From Ferrithrix thermotolerans DSM 19514 (lineage in GTDB: Bacteria; Actinomycetota; Acidimicrobiia; Acidimicrobiales; Acidimicrobiaceae): a stretch of 36,594 nt of DNA. The notes below the pieces were generated by a model, which saw only the letters and a list, made by a program, of their open reading frames with translations, was not told the origin of the DNA and made no database searches. This document shows positions 1-36,594 of the stretch, piece after piece (position 1 is the stretch's first letter; each line of letters opens with the position of its first letter). The DNA lies in contig NZ_FQUL01000022.1 in NCBI RefSeq assembly GCF_900128965.1, positions 1-36,594 on the forward strand. Reading direction: 5' to 3'. A program made the translations under genes and the position numbers.

Positions 1-795
1 GCATCAACGCCCGACGGACTCGGGTACTGGGAGGTAGCCTCCGACGGCGGGATCTTCACCTTTGGAGATGCCGGGTTCTATGGATCCATGGGGGGACAGA
101 CTATACCGGCTCCCGTCGTGGCTATGGCTTCTACGGATGTCACTGCTTTGGTATCTCCGGGAGCCACGGGTTATGACATATCCAACTGGCAGTGCGGAGG
201 GTATCCCCCGCAAGCTCCGCTATACGTGGTCGAGATAAGCGGATGGCCCTACAGCCAAACGACTCCCACGCCATGCCTGCAAAGCGAGGTCTCTTGGGGA
301 GGTCCCCAAACCCAGTTCTACATCTTCATGGGTGACACCGTCTCCATACCGCCCGGCGCTCCAACGCCACCACCATGTCCGGCCGGCCTGAGCTCCGGGG
401 ACTGCACCGGCTGGCAAGACGGCTACAGCCAAGCGGCTGCCGCATACAACATCGCACAGGGATCATCGGTCCACTCCTCGATTTGGTGGCTAGACGTTGA
501 GACGTCTGCTAGTAGCTGGGGTCCATCCCAAAGTCAAAACTACGAAGCCATACTAGGAGCGATAGCCGCTCTCAAAGCAGACGGTGAACTCGTAGGTGTT
601 TACTCTACATACCTTCAGTGGCCTGAGATCGCTGGTGCGAACGCTGCACTACCTCCAGGCACTCCGATTTGGGTAGCTGACTGGAATACAACGAATCCGA
701 CAACTGCGTGTACTCAGGCCATTCCCTTTGGCGGTGGCATGCTTGCACAGGTCCAGACCGCACCCACAAACTTCGATAACGACGTGTCTTGCTAA
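1..795 (+). CDS. Secreted-type repeat protein with C-terminal glycoside-hydrolase-like domain (5' end missing)
   Basis: The reading frame is open from base 1, so the N-terminus lies outside the window; the internal ATG at 88 is not a credible start because the protein signature begins before it. The first ~30 residues hold one copy of a repeat with the core GYWEVASDGGIFTFGDA followed by GFYGS, a unit repeated many times in secreted actinobacterial proteins. The rest (about 200 residues) begins YDISNWQCGG and contains IWWLDVETS and a late IWVADWN strand, a pattern like GH25 or Rv2525c/DUF1906-type TIM-barrel domains, where the Asp/Glu of such strands form the active site. Several cysteines suggest an exported protein. 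A cell-wall or polysaccharide-directed role is inference. It is convergent with the histidine phosphatase gene. Confidence 0.72.
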   Translation, partial: ASTPDGLGYWEVASDGGIFTFGDAGFYGSMGGQTIPAPVVAMASTDVTALVSPGATGYDISNWQCGGYPPQAPLYVVEISGWPYSQTTPTPCLQSEVSWGGPQTQFYIFMGDTVSIPPGAPTPPPCPAGLSSGDCTGWQDGYSQAAAAYNIAQGSSVHSSIWWLDVETSASSWGPSQSQNYEAILGAIAALKADGELVGVYSTYLQWPEIAGANAALPPGTPIWVADWNTTNPTTACTQAIPFGGGMLAQVQTAPTNFDNDVSC

Positions 796-850
796 GACCG
801 CCCCTGAAACGCCGGCGCAGGCATATTGGTAGATAGGAGCATTGACCAAC

Positions 851-891
851 ACGCTGACAGAGCTGGAGATAACTCCTGACTTTGTCAGCGT
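851..891. terminator. Inverted repeat between convergent genes, possible bidirectional terminator
   Basis: ACGCTGACA at 851-859 is perfectly complementary to TGTCAGCGT at 883-891, and the intervening bases carry a second small stem (GGAG at 865-868 with CTCC at 873-876). It lies between the stop of the plus-strand gene at 795 and the stop of the minus-strand phosphatase at 894. There is no T tract on either side, so intrinsic termination is uncertain. Confidence 0.4.
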
Positions 892-893
892 CC

Positions 894-1493
894 TCACATT
901 ACTAGCGTCGAAAAACCATCACTCGGATTACCTTCCACGATGATCGATCTGCCTTCTTCGATCCAGATTACGTCGTTAGTAGCTCCCGGGAGGTTCAAGG
1001 CTAGCCCAAATAGCCTAACGAAGGCATCTATCACTCCAAAGTGAGTCACAAGCAGTAGGGATAGCCCCCGATAGTCCTTCGTTAGGAGCCCAAGGAGAGC
1101 CAAGATCCGCTCACGAAACTCACGAGGTGACTCACCACCCGATCCGATACCTTGATCGTCTACATACCTCGCTAAGGGCCGTCCAAGGTCACTAAAGCGC
1201 ACTGCATCTATCGAGCCGGGATGCAATTCACACAATAGACACGACGGCGATGCGACTGGAACCCCCAAAGCCTCCGCCGCAATGTAGGCGCTCTGACGCG
1301 ATCTGCGCAACGAGGAGCAGAAAACCTGGTCTACCGCTACCTTAGCGTGGATGAGTTCATGTGTGCTTCTTTGCACCTGAAGCACCCCCTTGGGTGTCAA
1401 ACCCCTGCACCCACGGTGCCCGCCTACGGTACGATTCGTCCCAGACTGAGACTCCCCGTGTCTCATAAGCACGAGACGCAGATTGGAGTTCAT
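894..1493 (-). CDS. Histidine phosphatase superfamily protein (phosphoglycerate mutase-like)
   Basis: A 199-residue single-domain protein of the histidine phosphatase superfamily. The N-terminal strand LVLMRHGE supplies the phospho-accepting histidine (H12, with R11), SSLRRSRQSA gives the next conserved arginine (about R63), E89 sits where the acid catalyst is expected, and LLVTHFGVIDAF gives the second catalytic histidine (H151). Members act on sugar phosphates, nucleotides, cobalamin or trehalose precursors or proteins, and this sequence does not say which. It starts with ATG 6 bases after the stop of the VWA gene, so it is probably the last gene of the long minus-strand unit and co-transcribed with moxR and the VWA gene. 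A hairpin at 851-891 directly follows the stop. Confidence 0.85.
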   Translation of the reverse strand: MNSNLRLVLMRHGESQSGTNRTVGGHRGCRGLTPKGVLQVQRSTHELIHAKVAVDQVFCSSLRRSRQSAYIAAEALGVPVASPSCLLCELHPGSIDAVRFSDLGRPLARYVDDQGIGSGGESPREFRERILALLGLLTKDYRGLSLLLVTHFGVIDAFVRLFGLALNLPGATNDVIWIEEGRSIIVEGNPSDGFSTLVM

Positions 1494-1499
1494 CGGCTG

Positions 1500-2867
1500 T
1501 TATACACCTCTTACCACGAACTCTTCCAACTGTCGAAGCGTCCGACACTCAAAGACTCCGTCGCAGAACTGTCCGTAGATAGAGACCACTGAGTCTCCGC
1601 TGTTCCAGTATGACTTAGGCTCGGGGTTTAGCCAAAATACCTTCTTGGCTCTATCTTTGATCCGGCCCAACACCTCTTCTTGTGGAGGATGGTAGTTATT
1701 CCTAGCATCTCCACAGACTATGACGGTTGTACGCTTCGTGATAGCTTCCAGATACCTCTCCTCAAAGACCGAGAGCGAGTTGCCGTAGTCTGAGTGGCCA
1801 TCCAATCCAACCACCTTTGCCTTGGTCGTTACCTGAAGAAGTGCGCCTTGAATGCTCTCCCCACCTGAGAAGTATTTGGTAACCTCATCTACCGTATCTA
1901 TAAACACGAAACTCCGTATCTTTGAGAATGCGTTCGTCATGGCGTAGAGTAACTGCATCGTAAAGCGTGCAAACGATGCTACGGATCCGGAAATATCTGA
2001 GAGTAACACTACCTCAGGCTTAGAGACCTTTGGTTTACGAAAATATACCCTAGCCGGTGTGCCTCCATAAGACATAGCCTCCCTGACCGTTCTCCTGAAG
2101 TCCAACGACGCGTCTCGCTGGGAGATGTGTCGTTGTGCAAGTCTCGAAGCCAGCTTTCTCGCTAGAGGTTCCATCACCTTGTGCAGAGCCTCCAGCTCAT
2201 CCTTGGAAGCATGCACAATATCGACGTCTTCAGGAAGTTTTAGAGCCAGAGTCTTGGCCACTGCCCTAGAGCCACGATCCCCGACCAGTCGCCTTAGAAC
2301 CTCTGACTCCACTTCGGAGCGTATTAGCCTTGAGACTCCTTCGGTGGCCTTAGTTCGGTCTCGCTCTACAGTCGTATCCTCACCAAAAGAAAGTCCGTAA
2401 AGAAACCCTTTCAAAACCTCTTCTAGATCTATCTGCCTGAGCGTCCTATAGGTGTAGTAGACTCCCCCGACGGGACGGCCCTTTTCAATACCGGCGAATC
2501 GTGTTACAGCTCTCCTCAACGCCAAGCGCAGTGCCAAGAGATCATTCTCGAGTAAGGCATCTACTATTTGCTCTCTAAGTTCATCTGCAAGATCCTCTGA
2601 GCTTGGCGTGTGCTCCGGATCGTTGACAAACTCACTTTCCTCCGCGTTCGTGGGTCCAAGAGGGAAGAAAACATCGAAGAGCCTATCGAACAAAGCTCTG
2701 TGTTTTACATCTTTTATAAGAGTCGCAGCCAACGTCTCTCGAAACTCGCTTCGGTCCATAACATCTATAAGGGGAAGAGCACCGTAAGCATCGACAACCT
2801 CCGCCTGCGAGACCTTGACGTTGCCCTCTCTTAGAACATCCACGAAGGCAAGTAGTTGATCGTTCAA
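1500..2867 (-). CDS. VWA domain protein, CoxE-like partner of MoxR ATPase
   Basis: 455 residues. The C-terminal half is a von Willebrand A domain with the MIDAS motif DISGS (D291, S293, S295) and a late strand VIVCGDARNN (near 383-391), the arrangement seen in CoxE-like proteins. The N-terminal half is helical and charged and has no recognised domain. The start is TTG, overlapping the moxR stop as TTGA, with AGAGG six bases upstream, so translation is probably coupled. CoxE-type VWA proteins work with MoxR AAA+ ATPases, classically in maturing metalloenzymes such as CO dehydrogenase. No target enzyme is encoded nearby, so the client is unknown. The upstream partner and downstream phosphatase suggest one functional cassette. 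Confidence 0.88.
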   Translation of the reverse strand: MNDQLLAFVDVLREGNVKVSQAEVVDAYGALPLIDVMDRSEFRETLAATLIKDVKHRALFDRLFDVFFPLGPTNAEESEFVNDPEHTPSSEDLADELREQIVDALLENDLLALRLALRRAVTRFAGIEKGRPVGGVYYTYRTLRQIDLEEVLKGFLYGLSFGEDTTVERDRTKATEGVSRLIRSEVESEVLRRLVGDRGSRAVAKTLALKLPEDVDIVHASKDELEALHKVMEPLARKLASRLAQRHISQRDASLDFRRTVREAMSYGGTPARVYFRKPKVSKPEVVLLSDISGSVASFARFTMQLLYAMTNAFSKIRSFVFIDTVDEVTKYFSGGESIQGALLQVTTKAKVVGLDGHSDYGNSLSVFEERYLEAITKRTTVIVCGDARNNYHPPQEEVLGRIKDRAKKVFWLNPEPKSYWNSGDSVVSIYGQFCDGVFECRTLRQLEEFVVRGV

Positions 2868-3745
2868 CCGATGCCTCTTCCCTTACTATCTAGATGTTTG
2901 CGTACCGCATGGATATCTGAGCGGTACTTGAGAAGTATGCTTAGGGTTTCTCTTTTGATGTCTTTGTCAAGAGATCCGACTCCCATCTCCAAAAGAGAAG
3001 CTGCCCAATCTAAAGTCTCCGAGATCGAAGGCTTTTTCTTTATGTCCAGCGCTCTGAGCCCAGAGACAAACTCCGCAATCTGTCTAGCTAAAGCCTCCTC
3101 TACACCTGTTATCTTGGTGTCAATAATCTCTTTTTCTCTCTCGATATCTGGGTAGTCGATATAGAGGAATAGACATCGCCTCTTCAGTGCCTCCGAGAGA
3201 TCTCTAGTGCCGTTAGAGGTCAAAAAAACGAGCGGTATCTGTTTAGGGGCGACGGTTCCAAGTTCTGGTATCGATACCTGGAAGTCGGAGAGCACCTCGA
3301 GCAACAGTGCCTCTGCCTCCACCTCTAGGCGATCCACCTCGTCGATAAGTAAAACGCTTTGTCTCGGAGTGCGCAGCGCCCTTAGGAGGGGCCTCTCCAG
3401 CAGATACTCTTCAGAGAAGATATCTTCGCTCAGCAGATCCCAGTTTGCCTCCCCAGCGACGTCCTTTGTGGCCTGAATTCGCAAGAGCTGCTTACGATAG
3501 TTCCATTCATAAAGTGCCTTTGACTCATCCAGTCCTTCGTAGCACTGCAGTCGGATAAGGTCCATAGCCGTCATTGCTGCTACCGTCTTGGCCAGCTCAG
3601 TCTTTCCCGTACCCGCCGGACCTTCAATCAGCACCGGCTTTTCGAGACGCGCCGCCAAGTACACCACCGTTGCAATCTCTTTGTTGGGGAGGTATCCATT
3701 AGCCCGCAGTTGATCCTCTACGCTCGATATTGAGTCAAACTTCAA
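2864..3745 (-). CDS. MoxR-family AAA+ ATPase
   Basis: 293 residues, one AAA+ module. Walker A is EGPAGTGKT (residues 41-49), Walker B LLIDEVD (132-138), and sensor 1 is the asparagine in FLTSNGTRDL (N178), followed by ALKRRC, the usual MoxR arginine-finger region. MoxR ATPases act as chaperones that insert cofactors or remodel complexes together with VWA proteins, which fits the overlapping gene downstream. The start is TTG at 3745, with AAGGA five to six bases upstream; that Shine-Dalgarno overlaps the proA stop, so the cassette appears attached to the obg-proB-proA operon. The substrate is not evident. Confidence 0.9.
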   Translation of the reverse strand: MKFDSISSVEDQLRANGYLPNKEIATVVYLAARLEKPVLIEGPAGTGKTELAKTVAAMTAMDLIRLQCYEGLDESKALYEWNYRKQLLRIQATKDVAGEANWDLLSEDIFSEEYLLERPLLRALRTPRQSVLLIDEVDRLEVEAEALLLEVLSDFQVSIPELGTVAPKQIPLVFLTSNGTRDLSEALKRRCLFLYIDYPDIEREKEIIDTKITGVEEALARQIAEFVSGLRALDIKKKPSISETLDWAASLLEMGVGSLDKDIKRETLSILLKYRSDIHAVRKHLDSKGRGIG

Positions 3746-3753
3746 AGTGTTCC

Positions 3754-5043
3754 TTACGTCCTTATATGTCCGTTACCTTCTATCACATACTTTACGTTGG
3801 TTAGTGCCTCAAGTCCCATCGGGCCACGAGCGTGCAACTTTTGAGTCGAGATACCTATCTCGGCTCCCAAACCCAACTGATTGCCATCCACGAAACGCGT
3901 CGACGCATTGACGACGACCGCTGCGGCGTCGACCTCACGTTTGAACCTCTCTGCCGCTTGACGGTCATTTGTCACGATCGCCTCAGAGTGACCTGTTGAG
4001 AAACGTCTTATATGAGCGATCGCCTCGTCTAGATCCTTCACAACCCTTACCGCTAACACCATATCCAAAAACTCAGTTGCGAAGTCATCCTCGGTCGCAA
4101 CCATAGCATCTAAGACATATCTTCGGGTCTCATCATCGCCTCGAATCTCCACGCCCCTAAGGAAAGAGGGTACGTCACTCAAAAACTCCCGTGCTACAGC
4201 TTCATGAACCAGTAGCGTCTCTGCAGCGTTACAAACACCGGGCCGTTGTACCTTGGCGTTTGCTACGATTTTCTTAGCCATCTCTATGTCACAGCCCTTG
4301 TCTACATAGATATGACAGTTGCCGTCACCGTCGAGTACGTAAGGTACAGTTGCGCTCTCCCTGATAGCTCGTATTAGCGCTGGTCCACCACGAGGAATCA
4401 GACAGTCGATGTAACCATTAAGTCTCATGAACTCTATCGCACCGTCCCGAGTCGTGTCCCTTACCACCGTCACCACCTCCCCTGGAAGACCGGCATCTTC
4501 GAGCCCTTGCACAATTGCGTCGCCGATCGCAAGATTCGTCTCGATAGCTTGGGAAGACCCCCGCAGCATCACTGCGTTGGCTGACTTTACGCATAGTGCT
4601 GCTGCGTCTGCGGTGACGTTAGGTCGATTCTCATACACGATTCCTACGACACCGAGAGGCACCCTCATCTGCTGAACCGACAGCCCATTTGGAAGTGTAT
4701 ACCCCTTCACCACCTGTCCGACGACCTCCGGTAGCCGAGCTACCTCCAAAACCCCAGCTACCATGGCTTCGAATCTTTGATCATTGAGTGTCAAGCGATC
4801 CATCTGAGTCTTTGTGAGATCCGATCTACGACCTCTTTCAAGATCCGATATGTTGGCCTTTAGGATCTCAGTCTTAGATCTTTCGAGACACCTAGCCATG
4901 GCCCTCAACGCTTCAGTTCTTTGTTCACCGTTGACCTCAGTCAACACATAGGAAGCACTCTTTACACGAGAGGCCACCTCTGTGAGCGACGGAAGGGCAG
5001 TATCTGACATAAGAAACAGCTTAGCGTCAGGTCCCATAAACAC
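3754..5043 (-). CDS. proA: Glutamate-5-semialdehyde dehydrogenase (gamma-glutamyl phosphate reductase)
   Basis: Second enzyme of proline synthesis: NADPH-dependent reduction of gamma-glutamyl phosphate to glutamate-5-semialdehyde in the cytosol. Length 429 is normal for the family. VYENRPNVTADAAALC, the DGDGNCHIYVD segment and the catalytic-cysteine motif VQRPGVCNAAETLLVH (C271) are all present, as is the C-terminal LHARGPMGLEALT signature. Three starts are possible: GTG 5043 (preceded by GGGG at nine bases), ATG 5037 and ATG 5010; the first has the best ribosome site. proB lies 41 bases upstream, and the gap holds a small hairpin (5055-5060 with 5069-5074) that touches the presumed ribosome site. 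Confidence 0.96.
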   Translation of the reverse strand: MFMGPDAKLFLMSDTALPSLTEVASRVKSASYVLTEVNGEQRTEALRAMARCLERSKTEILKANISDLERGRRSDLTKTQMDRLTLNDQRFEAMVAGVLEVARLPEVVGQVVKGYTLPNGLSVQQMRVPLGVVGIVYENRPNVTADAAALCVKSANAVMLRGSSQAIETNLAIGDAIVQGLEDAGLPGEVVTVVRDTTRDGAIEFMRLNGYIDCLIPRGGPALIRAIRESATVPYVLDGDGNCHIYVDKGCDIEMAKKIVANAKVQRPGVCNAAETLLVHEAVAREFLSDVPSFLRGVEIRGDDETRRYVLDAMVATEDDFATEFLDMVLAVRVVKDLDEAIAHIRRFSTGHSEAIVTNDRQAAERFKREVDAAAVVVNASTRFVDGNQLGLGAEIGISTQKLHARGPMGLEALTNVKYVIEGNGHIRT

Positions 5044-5084
5044 AATTTGTTACCCCACCCAAGCCACAGGGTGGTGCTTGAGGC

Positions 5085-6173
5085 TTAAAGTAGCAAGACC
5101 AGGTCGTCTCTATGGATGACCTCGAGGTAAGGTCTACCGGTCAGGTCCTTGGACCGAACGCCCCGTAACGCCAGAACATCTTCCGAGGGCATTTGAACTA
5201 TACCTTTTGCGAAGCAATCTCCGTCTTCGGTAGTAACCGACACGGCGCTTCCGCTCTCAAAGGTCCCCTTCACCGCCACCACTCCTGCTGGAAGCAAAGA
5301 GCCCCCGTTAACCATTAGAGCCTCCTTGGCGCCTTTGTCAACCAAGATCTCCCCTGATGTAGGGCAAGCAAATGCAATCCACAGCTTTCGAGCGCTAAGC
5401 CTCCTGGGACGAGCGAGAACCTTAGTACCTAAGAACTCCTCCCCTTCAACTACCCTTAGGACGACCTCAGGTTCTTTCGCCGACGCAATCGTAGACATCA
5501 CCCCAGACCACGAAGCCATCTTCGCTGCCAACAACTTGGATGCCATACCACCGCTACCACGTTCTGTACCGGCTGCACCTGCTATCTCCAAGAGTTCGGC
5601 GTTCACCTCCTCAACCTCTTCGATAAGAGAAGCCTCTTCGTAATGCCTGGGGTCTGCACTATAGAGTCCACTTTGGTCCGTTAGGAGAACGAGGTGATCA
5701 GCAGCGATCAGATTTGCCACCAGCGCTGCAACTTTGTCGTTGTCACCGTAACGAAGCTGTTCGTTGGAGAGGGCATCGTTTTCGTTTATAACAGGAAGAA
5801 CGCCAAGCTCTAAAAGCTTTGAGAGAGTCTCTCTGGCGTGCAGATATTGAGATCTATCTGCAAAGTCCCCAGGTATCATGAGCAACTGCGCCGCCTCCAC
5901 CTGATACTTCGCAAGTATTTCACGGTATGTTGCAATGAGCTGACCTTGACCCACAGCTGCCGCCGCTCTAAGAGTGACTTGATCCGACGGCCGTTCGCGA
6001 AATCCCAGAGACTTCAGACCCGCTGATATAGCTCCTGAACTAACAAGGACAACCTCGTGCCCCTTCGACATAAGCGCAGCCATCTGTTTTATGAGTTCAA
6101 GGAGTGTGCCTTGATCTATGACACCCTTAGAGTCGGTAACTGACGACGAGCCAACCTTTATTACAACCCTCAC
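5085..6173 (-). CDS. proB: Glutamate 5-kinase
   Basis: First enzyme of proline synthesis, ATP-dependent phosphorylation of glutamate, normally feedback-inhibited by proline. The 362 residues comprise an amino-acid kinase domain (about 1-240: MRVVIKVGSSSV start, VSSGAISAG, NENDALS, GDND, LLTDQSGLYSADPR) and a C-terminal PUA domain (about 265-355, with the GGSLLPAGVVAVKG strand), as in E. coli ProB. The ATG overlaps the obg stop as ATGA, so translation is coupled. Followed by proA, giving the usual obg-proB-proA order. Confidence 0.96.
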   Translation of the reverse strand: MRVVIKVGSSSVTDSKGVIDQGTLLELIKQMAALMSKGHEVVLVSSGAISAGLKSLGFRERPSDQVTLRAAAAVGQGQLIATYREILAKYQVEAAQLLMIPGDFADRSQYLHARETLSKLLELGVLPVINENDALSNEQLRYGDNDKVAALVANLIAADHLVLLTDQSGLYSADPRHYEEASLIEEVEEVNAELLEIAGAAGTERGSGGMASKLLAAKMASWSGVMSTIASAKEPEVVLRVVEGEEFLGTKVLARPRRLSARKLWIAFACPTSGEILVDKGAKEALMVNGGSLLPAGVVAVKGTFESGSAVSVTTEDGDCFAKGIVQMPSEDVLALRGVRSKDLTGRPYLEVIHRDDLVLLL

Positions 6174-7468
6174 GGCTGCATCGCGTCCTCATAGGTAAAT
6201 GAGATGTCCCCAACGTTCACCTCATCACCTTCTTTCACACCGAGTCGCTTTAGCGCCTTCATAACACCAAGAGCCTCGAGGCGACGCTGTAGGACGGACT
6301 GAGCGGCAAAGGAACTCAGGTCGGAGAGACGTACGGCCCGAAGAGCGTCTCTTCCGGTGACAAGAAACCGTCCATCTCCAACCCTCTCCACTTGAAACTC
6401 CTTTTCAGGTAGTGGCCGCAGTACAACCTCTTCAGCGTAGAAGGTACCCTTGTCGTCGCTTAGAGCCTTGGCTTGAAACATTGCGGTTATCAGAGAATCG
6501 ATCCCTTCGCGCGTTGCGGCGGAGACCTCTGTTATCGAGGCCAGTGAGATCCCTAGGGAGAGATTTGACATACGGTTCGAGAGCGACCCTCTATCTGCGG
6601 CATCGATCTTGTTGAGTACCAGGATCACAGTTCTTTCGCTAAGATCTCCCAGGTAAGCATCTAGCTCCCTTGCGACACCATGAATTTGTTCTTCCAACGA
6701 TACACCGATGCCTTCGGATGCATCTGCAACCAAGCCAAGCACCTTGGACCTCTCGACGTGCCTTAGAAACTCAAGTCCCAGTCCCCTACCTTCACTTGCT
6801 CCTTCTATGAGCCCAGGGACGTCTGCAACCACTAGCTCCGAGCGATCCCGGTCTAATCCACGGCTGACAACGCCAAGAGAGGGAACCAAAGTAGTAAATG
6901 GATAGTCACCGATCTTGGGACGAGCCTTTGAAACTGCGGCGACTAAAGAGGATTTGCCGACATTCGGCATACCCACAAGAGCAACATCGGCAACCAGTTT
7001 CAGTTCAAGATCGAACCAGAGTTCCTCTCCCAGCTCTCCCTGCTCGGCAAAGTCAGGAGCCCTGCGCTTATTCGACAAAAACCCTGCATTACCCTTTCCC
7101 CCTCGCCCGCCCCGGGCGACACACACCTTTGCCCCATAAGATGCAAGGTCGGCTATCAATTCTCCATCTAAAGACTTGACCACGGTACCTATGGGAACCT
7201 CTACTAAGGTATTTGATCCCCTCGCTCCCTTTTTCTTCTTACCTGAACCGTGACCACCATCTTCTGCGCGTCTATGAGGATGATCCCTGAAGCCAGCTAG
7301 AGAGTTCAGGCGAGGAGAGGTAACTAGGTAAACCGATCCCCCATCTCCTCCATCCCCTCCGTCTGGACCGCCCTTGTCTACAAAGGGTTCACGCCTAAAA
7401 GAAACAGCTCCAGCGCCACCGTTTCCGGCTTTGGCGTGGAGCTGCGCTCTATCGATAAACTCAGGCAT
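6170..7468 (-). CDS. obg: GTPase Obg, ribosome assembly and stress GTPase
   Basis: 432 residues in three domains: the glycine-rich Obg fold (1-~158, with GNGGAGAVSFRRE and the GGPDGGDGGDGGSVY stretch), the G domain (~160-335; G1 GMPNVGKSS at 166-174, G2 region YPFTTLVP, G3 DVPGL, G4 LNKID) and a C-terminal OCT domain (~350-430) found in Gram-positive and actinobacterial Obg. It acts in large-subunit maturation and growth control. It sits 28 bases downstream of rpmA, the classical rplU-rpmA-obg arrangement, and overlaps proB by four bases. Confidence 0.97.
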   Translation of the reverse strand: MPEFIDRAQLHAKAGNGGAGAVSFRREPFVDKGGPDGGDGGDGGSVYLVTSPRLNSLAGFRDHPHRRAEDGGHGSGKKKKGARGSNTLVEVPIGTVVKSLDGELIADLASYGAKVCVARGGRGGKGNAGFLSNKRRAPDFAEQGELGEELWFDLELKLVADVALVGMPNVGKSSLVAAVSKARPKIGDYPFTTLVPSLGVVSRGLDRDRSELVVADVPGLIEGASEGRGLGLEFLRHVERSKVLGLVADASEGIGVSLEEQIHGVARELDAYLGDLSERTVILVLNKIDAADRGSLSNRMSNLSLGISLASITEVSAATREGIDSLITAMFQAKALSDDKGTFYAEEVVLRPLPEKEFQVERVGDGRFLVTGRDALRAVRLSDLSSFAAQSVLQRRLEALGVMKALKRLGVKEGDEVNVGDISFTYEDAMQP

Positions 7469-7496
7469 AGATTAACGTAACCCAGTCTTCCTACTC

Positions 7497-7748
7497 TTAG
7501 GCAGGGACTACGTCTACTACCTTACGACCTCTTCGCTCAGCGAATCTAACCGTTCCATCCTCTTTTGCAAACAACGTATCGTCACTTCCTCGGCCCACGT
7601 TCAAACCTGGATGAAATCGGGTTCCGCGTTGTCTAACTATGATCGAACCGGCCTTCACCGTCGTGCCGGAAAACACCTTCACACCGAGTCTTTGAGCGTT
7701 TGAGTCTCTTCCGTTTTTAGTAGAGCCTCCACCCTTAGTCTTTGACAC
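7497..7748 (-). CDS. rpmA: 50S ribosomal protein L27
   Basis: 83 residues with the full bL27 signature: basic glycine-rich N-terminus ([20 protein letters not shown]) that reaches the peptidyl-transferase centre, then the [13 protein letters not shown] strand. The start is GTG at 7748 with GGAGG seven bases upstream. There is no Firmicute-type cleaved leader; the N-terminus is MSKTKGGG. It lies 55 bases after rplU. Confidence 0.97.
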
Positions 7749-7803
7749 CTCAAGCCTCCGCCTTCTAGGTTAAAAAATAACTTCTGTCTCTGAATAAACA
7801 AAT

Positions 7804-8121
7804 CTAGGAACCTGCGACCTCGACTACCCTTAGCACGTTGTAGTGCTGTCGGTGTCCCCATCGCTTACGAGCTCTGGCCTTGGGGCTGTAGTGAAAGCCT
7901 ACGATCTTTGGCCCCTTGCTCTCTCCCACAACAACGGCAGTGACCTTAGCCTTGAGCAACGACTCCTGATCGTGGACCACTTTAGCTCCGTCTACCAGCA
8001 AGATTGGCGTAAAGGTAACTGTATCGCCCTCGTTTGCTCCGAGCAGCTCTACGTTGAGTATCGAACCCTCTTCAACCTTCTCTTGCTTTCCACCTGTTTT
8101 TATCACTGCGTACATAGCCAT
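7804..8121 (-). CDS. rplU: 50S ribosomal protein L21
   Basis: 105 residues, the normal bL21 length, starting AMYAVIKTGGKQ and ending in a basic segment GFHYSPKARARKRWGHRQ that matches the family rRNA-binding tail. Two in-frame ATGs lie six bases apart (8121 and 8115); AAGGT eight bases upstream favours the first. Only 15 bases separate it from the RNase E/G stop, so there is no room for an autonomous L21 leader. It is probably transcribed with the RNase gene. Confidence 0.97.
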   Translation of the reverse strand: MAMYAVIKTGGKQEKVEEGSILNVELLGANEGDTVTFTPILLVDGAKVVHDQESLLKAKVTAVVVGESKGPKIVGFHYSPKARARKRWGHRQHYNVLRVVEVAGS

Positions 8122-8136
8122 CTAAGTCTACCTTCT

Positions 8137-9936
8137 CTAAAGCAATTCCTGATCAAATATAAGGCCTCGTCCCTCGCAAGTCGGACAAGTTTGGGAAAAC
8201 GCCTCCACAAGCCCTTCCGAAACTCTCTGTCTTGTCATCTCTACGAGTCCGAGGGGAGACATATCATAGACGTGGCTCTTGGTCTTGTCCCTTGCTAACG
8301 CAGCTCTAAATGCCCTCATAACATCGTCTCGGTTCTCTTTGATGAGCATATCGATAAAATCGATAACGATGATGCCACCAATGTCTCTGAGTCGTAGTTG
8401 ATGAGCTATCTCTTCGACGGCCTCGAGGTTGTTCCGATGAATAGTCTCTTCCAAAGATACCGTACCGACATTCTTTGCGGTATTTACGTCTATCACGGTT
8501 AGAGCCTCAGCCCTGTCTATCACGATAGATCCCCCAGAGGGAAGCCAAACCTTTCTGCCGAGAGCCTTATGAAGCTGTTCGTGAACGTGATAGGCTTCAA
8601 AGAGAGGAACAAGATTCTCGTTAGGATCGTAGTACTCAACACGATCCGCCAGTTCAGGGGAGATCGCAGATACATAGGAGACAACCTCCTCGTACATGCT
8701 CTGATCGTCTATTATTACACCCCTATAGTTGCGATTGAACTCTTCCCTAATCACCCTCAGTGCGACCTTTGGTTCGCGATAAAGGAGGGCCGGGGCGTGC
8801 ACAGTCCTCGCCATCTGATCGATCTTCTCCCACATCTCTGTAAGACGCGTGAGGTCTCGACTAAGCTCCTCTGCACTAGCTCCCTCAGCAGCTGTCCTAA
8901 CGATCATTCCGAATCCAGGAGGTTTTATCTCATCAAGAATCCGTCGTAACCTGCGCCGTTCCTCCTCGGGGAGTCGTTTGGAGATTCCATAGCTATCAGA
9001 GTGAGGGATAAGCACTACAAATCTTCCGGGCAAAGATACCTCTTGAGTAAGACGCGCACCTTTTGCCCCGATAGGATTCTTAACAACCTGGCAGATGACC
9101 GTTTGTTTCGGTCTCAACAGATGTTCGATCCGCACACTACGGTCACCGACCTCGATATCATCACGATCGAAGCGCACGTCACCTCTGTAGATTACTGCAT
9201 TCTTCGATGTGCCGATGTCTATGAAGGCTGCCTCCATGCCAGGTAAGACATTTGCAACACGACCTAGATAGATGTTTCCATCAATGTTGTATTGATCATC
9301 CGCCTCTCTTGATACGTAGTGTTCTATTAGCGTTCGACCTTCAAGAATCGCTATCTGTGAAGCACCACCTTTCACATGGACGCACATTAGGTACCGTCCA
9401 ATCGGCCTGCCCTTACGCTGACGTGGAGCCCTCTGATTCAGACGTCTCTTGCCTCTTGGACCTTTTTCCAACGAGTCTGCGAGTTTCCCCTCTATGTTGT
9501 ATTCGATTGGACCTTCTGGCACAACAACGTCGCTGTCAGCTTTCGTCCTTAGATACTTACGTTTCCGTCTAGTTGCCTCCGAGAGTGGGGGCGGGGCCGG
9601 ACGAGTATCCCCGATCTTAGGTTTCGCCTCTATGCCTTGAGGAACAGGGACTTTACCAGCCAATGGAACCTTTGACTCTTGATCATTTGAGTCGGACACC
9701 TGCACATTATCGTTAGCTCCCTTTTGCCCCCTAACTCTACCTCTAGATCTGCGAACAGAGCGTGATCTGACCTCTGGCTCAGCCTTGGTGTCACTGATTT
9801 GATCAGACTTTACCCTACTACTACCCTCCCTGCTAGATGAAGAGACCGGAGGGGGCAGCTTTATCGACTCTTGGCCACGTTCTCCAGACGCTCCCGCCCC
9901 ATTTAATTTGTCTAAACTCAAATTCTCTTCGGACAC
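8137..9936 (-). CDS. rng: Ribonuclease E/G family endoribonuclease
   Basis: RNA-decay and rRNA-maturation endonuclease. About 180 N-terminal residues are low-complexity, charged and arginine-rich, then an S1 domain (~215-295, YLGRVANVLPGMEAAFIDIG), a DNase I-like catalytic domain with metal ligands in VIDVNTAK (D483) and IIVIDFIDM (D526), and the zinc-link CPTC (584-587) with following CEGRG. I chose the GTG at 9936 because GGAAGGG lies nine bases upstream; an in-frame TTG at 10041 would add 35 residues without a comparable ribosome site. The ending soon after the zinc-link resembles RNase G or short actinobacterial RNase E, whose disordered arm is N-terminal. Symbol could equally be rne. Confidence 0.93.
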   Translation of the reverse strand: MSEENLSLDKLNGAGASGERGQESIKLPPPVSSSSREGSSRVKSDQISDTKAEPEVRSRSVRRSRGRVRGQKGANDNVQVSDSNDQESKVPLAGKVPVPQGIEAKPKIGDTRPAPPPLSEATRRKRKYLRTKADSDVVVPEGPIEYNIEGKLADSLEKGPRGKRRLNQRAPRQRKGRPIGRYLMCVHVKGGASQIAILEGRTLIEHYVSREADDQYNIDGNIYLGRVANVLPGMEAAFIDIGTSKNAVIYRGDVRFDRDDIEVGDRSVRIEHLLRPKQTVICQVVKNPIGAKGARLTQEVSLPGRFVVLIPHSDSYGISKRLPEEERRRLRRILDEIKPPGFGMIVRTAAEGASAEELSRDLTRLTEMWEKIDQMARTVHAPALLYREPKVALRVIREEFNRNYRGVIIDDQSMYEEVVSYVSAISPELADRVEYYDPNENLVPLFEAYHVHEQLHKALGRKVWLPSGGSIVIDRAEALTVIDVNTAKNVGTVSLEETIHRNNLEAVEEIAHQLRLRDIGGIIVIDFIDMLIKENRDDVMRAFRAALARDKTKSHVYDMSPLGLVEMTRQRVSEGLVEAFSQTCPTCEGRGLIFDQELL

Positions 9937-10366
9937 TATCAATGACCCTTCCAGATAGTGACCCAACCTGACAGACTCCAGCTTCCGACGTAAAGCAGGT
10001 GCGCACAGCGCTTGAACTCTTAGAAACTTCCCACAAGTCAAGTTCGGTCATTGCGACAGGTGGTTCCTCTAGATGCCTGCGAGAGAAACGAACCTTCGTC
10101 GCCTTGTAAAATCTTTGTTTGCTAGCCGATCCGGACTGTCTTCTTGGTTGAACCGACACCACAAGCAAAGCCCAAAAGACAATTAATACTTGGGTTGTCC
10201 AACGTGACTCAACAAACATTGCCTTCATTGTAGTGCAAATCTTCCGACGCACCCCATATGGTAGGTAAATCGATGTATCAATGAGCGTTATCCACTTATA
10301 GCCCAAAACGCTGCATCTCAAGATCGCTGATCGCCAAAGGAGGTGCGACTTGACCTACGCCTTTTT
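9937..10366. other. 430-base gap between mrdA and the RNase E/G gene
   Basis: No convincing gene. A minus-strand frame from about 10321 to 9833 is open but resembles no family, has no ribosome site and runs 100 bases into the RNase gene. The region should hold the promoter for the RNase-rplU-rpmA-obg-proBA unit; TACAAT in the minus sense near 10232-10227 is the best -10 candidate but has no good -35. In many actinobacteria rodA and radical-SAM/DUF2344 genes occupy this interval; none is present. Confidence 0.5.
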
Positions 10367-12418
10367 TCAGCCAGCCTTTGACACAGAGGTCTTGCTCGTA
10401 GAGGCCTTATAGCCTTTGGGCTTCTGAGCTGTCTTCTTCGTTGGTGATATCAGCAGCGTACCTTTTACCCCTGTTGATCCCGCACTTAGATGGGGTACTC
10501 CATAAACCTCAGGCTTTATTGGGTGAGACATCAGATAGGTGAACAAAGCCCTCACCATCGGTGCCGCACCTACCGCCCCAAAACCTCCACCAGTCACAAC
10601 TGCAGAGATCACGTACTGTGGATTATTAACGGGTCCCCAAGCAACAAATAAGGAGTCAGGAGCTTGTCCCGCCACAGACGCAGTTCCAGTCTTCCCGGCC
10701 AGAGGAAACTGAGACAAAGGAAAACCAGCAAAGGTCTGTCCACCGGTACCATACTGTATGGCTCCTTCAAAACCCTTTATCATTGCGGCTCGATCGACCG
10801 CAGGGATGGTAACGTGAGTTACCACCTTCGGCGGAAAGTACTTTATTAGCTTTCCCTGATCGTTTACAATACCGTCTGCAATCCGAGGAACGTAACGAGT
10901 TCCACCATTCGCAAAGGTCGCATAGGCGTTCGCTAGCTGTAATGGAGTAATCAGGGTCATCCCCTGTCCGAAAGCCATCTCTATGTTGTCTCCTGCGTAC
11001 CAGGTGTCGTATGGGAAAGCAGAAGGATAGAGCTTATGAAGATACTGCCGCTCGGACAGTGAGTCAACTATCCCCGCCGCCTCTCCGGGAAGCGCGATTC
11101 CAGTGGGTTGACCAAATCCATAAGCCTTTGCCATATTTTGGATGGGAGTTGGGCCGAACTGACTCTGATTAATATAGAAGTTGTAGCCAAGGGTATAAAA
11201 GAACACATCGTCCGAGTCCGCCAGAGCCGTAACGATATTGATATTGCCGAGCGCCTCGTAACCGGAGTTGTGAAAGCTGCACTTTCCGACCGTGCAGTTA
11301 GGAACCTTGAAGTACCCGGGATCGTTGATAATAGTGTAAGGGCTTATAAGTCCATCCTTTAGAGCAGCCGAGGCAGTTGCCAACTTGAAGGTCGATCCTG
11401 GCGTATACTCTCCCTGAATTGCGCGATTTATTAGCGGTTGATTTGAGGAAGGGCTCGTAAGCGCTGCGTAGTTGGCATTAGTGATATATGGAACCCACTC
11501 AGATGGGTTGTAAGTTGGATAAGAAGCCATCGCGTAGATAGACCCATTGTTGGGGTTCTCAACCACTATCGATCCTGCGAGTCTGGCAGCGTTTATTACA
11601 AATGAGTTGGGAGAGTGCGCCAAGTGGTAGATCTGGTTGGCAAGGATCGTCTGAGCCTTTTTCTCAAGGTTTGCGTCTATGGTTAGCTGCAGGTTTCCCC
11701 CTGGCACCGGCTTCGTCTCCCCTAGCACCCCGACCACATCTCCCGCAGCATTAACCTGAAGTTTTTCGACGCCCGACCTTCCCCGTAGGTAGTTCTGAAA
11801 CGTGGCTTCAACCCCGGCTTCACCTATCTGATCCCCAGCCTGATATCCCTGCTTAGCAAGCGTTTTCAGCTGAGCGGCCGAGACCTGACCTACATAACCT
11901 AGAACCTGTGCCGCAGTGTCACCCATAGGATAGGTTCTCTGAGTAGTCAGCTCTATGGTGACGCCTGGATACTCGCTCTGGTGTTCTTGGAAGTAGATCG
12001 CCTGGTTGGTAGATAGGTTATATTTGATCGGTGTCGGCTGATAGATACTGTATTGAGAGTTAATCAGCTCTGACTGCACCTGGGCAGGAGTCAACCCCAC
12101 CAGCTGAGCTACTCTCTTCACCACCGCTGGGTGGAGGTAAGCCTCTCTTGAAGATAGTGCGAGAGTCTTCACAACTTGATTGCCAACCATGACCTGTTCG
12201 TTTCGGTCAAGAATCAACCCTCTCGGCGCTGGAACCGATACCTCCCTCACCTGATTTGCCGCCGCCTCAGCCTTGTAGACCGGCGCAGTTAGCACCTGAA
12301 GTGCGTATAGGCGCGCAAACAACGCCACGAAGAGTGCAGCTGCAACAAAACCCATCAGTCGTGACCTTAACTTAAACGACATCGGTTTCTTCGAGCTTGA
12401 ATCTTGAGAAACTTGCAT
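10367..12418 (-). CDS. mrdA: Penicillin-binding protein 2, elongasome transpeptidase
   Basis: 683-residue class B PBP that cross-links peptidoglycan during cell elongation. One N-terminal membrane anchor (~22-43), the PBP dimerisation region (APRGLILDRNEQ, YPMGDTAAQVLGYVG), and a transpeptidase domain with all three catalytic motifs: STFK (S342, K345), SDD at 402-404 in place of SxN (usual in this subfamily), and KTG (576-578). The C-terminal tail is lysine-rich. Good ribosome site AAGGAG; it begins 3 bases after mreD, so it belongs to the mreBCD operon. The partner glycosyltransferase gene rodA is not next to it. Confidence 0.95.
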   Translation of the reverse strand: MQVSQDSSSKKPMSFKLRSRLMGFVAAALFVALFARLYALQVLTAPVYKAEAAANQVREVSVPAPRGLILDRNEQVMVGNQVVKTLALSSREAYLHPAVVKRVAQLVGLTPAQVQSELINSQYSIYQPTPIKYNLSTNQAIYFQEHQSEYPGVTIELTTQRTYPMGDTAAQVLGYVGQVSAAQLKTLAKQGYQAGDQIGEAGVEATFQNYLRGRSGVEKLQVNAAGDVVGVLGETKPVPGGNLQLTIDANLEKKAQTILANQIYHLAHSPNSFVINAARLAGSIVVENPNNGSIYAMASYPTYNPSEWVPYITNANYAALTSPSSNQPLINRAIQGEYTPGSTFKLATASAALKDGLISPYTIINDPGYFKVPNCTVGKCSFHNSGYEALGNINIVTALADSDDVFFYTLGYNFYINQSQFGPTPIQNMAKAYGFGQPTGIALPGEAAGIVDSLSERQYLHKLYPSAFPYDTWYAGDNIEMAFGQGMTLITPLQLANAYATFANGGTRYVPRIADGIVNDQGKLIKYFPPKVVTHVTIPAVDRAAMIKGFEGAIQYGTGGQTFAGFPLSQFPLAGKTGTASVAGQAPDSLFVAWGPVNNPQYVISAVVTGGGFGAVGAAPMVRALFTYLMSHPIKPEVYGVPHLSAGSTGVKGTLLISPTKKTAQKPKGYKASTSKTSVSKAG

Positions 12419-12421
12419 CGA

Positions 12422-12943
12422 CTATCTCCTTGGGATTGGTGTTGCCAGTCGACCCGAACCTGCCATAGCAAATCTCACCAGTGCTATCATCACCGGTGAC
12501 AAAAGGAAGTTTACCCCGCCAACAATTAGAAATTCGATGAGGAAGTGTGCCCTAAGGGGATCCGAGAGGTTCATAACAAAAAGGCCAACGGAAACTAAAA
12601 TCTGAGCAGCTGCAGAACCTACGCCCACCAACAACATATCGAGCCATCTACTTCTTTTTGCTCCTAAGCGCTCACTTTCGCCTAGAAGATAACCCACGAA
12701 GGAGTACACCAATGAGGACATACCAAAGGGCGTTACTAAGAACGAGTCCGCAAGGATTCCACTAACAAACCCTGCCACCGCCCCTGCCTCTCGTCCTCCA
12801 ACTACCGCAACTGAACAGACAAATAAAAGCAGCAGATCAGGATGAACGCTGTCGATGGAAGCCGATCCCAACGTAGTATGCTGAAGCACCAACACGGTTA
12901 GGAGTAAAAGAGGCATTCTAAGAGAGGAAAGGAATCGCCCCAT
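12422..12943 (-). CDS. mreD: Rod shape-determining protein MreD
   Basis: 173 residues, almost wholly hydrophobic with about five predicted membrane helices, the right size and hydropathy for MreD. Position between mreC and mrdA supports the call as much as sequence does, since the family diverges quickly. The features GGREAGAVAGFVSGILADSF and GMSSLVYSFVGYLLG match MreD-type helices. AGGAGG just upstream overlaps the mreC stop. It links MreC to the elongasome in the cytoplasmic membrane. Confidence 0.9.
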   Translation of the reverse strand: MGRFLSSLRMPLLLLTVLVLQHTTLGSASIDSVHPDLLLLFVCSVAVVGGREAGAVAGFVSGILADSFLVTPFGMSSLVYSFVGYLLGESERLGAKRSRWLDMLLVGVGSAAAQILVSVGLFVMNLSDPLRAHFLIEFLIVGGVNFLLSPVMIALVRFAMAGSGRLATPIPRR

Positions 12944-13774
12944 CTATCCTCCTGGGGTCCAGAAAAGTACCTTCACGTACTGAAGGTTCGCATAGTTTAC
13001 CACTGGCTTCACAGATACGCTTTCTTCCAAGGATCCCGCCGGGATACTAGCACTTATCACCTTACCTACTGGAATCCCTGCAGGGAAGATCTCGCCCTGC
13101 AGTCCTGAGGTTGTTAGAACCTGGTCCCTTACAAAGGTGGTCCCTGGCGTTACGTAAAGCAACTTGAGTGGCAAATTTGGGCCTTGACCCTGAGCAAGGG
13201 CAGCGTTGCCATTAGAAGAGATGCGAACTCCAACGCTAAAACTTGGATCGGTTACCATAAGAACGGTAGCGCTATTCGATGCAACCTCCACTACTCTCCC
13301 AGCCAAACCTGTTCCACCAACCACTGGGTCCCCCAGCTTGATACCAGCAGCAAACCCTTTGTTGATCTCAAAGCTGAGCTGAACGTTTGATGGCGTGAAG
13401 TTGATGACTTGTGCATCTGTGCCCGGGAGGCTACCAACAAAACTTAGGTGATTAAGCGCTAACACCCCTGCTAGCTCGTCCTTTAAAGCCTGAAAGCTGT
13501 TGTATTCTCCCTTTAGGGTCTGCAACTCTCGTTCAAGTTGAGCGTTCTTCTCCTTCACTGATGAGTAATCGACGGCCCCTGTAAAGAAGTTTGTCACTGG
13601 ATCGACGATAGAGTTGAGGCTGTTCCTAAGGGGCGAAACCACCTGACGAACGTCTCCTTTTACTGAGACGAAGCTCAGAGTTCCGCCACCTCGGAAGTTC
13701 AAGGTTAGAAGTGTGAGGGAGATAAGCATCGCCAAAATGACCGTAATGCGCGGTCGCTCAAACAGTCTCCCCAA
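12944..13774 (-). CDS. mreC: Rod shape-determining protein MreC
   Basis: 276 residues: one N-terminal membrane helix (~10-26), a coiled-coil of charged heptads (~70-105, SSVKEKNAQLERELQTLKGE region), then the periplasm-like beta domain with GDPVVGGTGLAGRVVEV and an SGLQGEIFPAGIPVG segment characteristic of MreC. The start is TTG at 13774, with AGGGG nine bases upstream. Acts as an outer scaffold of the elongasome and regulates PBP2. Adjacent to mreB (20 bases) and mreD (touching). Confidence 0.94.
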   Translation of the reverse strand: MGRLFERPRITVILAMLISLTLLTLNFRGGGTLSFVSVKGDVRQVVSPLRNSLNSIVDPVTNFFTGAVDYSSVKEKNAQLERELQTLKGEYNSFQALKDELAGVLALNHLSFVGSLPGTDAQVINFTPSNVQLSFEINKGFAAGIKLGDPVVGGTGLAGRVVEVASNSATVLMVTDPSFSVGVRISSNGNAALAQGQGPNLPLKLLYVTPGTTFVRDQVLTTSGLQGEIFPAGIPVGKVISASIPAGSLEESVSVKPVVNYANLQYVKVLFWTPGG

Positions 13775-13794
13775 TTCACAGAGCCCCTAACTAA

Positions 13795-14832
13795 CTATCT
13801 TCTAGACGATGCAGATATTAGAACCTGCTGCAGCGCTTCGAACTCCTCTAAACACTGTCCTGATCCTATCGCCACACAGTCAAGAGGATTATCGGCCACG
13901 ACTATCGGCATCGACGTTTCGCTATGGATACGCTCGGCTAATCCTGCCAGCAGAGCTCCGCCCCCAGTCAGCACGATACCTTGTTCCATGATGTCAGCGG
14001 AGAGTTCCGGAGGTGTAGCATCTAACGTATCTTTTACCGCATCCACTATTGAATTAATTGGCTCTTCTATAGCCTTTCTAATCTCTTCGGTGGAGATAAG
14101 CACGGTTTTAGGAAGGCCTGTTACCAGGTCTCTACCTCTTATCTCTGCCTGTAACTCCTCTGGCAACTTAAACGCAGAGCCAAGAGTCATCTTGATCTCC
14201 TCCGCCGTTCTCTCACCAAGGGCAAGATTGTACTCTTTTTTGACATAGGCAATAATCGCCTCGTCAAGCTCATCTCCACCGATTCTGATCGACTTCGACG
14301 TCACAATCCCACCAAGGGAGATCACCGCTACCTCAGTGGTTCCACCACCTATATCCACCACCATATTCCCAGAGGGTTCGTGGATGGGCAGACCAGCTCC
14401 GATAGCTGCTGCCATCGGCTCTTCGATAATGTAAGCCGGTTTTCGGGCTCCCGCATACTCTGCAGCCTCCTGGACCGCTCTTTGCTCAACCCCAGTAATC
14501 CCACTAGGAACACAGATAATCATCCGAGGCTTAGAGAAACGAGACTGATGAACCTTGCCTATAAAGTAGCGAAGCATCTTCTCGCAGATCTCAAAGTCTG
14601 CTATCACGCCATCTTTCAATGGACGGATCGCTTGAATGTTGGAAGGGGTACGCCCGATCATCCTCTTCGCCTCAGCGCCGACCGCCAGAGGGCGACCGTC
14701 CCTAGTATCTATGGCAACGACAGATGGCTCGTTGAGAATGATTCCTTTACCCCGAACATAGACCAAAGTGTTGGCTGTGCCGAGATCGACCGCCATATCC
14801 CTGCTTAAAAAAGCTCCGACTCCCTTTGCCAT
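13795..14832 (-). CDS. mreB: Actin-like rod shape-determining protein MreB
   Basis: 345 residues, normal for MreB. Phosphate 1 motif [11 protein letters not shown] near the N-terminus, [12 protein letters not shown], phosphate 2 [18 protein letters not shown] and the adenosine motif [14 protein letters not shown] are all present. Forms filaments on the inner membrane that organise lateral wall synthesis. GGAGGT lies five to six bases before the ATG. It heads the mreB-mreC-mreD-mrdA unit, and implies a rod-shaped or filamentous cell, since coccoid actinobacteria often lack it. Confidence 0.97.
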
Positions 14833-14876
14833 CTTTTACCTCCATTCGCTGTTGGCCCGACGAAGGCCTAGAGCAG

Positions 14877-15290
14877 CTATGCCTCCAAGTTCGGAAAGAA
14901 CAGCTTGATTTCACGTTGCGCAGCCGTCATAGAGTCTGAACCGTGCACTAAATTTTCACTTACTATAGTAGCGAGATCTCCACGGATCGTACCTGGATTC
15001 GCCACAGACGGATCCGTAGCACCCATAATTCCTCTTACTATCTTTATAACGTCACCGTCTCCGGTTACGACAGCTAGAACCGAAGGTCCGGAGGTAATAA
15101 AAGCTACAAGGTCATCGAAGAACGCTTTATCGGCGTGTTCTACATAGTGTTCTTTCGCCTCTGGTTCGCTAATCGTTCTTTGTTGAAGTTCTAGAAACCG
15201 AAGCCCCTTGTTCTCAAGTCTCTTTAGGATCTCGCCGACAAGTCCTCTTCGGACGGCATCGGGCTTACATATAAATAAGGTCTTTTCCAT
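14877..15290 (-). CDS. ndk: Nucleoside diphosphate kinase
   Basis: 137 residues, standard bacterial length. KTLFICKPDAVRRGLVGEI opens the fold, and NLVHGSDS carries the phosphorylated histidine H116. The hexamer-loop residues (GATDPSVANPGTIRGD) are intact. Transfers gamma-phosphate between nucleoside triphosphates and diphosphates. Lies between folC (51 bases upstream) and mreB (44 bases downstream). No strong ribosome site is visible before the ATG. Confidence 0.97.
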   Translation of the reverse strand: MEKTLFICKPDAVRRGLVGEILKRLENKGLRFLELQQRTISEPEAKEHYVEHADKAFFDDLVAFITSGPSVLAVVTGDGDVIKIVRGIMGATDPSVANPGTIRGDLATIVSENLVHGSDSMTAAQREIKLFFPNLEA

Positions 15291-15341
15291 ACAGTGGATG
15301 AAGGCTAGTCGGATGGACCTAAATCACATGCGTGTACGGCT

Positions 15342-16628
15342 CTATCCTTTTAGCAAATTCCTTACTTTCCCGACCAGCTTATGAGAACCGGTTACCACCA
15401 GCAATTGATCGTCGCGCAAAGCCCTAAGGTGGTCAAATATAGCACTGTCTAGATCAGATCGTAGCTCACTTTTCACGCCAAGACTTGAGGCAATCTCCGC
15501 AACCCCTAAGGGATCGACCTGTGTTGGGTCTCCGAGATCGATAGAGACAAGTAGATCGATAGAACTTGCCCCAATGGCCCTTATAAACTCAGCAGGACTC
15601 CTATCATGGGTGGTCGCAAAGACAACGATCCACCCTTTGAAAAGCGGTAGCTCCTGGGTCAGAGATGCTCCTAGGTGGGCCGCCGCGTCAGGGTTATGTG
15701 CCACGTCTAAAACCACCAACTTCTTCGCATCCATCGCAACTACTTCAAATCGGCCAGGCAAAGCAAGGGTAGCAACCGATCTCTCGACAATCTGGTGAGC
15801 TATGGATCCCTCTTTCAACTCTTCAACAGCCGCTATAGCGAGAGCTACATTTTCGACCTGATGGCTACCACGAAGAGATGCAAATAGCTGCGCGTAATCG
15901 CCCCTTGGAGTCGACAGATCAAACATCCATCCACCGACACCCTGACGTTTGTTTGCTATCAATATCTGTTCGTTCAGGCGGAGCGTCCTTACATGAGGTC
16001 TGCGTTCGATGACCTCTACGAGGTCTTCTCGGATATTACCGAGAATCAACGTTGAGCCGGGTTTGACAATACCCGACTTTGCTAACGCCACATCTTGGAG
16101 GGTCGGTCCAATCTGGGCTAGGTGATCTTCTCCCACGGATGTAATCACAGAGACCTCAGCCTCCACTACGTTAGTTGCATCCCAGGTTCCACCCATCCCG
16201 ACCTCGACAACTCCGACCTCTACTCCCTGCATTGCAAACAGGGAGTATGCTGCGGCTGTGAGAGCCTCAAACTGAGTCAAGCCCGTTATTCTAAAGGCAT
16301 CCACAATCTGTGCGAGGCTAGTCAACTCCTCATCTAAAGTATCCATTGCTACCGGATAGCCGTTCAGCATTATACGATCGGTCAACTCACCGAGATCTGG
16401 CGAAGAGAAGGTACCCACACTAACACCGCCAACCGCAAGTATGTGTGTTGCCACAGAGGCCACAGTGGACTTTCCGTTGGTTCCCGTAATGTGGATGGTC
16501 CTAAAGGAGTACTGAGGATCCCCTACGGTATGTAGCAGTCCCTTTAGACTCTCGAGAGAGGGTACTCCTGTCCTTTCAGACTCGAAGTTAGGAAGAGACT
16601 GCAACCACTGTAATCCAGATCGCTTCAC
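15342..16628 (-). CDS. folC: Bifunctional folylpolyglutamate synthase / dihydrofolate synthase
   Basis: 428 residues with the Mur-ligase-like layout: ITGTNGKST P-loop (48-54), FSSPDL, VEVGMGGTWDATNV, and the C-terminal LDVAHNPDA motif. Adds glutamates to (dihydro)folate in one-carbon metabolism. The start is GTG at 16628. It follows clpX by 34 bases; the usual actinobacterial neighbour valS, often between clpX and folC, is not there. Confidence 0.95.
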   Translation of the reverse strand: MKRSGLQWLQSLPNFESERTGVPSLESLKGLLHTVGDPQYSFRTIHITGTNGKSTVASVATHILAVGGVSVGTFSSPDLGELTDRIMLNGYPVAMDTLDEELTSLAQIVDAFRITGLTQFEALTAAAYSLFAMQGVEVGVVEVGMGGTWDATNVVEAEVSVITSVGEDHLAQIGPTLQDVALAKSGIVKPGSTLILGNIREDLVEVIERRPHVRTLRLNEQILIANKRQGVGGWMFDLSTPRGDYAQLFASLRGSHQVENVALAIAAVEELKEGSIAHQIVERSVATLALPGRFEVVAMDAKKLVVLDVAHNPDAAAHLGASLTQELPLFKGWIVVFATTHDRSPAEFIRAIGASSIDLLVSIDLGDPTQVDPLGVAEIASSLGVKSELRSDLDSAIFDHLRALRDDQLLVVTGSHKLVGKVRNLLKG

Positions 16629-16662
16629 GTAAATCGACTACCGAAAGGTCTCTTGAGCTGTA

Positions 16663-17937
16663 CTAGGATGCCACGCGTCGTGAACGATCAGGTCGGTTCG
16701 GCTCGGGAATGCGAGGAACGAGAGTTGGAGCAACGTGCTCAAGAACTACTCGCCTATCAATGACGCATCGACCAACGTCTTCTCTTGAAGGAAGATCGTA
16801 CATCACGTCAAGCAGAACCTCTTCGACTATTGCCCTAAGTCCTCTAGCGCCGGTTCCTCTCAACAGAGCCTGTTCAGCGACGGCCTCGATAGCGTCTTCT
16901 GTGTACTCTAACTCAATACCATCAAGTTCAAAGATCTTTTGAAACTGCTTTATGAGGGCGTTCTTTGGTTCAACTAAGATCTTCATCAACGCCGACTTGT
17001 CGAGATTCGAAACCGCTCCCACTACCGGAAGGCGACCGATAAACTCTGGAAGGAGACCAAACTTCAAGAGGTCCTCCGGAAGCACCCTCTTTAGTACCTG
17101 TGCCTCTTGATAGTCCTTTCCAAAGGGCTGGGACTTAAACCCTAACGCTTTCTTTCCGACCCTAGACTCTATTATCTCATCTAGACCCACGAAAGCACCT
17201 CCACAGATAAAGAGAATGTTGGTCGTGTCGATCTGGATGAACTCTTGATGAGGATGCTTTCGTCCCCCCTGTGGCGGAACTGAGGCCACAGTACCTTCCA
17301 GGATCTTTAGTAGCGCCTGTTGAACGCCTTCTCCGGAGACATCCCTTGTTATCGAGGGATTTTCGCTCTTCTTGGCGATCTTATCTATCTCATCTATGTA
17401 GATAATGCCAGTTTCAGCCTTTTTGACATCGAACTCTGCCGCCTGAATCAGCTTCAATAGAATGTTCTCCACGTCCTCGCCCACGTAACCAGCTTCGGTC
17501 AGAGCCGTTGCATCGGCAATAGCGAACGGAACATTCAACATTCTTGCGAGTGTCTGGGCGAGCAAGGTCTTACCACATCCGGTGGGACCCAACAGCAAGA
17601 CGTTTGACTTGCCTAACTCCACGTCATGATTTTTCAAACCACCGTTTTGTACTCGCTTGTAGTGGTTATAAACAGCAACTGAGAGAATCTTTTTTGCATC
17701 TTCTTGACCTACGACGTAGCTGTCTAGGAACTCAAAGATCTCCTTTGGCTTGGGCAACTTGTCAAACTTTACTTCGCTGGGATCCGGAGCCTCTTCGTCG
17801 ATTATATCGTTACAAAGTTCAATACACTTGTCGCAGATGTACACCCCAGGGCCGGCGATTAGTTTGCGAACCTGCTTTTGAGACATACCGCAGAAGCTGC
17901 ACTTTACAACTTCCTGACCCTCACCGAACTTTGCCAT
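16663..17937 (-). CDS. clpX: ATP-dependent Clp protease ATP-binding subunit ClpX
   Basis: 424 residues. N-terminal zinc-binding domain with C13, C16, C35 and C38; AAA+ domain with Walker [11 protein letters not shown] (~115-124), Walker [10 protein letters not shown], the substrate-pore and ClpP-contact segments ([17 protein letters not shown]) and sensor 2 RGTGARGLR. Unfolds substrates and feeds them to ClpP. Encoded 219 bases downstream of clpP rather than tightly linked; the interval contains a perfect 10-bp dyad 23 bases before the ATG, suggesting separate control from clpP. Confidence 0.97.
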
Positions 17938-17959
17938 TAAGACCTCTAACTCTCTGCTG

Positions 17960-17986
17960 ACCTTGGGTGGAAGTCACACCCAAGGT
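17960..17986 (-). promoter_or_regulatory. Perfect 10-bp inverted repeat in the clpX leader
   Basis: ACCTTGGGTG (17960-17969) and CACCCAAGGT (17977-17986) form a perfect 10-bp dyad with a 7-base loop, lying just upstream of the clpX ATG at 17937. No T tract follows in the minus sense, so it is not a classic terminator. It could be a regulator operator or an RNA hairpin in the clpX 5' untranslated region. It does not match the ClgR-type CGC-N-GCG pattern. Confidence 0.6.
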
Positions 17987-18156
17987 AACCCTAACGAGGA
18001 AGCCACCTTTAGAGAAGAACAAACCATCAAGGTCGTGCCCTTCGCTACCATCCTCCACAAAGTCGACTATACCGACAATTACAAAGATGAGATACTTCCA
18101 TTTGATTGACCCTTTATCAAGATAATATTAATGGTCTCTGTCTAAGCTCTAATCCC

Positions 18157-18813
18157 TCATGCAACGCCGCTGTGAAGCATGGCGTCCCTCGAGGAAATAA
18201 CCTCGTCAACGATGCCGTACTCAACTGCCTCAGCAGCCTCAAGGATGAAGTCTCGATCGGTGTCTTTGGCGATTCTTTCGATGGGTTGACCCGTATCCTG
18301 AGACAACATCTCATTTAGTAGATCACGCATTCGCATTATCTCTTTCGCCTGTATCTCGATGTCTGTAGCTTGACCACCGACCCCTCCATAGGGCTGATGC
18401 AACAGAACCCTAGCATGAGGCAGAGCAAAGCGCTTACCTTTCGCCCCAGCTGCCAATAACACGGCTGCCGCCGAGGCAGCCTGTCCAAGGCAAAACGTCG
18501 ATACGTCGGGCTTTATGTACTTCATCGTGTCGTAAATCGCAAACAGCGAAGTGATCTCCCCTCCTGGGGAGTTGATATAGATACTGATATCTTTCTCTGC
18601 ATCTTCATACTCCAAGAAAATTAGCTGGGCACACACAAGGTTGGCTACCGTGGAGTCGATCGGGGTTCCTAAAATGATGACTCGCTCTCTGAGGAGACGT
18701 GAGTACAGATCGTAAGCCCTCTCACCTCTGGAGCTCGACTCTATAACGGTCGGCATATAAACGTTGTAACTCTCAGACATGGTCACCGAGCCAACCCTTT
18801 CCATCTCGTTCAA
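18157..18813 (-). CDS. clpP: ATP-dependent Clp protease proteolytic subunit
   Basis: Serine protease subunit of the Clp complex. The catalytic triad is visible: GQAASAAAV (S114), [11 protein letters not shown] (H139) and an Asp in KDTDRDFIL. The [17 protein letters not shown] stretch is most like actinobacterial ClpP2. TTG 18813, ATG 18804 and ATG 18780 are possible starts; none has a strong ribosome site, and the conserved fold begins at the last ([10 protein letters not shown]). Actinobacterial ClpP usually works as a ClpP1-ClpP2 mixed ring; only one clpP is encoded here, so its partner must lie elsewhere. Sits between tig and clpX, the standard order. Confidence 0.96.
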
Positions 18814-18846
18814 CTTTTATCACAGCTAGAGTCTAGGGTACATCCG

Positions 18847-20355
18847 CTAACTATTGGAATTTGAATCTTCAAGATCTTCGGAACTTTCTCCGGCATCGCC
18901 ACCGTCAACAGCCGGGTCTCTCACAGAGGAGTCCTTGACACCACCGTCTAGTTCACCAGCGGACTCTGGATCGATATCAGCAAGCTCTATCGCTTCACCT
19001 TCGGTCGTCTTGATACGCGCCTTTTTTAGCAGAACCTTGAAAGCCTTCTCCTTTAGCAATTCGACCCGGGCTTCAAGTCGCTCCAACTCTGTTTGTTCCT
19101 CTGACTTCGACAGGTCAACTCCACTGTGCTGTCTTTTTGCAAGGTAACTCTCTATCTCTTCATCGGTTACCTCTAAAGCCTCAGCGTAAGCAACAGCTCT
19201 GAGAGCCAAATCGAAGAGAACGTTCCTGTGAGCAGCTCCGTATACCTCAACTAAGACATCTTGCTCACTTTGGTTTGTCAGTTCAAAGTAACGTCTCAAA
19301 GATAGACCCTGGCTCTGAAGTTGATGTCCGAATTGATGGAGTTGAGAGTCTACCTCCGCACTTAGTAAAGATTGGGGGATATCTTTAGGCTCTACTAGCT
19401 TTAGCAGCGAGTCCACGAGAAGGGATCTGTACATGGTACGGGCACGAGCCAGACGCATCTTTGAGAGTTCGGATCTGATGTCGTTTCTGAGCTCTTCTAA
19501 CGTCTCAAACTCGCTTATCTCAGAAGCGAGTTCGTCTGTTAGCTCTGGGATCTCCATTTCTTTTACAGACTTGACGGTAACTCTAGCTACATGATCATCA
19601 CCATCTTTTGCGTCTGTTTCCTCAGAGACCTGATCTTCGGCTACAGCCTCGGAATCTTCAGAGTTATCCTCTGATTCGGGCTGTTCGTCTTGATCTTGTC
19701 CCTTGGATGACACCTCGACCACTTCACCCGACGCCTTGCCAACTACCGCCTTTTCGATCTGGGGATCCACCTGGCCTCTTCCAACCCTGAAGGTTAGATC
19801 ACTTACGCTTTCAGATTGATCCTCAACGCCATTTACAAGAACCACGAGATCAACGGTTACGGTATCGCCCTCTTGTGCTGGCCTAGGAACCTCTTTTAGC
19901 TGGCCAACCTGTTCGGCCAAGACCTTCACATACTCCTCTACATCGTCGTCGGTTACATATGGACGTTCAATCTCGATCTCAAGCTCGTCGTAGCCTTCTA
20001 CCGTTACAACGGGTCTAACTTCGACTGAAAGTTCAACCTTCACATCCCCCTGCTCAGCGCCCTCTACAACCTCAACACCAGGAGCTGCGATCGCATCGAC
20101 GCCGTTATCTAAAAGCGCCCTTTGGTAGTAAGAGTCGAGCGCATCCTCGATAGCTTGCTGTCGAAGGGCTTTTTGACCAATGCGAGCCTCGAGAATCTTT
20201 CGGGGAGCCTTACCTGGACGGAAACCCGGGATTACAGCCTGTCTGTTGATCTTTCGAACTGCCTGATCAACGAAGGGACTTAGCTCCTCTTCTCTTATGT
20301 CGATCGTGAGTTGAACCTTATTCTTTTCATCTGTATTTTGAGCACTTGAGCGCAT
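18847..20355 (-). CDS. tig: Trigger factor, ribosome-associated chaperone
   Basis: 502 residues, longer than the usual ~430-470. The ribosome-docking signature GFRPGKAP is at 44-51 in the N-domain, followed by the FKBP-like PPIase domain (~160-265) and the helical C-terminal arm (~275-450). Two oddities: a very acidic stretch of about 37 residues (218-254, rich in D, E, S) sits within the PPIase domain, and the C-terminal ~45 residues are also acidic and serine-rich. Start ATG at 20355; no close Shine-Dalgarno (GAGGGGG is ~20 bases away). Followed by clpP. Confidence 0.95.
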   Translation of the reverse strand: MRSSAQNTDEKNKVQLTIDIREEELSPFVDQAVRKINRQAVIPGFRPGKAPRKILEARIGQKALRQQAIEDALDSYYQRALLDNGVDAIAAPGVEVVEGAEQGDVKVELSVEVRPVVTVEGYDELEIEIERPYVTDDDVEEYVKVLAEQVGQLKEVPRPAQEGDTVTVDLVVLVNGVEDQSESVSDLTFRVGRGQVDPQIEKAVVGKASGEVVEVSSKGQDQDEQPESEDNSEDSEAVAEDQVSEETDAKDGDDHVARVTVKSVKEMEIPELTDELASEISEFETLEELRNDIRSELSKMRLARARTMYRSLLVDSLLKLVEPKDIPQSLLSAEVDSQLHQFGHQLQSQGLSLRRYFELTNQSEQDVLVEVYGAAHRNVLFDLALRAVAYAEALEVTDEEIESYLAKRQHSGVDLSKSEEQTELERLEARVELLKEKAFKVLLKKARIKTTEGEAIELADIDPESAGELDGGVKDSSVRDPAVDGGDAGESSEDLEDSNSNS

Positions 20356-21087
20356 AGCGAAGTAAGCTTACCCCCTCTTTTGCCTTCAAACTCACACTAG
20401 CGCTAAACATATGAAAATACCACACGTGTAAAAGAGATCACCGCCACCTACATGGCTCCACCGAGATGTTCAGAGCCCACCAGAGACTTTAAGGACCAAA
20501 CTACAGTTGATCGACATGGAGCATTTGAAGCTTTCACAGAGATCAAACCTCTTTTTGGCACAACCCTGTCTCGCATCCTGCTTAGAAAGAGCTAATTCGG
20601 CTCACACCTCAAGCTCCACGCACCCTCGACTCATACATGAAGTCACCCTTGCTTAGAGGTGCTCCCAGCAAAATCGATGAGCCGATAGTTTCTAACGAGC
20701 ACTAAATTGCCGCACCTAGAGAACGTTTTTAAACAAGAGGCCATACCGAAAGATCTTGGTTTAGGCAGATATAGAGACGCAACTTTGACTTTTTGAACTT
20801 CAACACCAAAGAGTGCACCAAAGAGTGAGAGCACTGCTCTGAGCCGGCACGCCCTTGACTCCATTGTCGTTTCGTAAGGGATCCAGACCGCCAAATACCA
20901 CGACCAACCTAGGAGGACCACATTTCTTTCATGTCCCAAACGCTCTGCTTGGACTATGCTCTCTTCGGAACAACATCTTTTAAGCCAATCACGGCAACGC
21001 AAACGGTTGGTCACCGGCCATCTTGTCTCTCAAGAGCGCGTGGTCGATGGGGAGATCACCAGCGCAAACAAAGAGCCTTCAAAACCA
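20356..21087. other. 730-base gap between tig and the tRNA genes
   Basis: I see no supported gene. A 123-codon minus-strand frame (20643-21014) is rich in R, S and C and resembles no family. The segment next to tig should hold its promoter, but I could not identify a clear -35/-10 pair. No SRP RNA, tmRNA or RNase P signature was found by eye. Confidence 0.5.
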
Positions 21088-21161
21088 TGGAGCGGGTGAC
21101 GGGAATCGAACCCGCATGTCCAGCTTGGAAGGCTGGTGTTCTACCATTGAACTACACCCGC
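21088..21161 (-). tRNA. tRNA-Gly (anticodon TCC)
   Basis: In the minus sense the acceptor GCGGGTG pairs with CACCCGC, the D-loop, a CCAGC/GCTGG anticodon stem enclosing CTTCCAA, and the T-arm GCGGGTTCGATTCCCGT all fold. The 34-36 triplet is TCC (Gly, GGA codon). The discriminator is T and CCA is encoded (21090-21088). Confidence 0.97.
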
Positions 21162-21178
21162 AGAACTATACGGCCACC

Positions 21179-21253
21179 TGGTCGGGAAGGCGGGGCTCGA
21201 ACCCGCGACCCCCTGCTCCCAAAGCAGGTACGCTACCACTGCGCCACTTCCCG
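21179..21253 (-). tRNA. tRNA-Pro (anticodon TGG)
   Basis: In the minus sense the acceptor CGGGAAG pairs with CTTCCCG, the anticodon stem CCTGC/GCAGG encloses TTTGGGA so that the anticodon is TGG (Pro), and the T-arm is GCGGGTTCGAGCCCCGC. Discriminator A and encoded CCA. It lies 17 bases upstream (in transcription) of tRNA-Gly, so the pair is probably co-transcribed. Confidence 0.97.
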
Positions 21254-21303
21254 AGATCACCGATCTGTAATACTTTAGTAGATGTTTGCTTAGGTCTTGC
21301 CTC

Positions 21304-21900
21304 CTAGTTAGAACCCGCAAGGTTCTTTTTCTGCTTGAACCTTACATAGAAGAACGCCACCACCACCAATACGACTAGAGCAGCGATCACGTACCCAGAG
21401 TCTTGTACAGCCCTTACCACACTTGAGTAGTTGGAGCCTAGCTCATAGCCCGCAACCGCTAGTGCCAGATCGAACGGGATCGATCCAAGAAGGGTGTAAA
21501 GACCAAAGCGCACAAGCCTCATCTCCCCCGCACCCGCTGGAATCGAGATAAAGGTCCTCACAACAGGTAATAGCCGCCCTACAAAGACAGCCAGTTCCCC
21601 TCTTTTTTCAAACCACCGTTCCGCCTTGGCTAGATCGTCTTCCTTGATGAGGAGATACCTTCCAAAGGACAAGATCACAGCCCTACCGACATAGCGTCCG
21701 ATTAACCAGGCGATGTAACTGCCCACGACGTTTCCTACTACCCCGGCTGCCACTACCTCGGCCAGATTCAGATGACCGTGTATAGCCAAAAACCCACCAA
21801 AGGTCATAACCAACTCGGACGGAACCGGTATTGCGGCAGACTCTAACACCATGAGCACAAAGATCGCCAAGATGCCGTAGGAAGAGATTAAATGTTGCAC
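21304..21900 (-). CDS. DedA/SNARE-associated family integral membrane protein
   Basis: About 198 residues with 4-5 hydrophobic segments and the DedA hallmark ESAAIPVPSELVMTFGGFLA near the N-terminus, then GNVVGSYIAWLIGRYVGR and GRLLPVVRTFISIPAGAGEMR, the conserved membrane-entry helices with the essential Glu and Arg. DedA proteins are implicated in undecaprenyl-phosphate or lipid recycling across the membrane; the substrate here is unknown. I place the start at GTG 21900; a TTG at 21906 is also open. No Shine-Dalgarno is visible, but TACTCT lies at leaderless spacing (see separate entry). The gene lies downstream of nothing minus-strand and is divergent from the hydrolase gene. Confidence 0.88.
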   Translation of the reverse strand: MQHLISSYGILAIFVLMVLESAAIPVPSELVMTFGGFLAIHGHLNLAEVVAAGVVGNVVGSYIAWLIGRYVGRAVILSFGRYLLIKEDDLAKAERWFEKRGELAVFVGRLLPVVRTFISIPAGAGEMRLVRFGLYTLLGSIPFDLALAVAGYELGSNYSSVVRAVQDSGYVIAALVVLVVVAFFYVRFKQKKNLAGSN

Positions 21901-21906
21901 GCACAA

Positions 21907-21912
21907 AGAGTA
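21907..21912 (-). promoter_or_regulatory. Possible -10 element for leaderless dedA
   Basis: TACTCT in the minus sense ends 7 bases before GTG 21900, so a transcript would begin at the start codon. It fits the actinobacterial TANNNT -10 pattern; the gene has no Shine-Dalgarno. A -35 is not clear. Confidence 0.35.
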
Positions 21913-22073
21913 GTTATTTTTTGCGCTGAAGCGGTTAGGAATGGTGAAAGTCTTAGTCTAAACACAGAAAAATCCGTCTTTGCGATGAGCGAGATCGACG
22001 ATCCCATGGCCTGGTACCTGCCATAAAGATACGATCCAATCACCAGCCTCTCTAACAGATGTGCAAATTAGAG

Positions 22074-22079
22074 GATAAT
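22074..22079 (+). promoter_or_regulatory. Possible -10 element upstream of the alpha/beta hydrolase
   Basis: GATAAT resembles TATAAT and would place transcription start near 22086, just before GTG 22093. No good -35 is visible. Low-confidence call from pattern only. Confidence 0.25.
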
Positions 22080-22092
22080 GTAAGACTAAATT

Positions 22093-23025
22093 GTGGAACC
22101 GATGAGCTCTGAAAAAAACCACCGTCTAAATTTGATGGACACGTGCAAGCCAATCTCGACTTTAGTAGCGCAAGACGGTAGCGAGATACCGATATATCTC
22201 CTAAGCTCAGGGTCAGAGCGACAGCGAGCTATGATTGTCCTTCATGCCACCGGATTCTCAGGATGCACCTACAGGGAGCTAGCAAAGTCCCTGGGGTCGA
22301 CTTGGGACGTCTATGCGATCGACTTCAGAGGTCACGGACTCTCGAAAGCCTACGCAGATGAAAGTTTCGAATGGAGCCACTTTGCCTCCGATGTCAAAGA
22401 AGCAACAGGCTTCCTAGAGTCTATGGGTTATCAGCATATCGATATATTCGGTCATTCCATGGGAGGTGCTGCGGCGATTTTGTCTCTGGAGTCCAACAAC
22501 CCGGCCGCTGATACCGTCTTTCTTTTCGAACCGATCATCATCGATAATCGCGGAATCGATGCCGTAGCAGACGAAGATAGCCCACTGGCAAAGGCGGCAG
22601 CCAGACGGCGTAGTACCTTCTCTTCCTTCGAGGAGGCATACACAAACTTTATAAGTAAAGAGCCAATGGCTAGGTTTTCCAAAAGCGTCGTGGCAGACTA
22701 TGTGACCAGCGGTTTCGACCAATTATCAGATGGAACAGTTTCTTTGCGCTGCAAGAGAGAGATCGAGGCACGCATCTATACCCTGGGAGGAGTCCACAGA
22801 GCCTACGAATCGCTCTCTCTCATAGACAACCGGGTCTTTGTGTTATACGGAGCAAGCACCGACACCTTCGACGGAAACCACTTCCAAGACCTAGCGACTC
22901 AGTTGGTCAATGGAACCGCTGTCGAGGTTAGAGGCGTCGGCCACTTTGGACCTATGACTCACCCATCACTGGTCGGGAGTCTCATATCCAAGCTTGGAGC
23001 GGCGAGGAACTTTAGAGCACTCTGA
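22093..23025 (+). CDS. Alpha/beta hydrolase fold protein
   Basis: 310 residues. The order HATGFSGCTY (oxyanion region), IDFRGHGLSKA, nucleophile elbow GHSMGG (S122) and C-terminal GVGHFGPMTHP (H284) are the classical alpha/beta hydrolase layout, with an acidic residue expected near YGASTDTFDGN. Candidate activities are esterase, lipase or small-molecule hydrolase; the substrate is not shown. Start GTG at 22093; an in-frame ATG at 22102 is possible. Upstream is the divergent dedA gene. It is separated from the next plus-strand gene by 118 bases containing a 14-bp palindrome, so it may be its own transcript. Confidence 0.85.
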   Translation: MEPMSSEKNHRLNLMDTCKPISTLVAQDGSEIPIYLLSSGSERQRAMIVLHATGFSGCTYRELAKSLGSTWDVYAIDFRGHGLSKAYADESFEWSHFASDVKEATGFLESMGYQHIDIFGHSMGGAAAILSLESNNPAADTVFLFEPIIIDNRGIDAVADEDSPLAKAAARRRSTFSSFEEAYTNFISKEPMARFSKSVVADYVTSGFDQLSDGTVSLRCKREIEARIYTLGGVHRAYESLSLIDNRVFVLYGASTDTFDGNHFQDLATQLVNGTAVEVRGVGHFGPMTHPSLVGSLISKLGAARNFRAL

Positions 23026-23046
23026 GGTATTTCGAGCTTCTCTTGG

Positions 23047-23060
23047 GAGCGCTAGCGCTC
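23047..23060. terminator. Palindrome downstream of the hydrolase gene, possible terminator
   Basis: GAGCGCTAGCGCTC is a perfect 14-bp palindrome, 22 bases after the hydrolase stop, flanked by outer complementary pieces (AGCTTC at about 23035-23040 and GAAGCT at about 23070-23075). As RNA it would be GAGCG/CGCTC with a four-base loop. No T tract follows, so terminator is only one reading; a dyad operator is another. Confidence 0.35.
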
Positions 23061-23143
23061 AATCAAGCTTGAAGCTACATCCCGTTCGACTAGATTGGTC
23101 TTCAAAATAAGCTGATAAGCAAATTAGGACACGTTGAAAGATT

Positions 23144-23965
23144 ATGCCGTTACCTATACCTGGATCGCTAACGCCAACGAAGGTAACCACTTTTAGAGAG
23201 TGTGCATTCGCTTTCAGGCTATCGGTCATAGATAAGGTTCCCCAGCCGACCAACATCTGGACCATGAGGGGATCGATCGCTCACAGAGTGTTAGATCGAC
23301 TCTACTTCGATGTTCCGAAGGGCAAACGTAGCGAGGAAGTCGCAAGAGAGATCTTTGACTCTGTCTACCATGACTACTGCGACCATGAGCCGTTCTCTGC
23401 CCTGATAGAGGCCATGGACGAAAAGACCCGTATAACCTACAAAGACTCCGTTTGGGACATGGTTCGTGCCGACTTCTCAATCGAAGATCCAAACCAAGTT
23501 GAGGTCATAGGTACCGAGATCATGCTTGAGACAGAGTTTGAGGGAGTGCGCCTGCGCGGTATCATAGACAGGCTTGACCTCAACTCCGACGGTTCACTTA
23601 CGGTCGTTGACTATAAGACTGGACGCATGCCATCGATGGTGAAAGAGCAAGAGAAGTTGATCGGCGTGCATTTCTATGCTTATCTGTGTGAAAGCGTGTT
23701 AGGTTCCCGACCTAAGTCGGTCCAGCTTCTTTACTTAAAAGACAAAGTGACCATCGAGTCTCACCCTACCGAGCGATCAACCCGTGCGCTCAAAATGAAG
23801 ACCGGAGCTATCTGGAAGGCCGTGGTGTACGCCTGTGAAAACGACGACTTTCGTCCTCGGCCATCACATCTCTGTAGCTACTGCCACTACTCGATGATCT
23901 GTCCCGCCAACAACCCCTGCACGCAGAGACCAAATCCCTCAACGGTGCTTAAATTGACGAAGTAG
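23144..23965 (+). CDS. RecB-like PD-(D/E)XK nuclease with Fe-S cysteine pattern
   Basis: 273 residues. The catalytic core reads H47 (GSIAHRVLDRL), D142 (RGIIDRLDL), then D156 and K158 in VVDYKTG, the PD-(D/E)XK motif of the RecB/AddB exonuclease family. C20 (TFRECAFAF) plus C244, C247 and C253 (CSYCHYSMIC) match the four-cysteine arrangement that holds a 4Fe-4S cluster in AddB-like nucleases and Cas4. It is a stand-alone nuclease, with no helicase neighbour. Such proteins in actinobacteria are annotated as RecB family exonucleases; a DNA repair role is inference. ATG at 23144; the next gene starts one base after the stop, implying an operon. Confidence 0.88.
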   Translation: MPLPIPGSLTPTKVTTFRECAFAFRLSVIDKVPQPTNIWTMRGSIAHRVLDRLYFDVPKGKRSEEVAREIFDSVYHDYCDHEPFSALIEAMDEKTRITYKDSVWDMVRADFSIEDPNQVEVIGTEIMLETEFEGVRLRGIIDRLDLNSDGSLTVVDYKTGRMPSMVKEQEKLIGVHFYAYLCESVLGSRPKSVQLLYLKDKVTIESHPTERSTRALKMKTGAIWKAVVYACENDDFRPRPSHLCSYCHYSMICPANNPCTQRPNPSTVLKLTK

Positions 23966-23966
23966 G

Positions 23967-24557
23967 TTGCTAGATTCCTTGAGAGTGTTTGACCGAGATG
24001 CTACCGCTTCACGTAACAAAATCATAGAGATCGTTAGTCGCCTCGACAGTGCAGTAGATTCGGCGTTTGAACCTCTGAGGCACAAAGAGGGTGCAAACAA
24101 ACTCTTTTACTCCGCCTCAGCTCTCGCCGATCACTCCATAATCTGGTTTATCGTCGCACTCTCCCTCTACTTCTTGAGGCCAAGATACAAAAAAGAAGCA
24201 CTTCAAGCCGCAGCCATACTTTTTGCCGAGTCGGGGTTTGTAAACGTGATCGTAAAGACCATATTTCGTCGCCAGCGACCGATTCATGTGGGAGACCGCC
24301 CCTTACCGCTTCGGCAACCCCTCACGTCTTCGTTTCCTTCTGGCCACGCAACGGCCGCAACCTGTGCCGCCGTCTTATTTGGAGATGTAAAGTACCTAAA
24401 GTGGCCGATTCGCATCTTTGCAGCAACGGTGGTAATGTCCCGGGTACACGTAAAGATTCACCACGCGTCAGATGTGATAGCTGGTGTCGGCGTTGGGTGG
24501 GTATTTGCCAACGTTGCCAAGCGCACTGTAACTAAGGTCTTCGGGGGTTCAAATTGA
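23967..24557 (+). CDS. PAP2 superfamily phosphatase, membrane-associated
   Basis: 196 residues with the three phosphatase motifs: K97-x6-R104P105, P124-S-G-H127, and S158-R159-x5-H165-x3-D169. Hydrophobic segments near 55-70, 80-96, 127-142 and 170-182 suggest a membrane protein acting on lipid or isoprenoid phosphates such as undecaprenyl pyrophosphate. No ATG is near the N-terminus; TTG 23967, TTG 23979 and GTG 23985 are open, so the start is uncertain. Stop-start spacing to the nuclease gene is one base, and the Nudix gene overlaps by four. Confidence 0.87.
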   Translation: MLDSLRVFDRDATASRNKIIEIVSRLDSAVDSAFEPLRHKEGANKLFYSASALADHSIIWFIVALSLYFLRPRYKKEALQAAAILFAESGFVNVIVKTIFRRQRPIHVGDRPLPLRQPLTSSFPSGHATAATCAAVLFGDVKYLKWPIRIFAATVVMSRVHVKIHHASDVIAGVGVGWVFANVAKRTVTKVFGGSN

Positions 24558-24991
24558 ATACTGATGCCACCTATGCAGCAGGAGGCGTTGTCTTGCGCCG
24601 AAACAGCGGAGATCTTGAGGTCCTCATCATACATCGCCCTCGTTACAACGACTGGAGCTTTCCGAAGGGTAAGTCAGAACCGGGAGAAACAACTCTCCAG
24701 ACGGCCCTCAGGGAAGTTCAAGAAGAGACTTCCACCGCAGGTAGGGCTCTCCAGGAACTTGCAACCATTGGGTATTCGACTTCAGAGGTCGCTAAAGACA
24801 AATTAGTAACCTACTTTGTCATGACCCCTGCAAGATACAGCGAGTTCGAAGCAAATGATGAGGTAGACAAGGTAATGTGGGTACCTCTATCTGAAGCCGC
24901 AAAGATCCTTTCTTACCCGAACGATATCGAGATACTAAAAGCGGCCGAAAGTCTCGTGACAGAGAGTTCCTTTGATCTTTACTCCATATAA
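24554..24991 (+). CDS. Nudix hydrolase (MutT-like)
   Basis: 145 residues, single Nudix domain. The Nudix box is intact: G39-x5-E45-x7-REVQEET (R53, E54, E57, E58), preceded by VLIIHRPRYNDWSFPKGK, which resembles MutT1-type enzymes without their histidine phosphatase half. Likely hydrolyses a nucleoside polyphosphate or related diphosphate. The start is TTG at 24554, with GGGGG a few bases before it, overlapping the previous stop, so it is translationally coupled to the PAP2 gene. Confidence 0.9.
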   Translation: MNTDATYAAGGVVLRRNSGDLEVLIIHRPRYNDWSFPKGKSEPGETTLQTALREVQEETSTAGRALQELATIGYSTSEVAKDKLVTYFVMTPARYSEFEANDEVDKVMWVPLSEAAKILSYPNDIEILKAAESLVTESSFDLYSI

Positions 24992-25020
24992 GCCTAAGGA
25001 ATTGAAATAGAAATACCTTT

Positions 25021-25635
25021 ATGACGGTTATACACTCTATGAGATTTGGAGTCAACTGGGACTATCGGTGTCCATTCGCTAGAAACATACATGAACATCT
25101 CGTTACCGCCCTAAAGGCGGGAGCCGACTGGGAAGTAGAGTTCATACCGTTTTCCCTGACACAGGTTCACATAGAAGAGGATGAGCCTTCAGTGTGGGAC
25201 GACCCGACAAGAGAGAAAGACCTCCACGCAATCGCAACGGGCTTAATTGTTAGACGAGACTATCCAGAGATCTTCTACGATCTCCACCTTGATCTTTTCT
25301 CAGCACGACACGATCAGGCTAAGGATATAACAGACTGGAACGTCGTTGCTGAGGTATTAACTAAGCACGGCCTTGACGCAGCAGCGATACGAAAAGAGAT
25401 CAAAGACGGCGACATCTTGAAGGTGTTTAGGTCCAAGCACGAGGAATCGGTCGAGAAGTACCAGGTCTTTGGCGTCCCCACCTTCTTTATCAACGATACC
25501 GCAACCTTCGCACGTGTTATGACAAGACCCAAAGGCGACAGCAACACTGCTTTGGCCACAATCGAGTACGTTCTCGACGCCATCGTAAACCATTCCGACT
25601 TCAACGAAATAAAGCATACTCAGATTCCTCGCTAA
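25021..25635 (+). CDS. DsbA-family thioredoxin-fold protein with a single active-site cysteine
   Basis: 204 residues. The thioredoxin fold is marked by DYRCPFAR (C17, P18) and the cis-proline loop FGVPTFFI. The second cysteine of a normal CxxC is alanine (CPFA), so a classical dithiol oxidase is unlikely; a glutathione/mycothiol-type or FrnE-like role is possible. Alpha-helical insertion between the halves (about 60-135) is typical of DsbA. There is no signal peptide, so it is probably cytosolic. Plus-strand neighbours are the Nudix gene (29 bases upstream) and an SDR gene. Confidence 0.82.
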   Translation: MTVIHSMRFGVNWDYRCPFARNIHEHLVTALKAGADWEVEFIPFSLTQVHIEEDEPSVWDDPTREKDLHAIATGLIVRRDYPEIFYDLHLDLFSARHDQAKDITDWNVVAEVLTKHGLDAAAIRKEIKDGDILKVFRSKHEESVEKYQVFGVPTFFINDTATFARVMTRPKGDSNTALATIEYVLDAIVNHSDFNEIKHTQIPR

Positions 25636-25756
25636 CTCCCAAACGACCCTTTAACCAGCGCAATCCATAAGCCCCTCCCACGGGACGTGACTGTTTTTAG
25701 TTCAGTGACAGAGGTAGTATTGCGCTAGGAACATGCTCTAAGGAGTGGGCGGAGCC

Positions 25757-26575
25757 GTGGAGATAAGAGACAAAGCAGTTGTAGTTACCGGTGGTGCGTC
25801 TGGCATCGGCTTGGCGCTGGTAAAGGCGTTTTTAGACAATAATGTTAGCCGAGTGGCGGTCGTAGATTTAGACAGCAGAGCTCTAGATAGCACCAGGGTA
25901 GAACTATCAGAGTATCGAGAGAGACTAGTCTTTATCGAGACAGATGTTACCGACGAAACCGCTTACAGGTCTGCTCTGTCTGAGTTCGCAGCGGACTGTG
26001 GGGGCATCGACGTTCTATGCTCAAACGCCGGAATCGCACGGTCCGGTGGCGTAGAGGCACCCAACAAGGACTGGATAGACTCTTACAAGGTGAACGTCAT
26101 GGCACACATCTATGGTGCTCGCTCAGTACTAGAGTCAATGACGAAAAAGGGTGAGGGATATCTCATCAATACCGCATCTGCGGCTGGACTGCTCACGAAT
26201 CTCGGTGCTGCACCCTATAGCGTAAGTAAGCATGCCGCTGTGGGGCTTGCTGAGTGGATGGCGATCACCTACGGACCTTTGGGAATCCGAGTGTCATGTC
26301 TTGCGCCACAGGGAGTAAACACTAAAATGCTTTTTCCTGTTGGGGAAACTTTGGTCGATTCAACTGTCCCTCAACGCTCAGTTCTAAGCTTCGGCGAAGT
26401 TCTCGAACCCGACCGGGTTGCGGCGTGTGTCATAGACTCAATGATCAAGGAGGAGTTCCTCATTTTGCCACACCCAGAAGTCAAGAAGTACCTTGCAAAC
26501 AAGGTATCCGACTACAACCGCTGGATCAAGTCCATGAGCAAAATAAACCAGACTATAGCACCGGCAAGCCAATAG
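25757..26575 (+). CDS. Short-chain dehydrogenase/reductase (SDR)
   Basis: 272 residues from the GTG at 25757; another GTG at 25745 is in frame, but AGGAG at 25741-25745 is correctly spaced for 25757. Classical SDR: cofactor motif VVVTGGASGIG (8-18), NAG (90-92), catalytic S141 and YSVSK (Y154, K158). The aspartate at the end of beta-2 (VVDLD) suggests NAD(H) over NADP(H). Substrate unknown. Separated from the DsbA-like gene by 121 bases; a weak -10-like TAGTAT lies at 25715-25720. Confidence 0.87.
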   Translation: MEIRDKAVVVTGGASGIGLALVKAFLDNNVSRVAVVDLDSRALDSTRVELSEYRERLVFIETDVTDETAYRSALSEFAADCGGIDVLCSNAGIARSGGVEAPNKDWIDSYKVNVMAHIYGARSVLESMTKKGEGYLINTASAAGLLTNLGAAPYSVSKHAAVGLAEWMAITYGPLGIRVSCLAPQGVNTKMLFPVGETLVDSTVPQRSVLSFGEVLEPDRVAACVIDSMIKEEFLILPHPEVKKYLANKVSDYNRWIKSMSKINQTIAPASQ

Positions 26576-26748
26576 GCGCTTGGTACAAAAAGCCTCTCAT
26601 CATCTAACAATCGGAACCCCCGAGTGATTGATTAAAGGGTTATCTTACACCTACATCCCCCTCCTAGATCGAAGCACTAACCACAACCGTAGCTGATGTA
26701 GACACCTATGGCCGACTCGGAAAGCTCGTGAAGATAAGGGGATGGTTG

Positions 26749-28482
26749 CTAGCGACCGTTTCTTCGTAAAGCCAGCCTCTCAAGACTCTCGGGGATACCA
26801 AAGCGAGGTCTCACGGTACGAGAGCGCGTTGTCCCCGCTGAATCAAAGATATCTTCTGGGTCTTCTGAACTGTGAGACTTTGAGTTAGGAACCGAGGTAA
26901 AGCGAGAGACTAACTGACTCAGCTCTAACGCGACCTTCTCAAGATCTGAGACCGAGCGTCTTGTGGATTCAACCTTTGCTTTTGATTCATGCGCCGTTGT
27001 CACGACCTCAGCTATGTGGTTCACTGCGTCCGAGGAGCCTTGTGCAGCTTCCGCAGCTACCCTGCCTATCTCATTGGTTGTCACAGACTGCTCCTCTACC
27101 GCTGATGCAATAGAGGACTGCAGATCACTGATCTCACGTATCACATCGGAGATCTGCGCGATCGCTGCTATCACCTGCTCCGTGTCGCTTTGAATCGCCT
27201 CCATCTTCTTGGCGATATCTTCGGTCGCAACCGCTGTGTCTTTTGCTAGGTCTTTCACCTCCGAGGCGACTACCGCAAAGCCTCGACCAGCGTCGCCCGC
27301 CCTAGCGGCTTCGATCGCAGCGTTTAGCGCAAGAAGGTTAGTCTGCTCCGCTATGTCGTTTATCGTCTTTACTACCTCACCAACCTCATTAGAGGAGTCA
27401 CCCAGTCGCCTAACAGTGTCAGAGGCGTTCGATGCTACACCAACAGCGGAAGAAGCCACACGGGCAGCCTTGGATGCAGACGATGCTATCTCTGTAATGG
27501 CAAGCCTCATCTCATCTGTGGCCTCCGATACCGCAGCCGCATTAGAGACGATCTGGTCTGCACTTGCTGAGACCTGCTCTGCCCTGATAGCAGTATCGTC
27601 TGAGACGTCGGCCAAGTCGTCTGACATCTCTTTAAGACCCGAAGCCGCCACCTCGAGCACCTTCACAGAGGAAGCCACCTGACCCATGGCTGCCATGAGC
27701 CGTCGTCTAAACCCGTTGAAACTTCGGGCAATCTGGCCAAACTCATCGGAGGAGACCTCGGGAAGCTCGGAGTTGATATCCTCAGATCCGTCTGCTAAGG
27801 CTGCGAGCTTACGGTCCAGCGATAGCAGGGGAGTGATAAAGATCCTTCTAAAGAGGATAAACAAAACGCCCAGTACCAGTGCATCGGCTAGAACCATAGT
27901 GATGACAACTAGCTTCGTGGAGTTCTGTAGCGAACTCACAGCCCCGAGTTCACCAGAGGAATCCTTTACGGTAAGAGCCTGGAGCTTGCCTAGCGCAACC
28001 ATGATATCGTTTGACGGGTTTAGGTTGCCGATAGTCTGGATATAGGCTGCTTTGCTCACGTTGTGGGACAAGACCGCACTATGTACCTGACTTGCGTAGT
28101 TGGAGTAAGCAAGATAATCCCTTTGGACACGAGCGAGGAGGGAGTCGGATCCCGGCTCGAAGCGCTCCAGCTTCTTTGACGACGCAATTAGGGCTCCGAG
28201 TTGTTCCTTACCCTGCATAGCCTGAACGTAGGTTTGCTGAATGAGCGAGCCTTGATGAGGGTATGCGTAGGCGACAAGTACGTACATGTTCATCTGATCA
28301 TCAAAGGTGTAAAACGCAGTAACCATCTCCAAGGTATTTACATTTGCGACGTAGTACACATCTTTGTATCGCGTGACACCCTCTTGAGAGCTACTTGCTC
28401 TGGTGAAAACCATGAACGATAGCACCATCGAAACAACAGCAACACTTAAAAGCCCTAAAGTCGCCTTCTTTACAACCGTCAT
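26749..28482 (-). CDS. Methyl-accepting chemotaxis protein
   Basis: 577 residues. Transmembrane helix 1 (~8-27), a helical extracytoplasmic sensor (~35-185), transmembrane helix 2 (~190-212), HAMP (~211-265) and a long coiled-coil signalling domain with the hairpin tip [20 protein letters not shown] at 379-398. The sensor has no recognised ligand motif. ATG at 28482 with AGGAG ten bases upstream. No cheA, cheW or methyltransferase gene is in the window. Convergent with the SDR gene. Confidence 0.93.
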
Positions 28483-28780
28483 CGCACCTTACTCCTGATC
28501 TAAGTAGATACGGTAAGTTCGGAACTATCTGGCGAAGACTTTACCTAGAACCTGTTCCATAATTCCTATCCACACCTGTTCATCACACACGCAACATCAC
28601 CAACCTAAGTGTGATTGCCAGGGTGCTTAGGCATTTTGGCTGTGGTTTTCCTACTGTCGGAACGAGTCCTGCCTGGTCGATCACTGAACAAGCAGTGGAT
28701 TTCCACAGCCGTTTCGCTCTCCGCTTGACCAGGGTGGTCGATGACGGTGACTGACAGGACAGATCATTCCCCATCGCCTT
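28483..28780. other. Intergenic region between the MCP gene and the IS607 relic
   Basis: Holds the MCP ribosome site and presumably its promoter, plus the 3' flank of the decayed tnpB. In the minus sense it contains the small hairpin GACCA-CCC-TGGTC (about 28740-28728) and a second copy of the GACCAGG element further on; no gene is supported. Confidence 0.35.
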
Positions 28781-30311
28781 TCACTTGCGTCTCTGCTCCC
28801 AAGAAATGTCCGCCGTGGTCACCTGGCGCTTGGAGTCCACCCCACAACAGTCGCCTTTCAACTTCAAATTAGGGGTCTTGCCAGTCCTTCGCGAGAACCT
28901 ATTGTGCAGAATGGTCCGAACCTGACCCTTCAACATCCAAAGGGTGATCTCAGGCTCATCCATCCTGTTTCGCAGGTTGGGCGCTTCAACCCGATCACAA
29001 TGGCGTATCCACCCGCAGTAGAGGCAGACGAACTTGTCCGCCTTGGGGTTCTCTGGATGGACATAACCCAACGAGGACATTGTTGTGAGCTAAAGGCTGG
29101 GTTGACCCGCTTTCGGCAGACGTCGGCTGCCGATGCCTTGAAGTGAGATCGTTCGTTGATGGTTCTATTGCGCATCCGCACTGTACACCCGGACATGGCC
29201 TTGGACTTCGCCTTGTCAGGTCAGTCGAGCCGTTCCTGAGCAAATCGACGTGGTTTGCGATGGCGCAGGGACTGGCTGTACGCCGTGTTCAGAAATCGAG
29301 CACACTCGGCTTGATGCTTCTTGCTTTTAGTGTTGAGTTTCTTCACGCCAGGGTTGTTTGTCGTGATGCGCCTAGTCTTGGCCTTGTCTTGAGGAGCTAG
29401 GGTCTTGTGTCTGACAGCGTGGCCCTTGTTACGCTTGCGTCCCTTATCCGGATCGACATTAGATGCACGCTTTAGGAACTTGCCGAACTGCTTCCCGTAG
29501 CGCTTGCCGTGATCGTCGGTTAAGACTTCGCTCTGGCCGATGTCTATCCCAGCGTCCTCACCAGCGGGGGTATCTTTGTGGACCTTCAGCTCGAAGGTGG
29601 TGTTGATTGCACACGTGCGCGCCCCTGGTTCCATGACGACCCGGACGTTCCCTGAGATGGGACCACTTCAGAGCAGCGGGAACGTGATGTGCTGACGCTA
29701 CGCAAATCCCATAACCTCGATCTGCTGGTGCCCGGTCACGGATGTCGTAACGGTGTACACGTTCGCATCCAGGGTCATGCTGCTGGCTGTCTTGACGCCA
29801 GGAAGGCGCACAACACACTTGCATACCTCACGGGCGATGATCTTCACCACCGCACTACACTCGGCCTTTGGTATGTCGAAATCGTCGGAAAGGGGCGTTT
29901 CACCTGCTGCGAGGCAGCAACTTGCGTCGGGCTGGCAAGCAACCACAATGCGTTATGGCGCATCGCAACGGTCCAGTTGCGCATCCGGTGGACAAGTGGG
30001 CGAAGACTCTCTAAGATGGACGCCCAGTGCTTGACCATCGTCTCATAGGCGTTGTTTGCCGCCATCTTCCACAGACGGGCTTGGAGCCCAGAAGGGCTTG
30101 GGTACTGCTGCTTGACCAACTAGTCCCGGTATGCTTCTGCGCCAGGGAGCTTCAAGAACACTGCAGGCGTAAGTGCTTTCAAGAGATCGTTCTTCTCCCG
30201 AGCGTAGGCACCGATGAGCGCAGCAAGTTCGCTAGCCTTACCCCCTTCAGATGAACCAAGCACCTGCGCACACAGCGACGTGGCACTTGTTCGTCCTGTG
30301 CTTTGACTCTC
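28781..30311 (-). pseudogene. tnpB: tnpB (IS607/IS200-605 OrfB) pseudogene
   Basis: Conserved pieces appear in order. N-terminal: SGLQARLWKMAANNAYETM (after a TAG at 30122-30120 that interrupts the frame preceded by KASELAALIGAYAREKND). A frameshift follows near 29.9 kb. Then CVVRLPGVKTASSMTLDANV and GHQQIEVMGF, TAG at 29700-29698 and TGA at 29670-29668, the RuvC-I segment AGIDIGQSEVLTDDHGKRYG, and NNPGVKKLN. TGA at 29223-29221 precedes ERSHFKASAADVCRKRVNPA, then a second frameshift near 29.08 kb leads to the zinc ribbon GYVHPENPKADKFVCLYCGW and CDRVEAPNL. The stops and shifts make it non-functional as read. Confidence 0.85.
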
Positions 30312-30894
30312 ACGACCTCACCATCGCAACGAACTCGGCCTTCTTATATCGTCTGATCCCATAGAGCCGGGAGGAAAAACAGTGGATGATGCTCAGAAAG
30401 TCTTTGACCATCTCCTCCTCGGGCGATAAAGACTCGGCGTTCATGACAGTGATCCGACGACCGTGGTCTGTGCAGAATATCTCGAAGAACTCAAAGCCAA
30501 AACGGACTAGCCCATCCTTGTGCGCAATGACGATGTCGGCAACTTCTCCGTGCTCGACCACCTCCATGAGTCAAAGGAAGTGCTTGCGCCCATAGTTGAG
30601 GCCGCTCCCAACGTCTTCCAAGTACTCGGCCACTTCCTTGTTGGACGGGATTTAGAACTGGTCAACGCCAGCACGTTGGCTGGCAAAGTCGGGTCTTAAC
30701 GCTAGAGAGGATAATCACAGGTAGGCGTAGGTCTTACGTTCACGTGGTTCTCGTCCAAGTACACGCAAGTAGTCGTTTTAGGTGTAGTAGCGTTAGTTGG
30801 TGGCGGTTCGCTTGGCAGGAAGCTCGCCATCTCTATCTAAGCGACAAAGCGTGGAGACAAAGCGGCCAATTATCCTGGCGAACTTGATTGGCTA
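30310..30894 (-). pseudogene. tnpA: tnpA (IS607 serine recombinase) pseudogene
   Basis: A single frame without shifts encodes the IS607 TnpA order: HTH-like N-terminus KFARIIGRFVSTLCRLDRDG and LPAKRTATN, the linker NDYLRVLGREPRERKTYAYL, then the resolvase core with ASQRAGVDQF, NKEVAEYLEDVGSGL, GEVADIVIAHKDGLVRFGFE and IIHCFSSRLYGIRRYKKAEF. In-frame stops are TAG 30894-30892 (at the N-terminal edge), TAA 30795-30793, TAA 30780-30778, TGA 30717-30715, TAA 30654-30652 and TGA 30573-30571. The catalytic serine region (YLRVSS in intact copies) is itself hit. Dead by nonsense mutations. Confidence 0.85.
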
Positions 30895-31031
30895 GCAGGC
30901 TTTGTCCAGTTCAGAAGTATATGGAAAGGAATGGGCAGGCGATTCGACATCTAGTCAGACTCCTTCAGTCACCAAAGTTTGCACGTCTCGATATCGCCGA
31001 TACCCAAACACAAAGAGATGTTTGAGGTGCT

Positions 31032-32060
31032 TTAGCTAAACTTCTCCGCCACTTTCTGTGCCCAAAGCTCAGGAGCTAGATCTATCATCGCCTCCAGACC
31101 AAGGCGCTCAAAGTAGGTGACATCACTTCTGTAAAGCGGTTGAAGGGGGGATCTGGAGACGATCCTTAGATTGAGACGGTAGCCTACCTCATAACCTTCG
31201 TGCCCTCCGCCCTGTAGGGAGAAGTTGAAAGACGACAGGTTCTCGTCGCTGTAAGCTGCCAGCACCTTTGATAGCCCGTAGGCTATCTCGTCAAAGTCAT
31301 AGTCGGTAAGGTCAGTAAGGTCTGAGAGATCCTTGAAGACTGCCCAAACCTCGTGGAAACCCAAGGGAGCAAAAGGTGTGATCCAGTCGATCCTTCCGGT
31401 ATCGGCCACCGCCCTCCCCATCTCCTTCGCAGCTTTCACATACTCATCAAAGACGGTGCGTCCATCTTCACTACGAGGATTTGCCTTGGCTGTTTGCAGA
31501 AAAAGCCTCTGCGTCGTAAGAGGAACATAGTCGTTTGAGGATTGAAGATGCGGATGTATAAGAGACGAGCCTGAAGCGGGAAGGTAGTTTGCGTTTATCG
31601 AGGAGTACTCGACCTGTGGGTCGTATCTCCTAACCATCTGGGTGTGATACCCCATCGCCTTGAAGGCATCGGCCAAGAGAGCCTGGTCAAAGTCGGACAG
31701 AGTAAGAAAGTGGCGTGCTGTATCGTAAATCCCCACAGCAGAGTAGGTTGAATAAGCCAAGATGTTAGGGACGACCTTAGACCTGCCCAGCGAGATCTTA
31801 CCGCCTGGAACCATCTCGGTCGGAAATGGAAAGGTTGCGGAATCTACCGTGTCATGACAAAAAGGGCAGAACCCATCTCTTTCGGACACTAAGGAGTACT
31901 CAGGCGACTCTGACGGCTGAAGCTTGGAACCTTGGATCAACCTCGTGGAGTTCCCCAACATCGGGTCAACTCTGTAGATCACTGAAACGTCTTTGAATCG
32001 ACCGCCTTCACTAAGATCTGGCGCCATGGCCTTCAGGTCGCGTTCGACAAAGTCCAACAC
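31032..32060 (-). CDS. Galactose-1-phosphate uridylyltransferase-like protein (HIT superfamily)
   Basis: 343 residues. FCPFCHD (C65, C68 in this numbering) is a likely metal site, and SLIHPHLQSS (H169, H171, Q173) is the HxHxQ nucleotidyl-transfer motif of the GalT branch of the HIT superfamily. The sequence is not close enough to call a true galT; the UDP-galactose pathway neighbours are absent, so another nucleotide-sugar transferase or hydrolase is equally possible. Start set at GTG 32060 because GGAGG lies seven bases upstream; the frame is open to 32192 but that extension overlaps the divergent kinase. Located next to the IS607 relic. Confidence 0.78.
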   Translation of the reverse strand: MLDFVERDLKAMAPDLSEGGRFKDVSVIYRVDPMLGNSTRLIQGSKLQPSESPEYSLVSERDGFCPFCHDTVDSATFPFPTEMVPGGKISLGRSKVVPNILAYSTYSAVGIYDTARHFLTLSDFDQALLADAFKAMGYHTQMVRRYDPQVEYSSINANYLPASGSSLIHPHLQSSNDYVPLTTQRLFLQTAKANPRSEDGRTVFDEYVKAAKEMGRAVADTGRIDWITPFAPLGFHEVWAVFKDLSDLTDLTDYDFDEIAYGLSKVLAAYSDENLSSFNFSLQGGGHEGYEVGYRLNLRIVSRSPLQPLYRSDVTYFERLGLEAMIDLAPELWAQKVAEKFS

Positions 32061-32091
32061 CGAGGAACCTCCCTCTCTTTGGTATCTCTCA

Positions 32092-32097
32092 TATACT
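32092..32097 (+). promoter_or_regulatory. Possible -10 element for a leaderless histidine kinase transcript
   Basis: TATACT ends 7 bases before GTG 32104, so the RNA would start at or next to the start codon. No ribosome site is visible before that GTG. Only 43 bases separate the divergent starts of this gene and the GalT-like gene. The -35 is not clear. Confidence 0.45.
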
Positions 32098-32103
32098 AAA
32101 GCT

Positions 32104-33246
32104 GTGGATGCTTTAGAACACACAGATCCTAACAAGCTTCGGGAACTGTTAGATGCCGTCTTGCTCATCGGATCAGATCTTTCCTTAACCACGCTGCTTG
32201 GAAAGGTGTTAGAGTCGGCGAAGTCATTAACAGGCGCTCGCTACGCCGCCCTTGGAGTTCTTGATCGAACTCAACATCATCTTGAGCAGTTTATGACCAC
32301 AGGTCTGGACCCTGAAACTAAGGGGGCGATCGGTGAGTTACCCACTGGGCAGGGAGTACTGGGCTTGCTCATAACAGACCAACGACCCATAAGACTCTCC
32401 GACATATCCGCACACCCCCTTAGTGCCGGATTTCCAGAAAACCACCCTCCTATGAAGAGTTTCATTGGAGTACCGGTTTTGTGTAACAAAAAAGCCTTTG
32501 GCAACATATATCTAACAGACAAAGAGGATGGCTCGGACTTCAACGACCAAGATGAAGCCATCGTTCTAGCTGTTGCCAAAGCGGCGGGAATAGCTATCGA
32601 GAACTCGCTTCTTCTAACTGAAGCAAACGAGTACTCTCTCACAAAAGAGAGGGAAAGAATTGCTAGAGACCTTCACGACGAGGTTATTCAGAGGCTCTTC
32701 GCTGTCGGTCTTTCCATGCAGGGCATCATCAAATTAGTAGATGACGAACGCGTAAGGTCCCGCCTCTACGATCTTGTCGACCAACTAGATAGCACTATCA
32801 AGCAAATCCGCACGACGATCTTTGCTTTAGACAACGAAGCCCCTGCGACCTCCAAGACAGGGGTCCGACATAGGCTACTTTCACTGGTAAATGAGTACCA
32901 GGGCAACACCGACTGCGAAGTCTCTCTCTCTTTATCAGGCGCAATCGACACCGTGGTCAACGAACGCCACGCTGAAGAGGCTTTAGCGTTTTTGAGAGAA
33001 GCGCTATCCAACGCCGTTCGACACTCAAAGTGTAACCATATCGATGTCGAGGTCACGATAAAGGACAACCACGTCCTTACGCTTTCGGTGACCGACGACG
33101 GAACGGGACTCGTAAACTCTCACAGCACCGGGAAAGGGATCTCCAATATGCAAAGACGAGCACGAGAGATAGGTGGGACTCTAACCTTTGAGCATCCTCG
33201 TGACAAAGGACTACGTGTTCGTCTTGAGATACCGATCAAACTCTAA
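32104..33246 (+). CDS. GAF-domain sensor histidine kinase, DevS/NarL type
   Basis: 380 residues from GTG 32104. A GAF domain (~30-168, LTGARYAALGVLD and ELPTGQGVLG, like DevS/DosS GAF units) precedes a HisKA_3 dimerisation helix with ERIARDLHDEVIQRLFAVG (phospho-acceptor H191) and an HATPase domain (REALSNAVRHS N-box, DDGTG G1, GKGISNMQRRA G2). No transmembrane segment, so cytosolic. Whether the GAF binds haem as in DosS cannot be read here. No response regulator gene is beside it in the window. Divergent from the GalT-like gene; its 3' end overlaps zapE by 36 bases. Confidence 0.88.
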   Translation: MDALEHTDPNKLRELLDAVLLIGSDLSLTTLLGKVLESAKSLTGARYAALGVLDRTQHHLEQFMTTGLDPETKGAIGELPTGQGVLGLLITDQRPIRLSDISAHPLSAGFPENHPPMKSFIGVPVLCNKKAFGNIYLTDKEDGSDFNDQDEAIVLAVAKAAGIAIENSLLLTEANEYSLTKERERIARDLHDEVIQRLFAVGLSMQGIIKLVDDERVRSRLYDLVDQLDSTIKQIRTTIFALDNEAPATSKTGVRHRLLSLVNEYQGNTDCEVSLSLSGAIDTVVNERHAEEALAFLREALSNAVRHSKCNHIDVEVTIKDNHVLTLSVTDDGTGLVNSHSTGKGISNMQRRAREIGGTLTFEHPRDKGLRVRLEIPIKL

Positions 33247-34269
33247 GTTCATGGAGATCATCCTTGACATACATCTTCCGTATTTTGCCCTAAATCCCCC
33301 GTCTAAAAACTCCTTAGGGAAGATATCTCTGAGCTCGATATCGCAAACCACGGTCGGTAGCTCCATCTCGTATGCTTTGTCGATGAAACTAACGAACAAC
33401 AGTGCCGCAGACTGAGAACTAAAGGTGACGGCAGATCTGACCACAACTGCACTTAGACCTTGACATCTCCTTCTATATAGCACTGGATGGACTCGGCTCA
33501 GGATTGCGTTCAATTCGGAAAGCTCAACCACCAACGCCGAGGGATCGCAAAGGACAACGCTTGGCAGACTCTTAGACGAGATGGGTGCCAGCGAGCCGAC
33601 GTCAAAGTTTCTGTGTCTGTAGTCCGGCCCGTCTACCCGGACCACGTCGAAGAAAGCTGCAAGTCCTTGAATCTCTCTCAGGAAGTCCTCCTGCGCAAAC
33701 CTTCCTTGCCCGAGGCGATCTGGCAAGGTATTCGACGTCACCAACAGGTTAACACCCTCTTGGGCAAGGTATAGGCACAGGTTGCTTATAAGGACTGTGT
33801 CGCCGGGATCGTCTAGTTCAAACTCATCTATGCACAATAGACTCAACCGGCTAAGAAGGGTTCGGGCACGCTGGAAACCTAGTGCACCTACCAGATAAGT
33901 CAAGTCAGAGAAGGTTGTATATCCTTTTTTGCCTTGAAACTCCTTGTACGCTCCTACCAACAGGTGAGTCTTTCCAACTCCAAATCCGCCATCTAGGTAC
34001 AGGCCCCTACCTCTCGTCGTTCTACCTTCCCCAGAACCCCTTGCGGCCCGCCTGACTGTAAAGAGGCGGGCTGCTCCTCCGTTCTGACCTGAGCCTTGAC
34101 CCTTTACAAACTCCCTCACCATCCCCACAGCTCGTGCCTGCGACGGAAATTCAGGGTTGGGGAGGTAGTTCTCGAGGGTCATCGATAGGAAGCGCCTAGG
34201 GGGAACTAACTCAGTCAGCGCATCGTCGTCGCGCAGTTCATGAAGGGCTGAGGAGTGATCTAAGCTCAC
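33211..34269 (-). CDS. zapE: Cell division protein ZapE (AFG1-like ATPase)
   Basis: 352 residues. Walker A GGFGVGKT (94-101), Walker B LLCIDEFELDD (~143-153) and sensor LLVTSNTLPDRLGQGRF are the AFG1/ZapE signature, with the N-terminal PPRRFLSMTLENYLPNPEFPSQ segment. In E. coli ZapE interacts with FtsZ at the septum. Start GTG at 34269 without a Shine-Dalgarno, but TAGGTT sits at leaderless spacing. The C-terminal 36 bases overlap the convergent kinase gene, an uncommon arrangement. Confidence 0.88.
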   Translation of the reverse strand: MSLDHSSALHELRDDDALTELVPPRRFLSMTLENYLPNPEFPSQARAVGMVREFVKGQGSGQNGGAARLFTVRRAARGSGEGRTTRGRGLYLDGGFGVGKTHLLVGAYKEFQGKKGYTTFSDLTYLVGALGFQRARTLLSRLSLLCIDEFELDDPGDTVLISNLCLYLAQEGVNLLVTSNTLPDRLGQGRFAQEDFLREIQGLAAFFDVVRVDGPDYRHRNFDVGSLAPISSKSLPSVVLCDPSALVVELSELNAILSRVHPVLYRRRCQGLSAVVVRSAVTFSSQSAALLFVSFIDKAYEMELPTVVCDIELRDIFPKEFLDGGFRAKYGRCMSRMISMNLEFDRYLKTNT

Positions 34270-34275
34270 GGTACT

Positions 34276-34281
34276 AACCTA
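34276..34281 (-). promoter_or_regulatory. Possible -10 element for leaderless zapE
   Basis: TAGGTT in the minus sense ends 7 bases before GTG 34269 and fits TANNNT. No ribosome site precedes the start. Confidence 0.35.
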
Positions 34282-34331
34282 GAGGAAATTAGCAGTACAT
34301 AAGCGAAGAAGATAAATTTTAGGAGCCCCAA

Positions 34332-35039
34332 GTGATCGAAGAGATCGACGAGACCATCTCTCAAGAGACCTTACTGAAGCTCTACCCACCGATACAAGAA
34401 CGCAACCGATGCAGAGCCAACTTGGTAACATCCATCAACGGATCACTTGCCCATAAAGGTCTTTCTAGGGATCTATCCTCCCCTGTCGACCGTGTCATCT
34501 TTCACCATCTAAGGGCGATCTCTTCCTTTGTAGTAGTCGGGGCAAGGACAGCCATTGATGAGCCTTACGGACCTATCGGGGAGTACCCTAAATACAGCAG
34601 TCTTCGAGACAGCCTGGGCCTTTCCAAACGACCGACTCTCGTGGTGGTAGCGACTCGAGACACAGGTCTCGATCGCTTCGCAACGCTTGGAGCCAAGGAC
34701 CACAAAGTCATAGTGTTTGCTCCGTCTGAGCAACCCATGGCCGAGACCTACGAGACCCTTGAGCTCATCACAATGTCCACGAATCAAGAGTTCTACCCGA
34801 GCGTGATTCGGACGCTACTTGAGCGATCCAAAGGTACAGTCTTGGTTGAGGGTGGGCCGAGACTACTAACAGGGCTCATGGATCTTTCTTTAGTAGACGA
34901 GATCTGTGTTACGGTGGCACCCAAGATGGTAAGCAAAGACGAACACGTCCCCCTCGCCGGGATCAACGACACAGACCTTAGGACCATATCTGCACTCAAG
35001 GACAAAACCCACCTATACCTCAGGTATGGGATCGGCTAG
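34332..35039 (+). CDS. RibD C-terminal-type reductase (dihydrofolate reductase-like fold)
   Basis: 235 residues. RCRANLVTSINGSLAHKGLSRD, FVVVGARTAIDEPYGP, GTVLVEGGPRLLTGLMDLSLVDEICVTVAPK match the RibD-C family (pyrimidine reductase of riboflavin synthesis and relatives). It lacks the N-terminal deaminase of full RibD, so it is either a stand-alone reductase or a related NADPH enzyme. GTG 34332 with AGGAG (34321-34325) six bases upstream decides the start. Followed 53 bases later by the hypothetical gene. Confidence 0.8.
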   Translation: MIEEIDETISQETLLKLYPPIQERNRCRANLVTSINGSLAHKGLSRDLSSPVDRVIFHHLRAISSFVVVGARTAIDEPYGPIGEYPKYSSLRDSLGLSKRPTLVVVATRDTGLDRFATLGAKDHKVIVFAPSEQPMAETYETLELITMSTNQEFYPSVIRTLLERSKGTVLVEGGPRLLTGLMDLSLVDEICVTVAPKMVSKDEHVPLAGINDTDLRTISALKDKTHLYLRYGIG

Positions 35040-35092
35040 AATTTCTAATAGACAGATTTCATAGATCTAGTCCATAGAGATCAAGGAGACAT

Positions 35093-35671
35093 ATGGAGAT
35101 CTCAATTGGGAAAAGGGTACCCGTTGCTTCCTCCTTGGAAATGGCAGAGGCTATAGAGAAGTATCTTGAGCAAGGTAAGGCATCTGAAATAACTTTGTTT
35201 ACAACCCAGAATGAAGTGAAGGCCTCTTGGTGTCTCGGACCCACTATCTCTGAGTTGTTTGACGTCCTACCCAGTAAACAAAAGTGGCTCATTCGCGGAC
35301 ACTGTGAACTCGTTGGAGGTTTTACACTCCAAGATGGCAGGCACAAGTACGAGTTGAGTCTCACTAGACCTTACAGCGTCTATGAGCTAGCGCTGGGAGT
35401 TGTGCGTTATCGGAACGCATACAATCGTCCGATCAATGCAGACAAGGAGATAGAGCTACGAGATCTGTTCCAGATTCTGGAGAGTCCTGCGAATGGTTCT
35501 TCGTATCGTCTTGCAGAACTTATGGCTGAGGATTTAGTTTCGTCGCTTCATCGAACGGATCTCTCCACGAACACAAAAAGTGAGGTGGAAACAGTCGCCG
35601 AACTCTTTAGACGCATGGACGAGGTGGGGTACGACCGTCTATGGACTGCCGCTTTTTCTCGACTCACATAG
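35093..35671 (+). CDS. Hypothetical protein, 192 residues, family not recognised
   Basis: ATG at 35093 preceded by AAGGAG (35083-35088) is a convincing translation signal, and codon use looks like the neighbours. The protein is mostly acidic and soluble, with no signal peptide, no membrane helix and no motif I can name. WCLGPTISELFDVL and the C-terminal TVAELFRRMDEVGYDRLW are amphipathic helices. Same orientation as the RibD-C-like gene and probably co-transcribed. Function not assigned. Confidence 0.6.
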   Translation: MEISIGKRVPVASSLEMAEAIEKYLEQGKASEITLFTTQNEVKASWCLGPTISELFDVLPSKQKWLIRGHCELVGGFTLQDGRHKYELSLTRPYSVYELALGVVRYRNAYNRPINADKEIELRDLFQILESPANGSSYRLAELMAEDLVSSLHRTDLSTNTKSEVETVAELFRRMDEVGYDRLWTAAFSRLT

Positions 35672-36594
35672 CTTGAGTCCAAATCTTGTCTCCAAGAAGT
35701 TCCGACGAGCCGAACTTTAGCCCGTATCCTTAGACGCTACAGATTAGCACTATGGCTTCGACAGGCGGTACGTCACTCAGCGTCCAACGAATACTAAGAG
35801 AAAAGCACCAAAGACGTGCGATGTTCTCTTCCACGAAGTCGATGTGGATGGAGAGCCCCAAAGGGTACATTTAGGGTAGCAAGCAGCCAACCAGCAAGAT
35901 CGATCACAACAAACACTCTGCTGATAGCTAGCCTCTCCTCGTCCGCTCCAAATTACCTAGGCACCCCTTTCCTTGCGCTTTTTAGTAACTGAGTCTCTCC
36001 GATCCTCCCCAGATAGACCGGACTTTGTGAGTCGATGGTAGTACCATCTCCAACGTCCGACTTGCCCCGTCGTGGTCTGCTTGGACTCCCGCAGTTAGCG
36101 GTAGCATCCCTTTGGTCTTGTTAGCCAAGAGATGCGTCGCCTTATTTGGACCTGCTATCTATTTGGCGTAGGGATCTGTCCTTTAGAGTATTTCATCTCG
36201 GTATTCAGACTTGATCGGTGGGTCGCCAGGATCGTCGATCCTAGGCTTTAGGTTCATAGCAGCACCTGGTCTGCATCGCCATGCCAGTTGCACTCCAAGT
36301 ATGGATTGTGGTAGTGAAACTTGTCTTTGCTAGGTCGTGTGCCTAAAGTTGTGCAAATAGGCCATAGAGTCTTTGGAACTGTATCTATCTTAGTAAATGG
36401 TTATAGAACTGTCATTGACTTTTGATCTTTATTTAGTCCTTGACAGTGGAAGTAGAGTGTCTATCAGTTATCGAGATCCAAGTAGGCAACCGGTTCATCA
36501 CAGTGTGGACATAAGCCTCCGTGTCCAATACGAGAGCAGAACAGGTTACACCAAGGACATCTCTGAACCTAAGGTACCGCTGTTCACAACTAGG
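35672..36594. other. 920-base region without an intact gene, possibly decayed coding sequence
   Basis: Every frame is interrupted repeatedly. In the minus sense, one frame from about 36260 to 35830 reads as protein-like (KPRIDDPGDPPIKSEYRDEI, THLLANKTKGMLPLTAGV) across several stops, which could be a degraded gene, but I cannot name it. The right edge (36440-36467) has a promoter-like TTGACA and TATCAG on the plus strand. Confidence 0.3.
36440..36467 (+). promoter_or_regulatory. Promoter-like -35/-10 pair at the right edge
   Basis: TTGACA at 36440-36445 and TATCAG at 36462-36467 with a 16-base spacer. No gene follows inside the window, so it may drive one beyond the edge, or be chance. Confidence 0.25.

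Follow-up and report, generated by a model that had tools for sequence, protein, structure and literature searches.

The window, i.e., the whole stretch of DNA that was analysed (36,594 nucleotides from Ferrithrix thermotolerans DSM 19514), carries on its minus strand the gene order proA, MoxR, VWA and histidine phosphatase, as read directly from the open reading frames and their junctions (Table 1). The proA and MoxR genes are 8 bases apart, with the proA stop lying inside a Shine-Dalgarno-like TAAGGA stretch; the MoxR stop TGA overlaps the VWA start TTG (TTGA, 2867..2864); and 6 bases separate the VWA stop from the phosphatase ATG. A preliminary description of the locus had given these junctions and the TTG starts, all of which were confirmed in the sequence, and the attachment of the cassette to obg-proB-proA was likewise found, as a tight same-strand run. 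The interval it gave, 2864-3756, covers MoxR and the proA stop, whereas the whole three-gene cassette spans 894-3745. Scanning for promoter-like and terminator-like sites gave no call within the 8-base gap that separates proA from moxR. Behind the phosphatase, a stretch picked after a repeat had been seen (825-905) folded into a hairpin with a minimum free energy of -28.9 kcal/mol (z = -3.64; 1 of 200 shuffles as good). This hairpin was not flagged in the terminator scan; it may possibly mark the transcript end, although it has no T tract. The phosphatase is probably co-translated with the MoxR-VWA pair.

Table 1. Coordinates of the cassette and of the genes and hairpin flanking it in the window.
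Feature	Position	Strand	Description
RNA hairpin	851..891	-	directly 3' of phosphatase stop; from folding of 825-905
Histidine phosphatase, branch 1	894..1493	-	199 aa, ATG start at 1493; Pfam His_Phos_1, 7.4e-21
CoxE-like VWA protein	1500..2867	-	455 aa, TTG start; Pfam VWA_CoxE, 1.8e-41
MoxR-type AAA+ ATPase	2864..3745	-	293 aa, TTG start; Pfam AAA_5, 2.9e-12
proA	3754..5043	-	ends TAA; directly upstream of MoxR
proB	5085..6173	-	domain/profile match
obg	6170..7468	-	domain/profile match
L27	7497..7748	-	named by eye from context; recurs before obg in relatives
L21	7804..8121	-	named by eye from context; recurs in relatives
RNase E/G-like gene	8137..10041	-	named by eye from context; recurs in relatives

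The MoxR protein exhibits a Walker A motif (GPAGTGKT), a Walker B motif (VLLIDE), a TSN sensor and an RRC motif. The VWA protein carries D291xSxS, GHSDYG (from 357) and GDARNN (from 386), with D291, S293 and S295 invariant across 17 aligned proteins. Its structure model (mean pLDDT 80.3, pTM 0.56) has a VWA fold, and most of its matches in the PDB were generic VWA domains, the midasin MIDAS domain ranking first (1.4e-4) and the VWA domain of NorD thirteenth (7.0e-4). A profile search with MoxR was led by midasin chains and reached NorQ (9.5e-8) and, at 8.8e-7, a CbbQ/NirQ/NorQ chain; ClpB (1.2e-8) and other general AAA+ chains scored as well as NorQ, and among the matches listed, none had a single stretch that passed the threshold alone.

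A match of at least 55% identity was found in 80 of 119 class genomes, window included. We read 78 orthologous class loci, i.e., those of 74 of the 79 non-window genomes with such a match (G021, G056, G094, G099 and G109 were left out) and four from a genus with genomes of about 1 Mb. Gene positions were taken from tblastn, since ORF calls gave antisense mis-calls in GC-rich loci, and a second method missed some genes; proA counts are lower bounds, because tblastn misses proA in three loci where the profile finds it (L051, L063 and L064). VWA followed MoxR on the same strand within 300 nt in 76 of the 78 loci, and the same order was observed in 71 of the 77 loci with room in the named collection, partly from the same genomes. 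Fifteen class genomes were scored as having no MoxR orthologue because their matches were at CoxD level or absent, and the two loci read among them (L084 and L085) adjoin CoxM. The VWA orthologue was also missing in 13 of these 15, six of which had weak CoxE-level matches (1.5e-16 to 5.1e-12) and two of which were incomplete (77-78%); it was present in G059 and G103. This adjacency and joint absence bear out the earlier view of MoxR-VWA as a unit. In the genus with genomes of 0.7-1.1 Mb, a match was found in 24 of the 26 sampled, and all four loci read had the order proA-MoxR-VWA-nadD. MoxR came right after obg in three loci and right after proB in six, so proA is not an obligate neighbour.

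The preliminary description had pointed to the absence of nadD and rsfS after proA. Neither is at the window locus, but both lie together on another contig of the same genome (C73), and in the class, 51 (nadD) and 44 (rsfS) of the 78 loci have them downstream of VWA in the same orientation. Their absence here is a relocation, not a loss, and obg-proB-proA, MoxR-VWA and nadD-rsfS, in this succession, would represent the ancestral order.

The branch is not confined to Acidimicrobiia-like genomes and extends as far as Streptomyces and Frankia. Among phylum loci with upstream room, 37 of 55 were devoid of all seven locus markers; a MadB-like group accounts for 11 of these 37, leaving 26 of 44 without markers. 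The order proA-MoxR-VWA was seen in L125 and L129-L132, which were taken as mycobacteria-like, and Rv2426c/Rv2425c of Mycobacterium tuberculosis presumably also lie beside proA (Rv2427c); their likeness to the window pair is this position, the tree being built without Rv2426c. In this MoxR tree (144 sequences, rooted on CoxD), a CoxD clade (0.999), a proA-type group (0.86) and a separate group (0.924) were distinguished, part of the last adjoining an iron-type alcohol dehydrogenase, as read by eye; trees were made by FastTree only, and several inner nodes are weak. By score, the nearest named families are MadB and MadC (NCBIfam NF047784 and NF047783), for the names of which no source was found among the literature matches listed. 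The window proteins nevertheless fall below both cut-offs (297.9 of 475 bits for MoxR/MadB and 159.8 of 600 bits for MadC), and no iron-type alcohol dehydrogenase flanks the window pair, the phylum loci with one (cluster c43, by eye) falling in the other group. On sequence grounds, the pair at obg-proB-proA forms an actinobacterial branch of its own, separate from both CoxD and the MadB-like group.

The phosphatase has the catalytic residues R11, H12, R64, E89 and H151, and each of these positions is conserved in 27 or more of the 28 copies aligned. It was located behind VWA in 11 of 27 loci from the window's own taxonomic order (27 of 29 genomes; G059 and G099 were left out) and in none of the 51 class loci outside the order, where very diverged phosphatases could escape tblastn, which misses diverged genes. 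Among the 41 other genomes of the window's own family, 15 had a match at E ≤ 1e-6, and in all 15 the best match started 9-80 nt past the VWA stop; 26, many of them incomplete, had none, and one closed genome without a match retains MoxR-VWA. Together with the 76 of 78 class loci that keep MoxR-VWA, these 15 of 15 place the gene order beyond chance. A phosphatase also followed VWA in 18 named loci, partly from the same genomes as the class loci, including that of Acidithrix ferrooxidans (L232), which repeats the window order RNaseG-L21-L27-obg-proB-proA-MoxR-VWA-HisP. VWA-linked phosphatases separated from the other sampled phosphatases in two trees, both midpoint-rooted with modest inner support (the second excluded copies below 121 aa), and a related phosphatase was found elsewhere in the genome in G002, G027 and G110. 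The phosphatase thus seems to have been added to the pair later, within a single order. It does not appear to be a remnant of an arrangement seen in other Actinobacteria, in which a phosphatase, presumably of the GpgP type, follows rsfS: in L129-L131 that phosphatase belongs to a different branch, and the trees do not support this origin (separate branch, 0.991). Although its nearest solved relatives are CobC-like alpha-ribazole phosphatases (5.1e-10), the CobC reading was not supported either, since the protein is below the family cut-off (60.2 of 162.9 bits) and, while the window's own genome has CobS, a CobS match is missing in 7 of the 11 other genomes with the linked gene.

As the preliminary description had supposed, no client gene was recognised beside MoxR-VWA. 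Sulfite reductase was tried because Rv2425c is grouped with cysH and nirA under intermediate and lipid metabolism, and not under information pathways, in an M. tuberculosis expression map (PMC1884158). In 34 genomes (21 carriers, 11 non-carriers, and G059 and G103, with VWA and no MoxR match), PF01077 was unmatched in 13 of the 21 carriers, including the window genome, and matched in 5 of the 11 non-carriers. PF02738, for molybdenum hydroxylases, was unmatched in 7 of 21 carriers tested and matched in 9 of 11 non-carriers. Both were therefore rejected as obligatory clients. The Complex I 49 kDa subunit was uninformative, as it was matched in 32 of 32 genomes. The neighbourhoods of copies not linked to proA were also read in 26 selected loci, with genes named by eye, and nothing there was accepted as a shared client. 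Genes resembling TatC and flavin reductase recurred in four of these loci. ABC ATPases, a very common family, were seen in nine; in one MoxR clade, five or six loci had genes for an ABC transporter downstream, its binding protein being NMT1-like; and Streptomyces loci away from proA had sugar/lactate-type genes in common. In the accessible portion of the open-licence literature, no paper was found on the role of the proA-type pair, Rv2426c/Rv2425c included.

The preliminary description took the three genes as one functional unit. In such a unit, the phosphatase would dephosphorylate the client or a phosphorylated ligand in the same maturation step. Tight linkage in the family where the phosphatase is recognised, recurrence in same-order and named loci, the separate set in trees and the conserved catalytic positions are consistent with such a unit within this order, and a claimed precedent is CoxF, which is said to mobilise copper by phytase activity and to bind CoxE (PMC4240915). 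The linkage is not general, however: no phosphatase stands behind VWA in 16 of the 27 same-order loci or in any of the 51 others, 26 family genomes lack a match, including a closed one that keeps the pair, and three genomes have a relative located elsewhere. We thus regard this unit as possible but rather unlikely. Far less probable is a second CoxD/CoxE set for CO dehydrogenase or another molybdenum hydroxylase. The window pair has the same AAA+ then VWA arrangement, the CoxE-like Pfam match and the common DxSxS, and MoxR is 48% identical to the CoxD of its own genome; yet this genome already has a separate CoxD-CoxE pair beside CO-dehydrogenase-type genes (contig C37), whereas the window pair is flanked by proA and the phosphatase. 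Moreover, MoxR groups with proA-linked proteins outside the CoxD clade, GHSDYG and GDARNN are replaced by GGT and LSDG in the CoxE encoded in the same genome, and the PF02738 counts argue against it, some carriers having no molybdenum hydroxylase match at all.

The neighbours L21, L27, Obg and RsfS, the three loci with MoxR right behind obg and no proB or proA between, and the leading midasin matches of both proteins would fit a maturation factor of the large ribosomal subunit, a bacterial two-gene counterpart of midasin/Rea1. We consider this improbable: midasin has several AAA units whose scores may simply add up over the whole chain, and no stretch of a listed match passes by itself; NorD comes only slightly behind midasin in the VWA search; the expression map places Rv2425c outside information pathways (PMC1884158); and once the MadB-like group is set aside, 26 of 44 phylum loci have no locus marker. 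Its more specific form, in which the midasin counterpart would act between obg and rsfS on the maturing or resting 50S with the phosphatase as order-specific regulator, is a little more improbable still. Conflict or defence systems employ MoxR and vWA genes (PMC7159879). In the ternary systems, however, an effector is fused behind the VWA domain, and the window protein has none, since its domain reaches residue 449 of 455. PADLOC gave no match for VWA or the phosphatase, and its hits for MoxR were all weak ones to general AAA proteins (8.6e-7 at best). The position among housekeeping genes is conserved; such a role is highly improbable.

By analogy, we slightly favour a NorQ/NorD-like role for the pair: it would use ATP to remodel a client that is encoded elsewhere, is widespread and can be dispensed with. 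The conserved AAA+/VWA gene pairing of NorQ/NorD is found in the window-type pair, although sequence similarity is remote; for NorQ/NorD, a twist of the VWA partner is reported to drive the insertion of the metal (PMC13036017). MoxR would form an AAA+ ring binding the VWA adaptor, which would grip the folded client and open it for the placing of a cofactor or subunit. The pair would probably be read within an obg-proB-proA ... nadD-rsfS transcript, and the phosphatase would have joined it within one order, many lineages carrying the pair alone. In M. tuberculosis, rv2426c looks dispensable in vitro, as a deletion that takes away its start codon recurs among bedaquiline-selected mutants, where it is tabulated under hitchhiking mutations (PMC9184757). 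This counts against the remodeller, as do the thirteen class genomes without both genes, the two with VWA and no MoxR match, and the locus place, which is not fixed outside the class. The remodelling role is moreover drawn by analogy, ClpB matches as well as NorQ, and generic VWA domains make up most of the structural matches.

MoxR-VWA pairs are usually recognised by their position beside a client. Because the present branch is widespread, is kept in genomes of roughly 1 Mb and has no recognised client adjacent, it suggests a maturation step that has not been named. The order-specific phosphatase offers a natural experiment, the same machine occurring with and without it. By analogy, MoxR-VWA, in a conserved row of actinobacterial housekeeping genes, probably aids the maturation of another protein with ATP.

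The MoxR ATPase gene lies in a nine-gene run on the minus strand, in which neighbouring genes are separated by no more than 55 bases or overlap by 4. In order, the run comprises RNase E/G-like, L21 and L27 genes (these three named by eye), obg, proB, proA, moxR, vwa and the gene of a histidine phosphatase. Direct reading of the junctions bore out the preliminary description: the TAA of proA sits inside TAAGGA, 8 bases ahead of the moxR TTG, the moxR TGA overlaps the vwa TTG, and the phosphatase ATG is found 6 bases past the vwa stop. A consensus scan found no site in the proA-moxR gap; it returned 4 terminator-like sites versus 6.3 expected by shuffling, and the one within moxR and the one within vwa were taken for chance. 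Directly behind the phosphatase gene, a strong hairpin that lacks a T tract (z -3.64) faces an opposite-strand gene. This convergent, open-ended ORF, which contains a GYWEVASDGGIFTFGDAGFYGS stretch, possibly encodes a secreted surface or glycosidase-like protein.

Coordinates of the cassette and of adjoining features in the window
Feature	Position	Strand
proA	5043..3754	minus
moxR	3745..2864	minus
vwa	2867..1500	minus
Histidine phosphatase	1493..894	minus
Hairpin	851-891	
Convergent ORF	1-795	plus

The three cassette proteins matched Pfam AAA_5 (MoxR), VWA_CoxE (VWA protein) and His_Phos_1 (phosphatase); the top NCBIfam names, MadB and MadC, were both well under their cut-offs. MoxR exhibits intact Walker A, Walker B and sensor 1 motifs, as well as an RRC motif. 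The VWA protein carries DxSxS, followed by GHSDYG and GDARNN; the CoxE of this genome shows GGT and LSDG at the corresponding places. Judging by spacing, S359 would occupy the place expected for the MIDAS threonine. The phosphatase, whose solved relatives are CobC-like proteins, retains R11, H12, R64, E89 and H151, which we take to be the catalytic positions; 27 or more of the 28 aligned VWA-linked copies share each of them. A CobS match was absent in 7 of the 11 genomes with a VWA-linked phosphatase, but present in that of the window.

Within the class, a MoxR match of at least 55% identity was found in 80 of 119 genomes, window included, and 24 further genomes matched at a lower level, all from one genus with genomes of 0.7-1.1 Mb (26 sampled); the four loci examined from this genus showed the order proA-MoxR-VWA-nadD. 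Among 78 fetched class loci, VWA was located within 300 nt behind MoxR in 76 (about 700 nt in the other two, L047 and L057). The nearest known upstream gene was proA (46 loci), proB (18), obg (9) or none (5), with MoxR immediately behind obg in three loci; downstream genes of the same strand included nadD in 51 loci and rsfS in 44. Fifteen class genomes had no MoxR orthologue, and 13 of these (11 at 88-98% completeness plus two from the 1 Mb genus that are incomplete) also had no VWA of the same branch. The other two, G059 and G103, had VWA without a MoxR match, at a contig edge in G103.

At the phylum level, 93 of 246 genomes matched MoxR at 1e-85, a set that mixes branches, and 60 loci were fetched from it. 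Three loci taken for mycobacteria-like (L125, L129 and L131) showed proA-MoxR-VWA-nadD-rsfS at close range, as did a fourth (L130), but with 4 kb separating VWA and nadD. A phosphatase was found behind rsfS in nine of the 60 loci; Geodermatophilus, Blastococcus, Klenkia and Frankia genomes exhibited proA-MoxR-VWA-nadD-rsfS-phosphatase. We infer that the older row was obg-proB-proA-moxR-vwa-nadD-rsfS. No locus marker was seen in 37 of the 55 phylum loci with room; since 26 of 44 remained so when 11 MadB-like loci were left out, many lineages carry MoxR-VWA elsewhere. Six loci (L108, L114, L117, L119, L120 and L126) belong to one MoxR clade, and in most of them genes for an ABC transporter and its NMT1-like binding protein were observed by eye near the pair. 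Off the proA locus markers, the pair was also seen near lactate/rhamnose-type genes (by eye) in L112 and in two Streptomyces loci, L248 and L255. One genome (G158; L086 and L104) had two proA-type MoxR copies, one adjoining proA; one of them may be foreign, as G158 is marked 5% contaminated.

The preliminary description had proposed a three-gene unit, which fits the close relatives of the window but is too broad beyond them: in the same order, 11 of 27 loci had the phosphatase behind VWA, immediately next to it in ten and at a distance of 554 nt in one, and none of the 51 class loci outside the order had it there. It was also behind VWA in 18 named loci, including Acidithrix ferrooxidans, which partly overlap the others. 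In the family, 16 of 42 genomes, window included, had a phosphatase match at 1e-6; the three other sampled members of the same genus were all among them. Apart from the window, each of the 15 had its best match starting 9-80 nt past the VWA stop. One of these 15 (L271) had a second, weaker match, not adjoining VWA as far as seen. In trees, VWA-linked phosphatases were apart from those behind rsfS. The phosphatase is thus a lineage-specific addition, firmly linked where recognised.

At E<=0.001 the genome contains a single further MoxR match, which is 48% identical: a CoxD with CoxE after it, preceded by CO dehydrogenase-type genes. The contig also encodes a molybdenum hydroxylase domain nearby. 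These two pairs are paralogues that occupy different places in the genome. By eye, this CoxD-CoxE (L002, contig C37) adjoins CoxM-like and CoxL-like genes; of the three PF02738 matches in the genome, C37 carries two and C48 the third. In a 144-protein MoxR tree with very low support at some inner nodes, CoxD (0.999) and a group partly adjoining iron-type alcohol dehydrogenase (0.924) were separate from proA-type proteins (0.86), and the window paired with a member of its family, G014 (0.943). The branch adjoining iron-type alcohol dehydrogenase by eye (L128, L138 and L141-L143) probably represents the MadB group; L142 and L143 also have CoxM-CoxD-CoxE, about 5 kb away from it.

A MoxR profile search returned midasin first, then ClpB, VCP-like ATPases, NorQ and a CbbQ/NirQ/NorQ chain; because none of the listed matches had a stretch that was above threshold alone, it shows AAA+, not which kind. 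With the VWA model (mean pLDDT 80.3, pTM 0.56), a structural search gave the midasin MIDAS domain as its top match and ranked the NorD VWA 13th, amid many generic VWA domains. In NorQ/NorD, PMC13036017 describes the VWA partner as being twisted, letting metal into nitric oxide reductase; the MIDAS motif is required for activity, not for NorQ binding, according to PMC9976466. Mainly because the genes are paired and related to CoxD/CoxE, a similar mode of action would be expected of MoxR and its VWA partner. Sulfite reductase and molybdenum hydroxylases were both excluded as obligatory clients; for complex I, the 49 kDa subunit was matched in 32 of 32 genomes and so gave no contrast.

Overall, MoxR-VWA is a genuine and conserved pair of genes whose mechanical type is known but whose branch is uncharacterised; the phosphatase beside it is an order-specific extra.
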